From contig NZ_JJMU01000024.1 of the NCBI RefSeq assembly GCF_000757725.1, positions 62,001 to 126,000 on the forward strand: a stretch of DNA of 64,000 bases, written 5' to 3'. Both the position numbers and the translations under genes were made by a program. The notes under the pieces are model-generated. The model saw only the letters and a program-made list of their open reading frames with translations, had not been told where the DNA came from and did no database searches. Below are positions 1 to 64,000 of this stretch, in pieces. Numbering within the stretch: the stretch's first letter is position 1; each line of letters starts with the position of its first letter. This DNA is from Sphingobacterium deserti. GTDB lineage: Bacteria > Bacteroidota > Bacteroidia > Sphingobacteriales > Sphingobacteriaceae.

Positions 1-356
1 ACGGTGGTATCGAGGGTGTAGAATACCCTTTGATTGCTGATACAAACCGTAACTTATCGAGTGTATTAGGCATCTTAGAAATGAAAGAAGTAGAGCACCC
101 AGAATATGGTACTTTAGTAGAAGGTTCTGCAGTAAGCTACCGTGCAACCTATTTAATAGACGAAACTGGTAAAGTTTTCCATGAATCTGTTAACGATATG
201 CCGCTTGGCCGTAACGTTAAAGAATATCTTCGTTTGATCGACGCGTATACACACGTTCAGAAACACGGAGAGGTTTGTCCAGCAAACTGGGAAGAAGGCA
301 AAGAAGCAATGAACGCAACGCGCGACGGTGTTGCCTCATACCTATCGGCCAACTAA
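1..356 (+). CDS. Peroxiredoxin (AhpC/Prx1 type), C-terminal part, 5' end outside window
   Basis: Partial gene, open at the left edge; the frame begins at base 3 and gives about 117 residues before the stop. The visible part reads GG-I-E-G-V-EYPLIADTNR, the typical middle of a 2-Cys peroxiredoxin. It ends with the resolving-cysteine motif VCPANW, followed by a C-terminal tail with a YL pair. Family members reduce hydrogen peroxide and alkyl hydroperoxides in the cytoplasm, with electrons from thioredoxin or AhpF. A thioredoxin gene follows 60 bases downstream, which fits electron supply. The peroxidatic cysteine lies upstream of the window and cannot be checked. Confidence 0.9.
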   Translation, partial: GGIEGVEYPLIADTNRNLSSVLGILEMKEVEHPEYGTLVEGSAVSYRATYLIDETGKVFHESVNDMPLGRNVKEYLRLIDAYTHVQKHGEVCPANWEEGKEAMNATRDGVASYLSAN

Positions 357-371
357 TAAAAAGTATTTATC

Positions 372-401
372 AGAAAGGAGAGCGACTCAGTTCTCCTTTC
401 T
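372..401 (+). terminator. Hairpin between peroxiredoxin and thioredoxin genes
   Basis: A perfect 10-bp inverted repeat (AGAAAGGAGA / TCTCCTTTCT) with a 10-base loop lies in the 60-base gap. No clean T-run follows (ATTAACAC), so it may be a weak terminator or an mRNA-stabilising 3' hairpin rather than a strong stop. Confidence 0.45.
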
Positions 402-416
402 ATTAACACACATCAC

Positions 417-731
417 ATGTTACAAGAATTAGAGAACGACTCTTTACACGATGTTGTAGGGAGCAATGATATTGTATTGGTTCAATATTCAGCATCTTGG
501 TGCGGAAACTGCCGCATTATGAAGCCGAAGTTTAAGAAACTCGCATCAGAACACAACGATGTATCATTCGTCATTGTTGACGCGGAAAAATTTCCGGAAT
601 CGAGGAAACTTGCAAACGTAGACAACTTACCTACATTTGCTGCTTTTAAAAACGGCACCTTGATCAACCAAGTGCAAACAAACAAAATTGATGGATTAAT
701 CGATCTTTTAAATGAAGTTACCAGTAATTAA
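417..731 (+). CDS. Thioredoxin family protein
   Basis: A 104-residue single-domain thioredoxin fold. The redox motif is WCGNC (around residues 28-32, after YSASWC), a variant of the canonical WCGPC with Asn replacing Pro. The cis-proline region is present as NLPTFAAFKNG. No signal peptide is visible, so it should act in the cytoplasm. It lies directly downstream of the peroxiredoxin and overlaps the next gene by 20 bases, which indicates one transcript and a likely shared role in peroxide defence. The CGNC active site may shift redox potential relative to housekeeping thioredoxin. Confidence 0.9.
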   Translation: MLQELENDSLHDVVGSNDIVLVQYSASWCGNCRIMKPKFKKLASEHNDVSFVIVDAEKFPESRKLANVDNLPTFAAFKNGTLINQVQTNKIDGLIDLLNEVTSN

Positions 732-969
732 ACACCTTTTGGATTTCATCGAACAAAACGATGTTGATTTTGTATTGGAAACCATAGAAACATTAGAAGC
801 GTTGACGGAAGTTTCATCTTTAAAAGATGAAGAGCTGGATGTTATTGGCGAGCTTATATCCAATATGTATGGTGCTGTGGAAGTAAATAAATCGATCAAA
901 GAAGGTGTTGCAAAAAAAGACGCATTGAACGGTTTTATGCAGCGCGTTTTAGGATCGATTGACAAATAA
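712..969 (+). CDS. DUF6952 family small acidic protein
   Basis: An 85-residue acidic, helix-rich protein without signal or membrane segment. Its start (MKLPVIKHLLDFIEQNDVDF) and composition match the Bacteroidota DUF6952 family, which in my knowledge is commonly found behind this thioredoxin. Function is unknown. Its ATG lies 20 bases inside the thioredoxin gene, so translation is probably coupled. Context suggests an accessory role in the peroxiredoxin-thioredoxin unit; that is inference. Confidence 0.75.
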   Translation: MKLPVIKHLLDFIEQNDVDFVLETIETLEALTEVSSLKDEELDVIGELISNMYGAVEVNKSIKEGVAKKDALNGFMQRVLGSIDK

Positions 970-1376
970 ATTATTCCCTTAGGCAGGTTGCGCTAAGCTT
1001 GCCTTATATGGTCACGAAGCATCATGGTGTTCATAACTTCAGCCGTGTGGAAAAGTTTTTTTAGCGCTGCCGGATGAATCCTAGCTATTTATCCTATTTT
1101 TACTAATACTAAAGGTTACTATTTTAAAACTGTCGACGGCTACCGTTAGTTTTTTCAAAACTCAAATTGCTGATTTGGAAGTTTAGACAAAAGATTTTTA
1201 ATTGTTGGTAAGAGGACTCTAATGGCGATTTGAGTCCTCTTATTTTTTACACAATATTTGTTTCTAGCTCAGACACCTGTTGTGATCCCTGGACGACATC
1301 GCGCTGAAAGATAGTTCACATCGTATTATCCAGTCAAACGGCGAGCTCAATAATAGCCCAAATACACTCCACCATC
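970..1376. other. Gene-free stretch, 407 bases
   Basis: No convincing open reading frame, tRNA or promoter was seen. The only clear structure is the terminator hairpin at 1211-1248, which stands about 240 bases behind the last plus-strand gene. Either the thioredoxin transcript has a long 3' UTR, or an unrecognised small RNA ends there. Confidence 0.5.
1211..1248 (+). terminator. Intrinsic terminator, plus strand
   Basis: Perfect 9-bp stem (AGAGGACTC / GAGTCCTCT) with a 12-base loop, followed directly by TATTTTTT. Only the plus-strand side carries a T-run. Confidence 0.8.
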
Positions 1377-1649
1377 TTAAATCCCGACAGCTAACTCGAC
1401 CCAAATAACAAGGAATAAAAGAAATACACCTACGCTATACATGATTCGATGAGATTTGACAGGAACTTTGCGCCACAACAGTTCCAACATAGCGCCGCCT
1501 GCGACTAATAGTATCGCCGCGGCCATAAAATCAAGTGCCGTCCACTTAACTTCGTCTGTAAATTGCATCGCGAGCAGGGGTACACATAATAGCATTATCA
1601 TGGCGGATAGCATAAGTACAAGCCTTTTAGCTGGAGATATGGTTTTCAT
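1377..1649 (-). CDS. Small three-helix membrane protein, unknown function
   Basis: A 90-residue hydrophobic protein. After a short basic N-terminus (MKTISPAKR) there are three predicted membrane segments, at about residues 10-27, 38-56 and 69-88. The loop between helices 2 and 3 is basic (WRKVPVKSHR). I do not recognise a named family, though similar short proteins occur in related genomes. It stands alone, convergent with the thioredoxin unit and downstream of the TonB receptor terminator. The hydrophobic pattern and ATG start support a real gene. Confidence 0.6.
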   Translation of the reverse strand: MKTISPAKRLVLMLSAMIMLLCVPLLAMQFTDEVKWTALDFMAAAILLVAGGAMLELLWRKVPVKSHRIMYSVGVFLLFLVIWVELAVGI

Positions 1650-1717
1650 CTTTTTATATAATTTAAAGTTCTTTGATTTTCAAAGTTTGTAAATGATTTT
1701 GATATTTACAAATTCTA

Positions 1718-1754
1718 GAAAAAAATTAAGGCTGCCCCAGAAACGGAACAGCCT
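1718..1754 (-). terminator. Terminator of the TonB-dependent receptor gene
   Basis: Read on the minus strand, AGGCTG and CAGCCT form a stem around a 14-base loop, followed by TAATTTTTTTC. It lies 33 bases after the receptor stop codon. Confidence 0.8.
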
Positions 1755-1786
1755 ATAGTATAGAGGAGGGATATTAGCGAATGAAA

Positions 1787-4700
1787 TTAAAATGCGTAGC
1801 GTGCTCCTATTTGTAACTGCCAAGGGTTACCATTAAAGCCCGCAATACCTTGCGTATTTACTTGGTATCGGAATTCTTGTGCTGCCGGATCGAAACCTGT
1901 AACACGGTATAGGGCGGTATTACCGTAAGCTCTATAGACACCCCATTCTTTGTTTAACATATTAGCAAGGTTAAACACGTCTACAGAGAGTTCAACACCA
2001 TGTGTTTTGTAGAACTTGATCTCTTTCGCTAAGCGGAGGTCGATGGTACCATAAAACTCGTTAATACCACCATTACGTTCTGCAATTTCGCCGGATGCAG
2101 ACCGAATGAAATCTTTGATACTTTGGCTAGCATCTGGATTATCCAAAATGGTTTGCAAACCAGTTCTCAGAATCTCGGGCGTGTTGGGATTTTGGTAGTC
2201 AAATACAAAAGCTAAGTCATTGGAGGAGGTTACGAAGTCACCATTGGTGTTACCGCCAGATAGTAAGCTGTAGCGTGTACCGCCTGTGCCGGTAAAACGA
2301 AGACCTATTTTCACGCCATAAAACGTTGGTGCAGTACCATAAGCCACAACTTTATGCCTGAAGTGGTTGGACGAATAAGTAATGGCGCCAAGATTACGAG
2401 GATCGTCTACCACGGGCTGTGCCAGTGTCGCAGAGTTCGCCACGTTTCCATTAAATGACGTATTGTCTTTGGTGTCGTTCCACGTGTAACTCGCTGTAAT
2501 CTCGCCATCACCATAGTAACGGTAAGTTCCATCCACAACAACTGCGAATTGATTTACTTTACCCATGCTCGTCAATTCCAAAACGCGCCCCAGTCGGTTT
2601 GACTTACGGCCATCTTGCCAATTGGCAGGCTCGGCATTGGTTGGCATAGAAGTCAACGGAACATATACGCCGCGGTTTGCCTCATTGGCTAAACGGAAAA
2701 AAGGATCGTCTACCATATTGCGGTCTACATAGGTATAGTTATTCCGGGCTAAACTCATGTATGCAGAAAGTCCCAGCTTAAAGCGGTCGGTCAAAAACTT
2801 GTTGTACGATACGTTGGCTTTATAGACGGTCGGTACCTGAGCATCTTCACCAGTATAATTGATGGTTGCGAGCTGATGTTGCGCCAAACTAGGAATACTG
2901 CTTTGATTTGCTCTGTAGGCATTAAAATCCGGGCGCGGTACATCTGTGCCGCGGACGTCCACGGTAGCGAAATTTGACCCATCAAACGTAAGGTTATTGA
3001 TGATCATGTAGTTGTTAATGTCGGATGCAAAAATTCCGGCGCCTGCCCGTAGGTAATCGGTCTGGTTTTCATTGATATCCCAGTTAAACTGTATGCGTGG
3101 TTGCAAGATAAATGAAGCGAGCTGGTTATCTGTACGAATGCCCAATTCATCGAAAACCAACTGGTTGAATGTCGCTGTTGGATAGGCGGCATAGTCCATC
3201 CGTAAACCGGCAGTCATTTCCAATCCGGCCGCGATGTTTTTACGCATTTGACCATAAAGTCCGAAGTTCATGATTGTTCCGCGCACCGCAACATCATCCT
3301 TTAGCGGCACCTCTCTGTAGAAACGATAAGGCTGTAGGTTTTCAAAATTATCTAGAGCCGTTAAATTCTGCGCCTGATTGCTGCTAAAGTGGAATCGTCC
3401 GTTCACCTCTGATCCATAGATGGAATTGGACTGCGTGGCCATGAGATCAACACCGAAAGTATACTTCGCAAATTCCGTATCGTAGAATAAATTATTCGTG
3501 AGCTGGAATACATTGTTACGGAAGCTTTCCTGCCCGAAACGGTGCCCGCCTAATTGTATGGAGGTGGAAAGATTATTTCCGTTGATATTAGAAACCACAT
3601 CATCAACGATGGCACGGGGAATATAGCCACTCCCGATTTGTGCATTTTGTGTACTGTTTTGATAAACGTATAAATGCTGCACTTTTAATTCGTTGGTGAT
3701 TCGTGGAGAGATAGATGTACGCAATGTAGCTAGAAAGCTATTGTCAAAGTTCTTATCGTTACCATAAGACTCTAATAAGTTGATGTTGGAGTTGTCACCT
3801 AGCCCTAAAGGATTGTAGTCATACGTTAAGTTGTTACGGATCGTTAAGAGGTTTTTCTCGTTGATTTGCCAATCCAGACGGAGGAATCCGGCATCTGACG
3901 TTCTTTTTTTATCGATAGAGCCTGTTTGCTGCTCTGCTGATACGCCATATTCGTTGCGTGCGATACCCAAGTAACGATTGAGCGTTAGTTGGTTAATCCG
4001 GTAAAGAACTTCGTCAGCTGGAGATTGCACATCTGCAATCAGTAAGGATCTATTATCTTGCTGTCTGTCCCAAACCATAAAGAAGTGCAATTTATCTTTA
4101 ATGATCGGCCCGCCCAAAGAAAATCCATATTGATTCGTCGTATAGTTTCCTATACGGTCGTTGCCACGAATATCATACTTGCTCGTCAACCAATCTGCCC
4201 GACTGAAGAAGAAAGCCGAACCGGTCAACTGGTTGGTACCCGCTTTGGTCGCAGCACTTATGGTACCTCCACCACTTCGTCCGAAAGTAACATCGTATTG
4301 GTTGGTTACCACCTTAAACTCCCGAACGGCTTCCATGGAAACGGAATATGGCGCGCCACTGCGAGACGTTGTAGAACCTGACGATGTGGGGTTTTTAGCA
4401 TTCATACCATCTATGGTAAAGTTTGTCGATGAGCCAAGCTGACCGGCGATACTTCCACCATTCGTTAATGGAGACAGGTCTGTAAGTACCGTAAAGTTCC
4501 GGCCATTTACAGGGAGTGTATTGATATCTTTCGTGGAAAATGCCGTCGCTGCACCTAAATAATCACGTGTATTTTTTAATCCCGAGGCATTTACCTCTAC
4601 CGCATCTAAGGAGACATTGTTGGGGCGAAGTTGGATATCTACCTGTGCAACATCGCCCTGATTAAGCGTTATGTTGGTTACCACACCTTCGCCTTCCTGC

Positions 4701-4972
4701 ACATGCGTTGCTGTGACGGTGTAAGGACCGCCCAAAGGAAGCTGTTTGATGTCGTAATTTCCGCGCTCGTTCGTAACCGATGTTGTCGTAAAACCAGTCG
4801 ACTCATTGCGGACGCGAATGGTAGCGCCGGCCACATGTACATTACTTGCGTTGCTAATACTGCCGCGAATAGAGGCTTGCGTGCCTTGCGCGGATGCGCT
4901 AAACTTCAACATGACGCCTAGGAAGGCGAGAAAAAAACAGACTAAAATTTGCTTTTTTGAGGATGAAACCAT
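1787..4972 (-). CDS. Oar-like TonB-dependent outer-membrane receptor with carboxypeptidase-type regulatory domain
   Basis: About 1061 residues. Order: signal peptide (MVSSSKKQ, hydrophobic stretch, SASAQG cleavage region); an Ig-like carboxypeptidase regulatory domain (ASIRGSISNASNVHVAGATIRV); a plug domain (LPVNGRNFTVLTDLSP, then NFTIDGMNAKNPTSSG); and a long beta-barrel ending in ARYAF with a terminal aromatic residue. This is the Oar-type branch rather than a SusC partner, and no SusD gene is adjacent. It should import or bind an unidentified ligand across the outer membrane, energised by TonB-ExbBD. An in-frame TTG at 5002 would add ten residues, but it sits inside the predicted -7 promoter element, so the ATG at 4972 is preferred. 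Confidence 0.9.
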   Translation of the reverse strand: MVSSSKKQILVCFFLAFLGVMLKFSASAQGTQASIRGSISNASNVHVAGATIRVRNESTGFTTTSVTNERGNYDIKQLPLGGPYTVTATHVQEGEGVVTNITLNQGDVAQVDIQLRPNNVSLDAVEVNASGLKNTRDYLGAATAFSTKDINTLPVNGRNFTVLTDLSPLTNGGSIAGQLGSSTNFTIDGMNAKNPTSSGSTTSRSGAPYSVSMEAVREFKVVTNQYDVTFGRSGGGTISAATKAGTNQLTGSAFFFSRADWLTSKYDIRGNDRIGNYTTNQYGFSLGGPIIKDKLHFFMVWDRQQDNRSLLIADVQSPADEVLYRINQLTLNRYLGIARNEYGVSAEQQTGSIDKKRTSDAGFLRLDWQINEKNLLTIRNNLTYDYNPLGLGDNSNINLLESYGNDKNFDNSFLATLRTSISPRITNELKVQHLYVYQNSTQNAQIGSGYIPRAIVDDVVSNINGNNLSTSIQLGGHRFGQESFRNNVFQLTNNLFYDTEFAKYTFGVDLMATQSNSIYGSEVNGRFHFSSNQAQNLTALDNFENLQPYRFYREVPLKDDVAVRGTIMNFGLYGQMRKNIAAGLEMTAGLRMDYAAYPTATFNQLVFDELGIRTDNQLASFILQPRIQFNWDINENQTDYLRAGAGIFASDINNYMIINNLTFDGSNFATVDVRGTDVPRPDFNAYRANQSSIPSLAQHQLATINYTGEDAQVPTVYKANVSYNKFLTDRFKLGLSAYMSLARNNYTYVDRNMVDDPFFRLANEANRGVYVPLTSMPTNAEPANWQDGRKSNRLGRVLELTSMGKVNQFAVVVDGTYRYYGDGEITASYTWNDTKDNTSFNGNVANSATLAQPVVDDPRNLGAITYSSNHFRHKVVAYGTAPTFYGVKIGLRFTGTGGTRYSLLSGGNTNGDFVTSSNDLAFVFDYQNPNTPEILRTGLQTILDNPDASQSIKDFIRSASGEIAERNGGINEFYGTIDLRLAKEIKFYKTHGVELSVDVFNLANMLNKEWGVYRAYGNTALYRVTGFDPAAQEFRYQVNTQGIAGFNGNPWQLQIGARYAF

Positions 4973-4999
4973 GATTTGCTTTATTGTTTTACGTGAACA

Positions 5000-5028
5000 C
5001 AAAGCTATTGGTGGTTTGTTAACTCAAC
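5000..5028 (-). promoter_or_regulatory. Promoter of the TonB-dependent receptor gene
   Basis: On the minus strand TAGCTTTG (5007 to 5000) matches the Bacteroidota -7 consensus TAnnTTTG exactly. A TTG lies 17 bases upstream (5027 to 5025) as a possible -33 element. The predicted transcript starts near 4994, about 22 bases before the ATG at 4972. Confidence 0.65.
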
Positions 5029-5074
5029 GGCAACTCTATTTTAAGTATTTGTTAACAGAACGACTTTCCTTCGC

Positions 5075-5124
5075 AAAAAACTAGCTATGCCCGCGTCCTG
5101 CTGGTTTAACGACATGAGCATAGC
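5075..5124 (-). terminator. Terminator of the first S41 protease gene
   Basis: On the minus strand AGCTATGC and GCATAGCT form an 8-bp stem around a loop of about 26 bases, followed by AGTTTTTTG. It separates the protease transcript from the receptor gene. Confidence 0.7.
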
Positions 5125-5152
5125 TTATGTAAAATTCAGATTTTCTTTCTTG

Positions 5153-8100
5153 CTATTTCAAATCCTTCATAATTTCTTCGACTGCTCGCTCTAATTGGGG
5201 ATCTTTATCGTTGATCCGATCTGTTATTGAATTTTTCACCGTTATATCCGGAGCAACCCCTGTAAGCTCCAGATCATCGCCATCTAAGGTATAACACCCC
5301 CAGGCAGGTACTCGATACATCGAGCCGTCCACCAGCCCTTTCGCTGATGTGAAGATTATCCAGCGATAGGTTTCCGTTCCGATAATCTTACCCAATTTTA
5401 ATGCTTTGAAGCCTGCTGCGGTCATCTCCGCATCACTCAGCGACTGCTCATTGATCAAAAGGACAATGGGTTTGCCTCCGGGAGTGAAATTGCCTTGCGG
5501 TGCTTTCTTCCCGCCGCGATACTGCCATTGGAGATAAGGACGTTGCTGTAGAAAACGTAACACTTCATCATGCACATTCCCGCCGGTATTGTAACGTAGA
5601 TCCAAGATGATCCCATCCTTGTTATTCTCCTGCTCAGCCATATCAAGCAAGAAGGTCTGCAGCTCTTCTCCGCCCATATTCTTCATGTGGGAATATGCCA
5701 CTCTATTGTTGCTTAGCGCACTCACTTTGCTCCGGTTTCCTTTGATCCATTCGTCGTATAGCAGACCTTTAAAATCACTACTGCTCTGCGGACGGATATT
5801 TACCTTCCGCTCTTTGCCTGCACGCATCACAGTAAGTCGCATCTCTGGAGCCAGCGATGGCTGCGTAAAATAGGAATCACGGTCTCTTTTAGGGTCTATC
5901 TTTTCACCGTTCACTGCCAGTACGACATCTCCCGGCTGCAAGTCTACATCTTTTCGTGAGGCCGGACCGTTGAGTAAAATGCGCGCAATCTTGGTTGGGC
6001 TTTCGTTGTCATAAACGATCCCAAGCTCATTAGTGACAAAATTGAAGTTCTTCTTTTCCTCTGATCCTGTAGAGCTAAATCCCAGGTGCGACGAATTGAG
6101 CTCGCCCAACATATCATTGAGTAAAATACGAAGGTCCGCGCGCGTATTGATCCCGCTCAAATACCCCGCATACTTCCTTTTGGTGGCAGCCCAATCAACA
6201 CCGTGAAATGTGCTATCGTAGAAATTCTCCTCTATTCCCGCCCAAGTTTCGTAGAACATCTGGTTGAACTCTTGAGAAAGGTCTTTCGTAAACTTATAGC
6301 TCATCGTCACTTTATCAAGCTTGTTTGCCTCTAAGCTATATTTTTGGATAACTCCGCCACTTAAAGCGTAATATTTACCGCCAACCTCCATCAAATCGCC
6401 AAGAAACCCATCGCTTACCTTTTCGGTTTTGTTTTCTTCAAAAGGCTCACTTACCATGCGATACACGCCGTTCTTCCCTTCGTGATTGGAGGAGAAAAAA
6501 ACGTAAGTCTTATCCCCTTTTTGGAATACGAATGGATTATATTGCGTGCCCAACGCTGGGCTCACCAGACTAATGCGGTCTGATAGGCCTTTCAGATCAA
6601 TGCTTACAACAGGCTTTTTATTTGCTTGAGCATGCTTATTGCTGGCCTTCGCTTTATCATCCTTTTTCGTCACACTGTCCTTTTTTTCGGTTTCTGTTTC
6701 CTTGAATAGCTCGTCAAACTTGCTGCTGCGGTAGGGCGAATCCAGGTTTTCCAACGCCATTTTGTAGATGCTTGAAAACTGCATTCCTGTGGGGTACGAA
6801 GGCTTTGTGCGGTTACTAGCAAAATAGATATGCTTTCCATCTGGAGACCAATACGGATTCGCTTCTGTAACACCTGTGTTTGTCAAGTTGGTCGTCGATC
6901 CGGAAGCTATATTGTGCACAAAAATATCCTGTTCAAAATTGCGGATAGCCGTAAATAACACATAAGCTCCATCTGGAGAGAAAGATGGGGCGGAATTTTG
7001 GAATGCCCAAATTTCATCTTTGACAATCACGCTACTTTTCAAAGACGCCAGATCCAATAAGCGCACCTCATCCCTCCCGCTCAGGTATACCGCTTTAGTT
7101 GCATCTGTATTGAAGGTGATGCTACGGTTGTTGCGGAGATCTTCAGTGAGCTGTCTAGCATTTCCAGCGCCATCTGCCGATCGGGAGAACCAATTTTGAT
7201 AGCCTTGAAACGTCTGGCTAAACAGTAGGGTTTTGTTGTCCTTCAGCCATTTGACTTCCATTACCCGCTCGCCGTTGCTAGGCATTTTGCGAACGAATTT
7301 CCCGTCGATATCACTGACGAATAGTTCGCCACGTGATATAAATGCCATTTTCTTTCCGTCCGGAGAAATGTCAAAGCCGCTGATGTTGTTGCTGACATCA
7401 AACTCTTTTTCCTTTCCCAGAATTCTGTTTCGGCTCAAGTGGATTATCGGTTGCGTTGTTTTTTTACTGCTGGTGTCGTACAGGTAGATCTGGTAATCTT
7501 TCTCAAAAACGACTTTGCCACCATTGGCCGCCACGACCGGCCGCTTTATGGACTCCTTAAATGTGGTTAGCGCTATTTTTTTTCCAGCATTAAATGTATA
7601 CAGGTTGTACTCATCATTTTCCTTATCAGAAGCAAAGTAAATATTTCCCTTACGATCTACACTAGGCCAAAAATCCTTACCAATATAGTCTGTGTATTGT
7701 TTGAATGTTTTGTCTTTGGGGTTGTAGGAACGGATGTCGGGATTAAAAGCGCCTTTGTACCGCTTCCTGTTCGCCGAGGAATAACTTTCCCAAGAGTCGT
7801 TAAACAATAGCTCGCCCGAAGGCATTTCGGCAATGCCGTGTATACAATTAAAGAAATGCGGAAAAATCCGTTGTGCAGTTCCACCGCTTCTATCGACCTT
7901 GTAGCTGGAAAATCTATTGTAGCGTGAAGAGGTAAAAAAGATGGTTTGGCTATCCCAGCTCCAACTGTCCACTTCGTCCATACTTTCATGGAAAGTAAGT
8001 TGTTGTATATCGCCTCCTTCTAATGGCATGCTGTATACATCCATATTTCCATTTTGGTTGGATGAAAATGCAAGCCATTTCCCGTCTGGCGAGATGCGGG

Positions 8101-8305
8101 GCGACGTTTCATTGCCCTCCATCGCTGTCAGGCGAAGAGCCACGCCTCCTTCGCTGCTCACCTTCCAGAGGTCGCCCTCAAAACTAAAAACCAGCGTACT
8201 TCCATCCGGACTCAAAGCCGGATAGGATAGAAAAGACGGCTGTTGCGCCATAGCAATTGTGCTTACCCCAAAGAGCAAGCCAATAAAGAAAATCCTTTTA
8301 TTCAT
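5153..8305 (-). CDS. Tricorn-like S41 family peptidase with beta-propeller and PDZ domains
   Basis: About 1050 residues with a signal peptide (MNKRIFFIGLLFG..AMAQQ). The N-terminal two thirds carry PD40/WD40-like propeller blades (LSPDGSTLVFSFEGDLW; ISPDGKWLAFSSNQNGN; FSPDGAYVLFTA). Then come the core domain with the probable catalytic His in ELNSSHLGF, a PDZ domain at about 761-839, and the tail-specific protease domain with nucleophile Ser in SLSDAE (about 957). The family trims peptides; a signal peptide places this one in the periplasm. The ATG at 8305 was chosen over an upstream in-frame codon at 8335 because the signal peptide begins there. A second, divergent homologue lies at 37.7-41.0 kb. 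Confidence 0.9.
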   Translation of the reverse strand: MNKRIFFIGLLFGVSTIAMAQQPSFLSYPALSPDGSTLVFSFEGDLWKVSSEGGVALRLTAMEGNETSPRISPDGKWLAFSSNQNGNMDVYSMPLEGGDIQQLTFHESMDEVDSWSWDSQTIFFTSSRYNRFSSYKVDRSGGTAQRIFPHFFNCIHGIAEMPSGELLFNDSWESYSSANRKRYKGAFNPDIRSYNPKDKTFKQYTDYIGKDFWPSVDRKGNIYFASDKENDEYNLYTFNAGKKIALTTFKESIKRPVVAANGGKVVFEKDYQIYLYDTSSKKTTQPIIHLSRNRILGKEKEFDVSNNISGFDISPDGKKMAFISRGELFVSDIDGKFVRKMPSNGERVMEVKWLKDNKTLLFSQTFQGYQNWFSRSADGAGNARQLTEDLRNNRSITFNTDATKAVYLSGRDEVRLLDLASLKSSVIVKDEIWAFQNSAPSFSPDGAYVLFTAIRNFEQDIFVHNIASGSTTNLTNTGVTEANPYWSPDGKHIYFASNRTKPSYPTGMQFSSIYKMALENLDSPYRSSKFDELFKETETEKKDSVTKKDDKAKASNKHAQANKKPVVSIDLKGLSDRISLVSPALGTQYNPFVFQKGDKTYVFFSSNHEGKNGVYRMVSEPFEENKTEKVSDGFLGDLMEVGGKYYALSGGVIQKYSLEANKLDKVTMSYKFTKDLSQEFNQMFYETWAGIEENFYDSTFHGVDWAATKRKYAGYLSGINTRADLRILLNDMLGELNSSHLGFSSTGSEEKKNFNFVTNELGIVYDNESPTKIARILLNGPASRKDVDLQPGDVVLAVNGEKIDPKRDRDSYFTQPSLAPEMRLTVMRAGKERKVNIRPQSSSDFKGLLYDEWIKGNRSKVSALSNNRVAYSHMKNMGGEELQTFLLDMAEQENNKDGIILDLRYNTGGNVHDEVLRFLQQRPYLQWQYRGGKKAPQGNFTPGGKPIVLLINEQSLSDAEMTAAGFKALKLGKIIGTETYRWIIFTSAKGLVDGSMYRVPAWGCYTLDGDDLELTGVAPDITVKNSITDRINDKDPQLERAVEEIMKDLK

Positions 8306-8397
8306 AATAATAAGGTAATAGCTACTTATTGTCAATCATTTGATATGTATGGAAGACTTGCTTCGGTTAAGAAGACCGATAGCATTCAGACCATATA

Positions 8398-8405
8398 CAA
8401 AGTTA
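8398..8405 (-). promoter_or_regulatory. Possible promoter of the first S41 protease gene
   Basis: TAACTTTG on the minus strand matches TAnnTTTG. It would give a leader of about 85 bases. No clear -33 element is seen. Confidence 0.4.
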
Positions 8406-8565
8406 TCATTGCACATTAAATTTCATCATAGGTATCGTATTTTTTACCAGAATAGCTGATGCGACCTTAAAGTATAGATGGTAAAATCTTGTTTGGGCTT
8501 TACCATTTAAAATTTTGGCCTGATGCTTGTACCACCTCTGCATCTAATTTCGAAGAATTGCCTCT

Positions 8566-9030
8566 ATGAGAAAGACGTTCATCCTACTCTTCTTCCTGTG
8601 CGTGGTCACACAACTTACTATTGCTCAACAAGCGAAAGGCAATAAGTGGATTTGGGGGCCATCCCTGGGCTGGCAATACCAAAGTGGAAACTTTTTAAAA
8701 GCATCAGGATGGGGGCTATTTGCACCGAACGACCATCAGTATATAAAAATAGATGCAGGTGCGAATTTCACTTGGATGCAAGATCAAACAACTGTTATCC
8801 CCGAGTTAGGATTGACCTATTATGTCAGCACGAAGCTTATCTTTCCCTTTATAAAAGCAGAAGTGACACCCTATACAGTAACACCCAAAGTTGGTATTGG
8901 GCTACTATCCATCATCGATCTTGGTATTGGTTACGGATTTGATACGCAGACTAAAAATAACTTTAAACCTATCAATGGTTTTACTGGCTCCGTCAGTCTA
9001 AATATACCTCTGAACTTCCATTTGCAATAG
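8566..9030 (+). CDS. Secreted, probably outer-membrane beta-barrel protein, unknown function
   Basis: A 154-residue protein with a clear signal peptide (MRKTFILLFFLCVVTQLTIAQQ). The mature part alternates hydrophobic and polar residues with many Gly and aromatic residues (GPSLGWQYQSGNF; IDLGIGYGFDTQTK; GFTGSVSLNIPLNFHLQ), as expected for a small outer-membrane beta-barrel. No named family is recognised. It is a single gene, divergent from the S41 protease, with no obvious operon partner. Confidence 0.65.
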   Translation: MRKTFILLFFLCVVTQLTIAQQAKGNKWIWGPSLGWQYQSGNFLKASGWGLFAPNDHQYIKIDAGANFTWMQDQTTVIPELGLTYYVSTKLIFPFIKAEVTPYTVTPKVGIGLLSIIDLGIGYGFDTQTKNNFKPINGFTGSVSLNIPLNFHLQ

Positions 9031-9411
9031 TAGATTTTATTCAGTCCCTCACTTTCCGACAAAAAAAATTCGAAGAAACAGCCCGCTTAGGGTCGTTGAA
9101 TGATCCGTTTATCGATAAATTTAAGCTCGGCTCTAACACGTTTTAGCACACACAAAACGCACATCATCTATTTTTTGGATGCCTGCTAAGCTGCTGAAAG
9201 TTAATGGTGTAAATGCGAAGAGTATGGCATGAAAAGCACAAATTTTGTATATGATCTTGGTAAATATCTGATACTTAAAAGTTTCCAAATCGTCATCATT
9301 GGCAAAAAAACAGAAATAAATTTTTAAACGTCATAAAAAAAAGATACTTTTGCATCCCAAACTGCTACAGCGTTAAGGGTTGAGAAATAAATAATTACAG
9401 TAAAAACAGAT
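9031..9411. other. Gene-free stretch upstream of the HU gene, 381 bases
   Basis: AT-rich, without a supported open reading frame or tRNA. It ends with the HU promoter at 9345-9352. No strong terminator for the preceding gene was found. Confidence 0.5.
9345..9352 (+). promoter_or_regulatory. -7 promoter element of the HU gene
   Basis: TACTTTTG fits TAnnTTTG exactly and is followed by CATCCC. Predicted start near 9358, about 54 bases before the ATG. The -33 region is T-rich but lacks TTTG. Confidence 0.6.
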
Positions 9412-9696
9412 ATGACTAAAGCAGAAATTATTGCGGAGATCTCTAACAAAACAGGCTTAGAGAAAGTAGATGTTCAAGAAACAGTTGAAGCATTTTTTAA
9501 AGTTGTTAAGAATGCAATGGTTGGTGGCGAGAATGTGTATGTTAGGGGTTTTGGAAGTTTCGTAGTGAAACAAAGAGCAGAGAAAACAGCACGTAACATT
9601 TCAAAAAACACAGCTATCATCATCCCTGCGCACTTCGTGCCAAGCTTCAAACCTGCAAAAGTTTTTGTTGAAAAGGTTAAACAAGGAAACAAGTAA
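9412..9696 (+). CDS. HU/IHF family DNA-binding protein
   Basis: A 94-residue histone-like protein: MTKAEIIAEISNKTGL at the N-terminal helices, GFGSFVVKQRAEKTARN leading into the DNA-binding arm, and the terminal strand PSFKPAKVFVEKV. The usual RNPRTG at the arm is replaced by RNISKNT, typical of a Bacteroidota HU variant. It bends DNA and compacts the nucleoid. It has its own promoter and is followed after 6 bases by a TPR gene, so the two are probably cotranscribed. Confidence 0.92.
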   Translation: MTKAEIIAEISNKTGLEKVDVQETVEAFFKVVKNAMVGGENVYVRGFGSFVVKQRAEKTARNISKNTAIIIPAHFVPSFKPAKVFVEKVKQGNK

Positions 9697-9702
9697 ATCA
9701 GG

Positions 9703-10536
9703 ATGAATACCAAACAAATAATAGTAATCGTAATTGTTCTTGCCCTAATGGGGGCATTGCTTGCGCGCCCTATAAAAGGTTTGGTAGAGGATAATAAGGG
9801 AGCAAACGCCTCTACAACCACAGAAGCATCATCAGCTTTTAATTTCCAGAGCGTATCAGACATGACTAAACAATCGATCAATGGTAGTTTAGCGCAAGAG
9901 ATTACGGCTTTGGAAGCAAAAGTGGCTAATGCAGAAGGGGAAGAGAAGCTACCTTTATTAGAAGAACTGGCAAAAAAATGGGATGATTTAGCCAAAGATG
10001 CTCCTCGGGGATTTATTTATGAGGAAATGGCGAAAATTAGCCCTAAATTTGAATATTGGTTGAAAGCCGGAGATGCATTTCGCTCCGCGTATACCAACTT
10101 GCAGGATACAGCTATGGCGACCGAGCTCAATCGATTGGCTATTCAATCTTATGAGCAGGCTACTGCGCTGGATGCGAACAATTTGGATGCAAAAACGGGG
10201 CTAGGCGCTGCGATGGTCACCGGAACGAACAATCCTATGGCGGGCATTGCTTTATTGAGGGAAGTAGTCGCCAAGGAGCCAAAGAATATTCAAGCAAACA
10301 AAACATTGGGATTGTTTTCATTGCAATCCCGTCAATTCGACAAAGCGATCGAACGATTCAAAACTGTTGTCGAGTTGAAGCCTGATGCCGAATCGTATTT
10401 TTATTTGGCGACAGGTTATGAAAATATCGGGTTGAAAAACGAGGCTATTGCTGCTTTTCAGAAAAGTAAGGAGCTAGCCGCTGATCCGACCCTATCTCAA
10501 TTCATCGAACGTCGTGTCGAAGAACTGAGTAAGTAA
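9703..10536 (+). CDS. Membrane-anchored tetratricopeptide repeat protein
   Basis: A 277-residue protein with one N-terminal membrane segment (residues about 5-22, MNTKQIIVIVIVLALMGALL) and an acidic linker. An alpha-helical region follows with TPR-type repeats toward the C-terminus (LDAKTGLGAAMV; QANKTLGLFSLQSRQFDKAIERF; YFYLATGYENIGLKNEAIAAFQKSKEL). TPRs mediate protein contacts; the partner is unknown. The start lies 6 bases after the HU stop. The same HU-TPR-COX24-RNase G order is, as I recall, common in related genomes, hinting at a nucleoid or RNA-linked role, but that is inference. Confidence 0.8.
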   Translation: MNTKQIIVIVIVLALMGALLARPIKGLVEDNKGANASTTTEASSAFNFQSVSDMTKQSINGSLAQEITALEAKVANAEGEEKLPLLEELAKKWDDLAKDAPRGFIYEEMAKISPKFEYWLKAGDAFRSAYTNLQDTAMATELNRLAIQSYEQATALDANNLDAKTGLGAAMVTGTNNPMAGIALLREVVAKEPKNIQANKTLGLFSLQSRQFDKAIERFKTVVELKPDAESYFYLATGYENIGLKNEAIAAFQKSKELAADPTLSQFIERRVEELSK

Positions 10537-10573
10537 TTAACATATTAATTTATCATTTAAAAACATTAAAGCT

Positions 10574-10663
10574 ATGCCAAGCGGAAAAAAAAGAAAAAGA
10601 CACAAGATGGCTACTCACAAACGTAAAAAACGTTTAAGAAAAAACAGACACAAGAAAAAATAA
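10574..10663 (+). CDS. AURKAIP1/COX24-type small basic protein, 29 residues
   Basis: A very short gene starting at ATG 10574 and ending at TAA 10661-10663. The peptide begins MPSGKKRKRHKMATHKRKKR and ends RLRKNRHKKK; over half its residues are Lys or Arg. This matches the Bacteroidota AURKAIP1/COX24 domain proteins, whose mitochondrial relatives are small-ribosomal-subunit proteins. A ribosome-associated role is therefore likely. It sits 37 bases after the TPR gene and just ahead of a terminator and the RNase G gene. Confidence 0.8.
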   Translation: MPSGKKRKRHKMATHKRKKRLRKNRHKKK

Positions 10664-10703
10664 GCTTGTTGATCTTATTGGCTGAAGCCGCATAAGACGT
10701 TGT

Positions 10704-10750
10704 ACAATCTATGGTTTCACTCTGGTAAAACTGTAGATTGTATTTTTTCA
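10704..10750 (+). terminator. Terminator between the COX24-like gene and RNase G
   Basis: ACAATCTA pairs with TAGATTGT, and the stem extends inward (TGGTTT / AAACTG) to about 14 bp with wobbles, followed by ATTTTTTC. It could end the HU-TPR-COX24 transcript or act as an attenuator in the RNase G leader. A near-consensus -7 box (TATGTTTC, 10763-10770) lies just after it. Confidence 0.75.
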
Positions 10751-10818
10751 TTAACGAGTTTTTATGTTTCATCAGACGGGGTACCTATCGTCGTATCCTG
10801 ATCTTAAAAAAGTAGCTG

Positions 10819-12372
10819 TTGGTAAAGGAACTTATTATCGATTCCACTCCCGAAAAAGGAGTAACTATTGCTTTACTACAGGACAAACAGCTTGTTGAGC
10901 TGAACAAGGAAAAGGCTGATAACAATTTCGCCGTTGGCGATATTTATCTCGGGCGGGTCAAAAAGATCATGCCAGGCCTAAATGCCGCTTTCGTAGATGT
11001 AGGCTACGAAAAAGATGCGTTCTTACATTATTTGGATTTAGGGCCACAGGTTCAGTCTTTACTCAAGCTAACGCGTATTGTAAAGAACGGCAGCTATCAG
11101 GAGAAGCTGCTCAATAGTTTGAAACTTGAAAAGGACATTGATAAAGCAGGAAAAATTTCGGATATTTTGAGCCGAAATGTGCTTTTACCGGTACAAATTG
11201 CTAAAGAACCTATCTCAACGAAAGGCCCAAGATTAAGTTCTGACCTTTCAATTGCAGGTAGATTTGTTGTATTGGTTCCGTTTTCGAGTACCGTTTCCAT
11301 CTCTAAAAGGATCAAGGGCAACCCCGAACGTACCCGACTTAAGAAAATTGTAGAAAGTATTAAGCCCGCTAACTTTGGCGTCATAATACGGACAGTTTCT
11401 GAAGGTAAGGGTGTCGAGGAAATGCAAAAAGACCTTTTAGACTTAATCTCTAAATGGGAACTTTTTACCAAACGTCTTAAAACTGCTGAACCCGCTCATA
11501 AGGTATTGGGAGAAATGGATAGAGCATCTACCATTTTGCGCGATATTTTGACAGACGAGTTTACGCATATTCATGTCAATGATCTTACCCTTTACGACGA
11601 AGTAAAATCGTATGTACAGGAGATTTCACCCGATCTAGAAAAGATAGTAAAGCTGTATAAGCATAAGGAGCCCATCTTTGATCATTTCGGTGTAGAAAGG
11701 CAAATTAAGGCGTCTTTCGGCAAAACGGTAAACTTACAGGGAGGTGCTTATCTTGTGATTGAGCACACCGAAGCACTCCACGTTGTGGATGTGAACAGTG
11801 GAAACCGAATTGCCAGCAAAGAGAATCAAGAAGAAAATGCATTGCTGGTCAATAAAGAGGCCGCAAAAGAGATCGCAAGGCAATTGCGATTGCGCGATAT
11901 GGGCGGTATTGTAGTCATCGATTTTATCGATATGCATAAACCAACCAATCGAAAAGAGCTTTATAGTTATCTGAAAGAGTGTATGGCGAATGATCGCGCT
12001 AAACACACGATTCTTCCGCCGAGCAAATTCGGTTTAGTGCAGATAACCAGACAGCGCGTCAGACCAGAAATGAGCGTGGTAACAAGTGAAAAATGCCCCG
12101 CTTGTGGAGGAACTGGCGAAATTCGCTCGAGCATCGTTTTGCTCGACGATATTGAGAATAATTTGAGCTTCATTTTGCAAGAACAAAATGAAAAGGGTGT
12201 CACCCTCGCGGTACATCCTTATATTGGCGCCTACATCACGTCAGGATTAATTTCAAGGAGAGTGAAATGGTTTTTTAAATACGGTAAATGGATTAAAATC
12301 AAAACCGCATCATCATACCACCTCACGCAGTTCCGTTTCTTCAACAACAAAGAGGAAGAAATTAAGCTCTAA
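10819..12372 (+). CDS. rng: Ribonuclease E/G family endoribonuclease
   Basis: A 517-residue RNase G-like enzyme starting at TTG 10819 (MVKELIIDSTPEKGVTIALL). It has an S1 RNA-binding region (VGDIYLGRVKKIMPGLNAAFVDVG, about 41-64) and a catalytic domain with metal-binding Asp in HVVDVNSGNR and VVIDFIDM. The zinc-link CPAC lies at about 426-429. It cleaves single-stranded A/U-rich RNA in rRNA maturation and mRNA decay. The TTG start fits because family homology begins right there and no ATG is nearby. Length is RNase G-like, without the long RNase E C-terminal scaffold. Confidence 0.93.
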   Translation: MVKELIIDSTPEKGVTIALLQDKQLVELNKEKADNNFAVGDIYLGRVKKIMPGLNAAFVDVGYEKDAFLHYLDLGPQVQSLLKLTRIVKNGSYQEKLLNSLKLEKDIDKAGKISDILSRNVLLPVQIAKEPISTKGPRLSSDLSIAGRFVVLVPFSSTVSISKRIKGNPERTRLKKIVESIKPANFGVIIRTVSEGKGVEEMQKDLLDLISKWELFTKRLKTAEPAHKVLGEMDRASTILRDILTDEFTHIHVNDLTLYDEVKSYVQEISPDLEKIVKLYKHKEPIFDHFGVERQIKASFGKTVNLQGGAYLVIEHTEALHVVDVNSGNRIASKENQEENALLVNKEAAKEIARQLRLRDMGGIVVIDFIDMHKPTNRKELYSYLKECMANDRAKHTILPPSKFGLVQITRQRVRPEMSVVTSEKCPACGGTGEIRSSIVLLDDIENNLSFILQEQNEKGVTLAVHPYIGAYITSGLISRRVKWFFKYGKWIKIKTASSYHLTQFRFFNNKEEEIKL

Positions 12373-12409
12373 AAAAAATTGAAAAGGGGTTGTCCAAAAT
12401 GCCCTTTTC
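12371..12409 (-). terminator. Terminator of the TetR gene (minus strand)
   Basis: GAAAAGGG / CCCTTTTC stem; on the minus strand it is followed by AATTTTTTTT. The T-run overlaps the end of the RNase G gene. Confidence 0.7.
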
Positions 12410-12426
12410 TAGAACAAACAACTAAA

Positions 12427-12455
12427 ATCCCCGACGCCATAAAAGCGCCGGGGAT
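12427..12455 (+). terminator. GC-rich hairpin after RNase G
   Basis: ATCCCCG and CGGGGAT form a stem around ACGCCATAAAAGCGC, with inner GC pairs possible. The following ATATTTGTT is only a weak T-tract. Probably the RNase G terminator. Confidence 0.55.
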
Positions 12456-12505
12456 ATTTGTTAAAAACAATGGACCTAACTCGAAGAGCAAAGATTAAGG
12501 TATAT

Positions 12506-13165
12506 TTACTCGTTGTCGTTGGTCGCTTTCTTTTTGTCCTCGTTCAAATCATAAATATTATCAAGAATCAGATTGATCGCGTCGAGTACTCTTTTACGCC
12601 CCTTATCTTGGCTTAGGTCAATCCCACAGAAATTCGCTTTCTGGACAGATGAATATGCGGCTAAGTGATATACAGCGGCCATAAGAACTGATACTACTCC
12701 ACGATAATCTATTCTTCCATCAAACCTTTTATCTGCTTTCTGCAGAATTAAACGCTCAGCAAATAGCTCCCTTTTTTTTAATAAAGATGTTGTATTATAG
12801 TTTGATTCGTGCAGCCCCCAAAGAACAAGTTGTCTCATTTCAGGATTCAAGATTAAATAATTGAATTGTTCTCCTAGTAGATTCTTTAAGACATCTTTCT
12901 CAGTCATTTCCGAATAATCCCTCTTTTCTGCTTGGCTCGTCCAGTAATCGATACCTTCACTATATTGCTCAATAAGTGTCTTAAAATCTCCAAAGTATCG
13001 ATAGATGAGATTTTTACTGATACCAGCTTCGAGAGACACTTTGTTGACACCCAAGTTTCCAAAGCCCTTGTCTTTGAGAATGTAGCCAAAAGCTTTCTTT
13101 AACCTTTCCTTCTTCTCATCAACGTTCCTGCAGAAGCCTTTAATTTGATTTCTTTTGTTAGTCAT
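12506..13165 (-). CDS. TetR/AcrR family transcriptional regulator
   Basis: About 219 residues. The N-terminal helix-turn-helix reads LKKAFGYILKDKGFGNLGVNKVSLEAGISKNLIYRYFGDFKTLI, with the TetR-type YRYF recognition helix. The C-terminal half is a helical ligand or dimer domain. The ATG at 13165 is chosen because AAAGGAG stands 6 bases upstream, one of the few good Shine-Dalgarno sequences here; the in-frame TTG at 13189 is rejected. The regulator is isolated: no divergent partner is close, and the next gene (C10 protease) is 418 bases away on the other strand. Its target is unknown. Confidence 0.85.
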   Translation of the reverse strand: MTNKRNQIKGFCRNVDEKKERLKKAFGYILKDKGFGNLGVNKVSLEAGISKNLIYRYFGDFKTLIEQYSEGIDYWTSQAEKRDYSEMTEKDVLKNLLGEQFNYLILNPEMRQLVLWGLHESNYNTTSLLKKRELFAERLILQKADKRFDGRIDYRGVVSVLMAAVYHLAAYSSVQKANFCGIDLSQDKGRKRVLDAINLILDNIYDLNEDKKKATNDNE

Positions 13166-13583
13166 ATCTACTCCTTTTTCTAGATGCAATATTGATCATA
13201 CGCTTACCATAATAACTGGATTCCACACCGAAGAAATTCTTTGAAATATAACAAATTAAGTTTTAGAGAACAATTTCGAAATGTTTTTTGTAGAATATAT
13301 TTTACTTATTCTCGTGGCTATCAAATATTTCGAATAAAAGACAGCATGTTACCACTTTTTATAAATGCGCAGCATACTTTTGCTACGCTGTTAAACATAT
13401 AAGTGCTAGGAATTTTGTGCTAAGACCTATTAGTTTACGCTCATGGATAATAACTCCAATCCCATATTGTAAAAATATATATGGAATCTAGGATAGCAAG
13501 ATTCTTTGGGGGCTTATATCCCAACTAATATGACTTAAGTAGCAAATGCGCCACAGATAACTATTACTATATAATCTTTAAAA
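13166..13583. other. AT-rich gene-free stretch between TetR and C10 protease
   Basis: 418 bases without a supported gene. It should hold the divergent promoters of both neighbours, but no exact TAnnTTTG element or convincing palindromic operator was found. Confidence 0.4.
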
Positions 13584-14801
13584 ATGAAAACAAAAAAATT
13601 AATTGTATTACTATTTGGCGGTTTATTCTTGTACACGAGCTGTCAAAAGGAATCACCTTATAATGATTCGCAATTGAATCCATCAGCGTATGCCGAAAAA
13701 ATAAACGTGAGGAGCCAAAAAGAGGTAGAATCGGTCGTATCGAACTTATTCTTGACAAGAACTAAACTTACAAAGTCTTCAACTAATCCAAGTGAGAGAA
13801 CAAATTTGCACATATCTGCACTTACAACAGAGGGCTTAGGTGATCGTCGTGCAGAAAACGACACATTGCTTTTCCTCGTAAAAAACACAGGTCTTTCTAA
13901 TTCAGTAGTTGTTTCGGCCAATACGGACTGCGAACCGGTAATAGCTATTTTTGATAACGAAAACATCTCTATTAATGATTTGGTTTTAGACACTACTGAT
14001 ATCAATAATCCATTTATGCCAATCTTGTTAAGTGCTATTGAATATAATAAAGATCCCAAATCTTTTGACGACTATAAATTACAAAGTACAAAATCCTTTA
14101 TATCGACTAGATCATCTTTAAAAGCTAGTAACAAAACAGTTGTTGAAGAAGTGTTACCACGAGTTCAGGTTCAGTGGGGGCAATCACAAGATCCTTATAA
14201 TCGATATACTCCCAACAACTGGCACGCAGGTTGTGTAGCTACAGTTGTTGCGCAAGCTTTATCTGTGACGAAACATTTAGATATGTTTAATGGTATTTCA
14301 TTAAATTGGAATAACTTGGTGAAGATGAAAAATTCTGCTTATGTGAATCAATTTCCTAATGAAGCAAATACTCTCGGTCTACTGATGAGGCAAATCGGTA
14401 ATGCTGTAGGAATGGATTACGGAGCTTCAGGAAGTGGTGCAAGCACAAAAAAAGCTCTCGACATATTCTTTTCTGGAAAGTTAAACCCTTACTTTGTAAA
14501 TCCTAGCAAGGGTGCTATCAAATTAGGTTTGACGGGACACCCAACGAATGTAACCGTAATAAGTTCTAGAGACAAAAAATCATCTTGGTTAGGTGCTCCT
14601 AGAGGGAACGGCCACGCTTATATAGTAGACGGCTACAGGGTTTATTCAGACGGTTCGGATTTAGTTCATGTCAATTTTGGATGGGATAGCTCTTATTATA
14701 CAGGTTATTTTATGACAAAATTGTGGGATCCTTATTTCGTCGATAACGCCCCCGCAAGATATCCTTTTTCCATGGATGTATACAATATCAGAAAAAAATA
14801 A
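13584..14801 (+). CDS. C10 family (streptopain/SpeB-like) cysteine peptidase, lipoprotein
   Basis: A 405-residue protein with a lipoprotein signal (lipobox ending LYTSC, Cys20). A propeptide-like region extends to about residue 185 (QKEVESVVSNLF...). The C10 catalytic domain follows: VQWGQSQDPYN, nucleophile Cys217 in HAGCVAT, His344 in GHAYIVDGY, and Trp367 in NFGWD. These are the family's catalytic Cys/His and conserved Trp. SpeB-type enzymes are secreted as zymogens with broad specificity; the lipobox suggests surface or periplasmic anchoring. It is followed after 3 bases by a BACON-like lipoprotein gene. A real, intact zymogen is likely. Confidence 0.88.
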   Translation: MKTKKLIVLLFGGLFLYTSCQKESPYNDSQLNPSAYAEKINVRSQKEVESVVSNLFLTRTKLTKSSTNPSERTNLHISALTTEGLGDRRAENDTLLFLVKNTGLSNSVVVSANTDCEPVIAIFDNENISINDLVLDTTDINNPFMPILLSAIEYNKDPKSFDDYKLQSTKSFISTRSSLKASNKTVVEEVLPRVQVQWGQSQDPYNRYTPNNWHAGCVATVVAQALSVTKHLDMFNGISLNWNNLVKMKNSAYVNQFPNEANTLGLLMRQIGNAVGMDYGASGSGASTKKALDIFFSGKLNPYFVNPSKGAIKLGLTGHPTNVTVISSRDKKSSWLGAPRGNGHAYIVDGYRVYSDGSDLVHVNFGWDSSYYTGYFMTKLWDPYFVDNAPARYPFSMDVYNIRKK

Positions 14802-14804
14802 CGT

Positions 14805-15284
14805 ATGAAAAGGCTAAATTATACTCGATTGCTAACGCATGTATTTGTTACTGTAATGGTCGTTTTGTTGTTCTCCTGTGAAAAAAAAGATGGATATGCA
14901 ACCCGTCCTGAATTTGCACCGAACAAGATTGAACTAAACGGGTCTGAGCAAACTGTAATGATCACTGCAAAAAATGATGTAAAATGGTTTCTGGAAGACT
15001 TGACTATTAATGGAGAAATATTAAGACCGGAAGACTGGGACAATGATAATCGTATCAAATACCATTTCTCACAATACGTCGTTCCAAATTTCCCTCCAAA
15101 CCATTTACCTGGTGTTGACAAAATTGAATTTGAGAACTGGTTCGTCTGGGAAAGAGCAAATAATAAAACAATTAAAATTCATTTATCGGAAAACAAGGAT
15201 GGAAGATTACGCGAGATTAGTTTTCAGGCTAGTGTGGGCAATGCTGCAGATAATATTTCGATTGTGCAGAAATCAAACGACTAA
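14805..15284 (+). CDS. Small lipoprotein with BACON-like domain, partner of the C10 peptidase
   Basis: A 159-residue protein. The lipobox Cys lies in VVLLFSCEKKDG (about residue 25). The mature part resembles a BACON-type beta-sandwich: QTVMITAKNDVKWFLED, then NKTIKIHLSENKDGRLREISFQA, ending ISIVQ. It starts 3 bases after the C10 peptidase stop and shares its terminator, so the two are one operon. Known C10 loci in Streptococcus and Bacteroides carry small inhibitor genes beside the protease. An inhibitor or substrate-docking role is an inference; no inhibitor-family similarity is claimed. Confidence 0.6.
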   Translation: MKRLNYTRLLTHVFVTVMVVLLFSCEKKDGYATRPEFAPNKIELNGSEQTVMITAKNDVKWFLEDLTINGEILRPEDWDNDNRIKYHFSQYVVPNFPPNHLPGVDKIEFENWFVWERANNKTIKIHLSENKDGRLREISFQASVGNAADNISIVQKSND

Positions 15285-16273
15285 AATGAAAAAGGGCTAT
15301 CCAAACCTTTCGGATGGTCCTTTTTTATGATTCTTTCTATCGCATCGAGACGTTCAGCGGTATCGACAGCATCCAACCAATGTATTTTTATACCATCTTT
15401 TTCCATTTTACGGAAAAACGTCATCTGCCTTTTCGCGTAGCGGTGAATCTCGGTCTCTAATTTCGTGTAGAAGCTGCTTTTGTCCAGTTCGCCGAGCAAA
15501 TAAAGCGAACTGTATTTGTATTCCAACCCAAAATACTGAAGGTCGTTATGGGATAGCCCTTGCATTAATAGCTGTTCGACCTCTTCGATTAGCCCCTCAT
15601 TTAGCCGGCTTGTAAGCCGTTCACTGATGCTTTGCCTCCTAGCATCCACCGAAGGGTTTAACCCGAAGATGATGGGTTTATATCTGGTTTTCTCTTCAAC
15701 GGGCTGATAACCTGCTTTAAGCTGTTCGAGGATCTCGATGGCCCGAATCAACCTTTTATGGGAGCTCTGGTCTATTTTAAAATTAGCGGGTATTTGGTAA
15801 TTCTCGAGCCGTTGTATGAGCGTTATTTTGTCTAATGGCAACAGTTGTTGACGCAGCGACTCATCCACAGGAACCTGCGTATAGGGTTGTGCCAGGAGCA
15901 ACGTGTGCATATAAAGCCCAGTGCCACCCACCGCAATAGGAACTTTTCCTTTTGAAACAACTTTCGTAAAAGCATGGTGGAAATCGACTTTAAATTGGGA
16001 GATGTCATAGCGATCATGCGGTTCCTGAATATCGATCAAATGGTATGGAATGTCTCTATAGGACGATAGATCTTTCCCCGTCCCAATATCCATACCGCGG
16101 TATACCTGTCGGGAGTCAATGCTAATAATTTCACCAAACAAGCGTTCGGCAAGCGCCACGCCGAGCGCGGTTTTTCCAGAGGCGGTAGGGCCTAGAATAA
16201 CACATAAAAAATCAGGTGCCGAAAGATCCGACACCTGATTATTATCTATATGGTCTATCGTCTGTTCTATCAC
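15281..16273 (-). CDS. miaA: tRNA dimethylallyltransferase
   Basis: A 330-residue enzyme transferring a dimethylallyl group to A37 of tRNAs that read codons starting with U. P-loop GPTASGKT at 28-35, then ISIDSRQVYRGMDIGTGK with the substrate-binding DSRQVY, and AVGGTGLY. The start is GTG at 16273, overlapping the TGA of the upstream oxidoreductase (GTGA), an arrangement for translational coupling. Its last codons lie inside a terminator hairpin shared with the convergent lipoprotein gene, and the two stop codons overlap (15281-15284). Confidence 0.95.
   Translation of the reverse strand: MIEQTIDHIDNNQVSDLSAPDFLCVILGPTASGKTALGVALAERLFGEIISIDSRQVYRGMDIGTGKDLSSYRDIPYHLIDIQEPHDRYDISQFKVDFHHAFTKVVSKGKVPIAVGGTGLYMHTLLLAQPYTQVPVDESLRQQLLPLDKITLIQRLENYQIPANFKIDQSSHKRLIRAIEILEQLKAGYQPVEEKTRYKPIIFGLNPSVDARRQSISERLTSRLNEGLIEEVEQLLMQGLSHNDLQYFGLEYKYSSLYLLGELDKSSFYTKLETEIHRYAKRQMTFFRKMEKDGIKIHWLDAVDTAERLDAIERIIKKDHPKGLDSPFSF
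15289..15326. terminator. Bidirectional terminator inside the 3' end of miaA
   Basis: A 13-bp stem with two wobble pairs (AAAAGGGCTATCC / GGATGGTCCTTTT) and a 9-base loop, followed by T-runs on both strands. It terminates the C10 operon and also encodes the C-terminus of MiaA. Confidence 0.8.
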
Positions 16274-17442
16274 AGAACAAATTTAGTCCATTTTTCGTTG
16301 CTTTCGTTACTTGCGACCACATTTTGCACGAATGCCATTCCACGAACCCCATCTTGTACAGAAGGAAAGTCTAGCTCTTCCGCTGTAGGTGTTCTTCCTT
16401 CCCGTTTGGCGCTAACTGTTGCGGCAAAGTTTCTGTAAATGTTTGCAAAAGATTCCAGTAGACCCTCTGGGTGACCAGCGGGGATACGTGTGTTGTGCGT
16501 TGCGAAGGAACTCAATGTATATGGTGATGCGTATGCATTTCCTGTACGGTAAATTTGGCGTGGTTGATCCAACATTTTAATGATAAGATTATTTGGATCT
16601 TCATTTGCCCATTCTAATCCTCCGTTTTCACCATACACGCGGATTCTTACGGCGTTTTCCTCTCCAGCAGATATTTGCGATGCCATCAGCACACCCTTAG
16701 CGCCATCTTCAAAACGTAGCAATACAGATCCATCATCATCTAGCAAGCGTCCCTCCACAAAAGTGGTAAGATCCGCACATAGCTCTGTGATGCGAAGTCC
16801 GGTTACATATTCTGCTAAGTGTGCTGCATGGGTCCCGATATCGCCCATAACAAGTGATAAGCCGGATTTTTTTGGATCTGCGCGCCAAGCCGCGCCAGAA
16901 TTCCCTTCTCGTTCGGAAAGGCGGCTCAACCAGCCTTGCGGATACTCTACAACGATCTTCCGAATCTTTCCAAAATGTCCATCCTTTACCATCGCTTTCG
17001 CTTGTTTAACCATCGGATAGCCTGAATAGGTATGTGTTAAGCAAAGCGTACGACCCGTTTTATCTACAATCTCCTGTAATTCTTTAGCTTCATCCAACGT
17101 TACTGTCATAGGCTTCTCAACCACGACATCAAAACCGTTTTCCAGGGCTAATTTCGCTGGTCCAAAATGTAGGAAGTTAGGCGTAACGATCGTTAGAAAA
17201 TCCATACGCTCGCCTTCAGGAAGGGCAGCTTCTTTGCTAATCATTTCTTCGTAATCGGCGTATACGCGATCCGGTGCGATAAAAAGTTCTTCTCCAGATT
17301 GCTTAGATATTTCAGGATTGACGCTGAAAGCACCACAAACCAGTTCTATTTTACCATCCATAAAGGCCGCGATACGGTGAACTGCGCCAATAAAGGCGTC
17401 TTTGCCACCGCCAACCATACCCATACGTAGTTTACGTTTCAT
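16270..17442 (-). CDS. Gfo/Idh/MocA family NAD(P)-dependent oxidoreductase
   Basis: A 390-residue protein. The N-terminal Rossmann region has GMVGGGKDAFIG (about 8-19), and the family EKP motif lies at 109-111 (VVVEKPMT). The C-terminal part carries the conserved GDIGTHAAHLAEYVTG. The family oxidises or reduces sugars, inositols or related compounds; the substrate cannot be told from sequence. No signal peptide. It is cotranscribed with miaA through a GTGA overlap, probably a chance operon rather than a shared pathway. Confidence 0.88.
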   Translation of the reverse strand: MKRKLRMGMVGGGKDAFIGAVHRIAAFMDGKIELVCGAFSVNPEISKQSGEELFIAPDRVYADYEEMISKEAALPEGERMDFLTIVTPNFLHFGPAKLALENGFDVVVEKPMTVTLDEAKELQEIVDKTGRTLCLTHTYSGYPMVKQAKAMVKDGHFGKIRKIVVEYPQGWLSRLSEREGNSGAAWRADPKKSGLSLVMGDIGTHAAHLAEYVTGLRITELCADLTTFVEGRLLDDDGSVLLRFEDGAKGVLMASQISAGEENAVRIRVYGENGGLEWANEDPNNLIIKMLDQPRQIYRTGNAYASPYTLSSFATHNTRIPAGHPEGLLESFANIYRNFAATVSAKREGRTPTAEELDFPSVQDGVRGMAFVQNVVASNESNEKWTKFVL

Positions 17443-17501
17443 AAAATTATCTTCGTTTTAGTGTTTTTCCTTGGCTAAATATACGTATCACAAGCGGGTT
17501 T

Positions 17502-18281
17502 TCATAATGAGAGAACCAACTTTGTACTACCTGAATTGTAGATGAAATAACCATCTGAGGTGCTATTCAAAGGGATAGCGTTCTGCTCGTTCTTGGCGCC
17601 CATTTCCCTCAATCCATTAACAACGCGATAACATTGAGCTGGTAAACTCCCGACCTCTTTAAAACCCAATGTGGAAAGGTTGGAGTCTTGTGACCAGTCG
17701 CGGTCTACATAAGTCATGATGTCATCGGGATTAAAATCATGAATGAAGGCTTTTAAAAGCTTAGAAAGCCCACCAACAATGCGGTAGCCCGATTTATGAC
17801 AGAAGCGTATCAGCTCGAAGGAACGATAGCCGTCACGTTGATCCCGCATATTTCTGCCACCACTAAAGACGGCAAGCGATACCAGCTCGCCTTCATGATA
17901 TAAACCATAGCGGTATTTGCCCGGTATGGCAGATTGTAGATGATGCTCTAATAAAAAGGATAGCGTGACGCACTTGTCAACACGCGCTACGACGGTTTTT
18001 CTTGCGTATATGACTTGCCCACTGCCGAATAGGGACGCTAAACGGGCTGATAGTTTATCAGCATCGTGAATCACTTGATCATAGTCGATATGGATGGTTC
18101 TGTTGCCCGTGTTCCGGAGACGAGCGCCTGCCCCAGGAAGGTAGATTATTATGGTGAGCTCAAGGGAGATTGCATGTAATACGATACATCTTTCAAAAGT
18201 TTCGCTCTTGAAATCTGTATTTAGTAGCGCCGCAACATGTGCCATAAAAGCATCGATTCTGTCCGTTTCAATCCGCATCAT
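17502..18281 (-). CDS. Orphan protein with a domain like those trailing phage homing-endonuclease-type proteins
   Basis: A 259-residue soluble protein, not confidently assigned. The central block ELVSLAVFSGGRNMRDQ, then SFELIRFCHKSGYRIVGG, then LLKAFIHDFNPDDIMTYVDR and LGFKEVG, resembles a domain found behind zinc-finger or endonuclease modules in phage-type proteins. Here no nuclease motif or zinc finger is visible; only an N-terminal extension (MMRIETDRIDAFMAHVAALL) precedes it. The gene is divergent from def with 73 bases between. There is no prophage around it, so it may be a domesticated or intrinsically cellular form. Function unknown. Confidence 0.5.
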   Translation of the reverse strand: MMRIETDRIDAFMAHVAALLNTDFKSETFERCIVLHAISLELTIIIYLPGAGARLRNTGNRTIHIDYDQVIHDADKLSARLASLFGSGQVIYARKTVVARVDKCVTLSFLLEHHLQSAIPGKYRYGLYHEGELVSLAVFSGGRNMRDQRDGYRSFELIRFCHKSGYRIVGGLSKLLKAFIHDFNPDDIMTYVDRDWSQDSNLSTLGFKEVGSLPAQCYRVVNGLREMGAKNEQNAIPLNSTSDGYFIYNSGSTKLVLSL

Positions 18282-18329
18282 TCTACCTACAAAGTTAGCA
18301 GAATCTAAATGGGTATAAATTATTATTGA

Positions 18330-18337
18330 TACCTTTG
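18330..18337 (+). promoter_or_regulatory. -7 promoter element of def
   Basis: TACCTTTG matches TAnnTTTG, with a predicted transcript start about 12 bases before the ATG at 18355. No clear -33 element. Confidence 0.5.
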
Positions 18338-18354
18338 CAGGGAAAATAAAATGT

Positions 18355-18942
18355 ATGAAATTACCTATAGTAGCGTATGGCGACCCGGTGTTAAGGAAGA
18401 AAGCAGAAGAAATAGATGAAGACTATCCAAACCTTAAGGAAACCATTGCTGACATGTTTGAAACGATGTATGCAGCGCGTGGTGTTGGCTTAGCTGCTCC
18501 GCAGGTTGGTCTGCCTATTCGGTTGTTTGTTATTGATGCCTCTCCATTTGCCGAAGATGATGGTGATGAAAAAGGAGACCCCTCTTTAAAAGATTTTAAA
18601 AAGGTGCTGATTAATCCAATCATTGTAGAAGAAACTGGTGAAAAATGGGGGTTTAATGAAGGCTGTCTAAGCATTCCTGATATTAGTGAGGAAGTTATGC
18701 GACCATCTCATGTGCTTATAAATTACTTGGATGAGAACTTTGAGGAACAGGAGGTTCAGCTTTCAGGACTCGCAGCGAGAATTGTACAACACGAATACGA
18801 CCATATCGAAGGGAAGCTGTTTATCGATAAATTGGGTCCTTTGAAAAAAGCAATGCTAAAAGGCAAACTAGAGTCCATTTCTAAAGGAATGGTGCGCGTG
18901 GGGTATAAAATGAGATTTCCGCAACCGAAGAAAAAGAGGTAG
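18355..18942 (+). CDS. def: Peptide deformylase
   Basis: A 195-residue metalloenzyme removing the formyl group from nascent N-terminal methionine. All three motifs are present: GVGLAAPQVG (43-52), EGCLS (102-106, metal ligand Cys104) and QHEYDH (145-150, two His ligands and catalytic Glu). An acidic insertion (AEDDGDEKGDPSLKD) between motifs 1 and 2 is usual in this phylum. It has its own promoter, and its terminator starts before the stop codon. Confidence 0.96.
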   Translation: MKLPIVAYGDPVLRKKAEEIDEDYPNLKETIADMFETMYAARGVGLAAPQVGLPIRLFVIDASPFAEDDGDEKGDPSLKDFKKVLINPIIVEETGEKWGFNEGCLSIPDISEEVMRPSHVLINYLDENFEEQEVQLSGLAARIVQHEYDHIEGKLFIDKLGPLKKAMLKGKLESISKGMVRVGYKMRFPQPKKKR

Positions 18943-18960
18943 CCCAAACTACCTTTTTTT
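18933..18960 (+). terminator. Terminator of def
   Basis: AGGTAG / CTACCT stem with the 6-base loop CCCAAA, flanked by an A-run and a T-run. The def stop codon forms part of the stem. Confidence 0.75.
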
Positions 18961-18964
18961 GCTT

Positions 18965-19567
18965 CTATCCACCGACTACCGGCAGCGAAAGTTTGAACTT
19001 CACGGCGAGCAATCGGATTACAAAAATAATGGCGGCTGATAAAAAGGCGTTCACGGTGGAGTCTACCTCAAACAATCCTAAAACGACGTATAGAATTGCG
19101 CCCGACAAACACGCGGTCGCATAGATTTCCTTCCGAAAGATCAGGGGTGTCTCGTTCATCAATGTATCACGTATCACGCCACCCATAACAGCAGAGAACA
19201 TGCCCAAGATAATGGATGCGATTGCAGAAGCCTCGTTTGACAGCGATTTTTGTACACCTACGATACAGAAGAAACCGATACCAATCGCATCAAAAAAACT
19301 AAGCGTCCTTGCTAGCCTATCAAGATATTTATTGGCTAAGATGGAGATTGTGACACCGATTAAAATGGCGATAAGGTAATTTCCATCATCTACCCACACG
19401 GGGCGAAGGTTCAAAAATACATCGCGGAGGGAGCCACCACCGATGGCGGTCACGAAGCCCGTGAAAGCGGCACCGAAAATATCGATATGCTTTCGGTTCG
19501 CAGCCATCGCGCCCGATATGGCAAATACCATGGTGCCTAACAGATCTATGGAATAGATAATACTCAT
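18965..19567 (-). CDS. TRIC-type (YicG/UPF0126) cation channel family membrane protein
   Basis: About 200 residues with seven hydrophobic segments forming two repeated halves. Each half has the family glycine-rich motif: FTGFVTAIGGGSLRDVF and GMFSAVMGGVIRDTLM. Prokaryotic TRIC homologues form trimeric monovalent-cation channels; older work linked some to glycine uptake. The ATG at 19567 (MSIIYSIDLLGTMVFAISG) is preferred to the TTG at 19591 because the first membrane helix starts there. Convergent with def, 22 bases away. Confidence 0.88.
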   Translation of the reverse strand: MSIIYSIDLLGTMVFAISGAMAANRKHIDIFGAAFTGFVTAIGGGSLRDVFLNLRPVWVDDGNYLIAILIGVTISILANKYLDRLARTLSFFDAIGIGFFCIVGVQKSLSNEASAIASIILGMFSAVMGGVIRDTLMNETPLIFRKEIYATACLSGAILYVVLGLFEVDSTVNAFLSAAIIFVIRLLAVKFKLSLPVVGG

Positions 19568-19694
19568 GTGCTGGTATGCAATTATACACAAAATATGAAT
19601 GGGTAGCTATCTTATCAGTAACAAGATCATCTTGAATTAAATTTATTCCTCTTTCCGGAGCGGAAGCACAAAATATTTTTTATTTTTAACAACT

Positions 19695-22133
19695 ATGAGC
19701 AGACATTACATAGGCATACTTATCGCTTCCCTATATATTCAATTTTCCTTCGCACAGGCCCCCGCACCACTTTCCTCTTCAGAGATTCGTTTAAAAATGG
19801 ATCGACTTAACGTACTAGGTTCTGTACTTTATTTCGCAGCCCATCCGGATGATGAGAATACGAAATTGATATCCTATTTAGCTTCTGAACGTAAAGTCAG
19901 AACGTCATATTTATCTTTAACACGCGGCGATGGCGGACAAAATTTGATCGGTACCGAACAAGGCATTGAGCTTGGCCTCATCCGCACACAAGAGCTGTTA
20001 CAAGCCCGGAAGATCGACGGTGGCGAACAGTATTTTTCGTCGGCTTACGATTTTGGCTTTTCGAAAACATATGATGAAACCTTCCAATTTTGGAAGAAAG
20101 ACGAAGTACTTCGTGAGGCCGTGTGGCTTATTCGAAAGTTACAACCAGACATTATCATAACGCGGTTTCCGCCCGATGAGCGTGGCGGGCACGGCCACCA
20201 CCAAGCTTCTGCTATTCTTGCCCACGAAGCATTCACAGCAGCGGCCGATCCAAAAAGGTTTCCCGAGCAGTTAAGCGAGGTATCTATATGGAAGGCGAAG
20301 CGCCTATTATGGAATACGGCTAGCTTCATGCGGATGCAAGGAGAAAGCAAAGACCAACTTAAACTTGATATCGGCGACTTCAATCCCTTGTTGGGAAAAT
20401 CGCATGGGGAGATTTCTGCTTTAAGCCGATCACAACATAAAAGCCAAGGTTTTGGCTCTGCTTCTTCAAATGGAAAATTTTTCGAAACATTTGAATACGT
20501 TGCTGGCGAACGGGCGCAAAAAGATTTGTTCGATAACGTGGATCTTACTTGGAAGCGCGTGGATGGCGGACAGGCTGTAAAAACTGAGATCGATATGTTG
20601 TTACAAAATTTTGATGAGAAGCATCCGCAAAGATCTATACCGCAGTTGGCAAATGTATGGCAAGCGCTACAAGGGCTAAAAGACGGTTATTGGAAAACAC
20701 GAAAAATCAAAGAGGTTGAAGACCTGTTGCTATCCTGCGCCGGAATAAAACTGGAAGCCGTGAGCGCTACAGCTCGTGCGACACGTGGCTCGTCGCTTCC
20801 GTTCAAGACAGAGATTATCGCACGTAATCCAGATGTATCAGCAAAAGTCGTTTCAATTAATGGAAAAAAGGTAGATAGGCAGCTTCCGCCAAATGAGTAT
20901 GTGACGTTTGACTTGCCGACGACGATCCTTAAGAGCACGCAACCCTATTGGCTGGAAAAACCACATAGCCTGGGAAAATTTGAGGTAAAGCCTGAAGACG
21001 TCGGTTACCCGATGAACACTAACCTGCCTGCCGCCGTAATCAACTTTATCATAAACGATGTCCCCATCACGCTTACGCAGCCTATTCAATACCGATTTGT
21101 AGATCCCGTAATGGGAGAGGTGAATGACTACTTAGAAGTTGTGCCTGAACTTAGTGCAAGTGTGAGCCAACCTGTATTACTCATCGCTACTGATGAGGAA
21201 CGTTCTATAACCGCTACATTTCAAAGAAATGATGCGTCTTTAAAGACTTCGTCTATTGAAGTAAAAGGTATCCCAACGGGCTGGGAGGTGTATCCCGACA
21301 AATTTGATGTTCGTTTCGCCGATGGCTCAAATACCTTTACACAAACAATTCGCGTAAAAAACAGCGCTGCGGCTGTTGAAGGTTCGCTAGACTTCATTGC
21401 AAATGGAAGGCCGCTCGAAAGCATTCGGGAAATAGCCTACGATCATATCCCTCGACAGGCTTGGTTTCCAACGGTAGCCGTAAAGGTGAGACCTATTGCT
21501 ATAGAAAAAACGGTAACACGCGTGGGGTACATTATGGGCGCTGGCGACTTGGTGCCAGAAGCCCTCCGCAATCTTGGCATACAAGTGGACATCTTAAATG
21601 CCGATAAGCTAACCGCAGCGTCGCTAGCCCAGTATGACGCGGTCATTTGCGGTGTGAGATTGTTAAACGTTAATGCGAAGATTGGTAGCGCGCTTGCTAC
21701 ACTTTATGCCTATGCTAACGATGGCGGTGTGGTGCTCATGCAATACAACGTCAATAGTCGTTTGCAGGAAGAGAATTTCGCTCCTAAACCATTTACGCTC
21801 TCGCGGGCTCGGGTGACGGAAGAAGATGCTAAAGTGACCTTTACAGACCCCTCGGATCCTGTGTTAAACTATCCGAATAAAATTACCGAACGAGATTTTC
21901 AGGGCTGGGTACAGGAACGAGGTCTCTACTTTGCTGAAAATATAGATGCTCACTATCGCACACCACTAAGTATGGCCGATAAAAACGAGGCGCAGCAGGA
22001 GGGCTCGTTACTTATTTGCAAGGTAGGAAATGGCAAATTTGTGTATACCGGCTTATCTTTTTTCAGACAATTGCCTGCCGGAGTTGCCGGAGCTACAAGA
22101 TTATTTGTAAATTTGTTAGCAAAAGATAAATAG
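19695..22133 (+). CDS. PIG-L family deacetylase, secreted, with C-terminal beta and glutamine-amidotransferase-like regions
   Basis: An 812-residue protein with signal peptide (MSRHYIGILIASLYIQFSFAQA). The PIG-L/LmbE zinc domain occupies about 40-270: AAHPDDE (49-54) and the later HGHHQASAILAH carry the metal ligands. It removes an N-acetyl group from an N-acetylglucosamine-type sugar; the actual substrate is unknown. The middle is beta-rich, and the end (LRNLGIQVDILNADKL; YDAVICGVRLLN; YANDGGVVLMQYNVN) resembles a class I amidotransferase-like fold without a visible catalytic Cys. It probably works in the periplasm on glycans. Confidence 0.85.
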   Translation: MSRHYIGILIASLYIQFSFAQAPAPLSSSEIRLKMDRLNVLGSVLYFAAHPDDENTKLISYLASERKVRTSYLSLTRGDGGQNLIGTEQGIELGLIRTQELLQARKIDGGEQYFSSAYDFGFSKTYDETFQFWKKDEVLREAVWLIRKLQPDIIITRFPPDERGGHGHHQASAILAHEAFTAAADPKRFPEQLSEVSIWKAKRLLWNTASFMRMQGESKDQLKLDIGDFNPLLGKSHGEISALSRSQHKSQGFGSASSNGKFFETFEYVAGERAQKDLFDNVDLTWKRVDGGQAVKTEIDMLLQNFDEKHPQRSIPQLANVWQALQGLKDGYWKTRKIKEVEDLLLSCAGIKLEAVSATARATRGSSLPFKTEIIARNPDVSAKVVSINGKKVDRQLPPNEYVTFDLPTTILKSTQPYWLEKPHSLGKFEVKPEDVGYPMNTNLPAAVINFIINDVPITLTQPIQYRFVDPVMGEVNDYLEVVPELSASVSQPVLLIATDEERSITATFQRNDASLKTSSIEVKGIPTGWEVYPDKFDVRFADGSNTFTQTIRVKNSAAAVEGSLDFIANGRPLESIREIAYDHIPRQAWFPTVAVKVRPIAIEKTVTRVGYIMGAGDLVPEALRNLGIQVDILNADKLTAASLAQYDAVICGVRLLNVNAKIGSALATLYAYANDGGVVLMQYNVNSRLQEENFAPKPFTLSRARVTEEDAKVTFTDPSDPVLNYPNKITERDFQGWVQERGLYFAENIDAHYRTPLSMADKNEAQQEGSLLICKVGNGKFVYTGLSFFRQLPAGVAGATRLFVNLLAKDK

Positions 22134-22146
22134 AATAAGATACATC

Positions 22147-22344
22147 ATGGAAAATCAAGTAGAAAAGAAAGACACACTAGATGTTAAAGGTATAATTGTA
22201 TTGGTTGGTACTGTATTTGGTGCTTTAATTTCTATTGTGGTAAGCGGTACATTCTTAGGTTTTATATCTGGTATTGTTATTGGTTTAATTTTCGCTATCT
22301 TCTTTGTTAGCGTATTACTTCCACATAAACCAAGTGACAGATAA
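22147..22344 (+). CDS. Small two-helix membrane protein, unknown function
   Basis: A 65-residue protein: a charged N-terminus (MENQVEKKDTLDVKG), then two hydrophobic segments rich in Gly, Ile and Val (about 17-34 and 38-56) and a basic tail. It begins 13 bases after the PIG-L gene, with the symporter start about 105 bases further, suggesting cotranscription. No family recognised. Confidence 0.6.
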   Translation: MENQVEKKDTLDVKGIIVLVGTVFGALISIVVSGTFLGFISGIVIGLIFAIFFVSVLLPHKPSDR

Positions 22345-22449
22345 GGGTTTACCTCCCTTAGTTAAGAGCTGGCGGCAATTCTATATACTTGTTGGTATGT
22401 GGTTGGTCGCCTGTATTCTTTTTATGTCTTGGTTCACGGACTATTTTTC

Positions 22450-24147
22450 ATGAGTGCTCTTGATTGGATAGTACTCTTTATCACCCTGCTTCTTATTGTT
22501 GCCTATGGCATGTACAGGAGCCGGGGAATCAAAAACATTGATGGTTTCCTCGTTGGTGATCGTCAGCTCCCCTGGTATAATGTAGGCCTTTCTGTAATGG
22601 CCACACAAGCGAGTGCCATTACATTCTTATCGGCTCCTGGCTTAGCGTATTCCTCTGGCATGAGCTTCGTGCAGTTTTACTTTGGGCTGCCCTTGGCCAT
22701 GATTATGCTGTGCGTCACGTTTGTTCCCATCTTCCATAAGATGAAGGTTTATACCGCTTATGAGTTTTTGGAAAAACGATTTGATGTCAATACAAGAATG
22801 CTGACTGCTGCACTTTTTCTTATACAACGAGGAATATCCACCGGCATTACTATTTTCGCACCTTCCATTATTCTATCCACGATTCTCAATCTCGACGTTA
22901 CGTATACAACTTTAATCATCGGAACGGTCGTTATCGTTTACACCGTTTGGGGTGGTACCAAAGCCGTGTCCTACACGCAACTATTGCAGATGGGAATTAT
23001 ATTTGTTTCATTGCTTGCTGCCGGTATAATGGTCGTTAGTTACCTCCCTGCTGATGTTGGATTTACAGAAGCAATCCATATTGCAGGAAAATCCGGAAAA
23101 ACAAATGCTATAGATTGGAGTTTGGATCTCAACAATCAGTATACCGTATGGACCGGTCTCATTGGCGGTTTTTTTCTGCAGCTTTCCTACTTCGGAACCG
23201 ATCAAAGCCAAGTCGGAAGATACCTCACAGGATCTTCTGTGCGAGATTCGCGCATGGGTTTATTGATGAATGGCCTTCTAAAAATACCCATGCAATTTTG
23301 TATTCTACTTATTGGGGTACTTGTCTTTACGTACTACCAATTTCATACGGCGCCGCTTTTCTTCAATCGGGTAGAGGTTGAAAAGATTCAAAAAAGCGAA
23401 TACAGCCAAGAATACGAAAGCATCATCGTAGCGCACGAAGCTTTGAGCGCGCAAAAAAATGCCGCTGTTCAGGAATTAACGAAGGGATTGAAAGCCGACA
23501 ACAGCGAGCTGGTAGATGCTGCCGGAACGCAGCTGAAAGATTACAACGAGCAGGATAAGCTGTTGCGCAGCCAAGTAGAAGAGCTGCTTAAAAAGAATGA
23601 CCCAAAGGCTGATCTGAACGATAATAACTACATTTTCCTCTCTTTCGTAACCTCGATATTTCCCAAAGGACTAATAGGCTTGTTGATTGCTATTATTTTT
23701 CTGGCTTCCATGGGAGCTACCGCCAGCGCAATAAATTCGCTCTCCTCCACAACGGTTATCGATATCTACAAACGTTTTATCAATAAAAACGGCACGGATA
23801 GAGGTTACCTCAACGCATCTCGCATCTTTACATTGTTTTGGGGGATCATAAGCTTGATCGTGGCATTATTCGCAGGGAAATTAGGAAACTTACTAGAAGC
23901 GGTCAATATCTTAGGGTCCTTATTTTATGGCTCAATTTTGGGCATCTTTATCGTGGCATTCTATGTGAAGAGCATAGGAGGGAAGGCGGTTTTTTGGGCA
24001 GCCGTATTGTCCGAGGTTGTCGTTTTTGCTGTTTGGAAGGCTGATGTTATGGCTTACCTTTGGCTAAACTTAGTCGGCTGTGCTTGTGTTGTACTTTTTG
24101 GATTATTGCTGCAACCGATCTTCAAATCAAAAATACCGGCGATATAA
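22450..24147 (+). CDS. Sodium:solute symporter (SSS family)
   Basis: About 565 residues with roughly 13-14 membrane segments. Family features: FLVGDRQLPWYNVGLSVMATQASAITFLS near the N-terminus, TVWGGTKAVSYTQLLQMG in the middle, and FLASMGATASAINSLSSTT after a long loop. The start ATG at 22450 (MSALDWIVLF) matches the family N-terminus; an in-frame upstream start at 22399 would add an unusual hydrophobic leader. Odd point: a hydrophilic, predicted coiled-coil insertion of about 85 residues (from VEKIQKSEYSQEYE to KKNDPKADL) splits the membrane domain. It may import a sugar or sialic-acid-like solute; substrate unknown. The 3' end overlaps the convergent amidase by 21 bases. Confidence 0.9.
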   Translation: MSALDWIVLFITLLLIVAYGMYRSRGIKNIDGFLVGDRQLPWYNVGLSVMATQASAITFLSAPGLAYSSGMSFVQFYFGLPLAMIMLCVTFVPIFHKMKVYTAYEFLEKRFDVNTRMLTAALFLIQRGISTGITIFAPSIILSTILNLDVTYTTLIIGTVVIVYTVWGGTKAVSYTQLLQMGIIFVSLLAAGIMVVSYLPADVGFTEAIHIAGKSGKTNAIDWSLDLNNQYTVWTGLIGGFFLQLSYFGTDQSQVGRYLTGSSVRDSRMGLLMNGLLKIPMQFCILLIGVLVFTYYQFHTAPLFFNRVEVEKIQKSEYSQEYESIIVAHEALSAQKNAAVQELTKGLKADNSELVDAAGTQLKDYNEQDKLLRSQVEELLKKNDPKADLNDNNYIFLSFVTSIFPKGLIGLLIAIIFLASMGATASAINSLSSTTVIDIYKRFINKNGTDRGYLNASRIFTLFWGIISLIVALFAGKLGNLLEAVNILGSLFYGSILGIFIVAFYVKSIGGKAVFWAAVLSEVVVFAVWKADVMAYLWLNLVGCACVVLFGLLLQPIFKSKIPAI

Positions 24148-25035
24148 ATTATATAACACCCGTCTATCGTATTCTGTTAATACTTCGCTAACGTCCGTTA
24201 CAATAAACTTCCTTTTAAATGCAATAATTGCGGCGCGTAAATTCGTAACGTCATAACCAATGATACGTAGCGCGTCGACATGGTTAAAGTTTGAAGGAGC
24301 TGGTACTAAGTTTGATTCATCATACCACACGCCGAAACCGCGCTCCGCGAGTCGTTTCCAAGGGAAAAACATACTGGGATCGTCTTTCCGTGTTGGCGCG
24401 ATATCCGCATGGCCAATGAAATTGGTAAAAGGTATTTGATATTTCGTCTTTAGCGTATCCAGCAGTGTCATAAGCGACTGCACCTGCGCTTCGGGGAACG
24501 GCTCTCGTCCGTTGTTATCCAACTCTATACCTAACGATACGGAGTTCATATCCGTTATGTTGCCCCACTTCGATCGGCCTGCATGCCAAGAACGAAGGTA
24601 GTCATTTAACATTTGTACTACTCGACCATCTTTTCCTACGACATAGTGCGCCGAAACTTTGGTGTGTTCAAGCTGAAATGTCCGAACAGTTTGGCTTAAG
24701 CTATGCTGTGCCGTGTGATGAATGATGACAAAGTTTGGCTTCCGGACATCGTAGTGGATCGCCTCTGTCCAATCTGCATTTTTATTTATGCCTGTGCGCA
24801 TTAAAAGCTGCACCCGATTCTCGGTCGACATCACTGGGGGTATGGCTACCGCTTGCGCCTCGGTCACGGCTGCTTCGCCGATGCTTGGCAACGCAAGCGT
24901 TACAGATTCTGTATTAATCTTGACCGTGTCCGAACGAATGATAGGCGCGTTCGTTGCCTGCAATACTTTCCGTTTCGGTGTACCACATGCAAGAGTCAAT
25001 AGCAATAAAAGATATAAACACGAAGTTCTTCTCAA
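24127..25035 (-). CDS. N-acetylmuramoyl-L-alanine amidase, lipoprotein
   Basis: A 302-residue lipoprotein (lipobox LLTLAC, Cys17). The Amidase_2 domain starts near residue 100: FVIIHHTAQHS with the first zinc His, HYVVGKDGRVVQM, SVSLGIELDNNG, then FIGHADIAPTRKDDPS with the second His and the conserved lysine and metal-binding acidic region. It cleaves the bond between muramic acid and stem peptide in peptidoglycan. Last gene of a three-gene minus-strand operon (gaps of 4 and 8 bases). Confidence 0.92.
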   Translation of the reverse strand: MRRTSCLYLLLLLTLACGTPKRKVLQATNAPIIRSDTVKINTESVTLALPSIGEAAVTEAQAVAIPPVMSTENRVQLLMRTGINKNADWTEAIHYDVRKPNFVIIHHTAQHSLSQTVRTFQLEHTKVSAHYVVGKDGRVVQMLNDYLRSWHAGRSKWGNITDMNSVSLGIELDNNGREPFPEAQVQSLMTLLDTLKTKYQIPFTNFIGHADIAPTRKDDPSMFFPWKRLAERGFGVWYDESNLVPAPSNFNHVDALRIIGYDVTNLRAAIIAFKRKFIVTDVSEVLTEYDRRVLYNLYRRYF

Positions 25036-25043
25036 GCTTGGTC

Positions 25044-26081
25044 TTATCTAGGTAGGCTGTATGTTAATCCTAACGCAAGTGCTTGGCTATATTGAACGCG
25101 CGCAACCTCTGCAGAGTTGTAGACCATTATTCCTGTTAACGAAACGTTCACTAAATTTGAAACTTTCGCGGTTAGAACAGCATCTAAGCGGTGGTCAGGA
25201 TCCGCTAATTCCTTGTAGTCAGCAAACAAATTATACCTTGCTTTGATGTTTAGATTTTTTGAAAGGTTTCTATCCAAGTTTGCCGTTATCTGAAAGGCAA
25301 GGTCATTCCGAAAAGACTCTCCGACCCCCAAACCATAGTTGTTCTGATCGGCCCTTATGCCATCGTTCTCTGGATAGCGAATTGCATACTCCTCAACGGT
25401 CAACGATTGCGCTCTTTCATCTAACACCAAGGTCTGCCTTGCCGTACCCGTACCCAAACGTAAGGAGAAGGTGTTATCGGGCTTGTACTCCAAACCGAAC
25501 GACTCCGTGAAATAACCAGGAGCCATAAAGTTTGATTTAAATTCATTTCTGACCTCTATACCGTTCCTTGTCGTATAGCTATATCCCACATCAAACTGCG
25601 ATTCAAAAGTTAGAGAGAAGTATAGCGCCCAATCTCGAGAAAGCTTATAAGCTAGTTTGTTATCCCAAAATATCCGGTCATTATTTTTCTTGGCTAGCTG
25701 GCCCTCGTTGTGAATTTTACCGTATCGAAGGTCTACTTCCGTAGTGAATTGCAAATTGTTTTTATTGTACTCTGATTTGTGCCAAGCTGTTCCTAAGATC
25801 GCCATAGAGTTCACTCCACCACCGACCCAGTTGCTACTAAAAGCAGCTTGGTTTAAATTTAACCCGAACTTCGTCCAATGTTTCCAGTAATCTACCTCTA
25901 GGCCTAGCTTCGGAATAGGTATAATCACCTGATTGATCTTTTGTACAGGCGATTTCGGTTGCTCCACAAAGTTGGTATCAGGTTTTGCACGGAGGTCTTT
26001 CAAATCAACTTGAGCAAAGCTCCACTGAGCACCCAAGAGCGCAAAAACAACTAGCGGTAATTTGATTCTGTTAAACATCAT
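25044..26081 (-). CDS. DUF3078 domain protein, probable outer-membrane protein
   Basis: A 345-residue protein with signal peptide (MMFNRIKLPLVVFALLGAQWSFAQ). The DUF3078 region is recognisable from FGLNLNQAAFSSNWVGGGVNSMAI and YKLSRDWALYFSLTFESQFDVGY; the rest alternates as beta-barrel strands. Function unknown; probably an outer-membrane barrel. It sits between a regulatory-domain protein and the amidase in one operon, pointing to the cell envelope. Two adjacent ATGs are possible starts (26081 and 26078). Confidence 0.85.
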   Translation of the reverse strand: MMFNRIKLPLVVFALLGAQWSFAQVDLKDLRAKPDTNFVEQPKSPVQKINQVIIPIPKLGLEVDYWKHWTKFGLNLNQAAFSSNWVGGGVNSMAILGTAWHKSEYNKNNLQFTTEVDLRYGKIHNEGQLAKKNNDRIFWDNKLAYKLSRDWALYFSLTFESQFDVGYSYTTRNGIEVRNEFKSNFMAPGYFTESFGLEYKPDNTFSLRLGTGTARQTLVLDERAQSLTVEEYAIRYPENDGIRADQNNYGLGVGESFRNDLAFQITANLDRNLSKNLNIKARYNLFADYKELADPDHRLDAVLTAKVSNLVNVSLTGIMVYNSAEVARVQYSQALALGLTYSLPR

Positions 26082-26085
26082 CGTC

Positions 26086-26847
26086 TTAATTATTAACTTC
26101 TAAATTAATGTCAGGCAAAGTCGGTAAAAAGCGCAAGTTAGGATTTAATTTAAATATTTCATACTTGCTTCGTATATAAGAGGAAAGTTCATAAGGCGTA
26201 GCAATCGTGACAAAGTAGTAACTCGGCCTAAAATTGCTCATGAAATTCCGTAGCTTTTGTCCAGATAACCCGGTGAGGTTTGATACCAAATCTGGCGTAA
26301 ATTTAGAATCTATCACATTATCTTCGTATTCCTGTCGGATAATTCGGGTAAGTCTTTTGGCATTTTTCGCATCGCGACTAAACAAACTATAAATGGCGTC
26401 GATACTTACACCGGCGCCTGTTGGGCCCACGCTAAAGATAGACCCAGGATCAGCCAGTCTAAAGGCTTTGCTAAAGTCTTCTTGCCGTTGCCTTAAGACA
26501 TCCTCTGGAGACCTTCTCGCCACGACGTTTACTTCAGGGATATAAATGGAAGATCGCTTCAAATAGACCATAAGCACTTTTTGTCCGGTATAACGTATGG
26601 TGTCCGCAAAAAAACCTTCTTTTTCGGTTACAATCGTGTCGCCGTTTGATACGTGCAAATCAAACTCCCCCCGCACATTGTTGAAGGTGTTTTCTTTTGT
26701 CTTATCATTCTTTATAAACACCTTTCCCACACGCTGATTCGTTTCCTTATCAAAAACAATGCCTTGTACGTTTTTTGTTTGGGCAGAATTGGAAAAAGAA
26801 ATAAAAGTGATTAGAAAAGTGAAAATTATGCGCTTCAGATCTTTCAC
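26086..26847 (-). CDS. Secreted protein with carboxypeptidase-like regulatory domain
   Basis: A 253-residue protein with signal peptide (MKDLKRIIFTFLITFISFSNSAQ). Residues about 25-95 form a carboxypeptidase-regulatory-like beta domain (NVQGIVFDKETNQRVGKVFIKN...NNVRGEFDLHVSNGDTIVTEKEG). A mainly helical C-terminal part of unknown function follows. First gene of the operon with DUF3078 and amidase. It lacks a TonB plug or barrel, so it is not a receptor. Confidence 0.8.
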   Translation of the reverse strand: MKDLKRIIFTFLITFISFSNSAQTKNVQGIVFDKETNQRVGKVFIKNDKTKENTFNNVRGEFDLHVSNGDTIVTEKEGFFADTIRYTGQKVLMVYLKRSSIYIPEVNVVARRSPEDVLRQRQEDFSKAFRLADPGSIFSVGPTGAGVSIDAIYSLFSRDAKNAKRLTRIIRQEYEDNVIDSKFTPDLVSNLTGLSGQKLRNFMSNFRPSYYFVTIATPYELSSYIRSKYEIFKLNPNLRFLPTLPDINLEVNN

Positions 26848-26905
26848 GCTTATAAAACTACAGGAAAGTGCATTACGTTTTTAATTTTTAACAACTTTTA
26901 TCTTT

Positions 26906-27751
26906 TTACTTCATAATCACGAGCAGCTGCCCTACCGCTAAGTTTTCTGAATCGATATTATTTAATTCTTTAAGCTCGTCAACGCCAATGTTATACCGTT
27001 TGCTGATGCTATATAAGGTGTCTGCGGCTTTGACTTCATGAATAATCATCGCGACAGCAGGCTTGATCTCTTCCGTTTTGACCTCCGGCTCAACAACCGC
27101 CTTAACCTCAATAATTTCTTCGACTTTTTCTTCCCTTTCTACTTTAGCGACTTGAGAGCGTTCTGCGCGATCATACTCATAAAGTTCGTACCGCTCAATA
27201 AGATCGATTAATAAATCCGGATATCGTGGGTTTGTGGCATATCCCGCCGCTTTTAAACCTTTTGCCCATCCGCGGTAGTCATCCTTATCGAGCATAAACA
27301 GCTTTTCATAGCGCTTCCTTAAAAGAAACTGGCTGTGGTCTTTAAACGACTGTTCGGGATTGTCGTATACACGAAAGCAGTCATTTAGTTGATCATCTGG
27401 TCGATTAACAGATCTTCCACTCCAAACACCGCCACATTTTATTCCGAAATGATTATTTGCTTCTTTGGCTAAATAACTATTACCATTTCCCGATTCTAAT
27501 AAAGCTTGTGCTAATTTGATACTTGCGGGGATACCGAATTGATTCATTTCTGCTATAGCAATATCTTTGTACCGTGCGATATAATCAGACCCGGAAGTGG
27601 AGATCGCACCCGGTCGCTTGGAACCAATCGTTCCCGGCTTTGCTTTAGATTGACCAGATGGATGTTGCAAAACTCGAGATCTCTTCGAAGCACAAGATGT
27701 GAACCCAATTGATGCCACTACAATTAAAAGGAAGAAAAGCCTTATTTTCAT
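26906..27751 (-). CDS. Glucosaminidase with C-terminal LysM, lipoprotein
   Basis: A 281-residue lipoprotein (lipobox ending GFTSC, Cys20). The glucosaminidase (FlgJ/LytG-like) domain runs from about 55 to 190: GIPASIKLAQALLESGNGNSYLAKEANNHFGIKC carries the catalytic Glu in LLESG, and GWAKGLKAAGYATNPRYPDLLI follows. A charged linker rich in Glu, Val and Lys leads to one LysM (VKAADTLYSISKRYNIGVDELKELNNI) that binds peptidoglycan. It should cut glycan strands. A shorter paralogue lies directly upstream. Confidence 0.92.
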   Translation of the reverse strand: MKIRLFFLLIVVASIGFTSCASKRSRVLQHPSGQSKAKPGTIGSKRPGAISTSGSDYIARYKDIAIAEMNQFGIPASIKLAQALLESGNGNSYLAKEANNHFGIKCGGVWSGRSVNRPDDQLNDCFRVYDNPEQSFKDHSQFLLRKRYEKLFMLDKDDYRGWAKGLKAAGYATNPRYPDLLIDLIERYELYEYDRAERSQVAKVEREEKVEEIIEVKAVVEPEVKTEEIKPAVAMIIHEVKAADTLYSISKRYNIGVDELKELNNIDSENLAVGQLLVIMK

Positions 27752-27827
27752 TTTACTGATTTGCTTTTGCGTGCTATAACTTTATGGTTTTGATATATGC
27801 AAGATTCCGAAAGGTCAATCGCATTAT

Positions 27828-28562
27828 TTATAAAAATAACCGTTGCCCTATAGAAAGTTTTGAAGACTGCAAATTGTTCCGCTTTTTTAAGAGTTCGATG
27901 GACGTATCATACCGTTTCGCTACCGTAGATAAGGTTTCCCCTGTACCGACAACATGTGTTTGCGTGGATGTAAATGATGTCAGTGATTCGTTTTTCTCCA
28001 TGGAGCTTAGGAGTAGGTCGGATGGTTTTGTTTGTTTAACCTCGGCTAAGGTTGCTTTCTTTCTTTCTACTTGGTCAAATTCATCCAAGTTATACCGATT
28101 AATTGTTGCCAACACCTTAGAAGACCACGTTTTTGTGGTGGAGTAGCCTGATCGGCCGATGCCGCGCACCCATTTTTGGTAATCTTCTTGTCCGTGATCG
28201 TCAAACAAATCACTAGTTGACTTCCTCCGCTTTAAAAAACTGATAAAATCCAGGTACGATTCGCGGACGGACTGATAACCTTTATAAGCAGAGCGGATTT
28301 TCCTGCTGCTATTTTTTCCTTTTATTCCAAAATGATTATTCAGATGTTGCGCTATTTTACTATTTCCGTAGGCGCTTTCATGGATAGCTATCGCTAAAAT
28401 TACGGAGGCTGGCACTCCCGTTTCTGTCATCAATTGCTGTGCAATATTCTTGTGCTCTGCAATATAACTGCTTGGTGAAAATTTTTGTGCGTTTGTCTTT
28501 GCGACAGTAAACACAAACATCAGTAGTACGACGACGTACTTACTAATACCTGTCTTTTGCAT
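27828..28562 (-). CDS. Glucosaminidase with C-terminal LysM, secreted paralogue
   Basis: A 244-residue paralogue of the downstream gene with a plain signal peptide (MQKTGISKYVVVLLMFVFTVAKTNAQ). Glucosaminidase domain: GVPASVILAIAIHESAYGNSKIAQHLNNHFGIKG, with catalytic Glu in IHESA, and GIGRSGYSTTKTW. One LysM at the C-terminus (VVGTGETLSTVAKRYDTSIELLKKRNNL). One copy is soluble and the other lipid-anchored, so the pair may act at different places in the envelope. The gap between them is 76 bases. Confidence 0.9.
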   Translation of the reverse strand: MQKTGISKYVVVLLMFVFTVAKTNAQKFSPSSYIAEHKNIAQQLMTETGVPASVILAIAIHESAYGNSKIAQHLNNHFGIKGKNSSRKIRSAYKGYQSVRESYLDFISFLKRRKSTSDLFDDHGQEDYQKWVRGIGRSGYSTTKTWSSKVLATINRYNLDEFDQVERKKATLAEVKQTKPSDLLLSSMEKNESLTSFTSTQTHVVGTGETLSTVAKRYDTSIELLKKRNNLQSSKLSIGQRLFL

Positions 28563-28584
28563 ACATTTACTTTTAGTTCAACAA

Positions 28585-29220
28585 TTACTTTTTGCGTAAC
28601 ACAAAAAGCCCATCTCTTATTGGCAAAATCAACTTCTCTACGCGCGTATCTTTTGCTAAAAACTCATTTAATTCTATTACCTTCTTTGTTTGACTATCAG
28701 GCTCGTCCGACAAGACTCTGCCTTTCCAAAGCACATTATCGATCAAAATCAATCCTCCACGTGGAACATGAGGGATTAACGTTTCATAATAAAAAAGGTT
28801 GTTCCTTTTATCAGCATCGATAAAAACAATGTCAAATTCTTCTTTCAACTCCGCTATGACATCCGCCGCATCACCGATATAGTATTTTATTTTAGTAGCG
28901 AAAGGAGAAGCATCAAAATAATTTTGAACACGCTCCTGCTGTTCTTCATTAATATCAATCGTATAGATTAAACCCTCACTATCAAGTCCTTCCGCCAAGC
29001 ACAGCGTAGCATAACCCGTGAAAGTTCCTATTTCTAAGATACGTTTTGGCTTAACCAACTTGGACAACATAGCTAGTACCCGACCTTGGAAATGACCCGA
29101 CAACATATGTGGCATTGTCTCCTTTAAGTGGGTCTCCCGATTTACCTGCTTTAGTAAATCATTTTCCGCATCACATGTATTTTCTAAGTAGGCTGCCAAG
29201 GCCTCTTCTTGTCCAAGCAT
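28585..29220 (-). CDS. SAM-dependent O-methyltransferase (class I, family 3)
   Basis: About 211 residues. SAM-binding motif I is ILEIGTFTGYATLCLAEGL, followed by IYTIDINEEQQE, then DIVFIDADKRNNLFYYE and LILIDNVLWKGRV, the metal and substrate region of catechol-type O-methyltransferases. The substrate is unknown. ATG 29220 (MLGQEEALAAYLE) is preferred to a GTG six bases upstream. Confidence 0.88.
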   Translation of the reverse strand: MLGQEEALAAYLENTCDAENDLLKQVNRETHLKETMPHMLSGHFQGRVLAMLSKLVKPKRILEIGTFTGYATLCLAEGLDSEGLIYTIDINEEQQERVQNYFDASPFATKIKYYIGDAADVIAELKEEFDIVFIDADKRNNLFYYETLIPHVPRGGLILIDNVLWKGRVLSDEPDSQTKKVIELNEFLAKDTRVEKLILPIRDGLFVLRKK

Positions 29221-29296
29221 AAACACAAAAGTAATAAGTACATTGATATACCAAAATACTTTAACACATTTTAAAGTCTCCTCGGCTAGATTGGAA

Positions 29297-29340
29297 AATG
29301 AAAAAGGCGCTTCTGTTATTCAGGAAGCGCCTTTTTAAAG
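29297..29340 (-). terminator. Terminator of folE
   Basis: A perfect 13-bp stem (AAAAAGGCGCTTC / GAAGCGCCTTTTT) with a 10-base loop; the minus-strand side continues CATTTTCC. It stands 10 bases after the folE stop. Confidence 0.88.
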
Positions 29341-29349
29341 CTTTTTTTA

Positions 29350-29982
29350 TTAATCTAAGGATGCTGTTATTAATCGCAGAAATTCTGAACGTGTAACATC
29401 GTTTTGGAAAGCTCCGGTAAAAGCTGATGTCGTTGTTACCGAGTTTTGCTTTTGTACACCGCGCATGGCCATACACATATGTTTACATTCCATCACCACC
29501 GCAACACCCGCTGGTTTTAACGTATCTTGGATACAATCCCGGATCTCGTTGGTCAATCGTTCCTGCACTTGCAGGCGGCGTGCGAAAGCATCTACTACAC
29601 GCGGTATCTTACTAAGCCCGACAATATGTCCATTGGGTATGTAGGCGATATGCGCTTTACCGAAAAATGGTAACATATGGTGTTCACACATAGAATATAC
29701 TTCGATATCCTTTACGACAACCATTTGGCTGTAGTCTTCTTCGAACATGGCACTGCGTAAAACTTTTGCAGCGTCGATATCATATCCATGGGTGAGGTAT
29801 TGAAGCGCTTTAGCCACACGCTCTGGCGTTTTTACCAAGCCCTCCCGTGCAGGGTTTTCGCCCAAAGACTCTAAAATAGCGGGGTAATGCGCCGCTATTT
29901 TTTCTACACGCTTTTCGTTATATCGGTCTATTTTAATATAACCGTCCTGTTCTTCGTCTTCAAAAGATGTTAGATCACTCAT
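29350..29982 (-). CDS. folE: GTP cyclohydrolase I
   Basis: About 210 residues. Zinc and active-site motifs: [20 protein letters not shown] with the Cys-His ligands, [23 protein letters not shown], and the second Cys in [12 protein letters not shown]. It converts GTP to 7,8-dihydroneopterin triphosphate, the first step to folate, tetrahydropterins and queuosine. The ATG at 29982 ([14 protein letters not shown]) replaces a longer frame whose extra 15 residues are hydrophobic and unlike the family. Downstream of queD (90 bases), probably one operon. Confidence 0.95.
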
Positions 29983-30072
29983 TGTATGTAACGTAATAAA
30001 GTAAATTAGTATGGCGAAGCGTTGCAAATATGCACTTCGCGGATGATACGTCTGGACTGTTAACTCTAAAGT

Positions 30073-30483
30073 TTATCCGAAGTATTCTACAAAATTGTTT
30101 TCAGTCTCGTACAGCTTGACTGCATGCAAAACTACACTTTCCTCTTCAAAATAAGGTTTTAGAACTTCAAAAATAGAAATTGCTATAATTTCTGTAGAAG
30201 CCCTCTTTCCCGCCATGAAATCCACATCGAGATTGATATTTTTGTGATCTAACTTATCAATCACCTGTTTCAAAATTATTTGTTTCATTTTTTTGAGGTC
30301 AATGAGGAAGCCCGTTTCCGGATCCACTTCACCCTTAACCGTCACAAATAATTCATAATTATGCCCATGCCAGTTTGGGTTTGAGCATTTGCCAAATATG
30401 GCCTCATTCTTTTCCTGAGACCAATCTTCTCGATACAACTTATGTGCTGCGCAAAATCTTTCGCGTCGTGTGATGTGGATCAT
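30073..30483 (-). CDS. queD: 6-pyruvoyl/6-carboxy-tetrahydropterin synthase family enzyme
   Basis: A 136-residue protein. Zinc ligands are visible in FCAAHKLY and WHGHNYELFVTVKG; the catalytic Cys is in KCSNPNWHGH, and the catalytic Glu near the end is in LYETENNFVEYFG. It uses dihydroneopterin triphosphate, the FolE product, so the neighbourhood is a pathway pair. QueD makes 6-carboxytetrahydropterin for queuosine; a pure pterin role cannot be excluded from sequence. Confidence 0.9.
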   Translation of the reverse strand: MIHITRRERFCAAHKLYREDWSQEKNEAIFGKCSNPNWHGHNYELFVTVKGEVDPETGFLIDLKKMKQIILKQVIDKLDHKNINLDVDFMAGKRASTEIIAISIFEVLKPYFEEESVVLHAVKLYETENNFVEYFG

Positions 30484-30488
30484 GTAAA

Positions 30489-30496
30489 CAAATATA
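30489..30496 (-). promoter_or_regulatory. -7 promoter element directly before queD
   Basis: TATATTTG on the minus strand matches TAnnTTTG and ends only 6 bases before the ATG, so the transcript could be leaderless. No -33 TTTG is seen. Confidence 0.4.
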
Positions 30497-30541
30497 ATGT
30501 ATAAAAACTATATTTTAGTAACTTCACCCGTTTAAGCACGA

Positions 30542-31165
30542 ATGCTCATGAACATACTAGTTGTTGCCGCCACGAAGGAAGAAATTGTTCATTCCATACC
30601 GTTTCTCGAAGAAAATGATGTGCCCTATTTGATCTCGGGTGTTGGCATGGTATCGACTACTTACACATTGACCAAAGCGCTTCAAACCAACAAGCCTGAT
30701 TTGCTTATCCAAGTAGGCATAGGGGGGATTCTTGACACGAACGCTGCGCTAGGCGCCGTGTATCAAATTGAAACCGATGAAATTTTTGAATTGGGTGCCG
30801 AAGACCGAAAAAACTTTATTTCTATTGAGCAATTAGGTTTTGGTAAACATCGTTTCACTGGGCGCGCGCCCTTGCTTTCTAAGCGCTTGCCTGAGGTTCC
30901 TAAGGCGCATGGAATAACGGTCAATAAAGTTCACGGCTCGGAAGAGAGCATCAGCAGATTATTGTCCCGCTATAACCAACCTGTCGTTGAATCGATGGAG
31001 GGAAGCGCCCTCTTCTTCGTTTCTGAACAAGAGCAAATTCCAGCGTTGCAATATCGAGCTATTTCAAATTACATTGAACCTAGAAATAAGGAGATGTGGC
31101 AAATCGGCTTAGCCGTAAAAAATATCAATGTCTTTTTGCGCGAACTTCTCGTGCACCTGCTCTAA
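30542..31165 (+). CDS. mqnB: Futalosine hydrolase
   Basis: A 207-residue nucleosidase of the purine-phosphorylase fold: LISGVGMVSTTYTL, LLIQVGIGG, and VESMEGSALFFVSEQ with the conserved Met-Glu of the active site, then FRAIS-like YRAISNYIEPR. It removes hypoxanthine from futalosine in the mqn route to menaquinone. This indicates that the organism uses futalosine rather than the classical men pathway. ATG 30542 or 30548 may be used. Divergent from queD with 58 bases between. Confidence 0.88.
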   Translation: MLMNILVVAATKEEIVHSIPFLEENDVPYLISGVGMVSTTYTLTKALQTNKPDLLIQVGIGGILDTNAALGAVYQIETDEIFELGAEDRKNFISIEQLGFGKHRFTGRAPLLSKRLPEVPKAHGITVNKVHGSEESISRLLSRYNQPVVESMEGSALFFVSEQEQIPALQYRAISNYIEPRNKEMWQIGLAVKNINVFLRELLVHLL

Positions 31166-31260
31166 ATAAAGCATCTATCGCTTCCTGATGCATGCATAAA
31201 TAATGACACTATACGCGCTTTTTTGCATGAAATGCATTACGAAATATCAATTAAATGTAG

Positions 31261-31268
31261 TAGTTTTG
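31261..31268 (+). promoter_or_regulatory. -7 promoter element of pdhB
   Basis: TAGTTTTG matches TAnnTTTG, giving a predicted start near 31275 and a leader of about 26 bases to the ATG at 31301. It lies inside an apparent upstream in-frame extension, arguing against a longer protein. Confidence 0.6.
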
Positions 31269-31300
31269 CGATATTCAAAAAAGACACAATTTTACAACTG

Positions 31301-32287
31301 ATGAGAGAAATACAATTCAGAGAAGCACTTCGTGAGGCAATGAACGAAGAAATGCGTAAAGATGATAAAATATTCTTGATGGGCGAGGAAGTCGCTGAGT
31401 ACAATGGTGCTTATAAAGTGAGCCAAGGTATGTTAGACGAATTCGGCGCTAAACGTATAATCGATACACCTATTGCTGAACTTGGCTTTGCTGGTATTGG
31501 TGTCGGTGCAGCGATGAATGGCTTACGCCCGATCATCGAGTTCATGACATTCAATTTCTCTTTAGTAGCTATTGACCAAATTATCAACGCAGCAGCTAAA
31601 ATCCGTCAGATGAGCGGTGGTCAGTTTGCATGTCCTATTGTTTTCCGCGGACCTACGGGTAACGCTGGTCAATTGGCTGCGCAACACTCACAAAACTTTG
31701 AAAACTGGTTTGCAAACACACCGGGTTTGAAGGTTGTTGTTCCATCCAATCCTTACGATGCGAAAGGTTTATTGAAATCTTCGATAATAGATCCAGATCC
31801 CGTGATTTTTATGGAGTCTGAAGTGATGTATGGTGATAAAGGTGCTGTTCCAGAAGAAGAATATTACTTACCAATCGGAAAAGCTAATATTGTGAAAGAA
31901 GGCAAAGATGTTACTATCGTTTCTTTCGGAAAAATGATTCCACGGGTGGTTCTTCCAGCCATTGAAGAGCTGACAAAAGAAGGAATTGATGTTGAATTAA
32001 TCGATTTACGTTCTGTTCGTCCTATCGATTTTCCGGCAATCATCGAGTCCGTGAAGAAAACAAATAGACTTGTTGTGGTTGAGGAAGCATGGCCACTTGC
32101 ATCCATATCTTCGGAAGTTGCATTCCGCGTACAGAAAGATGCGTTTGATTACTTGGATGCACCAGTTATCCGTGTTACCTCGGCAGATGTGCCTCTTGGT
32201 TATGCGCCGACACTGGTTGAAGCTACATTGCCAAGTGTCGCTAAAGTTGTAAAAGCGGTCAAAGAAGTGTCTTACCTGAAAAAGTAA
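31301..32287 (+). CDS. pdhB: Pyruvate dehydrogenase E1 component, beta subunit
   Basis: 328 residues from ATG 31301 (MREIQFREALREAMNEEMRKD). Transketolase-like pyrimidine domain: FLMGEEVAEYNGAYKVSQG, with the conserved glutamate that activates thiamine diphosphate, then RIIDTPIAELGFAGIGVGAA and GNAGQLAAQHSQNFENWF. The C-terminal domain contains VELIDLRSVRPID and VVVEEAWPLASISSEV. With E1 alpha it decarboxylates pyruvate for acetyl-CoA synthesis. The alpha subunit is not in the window. Transcribed alone, with its own promoter and terminator. Confidence 0.93.
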   Translation: MREIQFREALREAMNEEMRKDDKIFLMGEEVAEYNGAYKVSQGMLDEFGAKRIIDTPIAELGFAGIGVGAAMNGLRPIIEFMTFNFSLVAIDQIINAAAKIRQMSGGQFACPIVFRGPTGNAGQLAAQHSQNFENWFANTPGLKVVVPSNPYDAKGLLKSSIIDPDPVIFMESEVMYGDKGAVPEEEYYLPIGKANIVKEGKDVTIVSFGKMIPRVVLPAIEELTKEGIDVELIDLRSVRPIDFPAIIESVKKTNRLVVVEEAWPLASISSEVAFRVQKDAFDYLDAPVIRVTSADVPLGYAPTLVEATLPSVAKVVKAVKEVSYLKK

Positions 32288-32307
32288 TTTTCTAGAAAAC
32301 ATAGATG

Positions 32308-32338
32308 AAAGGGGATTCCGCAAGGATTCCCCTTTTTT
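32308..32338 (+). terminator. Terminator of pdhB
   Basis: AAAGGGGATTCC pairs with GGATTCCCCTTT (one mismatch) across GCAA, followed by TTTTTTG. Confidence 0.85.
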
Positions 32339-32424
32339 GTATTCAGAATTCCTGCCCTCTTAACGATACTTTTCTTTAAAGCTTTCCAGCGAATTCAGCA
32401 GATTCTGCCATTTTTTAGTATATT

Positions 32425-32432
32425 CACTTTTG
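32425..32432 (+). promoter_or_regulatory. Near-consensus -7 element of the DUF6263 gene
   Basis: CACTTTTG differs from TAnnTTTG at one base and would leave a leader of about 8 bases. Confidence 0.3.
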
Positions 32433-32445
32433 TTAAAATATTACT

Positions 32446-33201
32446 ATGAAAAAATACTTCATCACGGGTATTGCCCTTTGCATGGGATTTATCTCATTTG
32501 CACAAAAGGCGGTTGACTTTAAGCTGAATCCAGAAATTGGAAAACCGTTAAACATAGATATGCTTGTAAAAACGGACGTAGATGGCCCTCAGAGCATGAT
32601 CATGGACATGAATATGAAAATGCTTATGACACCAACCGAAAAGCAGGAGGATAACTTTAAAATAGAATCTGTTACGAAAGCAATCAAGGTGGACGTTGAT
32701 GCAGGAATGATGACCATGTCGTATAATTCGGAAGAAGAAAGCGAAGATGAAATGTCTAAAATGTTGGGATCTCAATTTGCGAAGATTATCGATCAAACGA
32801 TCACCATCGTTTTGACACCGAAAGGCAAACCTGTAGATGTTGTTCTTCCAGAAGGCTTGGGAGAAGGTATGGATAAAACTGCTTTTTCGAATATATCTAC
32901 GCCACTACCTGATGGACCTGTAGCGCCCGGAGCGACCTGGCAGAGTAGTGCTGATATGGACAACAATCCACTAATTGCGAAGACTGAAACGACTTCTACA
33001 TTTAAAGAAGAAAATGCAGATGGATATGTTATTGATGTTGTTGGGAAACTATTAGATCAATCTGCACAGGAAGTTGGTACCGTGAGCGGAACTTACACGT
33101 TGGACAAGAAGACGCTATTTACGAAAAACGGTGTTATCAAAACAGCAATAGAAGTGCAAGGCACAAAAGTTGTGAGTGATGTAACCTTGACGGTACAATA
33201 A
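32446..33201 (+). CDS. DUF6263 family secreted protein
   Basis: A 251-residue protein with signal peptide (MKKYFITGIALCMGFISFAQ). The mature part is a beta-rich, Met- and acid-rich sequence (DMNMKMLMTPTEKQEDNF; SYNSEEESEDEMSKMLGSQFAKII) followed by the hallmark LPDGPVAPGATWQSSADM. This fits the Bacteroidota DUF6263 family, of unknown function, probably periplasmic or outer-membrane associated. Single gene, convergent with gcvH. Confidence 0.8.
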   Translation: MKKYFITGIALCMGFISFAQKAVDFKLNPEIGKPLNIDMLVKTDVDGPQSMIMDMNMKMLMTPTEKQEDNFKIESVTKAIKVDVDAGMMTMSYNSEEESEDEMSKMLGSQFAKIIDQTITIVLTPKGKPVDVVLPEGLGEGMDKTAFSNISTPLPDGPVAPGATWQSSADMDNNPLIAKTETTSTFKEENADGYVIDVVGKLLDQSAQEVGTVSGTYTLDKKTLFTKNGVIKTAIEVQGTKVVSDVTLTVQ

Positions 33202-33214
33202 ATAAGTACACATT

Positions 33215-33259
33215 AAAAAAAGCGCGGGTTATTTCGATAGGAAACAACCCGCGCTTTTT
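33215..33259. terminator. Bidirectional terminator between DUF6263 gene and gcvH
   Basis: AAAAAAGCGCGGGTT pairs with AACCCGCGCTTTTT around a 15-base loop; A/T runs on both sides suit both convergent genes. Confidence 0.88.
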
Positions 33260-33277
33260 ACTTTAAGCAAGCGAAGG

Positions 33278-33658
33278 TTATGCGTTCACCTCGGCTTTAT
33301 ATTGTTCTGCTGATAACAACGCTTCTACATCCGCAATATTTGCTAGTTTCACACGAATTATCCAGCCATCCCCATAAGGATCTGTATTTACCAATTCAGG
33401 GGAAGCATCAATTGCTTCATTAACCGCTAAAATTGTCGAAGTAACTGGCATAAATAAATCAGATACAGTTTTCACAGCTTCAACAGTGCCAAAAACTTCG
33501 TTCTCTGCAACTTCTTCACCTACCGTATTAATATCAACAAAAACAATATCTCCTAGCTCGCGTTGCGCAAATTCAGTGATACCGATAACGGCCTCTTCAC
33601 CTTCTACACGAATCCATTCGTGTTCTTTAGTGTATTTTAATTCTGCTGGAAAATTCAT
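33278..33658 (-). CDS. gcvH: Glycine cleavage system H protein
   Basis: A 126-residue lipoyl carrier. Lys63 in TVEAVKTVSDL is the lipoylation site; the start MNFPAELKYTKEHEWIR is classical. It shuttles the aminomethyl group between the P, T and L proteins in glycine breakdown and one-carbon supply. None of the partner genes is in the window. It has the best-matching promoter seen here and a short leader. Confidence 0.95.
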   Translation of the reverse strand: MNFPAELKYTKEHEWIRVEGEEAVIGITEFAQRELGDIVFVDINTVGEEVAENEVFGTVEAVKTVSDLFMPVTSTILAVNEAIDASPELVNTDPYGDGWIIRVKLANIADVEALLSAEQYKAEVNA

Positions 33659-33674
33659 ATATTTTTTCTTTGTC

Positions 33675-33706
33675 CAAAAATATAATTATCCATCGACATA
33701 ACCAAA
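33675..33706 (-). promoter_or_regulatory. gcvH promoter with both -33 and -7 elements
   Basis: On the minus strand TTTG (33706 to 33703), 20 bases, then TATTTTTG (33682 to 33675). Both elements and the spacing agree with the Bacteroidota primary sigma consensus. Predicted leader about 10 bases. Confidence 0.75.
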
Positions 33707-33777
33707 ATTTAGACATTCTAGAAGATTTATATCTCTTCTATCACGCTTTTAAGCATAGATTTATATATTTTAGAACT

Positions 33778-34977
33778 ATGAATCTGCAGATTGAGAAACT
33801 ATATGCGCTAAGTGCTAAACCGGAGAGAAGGATCATAGGCTTAATGTCTGGCACATCCCTAGATGGTTTGGATATCGCGCTTTGCAAGGTAAGCGGCGCC
33901 GGCAAACAAACGGTCCTTCAATTGGAACGATTTATCACGATTCCGTACGATGATCTTTTCCGGTCGCAGATCCGCGAAATTTTTGCCAAGCGAACAATTG
34001 ATCAGCAGGTTCTGTGCGGGCTGCATGCATATGTAGGGGCCGTGCATGCGCAACTTATCAATGTGGCGCTAGCCGATTGGGACATAGCCGCTGAAACAAT
34101 CGATCTAATCGCTAGCCACGGACAAACTGTATATCACGCCCCGAAACACATGCTTGACGGTTCGACAAACTATCCAAATAGCACGTTACAGATCGGCGAT
34201 GCGGATCATATTGCCATGCAAACAAGCATCATCACCGTAGGAGATTTTCGTCAGAAACATATCGCTGCCGGAGGAGAGGGTGCTCCATTGGCGGCTTATG
34301 GCGACTACCTGCTATTTACGGACGAGATAGAAAACCGAATCCTTTTAAACATTGGCGGCATAGCGAATTTTACGTTTATACCGAGCAATGGATCCCGAGA
34401 AGAAGCTTATGCCACTGATCTAGGTCCGGGCAATACGCTGATGAACCAGTATATGAAGCGTATGCTTGATCAGGAAATGGACACGGATGGGGCTGAGGCA
34501 GCAAAGGGTACCGTGAATGAAGATCTATTGAACGCGTTGCTCGACAATTCCTTTTTCTCAGCGACGTTTCCCAAAACAACGGGGCCAGAGGTTTTTAATT
34601 TACAGTATTTGGAACGTGCTCAAGAGCGATCAGGCACGTTGCACTTAGCAACGGCAGATACTATGGCAACCCTCAATCGATTTTCAGCAGTGGTCATGGC
34701 GAATGGCATAAAAGCAGCGGCAGAAGGGCTGGAAAACGTCGCTATTTATGTTAGTGGAGGCGGCTTACACAACCCTATGTTGATGACTGCGCTTGGAACT
34801 TTGCTCCCGCATATTGCCATCCATAGCTTTGCTAGCTTAGGCTTAAATCCCGATGCCAAAGAGGCTTGCCTTTTCGCTGTCCTTGCCAATGAAACCGTTG
34901 CCGGTGCGCCTCAACATGTTTCACAGATAAAGGATTCACCAGCAGTATGCATGGGTAAAATAAGTTTTCCTTATTGA
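33778..34977 (+). CDS. anmK: Anhydro-N-acetylmuramic acid kinase
   Basis: About 399 residues. The ATP-binding signature GLMSGTSLDG lies at 21-30, with VTVGDFR-like ITVGDFRQKHIAAGGEGAPL, LLNIGGIANFTFI, and DLGPGNTLMNQY further on. It phosphorylates 1,6-anhydro-MurNAc recovered from cell-wall turnover, giving MurNAc-6-phosphate. This complements the amidase and glucosaminidases at 24-28 kb. The ATG at 33778 is chosen since homology starts there. Its end overlaps the convergent DUF2461 gene by 7 bases. Confidence 0.94.
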   Translation: MNLQIEKLYALSAKPERRIIGLMSGTSLDGLDIALCKVSGAGKQTVLQLERFITIPYDDLFRSQIREIFAKRTIDQQVLCGLHAYVGAVHAQLINVALADWDIAAETIDLIASHGQTVYHAPKHMLDGSTNYPNSTLQIGDADHIAMQTSIITVGDFRQKHIAAGGEGAPLAAYGDYLLFTDEIENRILLNIGGIANFTFIPSNGSREEAYATDLGPGNTLMNQYMKRMLDQEMDTDGAEAAKGTVNEDLLNALLDNSFFSATFPKTTGPEVFNLQYLERAQERSGTLHLATADTMATLNRFSAVVMANGIKAAAEGLENVAIYVSGGGLHNPMLMTALGTLLPHIAIHSFASLGLNPDAKEACLFAVLANETVAGAPQHVSQIKDSPAVCMGKISFPY

Positions 34978-35633
34978 TCCAGCGATTGGTGGATAAAGTT
35001 TTTGAAAGGATGTATCCGTTGCGCTGTCTCCACGAGCTGCTGTATGCCATTGGCACTAGTCAGTGTTCCATCGTCAAATGCCTGATACAGTATAAAGCTT
35101 TTCAACTTTAGTATGTCAATATGTGGGTCTTCTTCGCTGTAACCAGCAGGCGGACGTTTTAATTTATCCTCTGTGGAGAGATCCGTGGTCGTCCAGCCCC
35201 CTTGCTGTAAAGCTTGCTCAAGCACTGGAAAGTTGTAATCAATTTCCTGTCTAATTTGATCTAAATGCTGCTTGCCCGGCCGCCAATAGCCGGCTGCCAA
35301 AAAATTTTTACCCGGTTCTATATGTAAATAATATTCGGGGCCTTCTAATTTCCGTCCGTCAAGTGAAATACCTGCTGCAAACCAGGTCTTGTAGGGTGTT
35401 TTGTCTTTAGAAAAACGAGTATCGCGATATATCCTGAATAGGCATTTCGCTGCCTGAATATCGGTGGTGATATGCGGATCAAACAATGCCAATTCTTTGA
35501 TAAATGATGTGATAAAACTCTTCACATTTGATAGCGCTGATTCGTAAATATCTCTATTCGCTTGAAACCACTCTCTATCATTATTTGACTTTAATTGTGT
35601 CAAAAAATCGAAGGTACTCTTTTCTATTTTCAT
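34971..35633 (-). CDS. DUF2461 domain protein (TIGR02453 family)
   Basis: A 220-residue protein matching the family from its start: FDFLTQLKSNNDREWFQANRDIYE, then CLFRIYRDTRFSKDKTPYKTWFAAGI and YYLHIEPGKNFLAAGYWRP. Function is unproven. No signal peptide or membrane segment. Single gene between anmK and cdsA. Confidence 0.9.
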   Translation of the reverse strand: MKIEKSTFDFLTQLKSNNDREWFQANRDIYESALSNVKSFITSFIKELALFDPHITTDIQAAKCLFRIYRDTRFSKDKTPYKTWFAAGISLDGRKLEGPEYYLHIEPGKNFLAAGYWRPGKQHLDQIRQEIDYNFPVLEQALQQGGWTTTDLSTEDKLKRPPAGYSEEDPHIDILKLKSFILYQAFDDGTLTSANGIQQLVETAQRIHPFKNFIHQSLDQ

Positions 35634-35683
35634 CGCTAACTCATATCGATCAGACGCTCAGTACGCCTTTTTAAATTAAACAC

Positions 35684-36487
35684 CTAGTAAACAAAAAGTT
35701 TCAAAAACAAATAGACCAACGGCGCTGCCATCAACAGACCATCAAATCGGTCCAGCAGGCCGCCATGACCTGGCAATATGCGGCCCGAATCCTTTACGCC
35801 ACAATTTCTTTTAAGCATAGATTCGACAAGGTCGCCGAGCGTTCCGAATACACTGATCAACAGTGCTACAATAACCCATTGCGAAAGCGTAAGCGTCGTA
35901 AAATAGTGCGCTAATGTCACGCCCGCAACAGCGGCCAGTACCAAACCTCCCCAAAAGCCTTCCCATGTTTTATTGGGCGAGATGCGCTCGAAGAGTTTGC
36001 GTTTACCAAAACTGCGCCCAGCGAGATAAGCCCCCGTATCGTTTGTCCATAAGATTATCAAAAATCCTAGCGGCACGTAGGCATTATACGCGCTGCCTAA
36101 AAAACCCAAACACATAAAAATGCCGAAGGGAATAGCCGCATAAATCATCCCGAAAAGCGTATAAGCAATAGCGGATATTGGATGTCCATTTCTTCGAAAG
36201 AGGCCGTTTATGTAGACAAGAAAAATTGCGGCAAACGTAATCAATAGGTAGTACGCAGGCAAATAGCCTGTAAGTACTATACTTAAGAGGCCGAGACTAA
36301 CAAAACTAGCTGCACAGCCAATGAATGCCATCGGTTTACTATCTTCTGTTCGCACCATGTTGTAAAACTCGAACACGGAGCATGCTGCAACAATCGTGAA
36401 AAAGAATACGAAGGATACCGCTCCCCATAATACAGCACCGATCAGAACGGCTATAAAGAAGAAGCCCGTGATCGCCCTAGTCTTCAT
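35684..36487 (-). CDS. cdsA: Phosphatidate cytidylyltransferase
   Basis: A 267-residue polytopic membrane enzyme with about eight helices. The CdsA signature is near the C-terminus: KRNCGVKDSGRILPGHGGLLDRFDGLL. It makes CDP-diacylglycerol for phosphatidylethanolamine and other phospholipids. Start overlaps the end of the upstream DUF2007 gene by 11 bases, so it is the last gene of a CPBP-DUF2007-cdsA operon. Confidence 0.95.
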   Translation of the reverse strand: MKTRAITGFFFIAVLIGAVLWGAVSFVFFFTIVAACSVFEFYNMVRTEDSKPMAFIGCAASFVSLGLLSIVLTGYLPAYYLLITFAAIFLVYINGLFRRNGHPISAIAYTLFGMIYAAIPFGIFMCLGFLGSAYNAYVPLGFLIILWTNDTGAYLAGRSFGKRKLFERISPNKTWEGFWGGLVLAAVAGVTLAHYFTTLTLSQWVIVALLISVFGTLGDLVESMLKRNCGVKDSGRILPGHGGLLDRFDGLLMAAPLVYLFLKLFVY

Positions 36488-36698
36488 CTATTTGATCTGA
36501 ATTTTCTGCGTTAATATAATTCATTGCCGTAACAACGTCCTCTTCCGGGACGAATAGTTCGATACGACCAAATTTAAGCGATGAATCTTGCTTGTTTAAT
36601 AAGACGGCGGGAATACCTTGCTCTTCCAACAATAGTTTCATCATCTCGCTCGTCAATTCATTTGTATAGGTAGCTACCTTAACCCAACCTTTTTCCAT
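36477..36698 (-). CDS. DUF2007 (putative signal-transducing) small protein
   Basis: A 73-residue protein from ATG 36698: MEKGWVKVATYTNELTSEMM, then LLLEEQGIPAVLLNKQDSSL and LFVPEEDVVTAMNYI. This is the compact alpha-beta DUF2007 fold. The ATG is inside the CPBP gene end (20-base overlap) and the stop inside cdsA (11-base overlap), so all three are translationally linked. A longer frame upstream is an artefact of that overlap. Function unproven. Confidence 0.82.
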   Translation of the reverse strand: MEKGWVKVATYTNELTSEMMKLLLEEQGIPAVLLNKQDSSLKFGRIELFVPEEDVVTAMNYINAENSDQIDED

Positions 36699-37605
36699 AT
36701 AGCTTTTTTTTATTCGCATATTGATAAAACACAATGGCGATAATAACACTGAACACAAAGCTGCCAAGATACGTAATTATTGCGTAAGTATCTGTTTCCA
36801 TTAAGGTGCTGTAATCTTTCCCTTGCTTCGCGTAATAGAAGGCTAATATCACGACGGCTGCATTGTTCACAAAATGTGCTACGATCGCCGTCCAAATATT
36901 ACCTGTCCAAAAAACGGTGTAGCCAAACACAACGCCAAGGAACAGCCGTGGAAAAAAACCATAAAATTGGAAATGTATCGCACTAAAAATAATGCTTACT
37001 ATCCATATAGTAGCATGATGATTCTTTAGGATACGCTGAAATATGTTTTGCAAGGCACCCCGAAAGAAAAATTCTTCCGCAATGGCTGGTAGTACAGCAA
37101 TGACCAAAATATTCATTACGAACTTATCCCATGTGGTTACCATGACCGTATTTGCGGTTATCTCGCCCATAGCGTCCTCCTGTGTGCGCATCCAATGCTC
37201 AACCCGGTCAAAAATATCCGGAAGGGTCATTTGCATGTTCCACTCGGCAATCAAAGACATAAGGGGAGTAGAAATAGATAGAAATAGGAGCGGGAATAGA
37301 TACAGTAAAATATTCCGCGCGTTAAAGGATGGAAAAAACGTGTATTGTGGCCGACGACGTTGTAGGACATACGCTGGAAGTAGAAATGTGCCGATAGAGC
37401 CTGTAGCCAATGTGATGTAATGCAGGAAGCTGGTTCCTCCATTTTGTCTGTCACCTCCCGACATCAATGCGGTGATATCCTGGCCAAGACCGAATGCAAT
37501 TAACATCACCAGAAGTTGAAGTAGGATGGTGCAGAGCAATGCCAAACCAAATAACAACAACATATCTGACCAGGGGTTCTTCTCTTCTGTATTGCTTAAA
37601 TTCAT
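36679..37605 (-). CDS. CPBP family intramembrane glutamic protease-like protein
   Basis: About 308 residues with around eight membrane helices. The CPBP motifs are present: AEEFFFRGALQNIF with the paired glutamates and Arg, IFSAIHFQFYGFFPRLFLG with the His, and IVAHFVNNAA. Family members cleave within or near membranes (CAAX or type II processing); the target here is unknown. ATG 37605 (MNLSNTEEKNPWSDM) is chosen. It begins just after the S41 terminator. Confidence 0.88.
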   Translation of the reverse strand: MNLSNTEEKNPWSDMLLLFGLALLCTILLQLLVMLIAFGLGQDITALMSGGDRQNGGTSFLHYITLATGSIGTFLLPAYVLQRRRPQYTFFPSFNARNILLYLFPLLFLSISTPLMSLIAEWNMQMTLPDIFDRVEHWMRTQEDAMGEITANTVMVTTWDKFVMNILVIAVLPAIAEEFFFRGALQNIFQRILKNHHATIWIVSIIFSAIHFQFYGFFPRLFLGVVFGYTVFWTGNIWTAIVAHFVNNAAVVILAFYYAKQGKDYSTLMETDTYAIITYLGSFVFSVIIAIVFYQYANKKKLYGKRLG

Positions 37606-37631
37606 AGCTAAAAATAAACATTCCAAAAAGC

Positions 37632-37674
37632 TAATAAGCAAAAAGGAGCGAAAATTTCGCTCCTTTTTGCTTAT
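37632..37674 (-). terminator. Long perfect hairpin terminating the second S41 gene
   Basis: A 21-bp perfect stem (AATAAGCAAAAAGGAGCGAAA and its complement) around one or two loop bases, followed on the minus strand by AGCTTTTT. The S41 stop codon lies inside it. Confidence 0.85.
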
Positions 37675-40600
37675 TTAACCCGGATCGGGTCTTTTGGATC
37701 TTTAACTTCTTTATAAGGATAGGTTTTCATTTCCTCCAGCAATATATTTACCGTTTTTTCCAGTTGAGGGTCTTTTCCCTCCAGCAAGTCTTTCGGCATT
37801 TGCTCCACGAATATATCTGGTGCTACGCCTTCGTTTTCGATGATATAATTACCTTGTAAATCGAAAATTCCGAAATTCGGGGATGTGATACTTCCTCCGT
37901 CCAACAGTGGTGGATAACCGGAGATTCCAACAAGAATACCCATTGTTGTACGGCCCACTAATTTGCCCAAGTCTTTAAAGCGGAACATGTAAGGCATCAT
38001 ATCGCCTCCTGAACCTGCATTTTCATTGATAATCATTGCTTTCGGACCAAAGATTCCATTTCCTGGTGTGGTAAAGCTCTTTCCATCACGAATTCTCCAG
38101 CCCGTCATCAGTTCTCTGGATAGTAAATCGATAACATAATCCGCTACTGATCCTCCTCCGTTGTTACGCTCATCGAGTAGCAGCGCTTTTTTATCCATTT
38201 GGGAGAAGTAATAGCGATTGAAGTAGGTGTAGCCATCAGAGCCGGTGTTTGGCATATAGACATAGGCTATTTTACCTTGGCTAAGCGCATCGACTTTCTT
38301 GCGGTTTCCCTCTACCCAGTCCATCCGGCGCAGAGCAATTTCGTCTGTAAAGGCTATCGGCTTAACGATTACTTCACGAGCGCCCTGCAAGGAGGGCGAG
38401 TTGTTAATTTTTAATGTGACTTGTTTGTCAACGGTGTTTTCCAGCAGTTGGTAAATATTGATTCCGTCTACTAATTCCGTACCGTTTACAGCGAGGATAT
38501 ATTCGCCCTCTTTAATATTAAGTCCTGGCTCAGCCAAAGGTGCTTTAAAAGAAGGATTCCAGTCCAGACGAGTATATAGCTTAGTAATTTTATACCCGTT
38601 TTTGACGGCTTCAAGATCTGCCCCTAACGTGCCTGTATTGACGGAGGGACTGGACGGTTGATCGCCAGGATAAATATAATTGTGCCCCACAACCATTTCT
38701 CCCATCATCTCGTTCAATAGATAACCCAAATCTGAGCGGTGACCTACATAAGGCAAAAACTTCGCGTACTTTGCTTTCACATTATTCCAATCGACTCCAT
38801 GCATATTCTCTACATAAAAGAATTCTTTTTGCATGGCCCAAACTTCATTGAAAACCTGTTTCCATTCTGCCTCGGGGTTTACCAGTTGTTTGATATCTTT
38901 CAACGCTAATTTTCCGCTTTCTGCTGTGGGTTTCTGACCTGCAGCCACAATATAGTAGGACTTGTTACTGCTATAGATCATCTTTTTACCGTCAGCACTG
39001 ATATCAAAACCGTTCGCGTTTTCAACGATCACTTTGTCTTCCAACTTGACAAGATCATACACACCGATGGATCTTCCGCGCATATAGGTCAACATATTTT
39101 CGGTACGCCCGTCTAAGCTATAGTAGCCGGGCTGGAGCGGTAAAGCTACGATACGATTATTTATAGCATCCAGATCAATCTTTGTCTTGGTAAATTTCGA
39201 GTCTTTTGATTCGCCCTCTTCTTTATCTTTTCCTTTATTGTCGTCTTTTTCTTTTTTCTCCTCCTTTTTCTTGTCTTCTTTTTTCTCTTCCGTTACTTTT
39301 TCCTCATCGCTTTCATTCTTAAAAATGGATGGAGTATCTTTTGAGAGTATAAAGGCATATACATTGAAGATCACATTTTTTTCATAGGCAGACATGTGTA
39401 AACCGGAGTTTGTCAAACCTACGTTTGTACTGGCTGTAAAAAAAAGGTATTTCCCATCTCGACTAAAAGTGGGTTGGTTGACCGCACTCATACCATCGGT
39501 GATTTGTGTTTGCTGCTTGGTTTGCAGGTTATACATAAACAGCGTACGAACGCCATTACCGAGACTTTTTACGTATGCTATCCAATCGGAGTCATACGAC
39601 CAGGCGGGCTGAAAATGGTTTGATGTACGGCCCGTAATGGAGCTCAGTTTATCATTATCCACCAACGTTACCTTCTTGCTGTCAATATCTACATAATACA
39701 GATTGAGATGAGCATCATTATAAAAAAGCTTTTTAGAATCTGGAGACCAGGTAGGCTGGTAATAAAATGCGCTTTGCCCAAGCGGTATATAAATCGGATC
39801 ATCCTTGGCCATTTGATCGCGCAGCACCAGCTCATATTTTCCATTTTTGTCAGAGATAAACGAAATCCACTTTCCATTTGGCGACCATTCCGGAAAACGT
39901 TCGTGGGATCCTGGTGAATTGGAAATGTTGCGCGCATCGCCTTTTTCTTTTGGAACAGAGAAAATTTCACCACGGTTTTCGAATAATGCGCGCTGGCCAG
40001 TAGGCGATATACTGTAGGAACGAATGTCCTCGCCCATATCGATGTAATGCGGTCTTCTGTATAGCGCGTCGGCATTTACCTGAATGGCCAAACTATTAAC
40101 CTTATTTGTGCCGGTATTTAATATATGAAGACGACCATTATACTCGAAAGTCAGCTCGTTTCCATTTCCGTTTAATGTGCGAACATCGTAGTCTTTATAG
40201 TTCGTAATTTTGTCGACTTTTTTTGTCTTGCTGTCGTAACTGTATATATTAACAATCTTATCGCGGTCGGAGAGAAAAAACACTTTATCACCCAGCCAAA
40301 CAGGTTTCACATCATTGCAACGCTCACCCGGTATCGCTTCGACCTCTTTCGTTTGGGTGTCAAAAATCCAAACAGAAGGCATACCGCCCCCACGATAACG
40401 TTTGAAGGCCACTCGGTCCCGCTCTGTAGGATCCGTATTTTTTATGTATGCCCAGTAGCGACCATCTGCCGACGGACTTCCTTGATACGCTTCTGGCATA
40501 AGTAGGGGTGTAGACGATTCGCTATCGATCGATGATTTATACAATCTGGAACCTAGCGAATAGGTAAATTCTCGCGTTGTGGTAAAATAAACCTCTTTAT

Positions 40601-40964
40601 TATTAAGCCAACCTCGAAGCACATCCGCTGCGGGATGATAGGTGACCCGCTTTGGCGCACCGCCGTAAATGGATACCACATATACATCGGTGTTGCCATC
40701 GTAATTACCAGTAAATGCGACCTGTTGTCCATCCGGGGAAAAGATAGGATTTTGCTCTACAGTGGGGTTTACAGTTAGCTGACGGGGGTTAGCTCCATTC
40801 TTGTCGGCAATCCAGATATCACCGGCATAGACGAAGGAGATGTGCTTATCGCTGATACTGGGACTTCTTAAAAGCAACGTTTCTTTTGGCTGCGCTTGTG
40901 CTGATCCAAGCAAAATGCCACTGCACAGCATACCAAGCCAAGCAATAGTGTTTTTGTATTTCAT
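37671..40964 (-). CDS. Tricorn-like S41 family peptidase, second copy
   Basis: A 1097-residue protein with signal peptide (about 1-24, ends GSAQAQ). Propeller repeats follow (FSPDGQQVAFTGNYDGNTDVY; WSPNGKWISFISDKNGK; WSPDSKKLFYND). A Lys/Glu-rich low-complexity stretch of about 50 residues (near 550-600) comes next. The catalytic part has His in MVVGHNYIYPG, a PDZ-like region (EPGLNIKEGEYILAVNGTEL) and Ser about 985 in NAGSGGDMM, the classical tricorn GSxGD form. The copy at 5-8 kb has SLSDAE instead. Predicted periplasmic peptide degradation. Own promoter, strong terminator. Confidence 0.92.
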   Translation of the reverse strand: MKYKNTIAWLGMLCSGILLGSAQAQPKETLLLRSPSISDKHISFVYAGDIWIADKNGANPRQLTVNPTVEQNPIFSPDGQQVAFTGNYDGNTDVYVVSIYGGAPKRVTYHPAADVLRGWLNNKEVYFTTTREFTYSLGSRLYKSSIDSESSTPLLMPEAYQGSPSADGRYWAYIKNTDPTERDRVAFKRYRGGGMPSVWIFDTQTKEVEAIPGERCNDVKPVWLGDKVFFLSDRDKIVNIYSYDSKTKKVDKITNYKDYDVRTLNGNGNELTFEYNGRLHILNTGTNKVNSLAIQVNADALYRRPHYIDMGEDIRSYSISPTGQRALFENRGEIFSVPKEKGDARNISNSPGSHERFPEWSPNGKWISFISDKNGKYELVLRDQMAKDDPIYIPLGQSAFYYQPTWSPDSKKLFYNDAHLNLYYVDIDSKKVTLVDNDKLSSITGRTSNHFQPAWSYDSDWIAYVKSLGNGVRTLFMYNLQTKQQTQITDGMSAVNQPTFSRDGKYLFFTASTNVGLTNSGLHMSAYEKNVIFNVYAFILSKDTPSIFKNESDEEKVTEEKKEDKKKEEKKEKDDNKGKDKEEGESKDSKFTKTKIDLDAINNRIVALPLQPGYYSLDGRTENMLTYMRGRSIGVYDLVKLEDKVIVENANGFDISADGKKMIYSSNKSYYIVAAGQKPTAESGKLALKDIKQLVNPEAEWKQVFNEVWAMQKEFFYVENMHGVDWNNVKAKYAKFLPYVGHRSDLGYLLNEMMGEMVVGHNYIYPGDQPSSPSVNTGTLGADLEAVKNGYKITKLYTRLDWNPSFKAPLAEPGLNIKEGEYILAVNGTELVDGINIYQLLENTVDKQVTLKINNSPSLQGAREVIVKPIAFTDEIALRRMDWVEGNRKKVDALSQGKIAYVYMPNTGSDGYTYFNRYYFSQMDKKALLLDERNNGGGSVADYVIDLLSRELMTGWRIRDGKSFTTPGNGIFGPKAMIINENAGSGGDMMPYMFRFKDLGKLVGRTTMGILVGISGYPPLLDGGSITSPNFGIFDLQGNYIIENEGVAPDIFVEQMPKDLLEGKDPQLEKTVNILLEEMKTYPYKEVKDPKDPIRVK

Positions 40965-40990
40965 GAAGTTAAATAACTAAGTAATTCAGT

Positions 40991-40998
40991 CAAAAATA
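40991..40998 (-). promoter_or_regulatory. -7 promoter element of the second S41 gene
   Basis: TATTTTTG on the minus strand matches TAnnTTTG; predicted leader about 20 bases. Confidence 0.5.
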
Positions 40999-41042
40999 CT
41001 TGAATTTACCAACTTCTTGTATACGTCACTACATTTTTGCAT

Positions 41043-41073
41043 GAAAAAAGGGCCGATTTACAAAACCAGCCCT
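41043..41073 (-). terminator. Terminator of the zinc-ribbon/Nif3 operon
   Basis: On the minus strand AGGGC pairs with GCCCT around about 15 bases, followed by TTTTTTC. Confidence 0.65.
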
Positions 41074-41096
41074 ATCCTACTAATAATTTTTAAGAA

Positions 41097-41840
41097 TTAT
41101 CCGTTTTCTTCTTCGAAAACGATACCCTCATCTACGATAATACGTCCGCAATGTTCACAGATAATGATTTTCTTGCGTTGACGAATTTCGGATTGCAGCT
41201 GAGGTGGTATTTTGTTATAACAACCAGAGCAACTATCGCGTTCGATAGAAACTACCGCTAGCCCATTTCTAAAAGAGCTGCGCAATTTGCTGTACACCTT
41301 AAGCAGACGGTCTTCGATATGAGTTGTAGCCGCCTCTGCCTTATCGGTAAGTGCGTCTTCCTCTTTCTGTGTCTCAGAGGTGATTGTTTCCAACTCTTGT
41401 TTCTTCACATCGAGCTCGCCTTTGCTGTAGTCTACGTTTTTAAGCGTGCTATCGTAACCTTCTGTTTTGTTCTTGATTTCGAACTCAGCTTCGCGGATAC
41501 GTTTCTCGCAAACTTGGATTTCCAACCCCTGAATTTCAATTTCCTTGGAAATCGCATCATATTCGCGGTTGTTTTTTACCTCATTTAGCTGTCCCTCGTA
41601 TTTCTTGATCGCTGCTTGCGCATCTTTGATCATATTTTTACGCTTCACGATTGAATCTTCAAGATCATCAAGATCTGTTCTGATTTTTTCGATACGCGTA
41701 TCAAGACCCGCAATCTCGTCTTCTAGATCGGCTACCTCAATAGGCAACTCGCCACGTACCTGACGAATCTTGTCTATTTTTGTGTGAATGGACTGCAACG
41801 CCCATAATGCTTTCAACTTCTGTTCTACGGTTTGTTCCAT
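41097..41840 (-). CDS. Coiled-coil protein with C4 zinc ribbon (CT398-like)
   Basis: A 247-residue protein. Residues about 10-185 form a long antiparallel coiled coil; the C-terminus holds a zinc ribbon with ligands in DSCSGCYNK and ICEHCGRI. This matches the zf-RING_7 family typified by CT398, implicated in envelope or secretion scaffolding in other phyla. Its ATG overlaps the stop codon of the Nif3-like gene by one base (TAATG), so translation is coupled. Confidence 0.9.
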   Translation of the reverse strand: MEQTVEQKLKALWALQSIHTKIDKIRQVRGELPIEVADLEDEIAGLDTRIEKIRTDLDDLEDSIVKRKNMIKDAQAAIKKYEGQLNEVKNNREYDAISKEIEIQGLEIQVCEKRIREAEFEIKNKTEGYDSTLKNVDYSKGELDVKKQELETITSETQKEEDALTDKAEAATTHIEDRLLKVYSKLRSSFRNGLAVVSIERDSCSGCYNKIPPQLQSEIRQRKKIIICEHCGRIIVDEGIVFEEENG

Positions 41841-42937
41841 TAACTGTAGTATTTTATAGGATTTGTCTCTATTTCTGTCAATAGGACAGCAAAGTTAGCA
41901 AATTTTTTCTGAATAATTTCTAATAATAATTCTTGGGTAAATTGTTCACTTTCAAAATGTCCGATATCGGCAACGACAATTTCATCCTCCGCATCAAAAA
42001 ATTCATGGTATTTGTAATCAGCAGATATGAAAACATCTGCTCCCGAGCGCTTAGCTTCATTTAAGAGAAACCCTCCGGCTCCGCCACAAACGGCCACTCG
42101 TTCTATGGGTTTATCGGGTAAGCGCGTGTGACGAATTACATGTAGGTTAAGCTTCTGTTTGAGGTAAGCAAGGAAATCGGTGCCACTCATGGGCTCCCGT
42201 AAGTTCCCGATCGCCCCTGAACCCACCGTAAAATGCGGGTTTTCTAATGCAATAATATCATGGGCAACTTCCTCGTAAGGGTGAGACTGATACATGGCTA
42301 ATAGGATAAAGCGTTCCTTCAAGGCCGGATAAATAACCTCAATTTTTGTTTCCTCCACGCGTTCCTGTATACCTACCTCACCAATTGCCGGATCCGCACC
42401 CGCTTGTGCACGAAAGGTGCCGTATCCCACGCTGTTGTAGCTGCATTCGTCGTAATTTCCTATTCCTCCGGCCCCGGCCGCAAAAAGGCTTTCCCTAACC
42501 GCTTCGACGTGAGTCCGTGGTACATACACGGCAAGTTTCTTTAGCAATCCCCTCTTAGGCTGCAATACAGCATGCGACTCAAGGCCCAACTTTTCTGCTA
42601 GCTTACTGCTCACTCCCCCAAAAATATTATCTAGATTCGTATGTATTGCATACAGGGCAATATTATTTTGAATGGCTTTGATGACGACGCGCTCGACATA
42701 ATTCTTTCCATTAAATTTCTTTAGTCCCTTAAAGACAATAGGATGGTGAGAAATGATAATGTCACAACGCTTTTCTATCGCTTCGTCGACAATATCTTCC
42801 GTGCAATCAAGCGAAATTAAAGCACGCTGGATCTCTTCATCGGGATTCCCGACAATAAGCCCAGCATTGTCATAGCTTTCCTGAAAGGAGAGAGGGGCAA
42901 TTTCCTCTAAGTATTGTGTTAGCTCTTTAATCTTCAT
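41840..42937 (-). CDS. Nif3-like dinuclear metal centre protein (GTP cyclohydrolase 1 type 2 family)
   Basis: About 365 residues. Metal-binding blocks: IISHHPIVFKGLKKF and YAIHTNLDN in the N-terminal half, and ADIGHFESEQF in the C-terminal half. Between them is the CutA1-like insertion of the YqfO branch (YVPRTHVEAVRESLFAAGAGGIGNYDEC). Members form hexameric toroids; the physiological role is unsettled despite the GTP cyclohydrolase label. ATG 42937 (MKIKELTQYLEE) lies 11 bases inside the upstream gene's end. Confidence 0.92.
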   Translation of the reverse strand: MKIKELTQYLEEIAPLSFQESYDNAGLIVGNPDEEIQRALISLDCTEDIVDEAIEKRCDIIISHHPIVFKGLKKFNGKNYVERVVIKAIQNNIALYAIHTNLDNIFGGVSSKLAEKLGLESHAVLQPKRGLLKKLAVYVPRTHVEAVRESLFAAGAGGIGNYDECSYNSVGYGTFRAQAGADPAIGEVGIQERVEETKIEVIYPALKERFILLAMYQSHPYEEVAHDIIALENPHFTVGSGAIGNLREPMSGTDFLAYLKQKLNLHVIRHTRLPDKPIERVAVCGGAGGFLLNEAKRSGADVFISADYKYHEFFDAEDEIVVADIGHFESEQFTQELLLEIIQKKFANFAVLLTEIETNPIKYYS

Positions 42938-43415
42938 CTTCTTTTGTCTGAACTTTATAATCCTCGCCAAATTGTTGAATATGCATTTTTAATAGCACTT
43001 TATGTTCGTGGATTTTGACCCAATAGGTGATGAAATACACCAGGTGCAGTACAAATATTACAGTCAATATAAACAAGGGTAACGGTATGTTGCTTATCAA
43101 AAAAGTCCATGCAAATAGCATTCCCCATTTTTGGGTAGGTCTTTCATCAACTTCCACCTGACGATCATAAAATTCGTTATTCAGAGAATCAGTCAATCGC
43201 CGCACGACTTCGAAATTCCAATAGATGTTAAACAAAGGGAGCGCGATATACCAAACCTGACCAGGTAATATATTTCGGTTTTCCTTCTTAATAAGCTTTA
43301 GCGTACTATATATGGTGTATGCAAAAACGATCCAAATTATTATACGCATCGCTCCTGCGGCAAGCGCTATATACAACATTTCTGTCGTGATATTTTCAGG
43401 CAGCATCTCAAACAT
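42927..43415 (-). CDS. Membrane protein of unknown function
   Basis: A 162-residue protein with about four hydrophobic segments (near 14-36, 52-64, 92-107 and 110-132) and a charged tail ending KEDED. The stretch ILPGQVWYIALPLFNIYWNFEVV resembles DUF4328-type membrane proteins, but the match is loose. First gene of the operon with Nif3-like and zinc-ribbon genes, each overlapping the next. Confidence 0.65.
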   Translation of the reverse strand: MFEMLPENITTEMLYIALAAGAMRIIIWIVFAYTIYSTLKLIKKENRNILPGQVWYIALPLFNIYWNFEVVRRLTDSLNNEFYDRQVEVDERPTQKWGMLFAWTFLISNIPLPLFILTVIFVLHLVYFITYWVKIHEHKVLLKMHIQQFGEDYKVQTKEDED

Positions 43416-43429
43416 AATTTTCTCTACTA

Positions 43430-44143
43430 TTATTGCACATATAATAAAAAGATCGTTGGCTTCTTATGAAGGTCAACATTCATATTTTTCCATTCATATA
43501 TGCGATGTGTAACAACCATCTCTTCCTTCCCAGTGAGATTACTGGCAACGCAAAGCTTCGTTTGCTCTTTACAGTGTTTTGTCAATTCGCCCAACAACGT
43601 GTTATTGCGGTAGGGTGTTTCTATAAAAATCTGCGTTTGCTTTTCTTTCGCAGACTGCATTTCAAGTTCTTTAATTTTTTTGGTTCTTTCTGTTTTATCG
43701 ATAGGCAAATAGCCATGGAAAGCAAATTTCTGTCCGCTAAATCCCGACGCCATCAACGCCAGTAAAATGGAACTGGGTCCTACCAGCGGGACAACTTTTA
43801 TACCTCGCTTATGCGCCTCGGCTACCACTTCAGCACCAGGATCTGCTACACCAGGACAGCCCGCTTCAGACATCAAACCAATATCTTCACCTAACATTAC
43901 CGAACTAAAAATTGTATCGTAATTCACGCCGTCTCGCGCGTGCTTGCCATAGTCGTGCATCTTCAATTCATTCTGCGGACGCGTTAATCCAGCTTCCTTT
44001 AAAAACCGGCGAGCCGTCTTTTCGTTTTCAACGACGTATTCACGTATATGTTCTATAAGTTCTTTATGAAAAGCGGTATACGAAGCAAATGCAGCCTCCT
44101 CGGCTAAAGGTACCGGAACAAGATACAAAATCCCTTTTGACAT
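43430..44143 (-). CDS. RsmI-like SAM-dependent methyltransferase
   Basis: About 237 residues of the tetrapyrrole-methylase fold: GILYLVPVPLAE, GLMSEAGCPGVADPGAEVV, KVVPLVGPSSILLALMASGFSGQKFAFHGYLP and IFIETPYRNNTLL. RsmI methylates the 2'-O of C1402 in 16S rRNA. This form is shorter than the E. coli enzyme (286 residues) and may be a second RsmI-like branch, so the exact target is uncertain. ATG 44143 is used; the in-frame TTG at 44149 is unlikely. Confidence 0.82.
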   Translation of the reverse strand: MSKGILYLVPVPLAEEAAFASYTAFHKELIEHIREYVVENEKTARRFLKEAGLTRPQNELKMHDYGKHARDGVNYDTIFSSVMLGEDIGLMSEAGCPGVADPGAEVVAEAHKRGIKVVPLVGPSSILLALMASGFSGQKFAFHGYLPIDKTERTKKIKELEMQSAKEKQTQIFIETPYRNNTLLGELTKHCKEQTKLCVASNLTGKEEMVVTHRIYEWKNMNVDLHKKPTIFLLYVQ

Positions 44144-44262
44144 ATTCAAAACTACTAAATATTAAATGATTGCAGTATGCTATCCCTATAAGTAAATAAA
44201 AGAAAATTTGACTTTTCAATATAATTTAATAATTTGGCTACGACTAATAAGTTTATTTTCAA

Positions 44263-44649
44263 ATGACTACACAAATCACAGCAGGTGTAAAGGTATCCGT
44301 AGACGTTGTTTATCAGCCGGAATACTCTAATCCAGAAAAGCTGCATTTTATGTTTTCATATCAGATAACGATTGAAAACTTAAGTGATTTAACCATCCAA
44401 CTTGTGAGTAGACATTGGGATATCTTCGATTCTAGCGGCGAATACAAGAGCGTAGACGGCGAAGGGGTTGTTGGCGAACAGCCTATCCTAACTCCCGGAA
44501 GTGTACACCAGTATACATCTGGATGCAACTTGAAAAGTGACATGGGTTTTATGGAGGGTTATTACGAAATGACTAAACAACTGGATGGAAGCCACTTCCT
44601 TGTGGATATACCGAGATTTAATTTGATAGCTTCCTACAAGCTCAATTAA
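44263..44649 (+). CDS. apaG: ApaG domain protein
   Basis: A 128-residue protein with the fibronectin-like ApaG fold: VYQPEYSNPEKLHFMFSYQITIEN, VQLVSRHW-like IQLVSRHWDIFDSSG, VVGEQPILTPGSVHQYTSG and MEGYYEM. Historically linked to cobalt/magnesium efflux and Ap4A metabolism, but the biochemical role is unclear. Single gene. Confidence 0.93.
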   Translation: MTTQITAGVKVSVDVVYQPEYSNPEKLHFMFSYQITIENLSDLTIQLVSRHWDIFDSSGEYKSVDGEGVVGEQPILTPGSVHQYTSGCNLKSDMGFMEGYYEMTKQLDGSHFLVDIPRFNLIASYKLN

Positions 44650-44718
44650 ATTTTTAATGCTTATGTAAATTAATGCCGCGATACCCCATACCTATCGCGA
44701 ATACCACATTTATTTGTT

Positions 44719-44726
44719 TACTTTTG
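44719..44726 (+). promoter_or_regulatory. -7 promoter element of the ABC-F transcript
   Basis: TACTTTTG matches TAnnTTTG within TTTGTTTACTTTTGTAAC, the same string type as before nadA. It predicts a leader of about 150 bases before the ABC-F start, long for this window. Confidence 0.55.
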
Positions 44727-44817
44727 TAACTGGAAAATAGCATGTTGCAAAATAGATCAAACAGCATTTACTATATCTATAATAAGACTTACGTAAAACT
44801 TTTTTATTCAAGTTTTT

Positions 44818-44880
44818 ATGAATAATAATAAGAAACTTTTACTTCGTAAAAAGCTGTTAAACAGGAAACTACATAAATAG
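44818..44880 (+). CDS. Candidate leader peptide of the ABC-F gene, 20 residues
   Basis: ATG 44818 opens a 20-codon frame, MNNNKKLLLRKKLLNRKLHK, ending in TAG at 44878-44880. The last base of the stop is the first base of the ABC-F GTG start (TAGTG). A hairpin CTTTTAC-TTC-GTAAAAG (44836-44852) and a small palindrome CTGTTAAACAG (44854-44864) lie inside it. Leader peptides that sense ribosome stalling precede several ABC-F genes in other phyla. The arrangement fits, but expression is unproven. Confidence 0.45.
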   Translation: MNNNKKLLLRKKLLNRKLHK

Positions 44881-46742
44881 TGAGCATTATATCTACAGAA
44901 CAGTTGGGTCATTCGTATAACGATAAATGGCTTTTTAAAAATCTTCATTTCGGACTTCAAAAGGGAGACCGTGTGGCACTCGTTGGCATAAACGGGACGG
45001 GCAAATCTACGTTATTAAAGATCTTAGCTGAAATTGAGAGTCCTACAGAAGGGAAGGTGGTCAAAGAGAGAGGTCTACGGGTTGGTTTTTTAAATCAAGA
45101 ACCAAATTTCGATGGTTTAAAGACCGTCAATGATTTCATCTACAGTTCCGATAACGAGCAGCAACAATTAATCAAAGAATATGAGGAGTTGCTTTCAAGC
45201 GAAGACATTGATCAAAATAAGTTAGCGGAACTTACCGACAAATTGTCCGCGTTGGAAGCCTGGGAATACGAGTATAATATTAAAACAATTTTAAATCGAT
45301 TACAGATTTCGAATTTTGAGCAAAATATAAGCGAACTATCGGGTGGGCAAAAAAAGCGATTATCGCTCGCTAAGCTTTTGATAGATGAGCCTGATGTATA
45401 CATCCTTGATGAGCCAACCAATCATTTGGATATTGAAACTATTGAGTGGCTGGAAAAGCTACTCACTACCGGCAACAAAACTGTATTGCTCGTCACGCAT
45501 GATAGGTATTTTCTGGATAACGTTTGTAATGAGATCCGCGAGTTAGATAGGGGTGAGGTTTACTTATACAAAGGAAAATATACATACTTCTTAGAGAAAA
45601 AGGCGGAGCGCGAAACTATTGATGTCGTGATGGCTGACAAGGCCCGCAATCTATTGAAAAAAGAGTTGGAGTGGATGAGGAGGCAACCGCAAGCCAGAGG
45701 TACGAAATCCAAATCTCGGATTGAGGCGTATTATGATTTAGAGGAAAAATCTAAAGGTCCGCGTAAAAACGACAGTGTGCAGCTTTCCGTAAAAGTTTCC
45801 AGACAAGGCTCTAAAATCATAGAGATCGAAAACTTATCCAAGTCGTACAATGGAAATAGTATCATCCGTAATTTCAGCTACACATTCAAAAAGGGCGATC
45901 GTATAGGACTTGCAGGAAAAAATGGAACAGGGAAATCCACTTTTCTAAATTTGATAACTGCTGAGATTAATCCAGATAGCGGCAAGGTGGACATTGGTGA
46001 GACTACAGTGTTTGGCTATTATCGACAAGGCGGATTGGAATTTAAAGACACGGACAAAGTATTAGACGTTGTCAAAAATGTAGCCGAATATATAACCATG
46101 GCTAATGGCGATACCATTACTGCTTCACAGCTCCTCACTTTGTTTCTATTTCCGCCTGAAAAGCAGTTTAACTTAATTAGTAAGCTCAGCGGTGGAGAGA
46201 AGAAGCGGTTACAGCTTATGCGCGTGTTAATGAAAAGTCCAAATTTTTTAATTTTGGATGAGCCATCAAACGATTTGGATATTGACACTTTAAATATACT
46301 GGAAGAGTTTTTAGATAATTATCCCGGCATATTAATCTTAGTGAGTCACGATCGTTACCTCATTGATAGGTTGAGCGAGCAGCTTTTCATTTTCGAAGGG
46401 GAGGGGCATATTCGAATCTACAACGGCAACTATGCAGATCATAAAGCAGAGGAGGAGATGCGACTCAAAGCGGCAAAAGAAAAAGTAGAGATGCCCGAGC
46501 CAATAGTTAGTTCAACAAAAGAAATCTCTAAGAATAAACCATCTTACAAAGAGATTAAAGAATACGAAGCTTTAGAAAGGCAGATCGAGGAACTGGAGGT
46601 AATGATATCCACTAAGGAAGCAAGTCTGACAAATTTGACAGATTATCAGCAACTCAATGACGCGGCGCTGGAAATAGGAGAACTTAAAAAATCCTTAGAT
46701 TCGAAATCAGAACGTTGGATGGAGCTCTCCGAGTTTATGTAA
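44880..46742 (+). CDS. ABC-F family ATPase (Uup-like)
   Basis: A 620-residue soluble protein with two ABC domains. First: Walker A GINGTGKST (36-44), signature LSGGQKKR, Walker B VYILDEPTNHLD. Second: GKNGTGKST, LSGGEKKR, FLILDEPSNDLD. The C-terminal coiled coil (YKEIKEYEALERQIEELEVM onward) is Uup-type. ABC-F proteins act on ribosomes, as translation factors or antibiotic-protection factors, not as transporters. The GTG start is supported because homology begins at MSIISTEQLGHSY. The second Walker B has Asn-Asp where His is more usual (DEPSNDLD). Confidence 0.92.
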   Translation: MSIISTEQLGHSYNDKWLFKNLHFGLQKGDRVALVGINGTGKSTLLKILAEIESPTEGKVVKERGLRVGFLNQEPNFDGLKTVNDFIYSSDNEQQQLIKEYEELLSSEDIDQNKLAELTDKLSALEAWEYEYNIKTILNRLQISNFEQNISELSGGQKKRLSLAKLLIDEPDVYILDEPTNHLDIETIEWLEKLLTTGNKTVLLVTHDRYFLDNVCNEIRELDRGEVYLYKGKYTYFLEKKAERETIDVVMADKARNLLKKELEWMRRQPQARGTKSKSRIEAYYDLEEKSKGPRKNDSVQLSVKVSRQGSKIIEIENLSKSYNGNSIIRNFSYTFKKGDRIGLAGKNGTGKSTFLNLITAEINPDSGKVDIGETTVFGYYRQGGLEFKDTDKVLDVVKNVAEYITMANGDTITASQLLTLFLFPPEKQFNLISKLSGGEKKRLQLMRVLMKSPNFLILDEPSNDLDIDTLNILEEFLDNYPGILILVSHDRYLIDRLSEQLFIFEGEGHIRIYNGNYADHKAEEEMRLKAAKEKVEMPEPIVSSTKEISKNKPSYKEIKEYEALERQIEELEVMISTKEASLTNLTDYQQLNDAALEIGELKKSLDSKSERWMELSEFM

Positions 46743-46751
46743 ATAAAGTAT

Positions 46752-46767
46752 AGTTTCACGTGAAACA
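46752..46767. other. parS-like centromere site 1
   Basis: AGTTTCACGTGAAACA matches the ParB-binding consensus TGTTTCACGTGAAACA at 15 of 16 positions; the inner 14 bases are a perfect palindrome. It lies 10 bases after the ABC-F stop. Confidence 0.75.
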
Positions 46768-46807
46768 TAAAATTATTATCATCGAGGTTTTTTCTCGATA
46801 TGAACAA

Positions 46808-46823
46808 TGTTCCACGTGAAATA
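46808..46823. other. parS-like centromere site 2
   Basis: TGTTCCACGTGAAATA matches TGTTNCACGTGAAACA at 15 of 16 positions. It lies 13 bases before the mnmG ATG, within its leader or promoter region. Confidence 0.65.
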
Positions 46824-46836
46824 AATAAAGGATAAC

Positions 46837-48696
46837 ATGTTTAAAAAATATAACGTAATTGTAGTAGGGGCTGGCCACGCTGGATGCGAGGCGGCGGCGG
46901 CAGCTGCAAATTTAGGTTCATCGGTTTTATTGATCACGATGAATATGGGTGTTATTGCCCAAATGAGTTGTAACCCTGCCATAGGGGGAGTGGCCAAGGG
47001 CCAAATCGTACGCGAGATCGATGCGATGGGAGGCTATACAGGAATCATTGCGGATAAATCAACCATACAATTTCGCATGCTAAATCGCTCCAAAGGCCCC
47101 GCCATGTGGAGCCCAAGAGCACAAAACGACCGCATGCGTTTTGCTGAAGAATGGAGATTAACGCTAGAATCACTCCCGAATATTGACATGTGGCAAGACA
47201 CCGTAAAGGAAGTTATTGTAGAAAATGGAAAAGCCCAAGGCGTAATAACTTCATTAGGCGTTCGGGTAGAAGCAGATGCCGTAGTTTTAACGAATGGCAC
47301 ATTCCTAAACGGCGTTATTCACATTGGCGAAAAGAAAATAGGTGGAGGACGCACTGGCGAAAAAGCAGCTACAGGCTTAACAGAACAATTGGTGAGTTTA
47401 GGATTCGAAGCTGGCCGTATGAAAACTGGTACGCCGCCACGAATAGACGGACGATCATTGAACTACACCCTGATGGAGGAACAGTGGGGCGATGAGAACC
47501 CAGGACGCTTTTCGTATACTGATGTAGAAAGACCCACCGAGAAACGCTGCTGTTGGATTACCTATACGAACGATAAAGTTCATGAGGTTTTAAAAACGGG
47601 ATTCGATCGCTCGCCGATGTTCACTGGCAGAATAAAAGGCTTGGGTCCTCGTTATTGTCCTTCCATAGAAGATAAGATAAATAGGTTTGCTGAGCGTGAT
47701 CGCCATCAAATTTTCGTAGAACCGGAAGGTTTTAAAACCGTCGAAATTTACGTAAACGGTTTTTCCACTTCATTGCCTGAAGATGTACAATTGAAAGCGT
47801 TGCAATTTATACCAGGGTTCGAGAATGCAAAAATGTACAGACCAGGGTATGCTATTGAGTACGATTATTTTCCGCCTATGCAACTTGATTTAACGTTGGA
47901 AACCCAACGTGTTAAACACCTATTTTTTGCAGGTCAAATAAATGGAACCACGGGTTATGAGGAAGCTGCCGCACAAGGTTTCGTTGCTGGTGTAAATGCG
48001 CATCAGCGTATTCGCGATGAACATGAATTAATTTTAAAAAGATCGGAATCTTACATTGGCGTATTAATTGACGACCTTGTTACGAAAGGTACAGAAGAGC
48101 CATACCGCATGTTTACCTCTCGTGCAGAGCACCGGTTGTTACTACGGCAAGACAACGCTGACATTCGTTTAACGCCAATAGCTCATAAACTCGGTTTAGT
48201 TAATGATGAACGGCTGGAAAAAGTGGATCTAAAAATAAAGCAATCTGACCATATCATTTCATACATGCGACAAAATAGCGTAGACATAGACAAAGTTAAC
48301 CCCATTTTGAGTGAACTTGGCTCGAGTGCGTTGACACAGAAATCAAGACTATTTAATATTCTAAGTCGGCCACAGGTAGGTATCCAAGATCTTGCAAAAG
48401 CAGATTCGGAATTTTCAGAACTACTAAAGTCATTCGACGAGGAAACAATTGAGCAAGCTGAAATAAAGGTGAAGTATGAAAGCTATTTCGATAAAGAAAT
48501 GGAAATCGTCAATAAGATGAAAAAGATGGAGGATAAGGAAATAAATCCAGAATTTGATTACAAATCGTTAGCCTCATTGTCTATAGAAGCACGTGAGAAA
48601 TTGCTGAAAGTAAAGCCGAGGACTTTAGGTCAAGCATCAAGAATATCGGGTGTATCACCCTCAGATATTAGTGTTTTGATGGTACATATGAGTTAA
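46837..48696 (+). CDS. mnmG: tRNA uridine-5-carboxymethylaminomethyl modification enzyme
   Basis: A 619-residue FAD enzyme: GAGHAG dinucleotide motif at 11-16, [59 protein letters not shown] and [18 protein letters not shown], then the MnmE/tRNA-binding C-terminus ([35 protein letters not shown]). With MnmE it modifies U34 of several tRNAs. In many bacteria this gene (gidA) is near the replication origin; the parS-like sites before it agree. Confidence 0.97.
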
Positions 48697-48773
48697 TATA
48701 CTGATAATCAGTTTATTAAAAAATTTAAATACTAACATTAAATGAAGCGATATAAGAGATTATTTTAAAATTT

Positions 48774-50453
48774 ATGACCAAACACTCCGAAATCATACAA
48801 AGTTCTCCTAAGGGGCTTAAAACGATAAATTTTCAATACCTCGCATTCATAGGATTTACCTTATTGCTTGTATTGACCTTTACTCGCTGTGCTAATGTTC
48901 AACGGCCGACGGGCGGACCTAAAGACTCTTTACCGCCTAAAGTATTAAACGAGTCCCCAGTAAACTTTTCGCGTAATTTCCAAGACAAGGAGATTGTGTT
49001 GACATTCGACGAGTACATCAAACTGAACAACCAATTCAAAGAATTCAGCATAAGCCCTGATTTAGATGAACAACCGCTGTTTAAGGTTAGGAAAAAAGAT
49101 CTTATTATACAGCTGCCAGATTCAATGGAAGCTAACACTACCTACACGATAAACTTCGGTAAGGGTTTGGTGGATTATAACGAAAGTAATCCCATTCTCA
49201 ACTATAATTACGTATTTGCAACAGGGCCGGAACTAGATTCCCTATCAATAAGCGGTTCTGTAAAAAATGGTTTCACCAAATCTTTCGATATCAAAAAGGA
49301 TGAAAACATTAAAGTGCTTCTTATTCCCACGCGACAAGATTCTATTTTCGGAAAGAGAAAAGCCAATATTTTTACGGGTTTAGACTCTTCAGGCAATTTC
49401 AAATTTAGTAATCTTCGGGAAGACACTTACCGCATATACGCTTTGAAAGAGCAGAATAATGATAGAATTTTCAATGGCAATGATGAATGGATTGGATTTT
49501 TAAACGATAGCATTGTATTAAGCAGGGATACTAGTAATATACAACTCGAAATCACAAAAGCGTATCCGAAGGATTTTAGAACCTTGGAAAAAAAGATCGA
49601 GCCTACCGGAAATATCTTGCTTACGTTTAATAAACCCATAAATAATCCTGAGCTTGAAATTGTTCATCCATCTGACATCAACACAAGTAAAATAGCGCGC
49701 TATAGCTTAAATAATGACTCGGTTAGGGTATTTATTCAAAATAAAGAATTGGATTCGGTGAAAATACTTCTCAGCGCAGATCAAAATATCCGTGATACTA
49801 TTCTGATCCGAACGAATAAGAACGCGAAGTATGATCGGGAAATAAAACCACTTTTTAATATCACAAATAAGGTAGATCGCACCAGTCATATTAAACTAAC
49901 AAGCGTTACACCATTAGCTAACGTGGATAAATCTAAGATTATGCTTTATGAAGACTCCGTTTCCAGACGTAATTTTCAATTGCAGCAGGACAGTGCAAAC
50001 CAAAATCTCTACCATATACGGTACAATTGGAGACCGAAGCGAAATTACGAATTAGTGATTCAGGAAAATGCATTGCGGAGTGCATTTGATGATACCAACA
50101 AAGAATCGAAAACGCAGTTTACAATGGACGAATCAGATAACTATGGGAACATCACTTTCACAGTCAATGGTCTGGATAGTACCATGCAATATATCGTAGA
50201 ATTGACCAATGAGGAAAAGGAGAAAGTGTTTGATAGCAGAATAATTGATCAGCGTAATGGGAAAATAACCTATACGAATTTTCCGGGAGGAAAGTATATG
50301 TTGCGGATTATTTATGATGCTAACAAAAATAACAAATGGGATCCAGCTGATGTTTATGCACGCAAGCAAGCGGAAAACATCTGGTACTTAGATAAAACAT
50401 TTACCATTCGCGCAAATTGGGACCAAAACGAAACGATAACCCTACCAAAATAA
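48774..50453 (+). CDS. Ig-like domain lipoprotein
   Basis: A 559-residue protein. An N-terminal hydrophobic stretch ends in a lipobox-like LTFTRC (about residue 41). Then comes RPTGGPKDSLPPKVLNESPVNFSRNF, the start of an SbsA/Big_5-type Ig-like domain (VLTFDEYIKLNN; TTYTINFGKGLVDYNE), followed by further beta-sandwich regions and a C-terminal NKNNKWDPADVYARKQAE block. This architecture is widespread in Bacteroidota outer-envelope proteins of unknown role. Its signal region is long (about 40 residues), so a later start is possible, though no ATG is near. Confidence 0.78.
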   Translation: MTKHSEIIQSSPKGLKTINFQYLAFIGFTLLLVLTFTRCANVQRPTGGPKDSLPPKVLNESPVNFSRNFQDKEIVLTFDEYIKLNNQFKEFSISPDLDEQPLFKVRKKDLIIQLPDSMEANTTYTINFGKGLVDYNESNPILNYNYVFATGPELDSLSISGSVKNGFTKSFDIKKDENIKVLLIPTRQDSIFGKRKANIFTGLDSSGNFKFSNLREDTYRIYALKEQNNDRIFNGNDEWIGFLNDSIVLSRDTSNIQLEITKAYPKDFRTLEKKIEPTGNILLTFNKPINNPELEIVHPSDINTSKIARYSLNNDSVRVFIQNKELDSVKILLSADQNIRDTILIRTNKNAKYDREIKPLFNITNKVDRTSHIKLTSVTPLANVDKSKIMLYEDSVSRRNFQLQQDSANQNLYHIRYNWRPKRNYELVIQENALRSAFDDTNKESKTQFTMDESDNYGNITFTVNGLDSTMQYIVELTNEEKEKVFDSRIIDQRNGKITYTNFPGGKYMLRIIYDANKNNKWDPADVYARKQAENIWYLDKTFTIRANWDQNETITLPK

Positions 50454-50466
50454 GGAAACCCTATTA

Positions 50467-50982
50467 TTAGGATGTTTTGAACCAAGAACTGTAGAGCACA
50501 TAGTTATGCGGCAATTGCTTTAGCATAGCTATTTGCTCCTCCGTAAGTGGTTTTATTTTCTTCGCCGGAATCCCAGCATATAAATAACCACTTTCAAGCA
50601 CCATATCTTCTAGCACGACTGCTCCAGCGGCTACAATAACATTAGATTCAACCACCGTACGATCCATGACAATGGCGCCCATCCCTATCAAGACATAATC
50701 CTGGATGATACAACCATGTACGATAGCATTGTGACCGATATTGACAAAGTTACCAATATCAGTTCCGTTCTTCTCGTACGTGCAGTGAATAACGACACCA
50801 TCCTGTACATTGGAATAATTTCCAATCTTAATATAATTCACGTCTCCACGAATTACAGCATTAAACCAAACGGAGCAATGATCGCCAATAACAACATCGC
50901 CTACAATAGTGGCATTTTCAGCAATATAAACATCGGCACCGATCACAGGCGCTATTCCTTTTACAGGGGATATTAGAGGCAT
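50467..50982 (-). CDS. Gamma carbonic anhydrase-like left-handed beta-helix protein
   Basis: A 171-residue hexapeptide-repeat protein (VIGADVYIAENATIVGDVVIGDHCSVWFNAVIRGDV). Three metal-ligand histidines are in place: His66 (VVIHCTY), His84 and His89 (IGHNAIVHG). Members bind zinc or iron; only some are active carbonic anhydrases. It starts one base after the nadB stop, so it is cotranscribed with nadB. Confidence 0.9.
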   Translation of the reverse strand: MPLISPVKGIAPVIGADVYIAENATIVGDVVIGDHCSVWFNAVIRGDVNYIKIGNYSNVQDGVVIHCTYEKNGTDIGNFVNIGHNAIVHGCIIQDYVLIGMGAIVMDRTVVESNVIVAAGAVVLEDMVLESGYLYAGIPAKKIKPLTEEQIAMLKQLPHNYVLYSSWFKTS

Positions 50983-50983
50983 A

Positions 50984-52576
50984 TTATAAAATTGTATCTG
51001 TTAATGAATTGGATTTCTGCGGATAATCCGTCGTATAATGTAGTCCTCGACTTTCTTTACGAAGCATAGCTGATTTGACGATCAAGTAGGCTACTTGTAT
51101 TACATTACGGAGTTCACATAGCTTGACAGACAGTTTTGTATTTTTATAAAAATCCTCCGTTTCCTCATGTAAAAACCCTAACCGGCGCATGGCACGATCC
51201 AAACGAAAATCAGATCTAACTATGCCTACATAATCACTCATTAGCTTTTGTGTTTCGCGCAAATTATGGGTAACCAAGATCTCCTCGTTTAATGATGCTA
51301 CCTTAGATTCATCCCAATCCGGAATATTGTCATCAAACGCAAGTGAATGAAGACTAGCGGCAGCATCCTCGAAAATACGATGTGCATAGACTACAGCTTC
51401 TAACAAGGAGTTTGATGCTAACCGATTTGCACCATGCAAGCCGGTAGATGAGCATTCACCACAGGCGTAAAGATGTTGTATGGATGTTTTTCCCAATTCA
51501 TCAACGAGTATACCACCGCAAGCATAATGCGCTGCCGGCGTCACTGGAATAAAGTCCTTTGTCATATCCAAACCTATGGAAAGGCACTTTTCATAAATAT
51601 TTGGAAAATGGGCTAATATGTCCGCCTTCTTACGGTGTGTGATATCCAGGTAAACAAAATCATGCCCAGACTTCTTCATTTCATTATCTATGGCACGCGC
51701 TACGATGTCGCGAGATGCCAACGAACCACGTGGATCATATTCTTCCATAAAAGATACACCATCCAACCTCCGTAAGATACCGCCGAAACCACGGACGGCT
51801 TCGGAAATTAAAAAAGCGGGAGAATCTTTCGGATTATAGAGAGAGGTCGGATGAAACTGTATAAATTCCATGTTTCTCACTTTACCTTTTGCCCGATAAA
51901 CCATGGCTATACCGTCACCGGTAGCAATGGTCGGATTTGTAGTACTGCTATAAACATGGCCAGCGCCACCAGAAGCCATCAAGGTGATCTTACTCAGAAA
52001 TGTTTCGATTGTATTTGTCTGCGTGTTCAAGGCATAAATACCGAAGCAAGTAATGTCTTTAGTTGCTTTATCCACATGAACACCTTTATGATGCTGGGTA
52101 ATGAGATCCACAGCGAAATGATGCGTTAACATTTCTATGTTAGGATGTGCGTGCACCTGCTCGAGCAAAGCCCGCTCGATCTCATAACCGGTAATATCCT
52201 TATAGTGTAAGATACGATGCTTAGAATGGCCTCCCTCACGAGCCAAGTCATAATGTTCGTCATCTACTTTATCAAAGTTGGTGCCGTAGTCAATTAACTC
52301 TTTTATGCGTGCGGGCGCTTCTTTAACAACGTTTTCCACAACTTGCGGATGGCATAAACCATCGCCAGCAACCTCAGTATCAGCGATATGCTTGTCGAAG
52401 CTATCAGACTTATCCACAACGGCGGCTACACCTCCTTGCGCATATTTGGTATTCGACTCGTCTTCGTTAGACTTGGTCAAAATCAACACTTTACCTAGAT
52501 GTGCTGCCTTCAACGCAAAGCTTAAACCAGCTATTCCCGAGCCAATAATTAAAAAATCCACCTGTCTATGTGCCAT
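50984..52576 (-). CDS. nadB: L-aspartate oxidase
   Basis: A 530-residue FAD flavoprotein: FLIIGSGIAGLSFALKAA at the N-terminus, KYAQGGVAAVVDKSDSFDKHIADT, EGGHSKHRILHYKDITGYEIE, PAHYACGGILVDELGKTSI and GANRLASNSLLEAVVYAHRI. It oxidises aspartate to iminoaspartate, which NadA condenses to quinolinate for NAD. It is divergent from nadA across a 494-base region that carries DnaA-box-like sites. Confidence 0.96.
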   Translation of the reverse strand: MAHRQVDFLIIGSGIAGLSFALKAAHLGKVLILTKSNEDESNTKYAQGGVAAVVDKSDSFDKHIADTEVAGDGLCHPQVVENVVKEAPARIKELIDYGTNFDKVDDEHYDLAREGGHSKHRILHYKDITGYEIERALLEQVHAHPNIEMLTHHFAVDLITQHHKGVHVDKATKDITCFGIYALNTQTNTIETFLSKITLMASGGAGHVYSSTTNPTIATGDGIAMVYRAKGKVRNMEFIQFHPTSLYNPKDSPAFLISEAVRGFGGILRRLDGVSFMEEYDPRGSLASRDIVARAIDNEMKKSGHDFVYLDITHRKKADILAHFPNIYEKCLSIGLDMTKDFIPVTPAAHYACGGILVDELGKTSIQHLYACGECSSTGLHGANRLASNSLLEAVVYAHRIFEDAAASLHSLAFDDNIPDWDESKVASLNEEILVTHNLRETQKLMSDYVGIVRSDFRLDRAMRRLGFLHEETEDFYKNTKLSVKLCELRNVIQVAYLIVKSAMLRKESRGLHYTTDYPQKSNSLTDTIL

Positions 52577-52609
52577 ATTGTGTTATTAACGATGCGCTGT
52601 ATCAGAATT

Positions 52610-53000
52610 AGAAGAAACAAATTAACAAAATATGTGGAAAACCTGTATAAAAACGGTGCAGTAAAATTGAAAACTTTAAAACTTTCCACAGCAGTCCTCA
52701 TATTCCCACAAATGCACCACATGAATTAAGGAAAAGTGAAGCAGATATTAACAAATTGTAAACACTAAAAATTCAACACAAAAATATGGAAAGTAAAATA
52801 GATGAAAAATCACCCATTTGAAAATCAGCACTTAACCTACCGAAGTCTGTTGATAATTTGTGGATAACTGCCGAAAACTCATGATTCAAAAATAAAAATC
52901 ACACACTTATCCCCATTTTCCACAGACTAATAAACAACAAGATTCTTTCTTTAAAAAAAGATTATAAATTATTGGAAAAAGGGAATGTGGATTTCGTTTC
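52610..53000. other. Candidate replication origin (oriC) in the nadB-nadA gap
   Basis: AT-rich region with 9-mers like the DnaA box TTATCCACA. Perfect: 52859-52867 (minus orientation). One mismatch: 52633-52641, 52848-52856, 52907-52915 and 52916-52924. Two mismatches: 52682-52690 and 52986-52994. Two of the stronger sites are nearly head-to-tail at 52848-52867 and two abut at 52907-52924 in the opposite orientation. An A/T-only-like tract (52940-52980) beside them could be the unwinding element. Assignment is inference; see findings. Confidence 0.55.
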
Positions 53001-53012
53001 ATTTTCTTTGTT

Positions 53013-53020
53013 TACTTTTG
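53013..53020 (+). promoter_or_regulatory. -7 promoter element of nadA
   Basis: TACTTTTG matches TAnnTTTG; predicted leader about 44 bases to the ATG at 53071. Confidence 0.55.
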
Positions 53021-53070
53021 TCTTGTCGTTTAGTCAAACCAAGTGGACAAATTGAAGAGAAGAAAAGATA

Positions 53071-54069
53071 ATGAATACAACCTTTGAAAGAGATTTGGAG
53101 GCAAAGGGTTATATTGATGAGCCTGTAGACCCTACGATCGATATTGTAGCTGAAATTCAGCGGCTTAAGAAAGAAAAGAATGCGGTTATATTGGCTCATT
53201 ACTACCAAGATGCTGAAATTCAGGATATTGCAGACTACATTGGGGATAGTCTAGGTTTGTCGCAGCAAGCGGCAAAAACTGATGCTGATATGATCGTATT
53301 TGCTGGTGTGCACTTCATGGCGGAAACAGCTAAGATTCTATCGCCTTCAAAAAAAGTTTTATTGCCCGATCTCAAAGCAGGCTGCTCTTTGTCGGACAGC
53401 TGTCCTCCGCATCTGTTCGCAAAATTCAAAGAGCAGTATCCAGATCATCTCGTGATCACATACGTGAACTGTACGGCGGAGCTTAAGGCACTTTCCGACA
53501 TTGTATGTACTTCCAGCAATGCCGTGGAGATTGTGCAGAGTTTGCCTGCCGATCAAAAAATTATTTTTGGTCCTGATAAAAACCTTGGTGACTATGTGAA
53601 GAAGAAAACCGGACGTGATTTGGTTCTTTGGAATGGCGCTTGTATGGTGCATGAGATATTTTCGCAGGATAAGATTATAGATTTGCGTAGTCAATTTCCA
53701 GACGCGAAATTTATCGCACATCCGGAGTGTGAAGATCATATACTTGCACAAGCAGATTATGTAGGATCGACCTCAGGAATGCTTAAGTATACGATAGAGA
53801 ATAGTGCACAACAGTTTATAGTGGCTACAGAATCAGGTATCTTGCACCAAATGCAAAAAGCAAGTCCGACAAAAACTTTTATTCCGGCACCTCCAAACAA
53901 TGTTTGTGCATGCAACGACTGCCCACACATGAAATTAAATACATTAGAGAAATTATATAACTGCCTTTATTACGAGCTTCCGGAGGTCGATCTCCCGACA
54001 AGTGTGATCGAACGAGCTAGAAAGCCGATCGAAAGGATGTTGGAAATTTCAGAACGATTCGGATTGTAG
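53071..54069 (+). CDS. nadA: Quinolinate synthase
   Basis: A 332-residue iron-sulfur enzyme: [40 protein letters not shown], and cysteines for the 4Fe-4S cluster in [17 protein letters not shown] and [13 protein letters not shown]. It makes quinolinate from iminoaspartate and dihydroxyacetone phosphate. Pairs functionally with the divergent nadB. Confidence 0.97.
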
Positions 54070-54408
54070 AAAAGCGTTGTTTGAAAAGTTTCACAGTAAA
54101 ATTGAGGATAGTCTTGACAAAATGTCTCACAAATCTAAAGTGCAACAAGTTTCAAATGATCTCTTTTTAAATTTTTCACTACAGTCCCTAATTTATAAAT
54201 TTTGACTTTGTACTTGTGAATTTTTACTTATCACTTATTACTTTTGATTTATTACTTTTCACTTTGTAATTTTTTACTTATCACTTATTACTTTTGATTT
54301 ACTACTTTTTACTTTGTAAATTTTTACTTATCACTTATCACTTTTGATTTATTACTTTTTACTTTGTAATTTTTGACTTTTTAATTTTGACTTTTTAATT
54401 TACATCCC
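54070..54408. repeat. Heptad-periodic array with three exact-length 50-bp tandem units
   Basis: From about 54201 to 54401 the sequence is built of degenerate 7-mers (CTTATCA, CTTATTA, CTTTTGA, TTTATTA, CTTTTCA). Three 50-bp units start at 54221, 54271 and 54321 and differ at only a few bases; two 14-base TTTTGACTTTTTAA repeats follow. Almost no G on this strand. TACTTTTG, a perfect -7 element, occurs in units 1 and 2 (54239-54246, 54289-54296). The array ends 7 bases before the thiL ATG, so it must hold that gene's promoter and leader if thiL is transcribed separately. The first 130 bases of this gap show no terminator. Confidence 0.85.
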
Positions 54409-55473
54409 ATGTTTGACAATAAGCAAAGAACAGATATAAATGAATTGGGTGAATTTGGACTTATTGATTACCTGACAAAAGCTGTTGAAATAAAAGAGCT
54501 CTCTACGGTAAAAGGTATTGGTGATGATGCAGCCGTTTTAGATTTTAGTAGCAAGAAAACGCTCATATCTACGGATCTATTACTGGAAGGAATACATTTC
54601 GACTTGCGTTATGTTCCTTTGAAGCATCTTGGCTACAAAGCTGTCCAAGTCAATTTAAGTGATATTTATGCCATGAATGGCATTGCTTCTCAAATCACGT
54701 TTTCGATCGGACTATCCTCGAAATTTCCGGTGGAAGCGGTAGAAGAAATCTATCAAGGAGTATTGATAGCCTGTGAGAAATTTAATGTGGATTTGGTGGG
54801 TGGCGATACATCCGCTTCCGCACAAGGATTGGTGATTTCTGTAACCAGTATTGGCTATGCAGATGCTGACAAAGTGGTGTATCGTTCAGGTGCGAAAGAG
54901 GGCGACCTACTTTGCGTGAGCGGTGATCTTGGTGGAGCCTATGTAGGCTTGCAATTGCTTGAGCGCGAGAAAAATATCTTTATAGAAAATCCAAATATCC
55001 AACCCGATTTGGAAGGTAAAGATTACATCGTAGAGCGTCAATTAAAACCTGAATCCCGTAAGGATATCGTTGAATTATTTGAGACTTATGGCATACAGCC
55101 ACATGCCATGATAGATGTATCCGACGGTCTAGCATCTGAAATCCTCCATATTTGTAAGGCTTCAAAGGTTGGGTGTAAGCTGTATGAAGATAAAATTCCT
55201 ATTGACCCGATGACCTATGAAACTGCACGGGAATTTGGTTTAGATCCTACGGTTTGTGCATTAAACGGTGGTGAGGACTACGAACTTTTATTTACCGTTC
55301 CACAAGATCAGTATGACAAGGTTAAAAATCAGCTTGATATTTCAATAATAGGTTATATAACTGAAGAAGCTGCAGGATGCGAAATGATTTCAAAATCCGG
55401 CCATGTTCATCCTATACAAGCCCAAGGCTGGAATGCGTTTAAGCAATCTTCTAACGACGGTAGTACAGCATAA
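54409..55473 (+). CDS. thiL: Thiamine-monophosphate kinase
   Basis: A 354-residue AIR-synthase-fold kinase: GEFGLIDYL, VKGIGDDAAVLDF, STDLLLEGIHFDL, AVQVNLSDIYAMNG and VDLVGGDTSAS, then DVSDGLASEI and ALNGGEDYELLFTV. It phosphorylates thiamine monophosphate to the active cofactor. Preceded immediately by a repeat array and followed by a strong terminator. Confidence 0.95.
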   Translation: MFDNKQRTDINELGEFGLIDYLTKAVEIKELSTVKGIGDDAAVLDFSSKKTLISTDLLLEGIHFDLRYVPLKHLGYKAVQVNLSDIYAMNGIASQITFSIGLSSKFPVEAVEEIYQGVLIACEKFNVDLVGGDTSASAQGLVISVTSIGYADADKVVYRSGAKEGDLLCVSGDLGGAYVGLQLLEREKNIFIENPNIQPDLEGKDYIVERQLKPESRKDIVELFETYGIQPHAMIDVSDGLASEILHICKASKVGCKLYEDKIPIDPMTYETAREFGLDPTVCALNGGEDYELLFTVPQDQYDKVKNQLDISIIGYITEEAAGCEMISKSGHVHPIQAQGWNAFKQSSNDGSTA

Positions 55474-55498
55474 TATTTACTAAGCGGTAAGGATATAC

Positions 55499-55542
55499 AA
55501 ATAAGGCGAGCCATGAATTATTCATAGCTCGCCTTATTTTTT
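55499..55542 (+). terminator. Terminator of thiL
   Basis: A 13-bp perfect stem (AAATAAGGCGAGC / GCTCGCCTTATTT), further pairs inside the loop (ATGAAT / ATTCAT), then a T-run. Confidence 0.88.
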
Positions 55543-55620
55543 ATACGGCTAAATGCTCGAATAGCAATTTATTTCCCTGTATTTTTTAGTAGATTAGTCA
55601 TGTAAACCTTTGTACATTAT

Positions 55621-57537
55621 ATGAAAAATCCGCTTTGGGTGCCTACAGAATCTTATAAGAAAGACGCTGTATTAGCTAATTATCAAATGTATTTGGAAGA
55701 TACATTAGGCTATTACTTTGATTCATACAAAGACTTATACATATGGTCTGTTGAAAATATAGAAGAATTTTGGGAAAGTATATTACGCTACTTTTCTATT
55801 CAATACACAGGCACATACAGGAATATTCTATCTCGAGATGAATCCGCGGTTGATTTTATACATGCTAAATGGTTTGAAGGTATTAGCCTGAGTTATGCAG
55901 AACATATTTTTGCCGGTAAAAAGGCTGACGAAATTGCTATCTATTACAAAGATGAAACAAATAATTACAGTGTTGTAACGTGGAGTGAGCTGGAAAAAAT
56001 GGTTTCCGTCATTCAACAATTCCTTCGAAGCAGGGGTGTACAAGCAGGAGATCGTGTTGTTGCTGTATTAAATAATACGACTGAGGCTGTCGCTCTATTT
56101 CTAGCCGTTAATTCGTTGGGTGCAATATGGTCTTGTTGCTCACCAGATTTTGGTGATAAAAGTATTGTGGAACGATTTGCTCTTATCGAGCCGAAGTTAC
56201 TTTTTGTGGAGTTAACTTACCAATATAATGGAAAGACTTTTAAAAAAACAGATACCTTGGAAGCTATCCGCGAGCAAGTTCCTAGTTTGGAAGCGTGTAT
56301 AAATATCGATGGAGATGATTGGAAAAAAATTTTCAATGATTTCTATGCATTGCCGTTGGTTTTTGAACGTGTTCCCTTCTATCATCCTATATGGATCTTG
56401 TATTCATCCGGCACGACAGGAAAGCCGAAAGCTATTGTGCATGGCACGGGTGGAAATCTGCTCGAACATTTAAAAGCGCTGGCCCTCCATCAAAATGTTC
56501 AGACGGGGGAGAAGTTTTTATGGTATACAACCACCGGATGGATGATGTGGAACTATGCATTATCGAGTCTGCTTTGCGGTGCAAGTCTTTGCCTGTACAA
56601 TGGTGCAGTACAATATAACAATCATCAAGATTTTTGGGATTACGTTCGTAAGATAGGGGTAGATCATTTGGGTGCTGGCGCCGCCTATTATTCATCGATC
56701 CATGAGCTCGAAATCAAAGGGTACCAACCCAAGGTAATTGGTTCGACAGGATCTCCGCTTCCTGTGGCGACGTTTGAAAATCTGCAAGAGAAATTCCCGA
56801 ATGCACAGATCATATCGTTAAGCGGTGGGACAGATGTTTGCAGCGCTTTTCTATCGGGTTGCCCGCTGTTGCCTGTATATGCCGGTACCATACAATGCCG
56901 AACGTTAGGAGCAGCTATTGTTGCAATCAACGACAAGGGAGAGGAAGTTTATAACGAGGTAGGGGAGCTGCTTATTAATGAACCTATGCCATCCATGCCG
57001 GTATATTTTTGGAATGATCCGGGACATACAAAATACAAGGAAAGCTATTTTAGTCAACATCCAGGTAAATGGAGTCATGGCGATTGGATAAGCATTGCAG
57101 ACAATGGATCTGTAACTATGCACGGTCGTTCGGATGCAACCCTTAATAGGGGAGGCGTTCGCATTGGAACAGCAGAAATTTATAATGCGGTTCAAACAGT
57201 CGACAGCATAGCTGATAGCTTAGTGATATCAACCGAAGACCAACACAATAAGTCGCAAATGATCTTATTCTTGAAATTGCAGTTTGGTATACGTTTGGAT
57301 GATGTGGTTCCAGTTTTAAAATCGACATTAAGGCAGCAATATTCTGCACGTCATATCCCAGACCTCTTCCTTTCGGTTCCTGATATTCCCTATACTTTAA
57401 GCGGTAAAAAGCTTGAAATCCCAGTGAAAAAAATATTTTCTGGAAAGTCTTCAAAAGATGCCGTCTCTAAAGATATTATGCGTAATCCGGACAGTCTAGA
57501 GGCATATGAAAAGCTTTACATGACGTTAATCACGTAG
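55621..57537 (+). CDS. Acetoacetate--CoA ligase
   Basis: A 638-residue ANL-superfamily enzyme. AMP-binding motif YSSGTTGKPKAIVHG (from 261), GSTGSPLP, LSGGTDVCSAFLSGCP and SHGDWISI, with C-terminal catalytic loop YTLSGKKLEIPVKK carrying the adenylation Lys. The N-terminal ACAS_N-like part and GGTDVCSAFL block identify acetoacetyl-CoA synthetase rather than acetyl-CoA synthetase. It activates acetoacetate, the product of the HMG-CoA lyase encoded 4 kb downstream, so it completes leucine breakdown. Confidence 0.9.
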   Translation: MKNPLWVPTESYKKDAVLANYQMYLEDTLGYYFDSYKDLYIWSVENIEEFWESILRYFSIQYTGTYRNILSRDESAVDFIHAKWFEGISLSYAEHIFAGKKADEIAIYYKDETNNYSVVTWSELEKMVSVIQQFLRSRGVQAGDRVVAVLNNTTEAVALFLAVNSLGAIWSCCSPDFGDKSIVERFALIEPKLLFVELTYQYNGKTFKKTDTLEAIREQVPSLEACINIDGDDWKKIFNDFYALPLVFERVPFYHPIWILYSSGTTGKPKAIVHGTGGNLLEHLKALALHQNVQTGEKFLWYTTTGWMMWNYALSSLLCGASLCLYNGAVQYNNHQDFWDYVRKIGVDHLGAGAAYYSSIHELEIKGYQPKVIGSTGSPLPVATFENLQEKFPNAQIISLSGGTDVCSAFLSGCPLLPVYAGTIQCRTLGAAIVAINDKGEEVYNEVGELLINEPMPSMPVYFWNDPGHTKYKESYFSQHPGKWSHGDWISIADNGSVTMHGRSDATLNRGGVRIGTAEIYNAVQTVDSIADSLVISTEDQHNKSQMILFLKLQFGIRLDDVVPVLKSTLRQQYSARHIPDLFLSVPDIPYTLSGKKLEIPVKKIFSGKSSKDAVSKDIMRNPDSLEAYEKLYMTLIT

Positions 57538-57610
57538 ATGCGCTATACCCTAGCAAGCGATCTCGAAAGTTATGCTGGTGATTAGTTCATGAAAGGTGTC
57601 ATCTTTATCC

Positions 57611-58024
57611 GCAATGACGCCGCCCCTTCTGACAGATCTACTTATCTCATTACGCACTACACACTACCCAATACTAACAAATTGCCGCGTCGTCGTTCCT
57701 CCTTCTCGCAATGACCTTGGCTCTTTCACACTTACTATCTCAATACCCACTACGCACTACTCAATACTAACAGATTGCTTCGTCGTCGTTCCTCCTTCTC
57801 GCAATGACGTCGACTCTACTAGTATTTAATCTCATTACGCACTACACACTACCCAATACTAACAAATTGCCGCGTCGTCGTACCTCCTTCTCGCAATGAC
57901 CTTGGCTCTTTCACACTTACTATCTCAATACCCACTACGCACTAATCAATACTAACAAATGACGCCCCCTCTCCTGACAGACCTACTATCTCAATACGCA
58001 ATACTCACTACGCACTACTTTTTA
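57611..58024. repeat. Composite repeat: heptad array plus three copies of a 35-bp palindromic element
   Basis: Between the convergent ligase and carboxyltransferase genes. Heptads of the form CNCANTA (CTCATTA, CGCACTA, CACACTA, CCCAATA, CTCAATA) alternate with a 35-bp element bounded by ATTGC and GCAATGAC (57681-57715, 57774-57808, 57866-57900) with the core CGTCGTCGTTCCTCCTTCTC. A direct repeat of about 128 bp occurs twice with a period of 185 bp (57644 and 57829). The array runs up to the stop codon of the carboxyltransferase. Bases 57538-57610 hold nothing recognised. Confidence 0.85.
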
Positions 58025-59632
58025 CTATGTCTGAATCACCCCAACATTATAGCGCTCCACCGTCGCATTTTGATTCGCAGCCTCTATACCCAAGCTGATT
58101 ATGTTTCTTGTTTCACGAGGGTCAATTACACCATCTACCCATAATCTAGCTGCAGCGTAGTATGGGCTAAGTTGTTCATTATATTGTTGTTGTATATCAG
58201 ATAATATCTTGTTTTTTTCAGTTTCATCAAGAGTTACTCCTTGGCTCTTTAATGTGGCTTCCTGAATTTGTAATAATGTTTTACCAGCCGATGCACCACT
58301 CATTACAGCCATTTGAGCGGTTGGCCAGGCATAAATTAGTCGCGGATCATAAGCTTTGCCACACATCGCGTAGTTACCCGCACCGTAGCTATTTCCAACA
58401 ATAAATGTAAATTTAGGAACGACCGAATTTGCCATGGCATTAACCATTTTTGCTCCATCTTTGATAATACCCCCTTGTTCAGACCGAGAGCCCACCATGA
58501 AACCAGTTACATCCTGTAGGAAAACCAGGGGTATGCGTTGTTGGTTGCAATTCATGATAAAGCGTGCCGCTTTGTCCGCAGAATCGGAATAGATAACGCC
58601 ACCCATCTGCATTTCATTGGCGTTGCCCGGTTTTTTTGCTTTGACAATCTCGCGTTGGTTGGCTACAATACCGACAGCCCAACCGTCGACACGTGCTAGC
58701 GTACAAATGATCGTTTTTCCATAATCTGTTTTATATTCTTCTAAAGACCCTGCATCCACAATAGCTTTTATGAGCTCACGCATGTCATACGATTTTAATC
58801 GGTCTTGTGGGAGATGAGAATAGATAAAATCAGGCGCATATTCCGGTGCCACCGCTGCTACACGTGAGAAATTCGCTTTTGGCTGATCGCCAAACTTATC
58901 GACGATATTTCGGATGGCAGCCAGACATTGCTCATCGTCCGGAAACTTATTATCCGTTACGCCTGATATCTCACAGTGTGTCGTAGCGCCTCCCAAAGTT
59001 TCATTATCAATAACTTCGCCTATGGAAGATTTTACAAGATAAGATCCCGCTAGGAATACCGATCCAGTTCCCTCTACGATAAGTGCATAGTCAGACATAA
59101 TAGGTAGGTAAGCTCCTCCCGCTACACAAGAACCCATAATGGCTGAAATTTGTGGGATACCCATGGAAGATAATTTTGCATTATTTCGGAATATTCTTCC
59201 GAAATGTTCCTTATCAGGAAAAATCTCATCTTGCATGGGCAGATATACCCCTGCGGAATCAACGAGATAGATAATGGGCAATCTGTTTTCCATCGCTATT
59301 TCCTGTGCCCTTAGGTTTTTCTTGGCAGTGATGGGAAACCAGGCTCCCGCTTTTACTGTAGCGTCATTGGATACGATCACGCATAAACGTCCAGATACAT
59401 AGCCCATCACCGCCGCGACACCTGCGTTCGGGCACCCCCCATGTTCTGGATATAAATCGTCACCGGCAAATTTGCCGATCTCAACATAGGGTTTACTAGG
59501 ATCAAGCAAAGTAAAAATTCGTTCCCAAGCTGTAAGCTTGCCCTTTTCTTTATGCTTCGTTATTCGGTCGGCGCCCCCGCCTAAATGAAGTTTTTCACTT
59601 TTACGCTTCAAAAGTTGCAATAATTCCAGCAT
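58025..59632 (-). CDS. Acyl-CoA carboxylase carboxyltransferase subunit, probably methylcrotonyl-CoA carboxylase beta
   Basis: A 535-residue biotin-dependent carboxyltransferase. Blocks: GGGADRITKHKEKGKLTAWERI, YGYVSGR-like MGYVSGRLCVIVSND, LVDSAGVYLPMQDEIFPD, GGATTHCEISGVTDNKFPDDE, and FLQDVTGFMVGSRSEQGGIIKDGAKMVNA. The GVYLPMQDEIFPD block and context favour methylcrotonyl-CoA over propionyl-CoA. It is on the strand opposite to the dehydrogenase, lyase and hydratase genes. The biotin carboxylase (alpha) subunit is not in the window. Confidence 0.88.
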   Translation of the reverse strand: MLELLQLLKRKSEKLHLGGGADRITKHKEKGKLTAWERIFTLLDPSKPYVEIGKFAGDDLYPEHGGCPNAGVAAVMGYVSGRLCVIVSNDATVKAGAWFPITAKKNLRAQEIAMENRLPIIYLVDSAGVYLPMQDEIFPDKEHFGRIFRNNAKLSSMGIPQISAIMGSCVAGGAYLPIMSDYALIVEGTGSVFLAGSYLVKSSIGEVIDNETLGGATTHCEISGVTDNKFPDDEQCLAAIRNIVDKFGDQPKANFSRVAAVAPEYAPDFIYSHLPQDRLKSYDMRELIKAIVDAGSLEEYKTDYGKTIICTLARVDGWAVGIVANQREIVKAKKPGNANEMQMGGVIYSDSADKAARFIMNCNQQRIPLVFLQDVTGFMVGSRSEQGGIIKDGAKMVNAMANSVVPKFTFIVGNSYGAGNYAMCGKAYDPRLIYAWPTAQMAVMSGASAGKTLLQIQEATLKSQGVTLDETEKNKILSDIQQQYNEQLSPYYAAARLWVDGVIDPRETRNIISLGIEAANQNATVERYNVGVIQT

Positions 59633-59756
59633 ACGACAATGTATTTTAAAAACTTATTAATTTATAAAGAGTTAACAGGAATAAAATTACTAAAATTTTA
59701 AAATATGAAAACTATTTTATATTTTTCGTAAATCCAATATAAACATACAAAATATT

Positions 59757-60908
59757 ATGTTACGTATTTACGAAAATGAACAATTAACTATGGTACGGGA
59801 AAGTGCCAAACAGTTTGCACGTGAGTTTATCAAACCTTATGTAATGGATTGGGATGAACGTCAATTCTTTCCAGTAGATCTTTTTAAAAAACTTGGCGAA
59901 TATGGCTTTATGGGTGTGCTCGTTCCCGAAGAATATAACGGGGCCGGTCTGGGCTATCAAGAGTATATTACGATTTTAGATGAGATATCGCAGGTTTGCG
60001 GCTCGATAGGGCTTTCTGTAGCTGCACATAATTCGCTATGTACAAACCATATTCTTTCATTTGCCAATGAAGCACAAAAGAAAAAATATCTACCGAAGCT
60101 GGCGACAGCAGAATGGATTGGTGCTTGGGGACTAACCGAAACAGGCTCTGGATCCGATGCGGGAGGCTTATCAACCACCGGTGTGAAAGACGGGGACTAT
60201 TATGTTATCAATGGCTCGAAAACATTTATTACCCACGCTATTAGTGGCGATGTGGCCGTAGTCATGGTTCGGACTGGAGCTAAGGGTGATAAAAAAGGTG
60301 TTACGGCATTTATCATTGAAAAGGGCACGCCCGGTTTTTCGGCCGGTAAGAAGCTTGATAAACTAGGCATGCGGGCTTCGGAAACGGCGAGCCTCTTCTT
60401 CGACAATTGTCGCGTGCATAAAGATCAAGTTATTGGTGAAGAAGGGGAAGGCTTTGTACAAGCGCTGAAGTTACTGGACGGTGGTCGCATTTCCATAGCC
60501 GGTCTTTCTCTAGGTATAGCGCGTGGCGCCTATCTATCTGCACTAGGCTATGCTAACGAACGCGAACAGTTTAATCAAAAGATATACGACTTTCAAGCAG
60601 TAGGATTTAGCATAGCCGACCTAGCGACGAAAATCGAAGCATCTGAACTTCTGATCAGGCAAGCTGGGCAACTAAAAGATGAGGGGAAAAAGGTAACCAA
60701 GGAAAGTGCCATGGCCAAGCTTTATGCATCTGAAGTGGCCGTGGAAGTTTCCAATGAAAGCGTACAGATTCACGGTGGGTATGGTTTTACGAAAGATTAT
60801 CCGGCAGAGAAGTATTTTAGAGATGCTAAACTGTGTACCATTGGTGAAGGAACCAGTGCTATACAAAAGATGGTTATTTCCAGGGAGATAAAAAGAGATG
60901 TTCAATAA
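59757..60908 (+). CDS. Acyl-CoA dehydrogenase
   Basis: A 383-residue FAD enzyme: AWGLTETGSGSDAGG and INGSKTFITHA bind FAD and substrate, DGGRISIAGLSLGIARGAY, QIHGGYGFTKDYPAEKYFRDAKLCTIGEGTSAIQ at the end. The catalytic Glu is in the late GEGTS position (about 364), as in short-chain and branched 2-methylacyl enzymes; true isovaleryl-CoA dehydrogenases carry Ala there. The operon nevertheless suggests isovaleryl-CoA as substrate. The end overlaps the HMG-CoA lyase by 11 bases. Confidence 0.9.
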   Translation: MLRIYENEQLTMVRESAKQFAREFIKPYVMDWDERQFFPVDLFKKLGEYGFMGVLVPEEYNGAGLGYQEYITILDEISQVCGSIGLSVAAHNSLCTNHILSFANEAQKKKYLPKLATAEWIGAWGLTETGSGSDAGGLSTTGVKDGDYYVINGSKTFITHAISGDVAVVMVRTGAKGDKKGVTAFIIEKGTPGFSAGKKLDKLGMRASETASLFFDNCRVHKDQVIGEEGEGFVQALKLLDGGRISIAGLSLGIARGAYLSALGYANEREQFNQKIYDFQAVGFSIADLATKIEASELLIRQAGQLKDEGKKVTKESAMAKLYASEVAVEVSNESVQIHGGYGFTKDYPAEKYFRDAKLCTIGEGTSAIQKMVISREIKRDVQ

Positions 60909-61758
60909 ATCGGAAGCAATAAAGATTGTGGATTGTCCGCGAGATGCAATTCAAGGTATAAAAACCTTCATACCCACGGATAAAAAGATAGCATACTTGA
61001 ATAGTTTGCTGCAAAGCGGATGCTTTGATTTTGTTGATTTCGGGAGTTTTGTATCGGCAGCGGCAGTACCACAATTAACGGATACGTTAGCCGTTTGGGA
61101 TGGGCTTGATAAATCAACGGCAACTAAATTTATTGCCATCATCGCAAATGAAAAAGGTGCTGAAATAGGTAGTAATGTAGAAGGATTACATTATTTGGGT
61201 TATCCTTTTTCGGTATCTGATACGTTTCAACAGCGCAATACAAATCGCTCTACTGCTGCCGCCTTCGAATCTGTGTTAGCCAGTAAAGATATACTCCTGC
61301 GTAAAAACGGTCCGGAACTGATGATTTATATATCTATGGCTTTTGGCAATCCTTACGGCGATCGTTGGCACCCTGAAATCGTGCTCGATTGGATTGATAA
61401 ATTAATGGGGATAGGCATTCGTAAATTTTCCATTGCCGATACGACTTCCCAAGCGTCGGCTAAAGCCGTGAAAGATTTATTAGAAAAGATTAGTACATCC
61501 TTTCCAGATATAGCGTTGAGTATACACTTGCATAGCCGGGCAGAAACAGCTTTAGCAAAGGTAAATGCGGCCTTTGATGCCGGATGTCGTATTTTTGAAG
61601 GCGCTGTAATGGGCTATGGCGGCTGTCCTTTCGCACAAGATGATCTAGTAGGTAATATTCCTTCCGAATTATTGTTGAAGCGCTTTTCAACTGTTAGCGA
61701 AACGGAAGTAGCGGGGCTGATGGAGAATTTTCAACGATTAATCACACAAGATGTATAA
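60898..61758 (+). CDS. Hydroxymethylglutaryl-CoA lyase
   Basis: A 286-residue DRE-TIM enzyme. CPRDAIQ (13-19) has the catalytic Arg-Asp, SIHLHSR the two metal-ligand His, and MGYGGCPFAQDD the catalytic Cys loop. It splits HMG-CoA into acetoacetate and acetyl-CoA. The N-terminal motif reads DCPRDA where most have ECPRDG or similar. Overlaps both neighbours, so translation is coupled in a three-gene operon. Confidence 0.92.
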   Translation: MFNKSEAIKIVDCPRDAIQGIKTFIPTDKKIAYLNSLLQSGCFDFVDFGSFVSAAAVPQLTDTLAVWDGLDKSTATKFIAIIANEKGAEIGSNVEGLHYLGYPFSVSDTFQQRNTNRSTAAAFESVLASKDILLRKNGPELMIYISMAFGNPYGDRWHPEIVLDWIDKLMGIGIRKFSIADTTSQASAKAVKDLLEKISTSFPDIALSIHLHSRAETALAKVNAAFDAGCRIFEGAVMGYGGCPFAQDDLVGNIPSELLLKRFSTVSETEVAGLMENFQRLITQDV

Positions 61759-62458
61759 TTTCATAAAAGTGGAGAAGAGCGGTCATATTGGTATATTGAC
61801 CTTATCACGTCCCGCCAAGCGAAATGCGTTTACGCCGGGCATGATCAATGAAATTGCACATGCGCTGGCTGTCGCTAATGATGATAATGAAATTACGGTA
61901 TTGCTGCTGCAAGCCGATGGTCCTGTCTTTTGTGCAGGCATGGATTTGAAGACCTTTCAGGATCCCACGTTAGATACACCTAATCCGAATATTGAAAATA
62001 GGGATGTTTCGTTGGGTGAAGTAATGGATAATTTTAAAAAGCCGGTTGTCGCTCGGGTAGAAGGGGATGTGATAGCAGGAGCTTTTCTTTTTATATTGGG
62101 CTGTACATATGTTTTTGCTTCTCCGCAGGTTCGTTTTCGTTTGCCAGAACTCGAATTGGGGATATTTCCATTTCAAGTTATGGCGGGACTATTAAGAGTA
62201 ATGCCTGAAAAAAAGGTATTGCAATTATGCTTAAACACCGCATACTTTAATGTGGAAGAAGCTATGCATTACGGTATCGTGGATGGCTATTTAGAAACCG
62301 CTCAATTAAGCAACTTATTGGATTCTTTTCGGGATAAGCGAGAAATAGCAATTAAAAAAGGCATTGAAGCTTTGCGACAACTTCCTACAGTAGAACGTTC
62401 GGAGCAGTTTGCCTTTTTAAAAGATCGATTGGAGCAGCTACGAGATGGTAGTGAGTAA
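61751..62458 (+). CDS. Enoyl-CoA hydratase/isomerase family protein, probable methylglutaconyl-CoA hydratase
   Basis: A 235-residue crotonase-fold protein: LSRPAKRNAFTPGMINEI, VFCAGMDLKTF (oxyanion hole), VEGDVIAGAFLFILGC, FRLPELELGIFPFQVM. It is shorter than most hydratases (about 255-265). The usual AxxGGG oxyanion segment is GDVIAGAF, and the Glu of LPELELG is retained. By context it would hydrate 3-methylglutaconyl-CoA to HMG-CoA. Its last codons and stop are part of the following heptad repeat array. Confidence 0.82.
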   Translation: MYNFIKVEKSGHIGILTLSRPAKRNAFTPGMINEIAHALAVANDDNEITVLLLQADGPVFCAGMDLKTFQDPTLDTPNPNIENRDVSLGEVMDNFKKPVVARVEGDVIAGAFLFILGCTYVFASPQVRFRLPELELGIFPFQVMAGLLRVMPEKKVLQLCLNTAYFNVEEAMHYGIVDGYLETAQLSNLLDSFRDKREIAIKKGIEALRQLPTVERSEQFAFLKDRLEQLRDGSE

Positions 62459-62716
62459 TCAGTAGCGCGTAGTGCGTATTGCGTAGTGAGATATAAAGTT
62501 TAGTATTTAGATTTTAGTACTTCGTATGTAGATAAGAGTAGTGCGTAATGCGTAGTGAGATATAAAGTTTAGTATTTAGATTTTAGTGATTCGTATGTAG
62601 ATAAGCGTACTGCGTAATGAGTAGTGCGTAATGCGTAGTGAGTATTGAGGATATGGTTTAATATATAGATTTAGTACCTAGTATGTATATAAGCGTAGTG
62701 CGTGATGTGTAGTGCG
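62449..62716. repeat. Heptad-periodic array after the hydratase gene
   Basis: Consecutive 7-mers of the form TANTGNG (TAGTGAG, TAATCAG, TAGCGCG, TAGTGCG, TATTGCG, TAGTGAG) alternate with AT-rich heptads (ATATAAA, GTTTAGT, ATTTAGA, TTTTAGT). A higher unit of about 69 bp repeats (starts near 62470 and 62539), then again with a 14-base insertion. TANTGNG is the reverse complement of CNCANTA at 57.6 kb. The array begins inside the last codons of the hydratase. Confidence 0.85.
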
Positions 62717-63047
62717 AGAAATTTAGCTATTCTATATTTTATGGCTTCTTCCCCTTATTAAGCGAAATGTCGCATCGAAAGCTTTGCAATATGTAATCAT
62801 TTGCCACAGCACAAACCTCCCCTGCAAAGGTTTCAAGCGACGGGGTTTTGAATACTTTTGCCCTACAAAAGTATTTGCCTTGCCGCGGCATGCGGCGGAA
62901 GGGTGGTGCGTCGGACAATCCGTTTAGAAACTGCATTACCCTACAAAAGTATTTGCCTTGCCGCGGCATGCGGCGGAAAGGTCTGAGCGAAGGACAAACT
63001 GTTTTATAAACAGAAAACTCGAACTTGCTGCGGCATGCGGCAGACAA
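62717..63047. repeat. Palindrome-containing 40-bp repeats before scpA end
   Basis: Two identical 40-bp copies (62861-62900 and 62939-62978) start CCCTACAAAAGTATTTGCCT and continue TGCCGCGGCATGCGGCGGAA; the GCCGC-GGCAT-GCGGC part forms a hairpin. A third, shorter version (CTGCGGCATGCGGCAG) is at 63027-63042. A further perfect stem AATACTTTTG / CAAAAGTATT (62850-62874) overlaps copy 1. An apparent 102-codon frame on the minus strand is a by-product of these repeats. Confidence 0.8.
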
Positions 63048-63800
63048 TTAATTAAGATCTACTCTCTTCTCTATCCAAAAATTGTTGTAGCCCATTCCTA
63101 TCTGGATCTCCAAAAGCCGTTGTTGCAGCATTTCCAATACGGCTAAGAAATTATACACAAATTGCACCTTATTTTCCGAATGGCTACGCATTTGCTGAAA
63201 GTCAAGTTTATTGTTTATTTCAATAAGTTCGGCTATTGCTTTCTTCTGTTGCTCTATCGTGTATGGATATTTCACGACCGTATGCGTCACCTCTTGAATA
63301 CGATGCCTATAGCTAAACATCAATTTTTCGTATACCATCATCAGCTTATACAGATCGAATGAATCCAGTTGTTCATCGGTATTGTCCTTTTTACGAGCTA
63401 TCTTGTTATCAGCTGAAATGTTTCCCCGGCTATGAACTTTGCCCCGTTGTTCTTCCAATATGCGTAAATCAGCACAAATTTCCTTAAACTGCTTGTAGAG
63501 AATAAGTTTTTGGGTAAGTTCTTTTTTCAGGTCAATTTCATTTTCCGCCTCATCAAGATCTGGTCTAGGTAGAAGCATTTTTGCCTTGATTCGCATCAGC
63601 GTGGAAGCCACAAAAATAAACTCACTCGCCAATTCAATATTTAGGGACTGCATTTTCTGTATGTAGTCCAAAAAATCGTCCGTAATCTTGGATATAGGAA
63701 TATCATGAATATTCAGTTCATCTCGTTCTATAAAAAATAGAAGAAGATCAAACGGACCTTCAAATTGCTCTAATTTTATTTCGTAAGCTTCTGTCTGCAT
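63048..63800 (-). CDS. scpA: Segregation and condensation protein A (SMC kleisin)
   Basis: About 250 residues. The kleisin N-terminus YEIKLEQFEGPFDLLLFFIERDELNIHDIPISKIT is classical, with FIFVASTLMRIKAKMLLPRP after it; the C-terminal winged-helix region (VQFVYNFLAVLEMLQQRLLEI) is intact. ScpA bridges SMC heads with ScpB in the condensin that organises newly replicated origins. ATG 63800 is preferred; another ATG at 63821 is possible but a -7 box lies between them. Confidence 0.92.
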   Translation of the reverse strand: MQTEAYEIKLEQFEGPFDLLLFFIERDELNIHDIPISKITDDFLDYIQKMQSLNIELASEFIFVASTLMRIKAKMLLPRPDLDEAENEIDLKKELTQKLILYKQFKEICADLRILEEQRGKVHSRGNISADNKIARKKDNTDEQLDSFDLYKLMMVYEKLMFSYRHRIQEVTHTVVKYPYTIEQQKKAIAELIEINNKLDFQQMRSHSENKVQFVYNFLAVLEMLQQRLLEIQIGMGYNNFWIEKRVDLN

Positions 63801-63808
63801 ATTTTGCT

Positions 63809-63816
63809 CAAAAATA
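63809..63816 (-). promoter_or_regulatory. -7 promoter element before scpA
   Basis: TATTTTTG on the minus strand matches TAnnTTTG and ends 9 bases before ATG 63800, implying a leader of only two or three bases if used. Confidence 0.35.
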
Positions 63817-63949
63817 AGCATTTGATAGCGAAGTTCGGACTATATTTTCGCGTAAACATGCGCCGTGATAAACTTTTATTTGGATTTATTGTTCTGTAGT
63901 TTAGCTAATAAGTTGTTAATTTGTAACTTATTTATAGACAAGAGAAGAT

Positions 63950-64000
63950 ATGCAAGTAGAGGCAGGTCCACTATTACAACAAATAAACTATCCATCCGAC
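63950..64000 (+). CDS. dxs: Start of probable 1-deoxy-D-xylulose-5-phosphate synthase, cut by window end
   Basis: ATG 63950 opens a frame running off the window after 17 codons: MQVEAGPLLQQINYPSD. The pattern LLxxINxPxD is the usual N-terminus of Dxs, the thiamine-diphosphate enzyme that starts the non-mevalonate isoprenoid pathway. Divergent from scpA. Only the first 17 residues can be judged. Confidence 0.6.
   Translation, partial: MQVEAGPLLQQINYPSD

Follow-up and report, generated by a model that had tools for sequence, protein, structure and literature searches.

A DnaA-box cluster between nadB and nadA as the probable chromosomal replication origin of Sphingobacterium deserti

The 494-bp intergenic region between the divergently transcribed nadB and nadA genes of Sphingobacterium deserti is identified here, with high confidence, as the chromosomal origin of replication (oriC) of this bacterium and its relatives. 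It is understood as an element of known kind and very probably as an ordinary one in an unexpected place: dnaA, often the marker of an origin, is not its neighbour. The assignment draws on a conserved cluster of DnaA boxes, a switch of strand asymmetry located to ∼10 kb, the direction of 16S genes and a pair of parS-like sites. The window, that is, the whole 64,000-nucleotide stretch analysed, corresponds to positions 62,001-126,000 of contig C24 (318,693 bp) in a draft genome (G000; 75 contigs, 4.6 Mb). Its NadA is 87% identical to that of S. faecale and 92% to that of S. gobiense, both of them among the closest named relatives. A preliminary description of the window had already interpreted the gap as oriC, and both the skew in relatives and the conservation of the boxes support that interpretation. 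The relevant features, in window coordinates, are the following.

46752..46767, + strand, parS-like site between an ABC-F gene and gidA, 1 mismatch
46808..46823, + strand, parS-like site in the same intergenic region, 1 mismatch
46837..48696, + strand, presumably gidA/mnmG, the name being recognised from the sequence
50984..52576, - strand, nadB (L-aspartate oxidase)
52068..52076, + strand, perfect DnaA box within the nadB coding sequence, at nt 501
52332..52340, + strand, DnaA box TTTTCCACA inside nadB
52410..52418, + strand, perfect DnaA box within the nadB coding sequence, at nt 159
52577..53070, no strand, divergent nadB-nadA intergenic region, 494 bp, proposed oriC
52633..52641, - strand, DnaA box TTTTCCACA, 1 mismatch (motif scan and gap alignment)
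52848..52856, - strand, DnaA box TTATCAACA, 1 mismatch (motif scan and gap alignment)
52859..52867, - strand, DnaA box TTATCCACA, perfect (motif scan and gap alignment)
52907..52915, + strand, DnaA box TTATCCCCA, 1 mismatch, C at position 7
52916..52924, + strand, DnaA box TTTTCCACA, 1 mismatch, directly abutting the preceding box
52926..52985, no strand, proposed DNA unwinding element, least stable 60 bp within the gap
52927..52944, + strand, conserved tract CTAATAAACAACAAGATT, degenerate DnaA-trio candidate, 2 bp past the tandem boxes
53071..54069, + strand, nadA (quinolinate synthase)

One perfect box (52859-52867) and four 8/9 matches had been counted in the 494-bp gap by the preliminary description, and the motif scan returned the same set of one perfect and four one-mismatch boxes. 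Such a cluster exceeds chance: among 2000 dinucleotide shuffles of the gap the mean number of boxes with up to one mismatch was 0.18 and the maximum 3, so that none reached the 5 of the gap. The 64-kb window contains three perfect boxes only (52068, 52410 and 52859), all inside 800 bp. Given 64 perfect matches in the whole of G000 compared to 57 for the reversed control motif, the box motif is without general enrichment in the genome; the nadB-nadA site is the sole place in G000 with three perfect boxes inside 800 bp (genome list read by eye, 1-kb criterion). The homologous site of G028, a single-contig relative, has four perfect boxes inside 800 bp, and the one other such place in that genome is a 175-bp direct repeat. 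This repeat occurs four times (G028:C1:5,097,861-5,098,394), 64 kb away from the origin and with a perfect DnaA box in every copy, and is perhaps a DnaA-titrating site. Across 18 Sphingobacterium gaps, 79 box matches at up to one mismatch were counted, where 1000 permuted motifs average 3.1; none of these motifs reached 79, and the highest-scoring of them are overlapping words. The 15 exact boxes in these gaps were equalled by 3 of the 1000. Enrichment is weaker in gaps from other genera (n = 12), with 14 matches against a mean of 2.2 and 4 of 1000 permuted motifs equalling that count.

Conservation of the boxes in close relatives, named earlier as a check on the oriC reading, was found throughout the genus gaps with the nadB-nadA arrangement. 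The nadA survey covered 36 genus genomes including G000, of which 30 gave the locus and 6 none; 22 of these loci have a divergent nadB beside nadA, and 8 (L024-L031) have no nadB in the 1.5-kb flank. With two named loci added to the 22, at least three boxes are present in all 24 gaps that have a divergent nadB, L020 and L032 being nearly identical within this set. Alignment of 26 gaps (3 from other genera; L009 and the second G033 copy left out) gives a common order of two box pairs, then CTAATAAACAAYAAGATT, then an A/T tract with the end TTATTGAAAA, and the TGTGGA core of the box at 52633..52641 is seen in 22 of the 26. Exact CTAATAAACAAYAAGATT occurs in 20 of 40 genus genomes, once per genome, and lies at most 0.5 kb upstream of nadA in each of the 18 for which the nadA position is known; at two mismatches it yields scattered extra sites, as does the reversed control. 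The origin features are thus conserved in relatives within the genus, and the boxes are weaker in most Pedobacter gaps. The A/T-dense tract described beside the boxes was recovered as the least stable 60 bp of the gap, 52926-52985, adjoining the box cluster and predicted to be an unwinding tract. That the gap would also be the least stable DNA of the entire window is ruled out, 472 of 63,940 60-bp segments being less stable than the gap minimum.

Relatives were used for chromosome-wide skew because G000 is a draft. In G028 (5,170,823 bp, NadA 97% identical), sampled in 71 pieces that make up 1.41 of 5.17 Mb (27%), GC skew is positive in all 32 pieces between 0 and 2.36 Mb and negative in 38 of 39 pieces from 2.45 to 5.17 Mb, the remaining piece being at 0.0. 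The cumulative skew has its maximum near 2.4 Mb, roughly opposite the gap, and its minimum in the last piece, 5.160-5.171 Mb; the homologous gap is at 5.1624-5.1629 Mb. The strand asymmetry of this chromosome therefore switches within ∼10 kb of the gap, which is where the preliminary description had suggested to look for the chromosome-wide minimum. In the window itself the coarse minimum is nearer 44 kb than 53 kb, and the local skew change alone would thus not place the origin in the gap. The 16S genes of eight single-contig relatives, counted by hand and with the terminus assumed opposite the gap, are transcribed away from the gap in 39 of 40 cases, the sole exception being one of the two 16S genes in G004; a search of the draft G000 found no 16S gene.

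Examined finely, the skew has a minimum in the gap and another, 8-9 kb away, at the equivalent of window position 44.2 kb. An origin at this second, divergent point, between an rsmI-like gene and an ABC-F gene, is considered very unlikely, even though its minimum is deeper than that of the gap in G028 (record position 336) and in reordered G000 (C24 106,279), comes a close second in G006 and G033, and is accompanied by very A/T-rich stretches at 44.1-44.8 kb. In G006 (80 kb read) the gap minimum is the deepest, with -1688 at 2,795,579 compared to -1629 at the second minimum, and so it is in G033 (40 kb read), with -644 at 2,143,551 compared to -633. Moreover, a single one-mismatch box (44601) and no cluster is present inside 0.5 kb of the 44.2-kb point, and four + strand ORFs extend from 44263 to 50453, whose coding bias could create a second minimum. 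Skew thus resolves the origin to ∼10 kb, and within that span the gap is singled out by the box cluster.

The parS-like sites reported ∼6 kb from the gap are indeed there, as two one-mismatch sites at 46752-46767 and 46808-46823. Of 9 genomes, 6 (G000, G006, G012, G016, G026 and G028) have two such sites 6-9 kb from nadA, and G033 has one in that range; a search near nadA at up to one mismatch gave none in G004 and G029. Further one-mismatch sites are present elsewhere in 6 of the 9 genomes, two apiece in G004 and G012 and one apiece in G016, G026, G028 and G033. The parS reading is taken exclusively from the two one-mismatch sites and not from matches at three mismatches, of which there are 5 compared to 0.8 expected.

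It is highly improbable that the gap is instead a two-way promoter for nadB and nadA, with regulator sites that resemble DnaA boxes or with DnaA as the transcription regulator. A conserved promoter-like end just before nadA would suit such a function, but the chromosome-wide skew switch and the 16S direction centre near the gap, a box cluster is present upstream of nadA in many Chitinophagales that have no nadB neighbour, and in G016, a member of the L024-L031 clade, the box/A-T block stays beside nadB with ∼2.8 kb between tract and nadA. In five further members of this clade the tract, matched at two mismatches, precedes nadA by 2.4-3.1 kb. The additional 2.8 kb in G016 (L161 13,720-16,862) contains no ORF of 100 aa, and an RNA gene was rejected for it, there being no Rfam match at gathering score.

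In Escherichia coli, oriC is an intergenic box cluster by an A/T-rich unwinding tract, away from dnaA and with gidA, a common neighbour of oriC, nearby. The nadB-nadA gap resembles it in the box cluster with A/T tract, in the proximity of gidA and in the distance from dnaA; it differs in that the immediate neighbours are nadB and nadA, gidA being ∼4 kb off. By analogy with known oriC biology, the gap as origin would support DnaA binding, melting, helicase loading and segregation. DnaA would bind the two box pairs, 52848/52859 on one strand and 52907/52916 abutting on the other, with assistance from box 52633 and perhaps from the boxes inside nadB. From the abutting pair it would extend across the CTAATA... 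tract, upon which the A/T-rich 52926-52985 would melt, helicases would be loaded and forks would depart in both directions. The new origins would then be segregated by ParB acting at the parS sites 6 kb off. A C at position 7 is a mark of weak ATP-DnaA boxes (PMC8235120), and TTATCCCCA could by this feature make the DnaA step depend on DnaA-ATP.

The basal unwinding system of Bacillus subtilis consists of two boxes, a spacer and DnaA-trios (PMC8287927). The gap likewise has two abutting boxes, a short spacer, a triplet-like conserved tract and A/T-rich DNA, with the differences that the Sphingobacterium trio tract is degenerate, its strand reading is ambiguous and the origin is not beside dnaA. 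The tandem boxes are inside the mismatch limits given in that text at 23 of 23 Sphingobacterium sites. A NAN run of at least three within 16 bp of the box is found at 23 of 23 sites in one strand reading and at 6 of 23 in the other, compared to 0.39 and 0.17 for shuffled 40-mers, the polarity being ambiguous and the count using Sphingobacterium rows only, several Pedobacter/Chitinophagales rows being mis-anchored. Because shuffled DNA often passes the trio test and the strand readings differ, the trio status of the tract is that of a candidate only. In the same phylum, the oriC of Cytophaga hutchinsonii has been used on plasmids (Xu et al. 2012, as cited in PMC5891637). DoriC and Ori-Finder compute origins from skew, boxes, indicator genes and trios, according to PMC6323995 and PMC10225481; these are the kinds of evidence used for the gap as well, and DoriC may already list the site in complete Sphingobacterium genomes. 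The search of published papers gave among the matches listed no title or abstract start on a Sphingobacterium origin, and found no paper joining oriC with nadA/quinolinate synthase or oriC and DnaA box with Sphingobacterium. A plasmid collection searched for nadA/nadB returned scattered matches only. If it is the origin, the gap, whose anatomy is described at the sequence level, offers a ready basis for constructing origin plasmids for environmental Bacteroidota.

Box clusters were scored at 61 loci from other families. In 23 of these (22 with a score of at least 3) one cluster ranks best and begins 100-700 bp upstream of nadA, and 10 more are low-score ties, 5 of the 61 being not fully judgeable since they start within 700 bp of nadA. 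The remaining loci, including many Saprospiraceae and Bacteroidales, are without a best cluster upstream of nadA. Several of 13 other-family nadA upstream regions inspected have near boxes followed by CTAATAGTAGTGGG or GTAATAATAATAG, and CTAATAGTAGTGGG-like tracts occur upstream of nadA in several Chitinophagales loci. Chitinophaga sp. YR573 (G060; contig of 4.83 Mb, 20 pieces and the nadA locus sampled) has negative skew in 13 of 13 pieces left of nadA and positive skew in 6 of 7 to the right, and its dnaA lies 0.84 Mb left of nadA, within the negative arm; the skew switch is at the box cluster upstream of nadA, not at dnaA. Chitinophaga sp. E66 (20 pieces and the nadA locus) gave a noisier curve that dips to almost the same depth at 5.42 and at 5.73 Mb; nadA lies between the dips at 5.62 Mb, and dnaA is at 0.11 Mb.

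An origin adjoining dnaA, as in many bacteria, has a next to negligible probability: all eight single-contig relatives have dnaA (identified by DnaA-domain match) within 4.8-12.5 kb of nadA (3 of the distances span the record end, the record taken as circular), so that chromosome-wide skew alone cannot separate the two there, and the region upstream of dnaA holds three boxes, one of them perfect, in 2 of the 4 Pedobacter loci examined, but the 351-600 bp upstream of dnaA in six Sphingobacterium genomes hold one or two one-mismatch boxes and no perfect one, neither fine skew minimum of G006 and G033 is at dnaA, and G060 is without a skew switch at that gene.

Together, the nadB genes of 19 hand-chosen genomes (several genera) contain 24 perfect boxes, compared to 4.6 expected from 200 synonymous shuffles (maximum 11). 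All but two of the 24 fall at nt 147-159 or 492-501, and 3 of the 19 genes are without a perfect box. The excess was matched by 0 of 600 permuted motifs; inflated as it is by shared ancestry, it is no more than suggestive. Most Pedobacter and Mucilaginibacter gaps are poor in DnaA boxes. In most of the aligned gaps of these two genera, Olivibacter and Parapedobacter, the places of the boxes are taken by TTACTAACA, TTGCCAACA and similar words, and TTRCYAACA-like words replace the core boxes in most Pedobacter/Mucilaginibacter gaps (L037-L047). Coevolution of DnaA with the drifted Pedobacter boxes was considered and, as far as the recognition helix is concerned, rejected, the helix GGRDHSTV being identical in 14 of 14 Sphingobacteriaceae DnaAs (loci L248-L254 included); 16 DnaAs were aligned in all, and the 2 from Chitinophaga have GGRDHTTV. 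We put forward, as a tentative proposal that we hold to be possible rather than probable, that nadA, not dnaA, is the gene to which the origin is linked across Sphingobacteriales and in much of Chitinophagales, and that this origin reaches into nadB with boxes kept through selection on synonymous positions. The gap boxes of Pedobacter and Mucilaginibacter would have drifted to the TTRCYAACA-like words under an identical DnaA helix, so that nadB-internal boxes or an altered use of weak boxes would carry initiation there.

The absence of dnaA from the window, remarked upon before, is explained by its location at C24 232,885, beyond the window end (C24 126,000) and ∼118 kb from nadA. The segments of C24 follow the order A(inverted)-B-C-D, where G028 has A-C-B-D. 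Within C24 128.8-230.7 kb there are parts that correspond to G028 27-70 kb, with a break just upstream of dnaA, and nothing in the 271 kb of G028 used for comparison matches the part at 133-194 kb. The rearranged block covers C24 128,300-232,400, past the window end; C24 is free of N, and the junctions are without repeat in the sequence examined. In its large part (193.8-230.7 kb, -12.1 per kb, between flanks of +27.4 and +15.0) the moved block still has the sign of skew that belongs to its former arm, the small piece at 128.8-133.5 kb has +29.5 per kb, and C24 carries two skew minima as a result of the moved block. The arrangement fits a recent event that parted dnaA and the gap, and it may be a misassembly; we infer that the origin stayed put as dnaA was parted from it. 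A strain with dnaA and oriC ∼100 kb apart would represent a natural test of whether linkage matters. If the gap is the origin, taking dnaA as origin misplaces it by 5-13 kb in the relatives, 118 kb in G000 and ∼0.8 Mb in the Chitinophaga sampled, with effect on read-depth growth-rate estimates and strand-bias studies. In five Sphingobacterium genomes the box TTTTCCACA precedes dnaA by 272-273 bp (C24 ∼232,612, 273 bp; L117-L120 and L245), where it may serve autoregulation.
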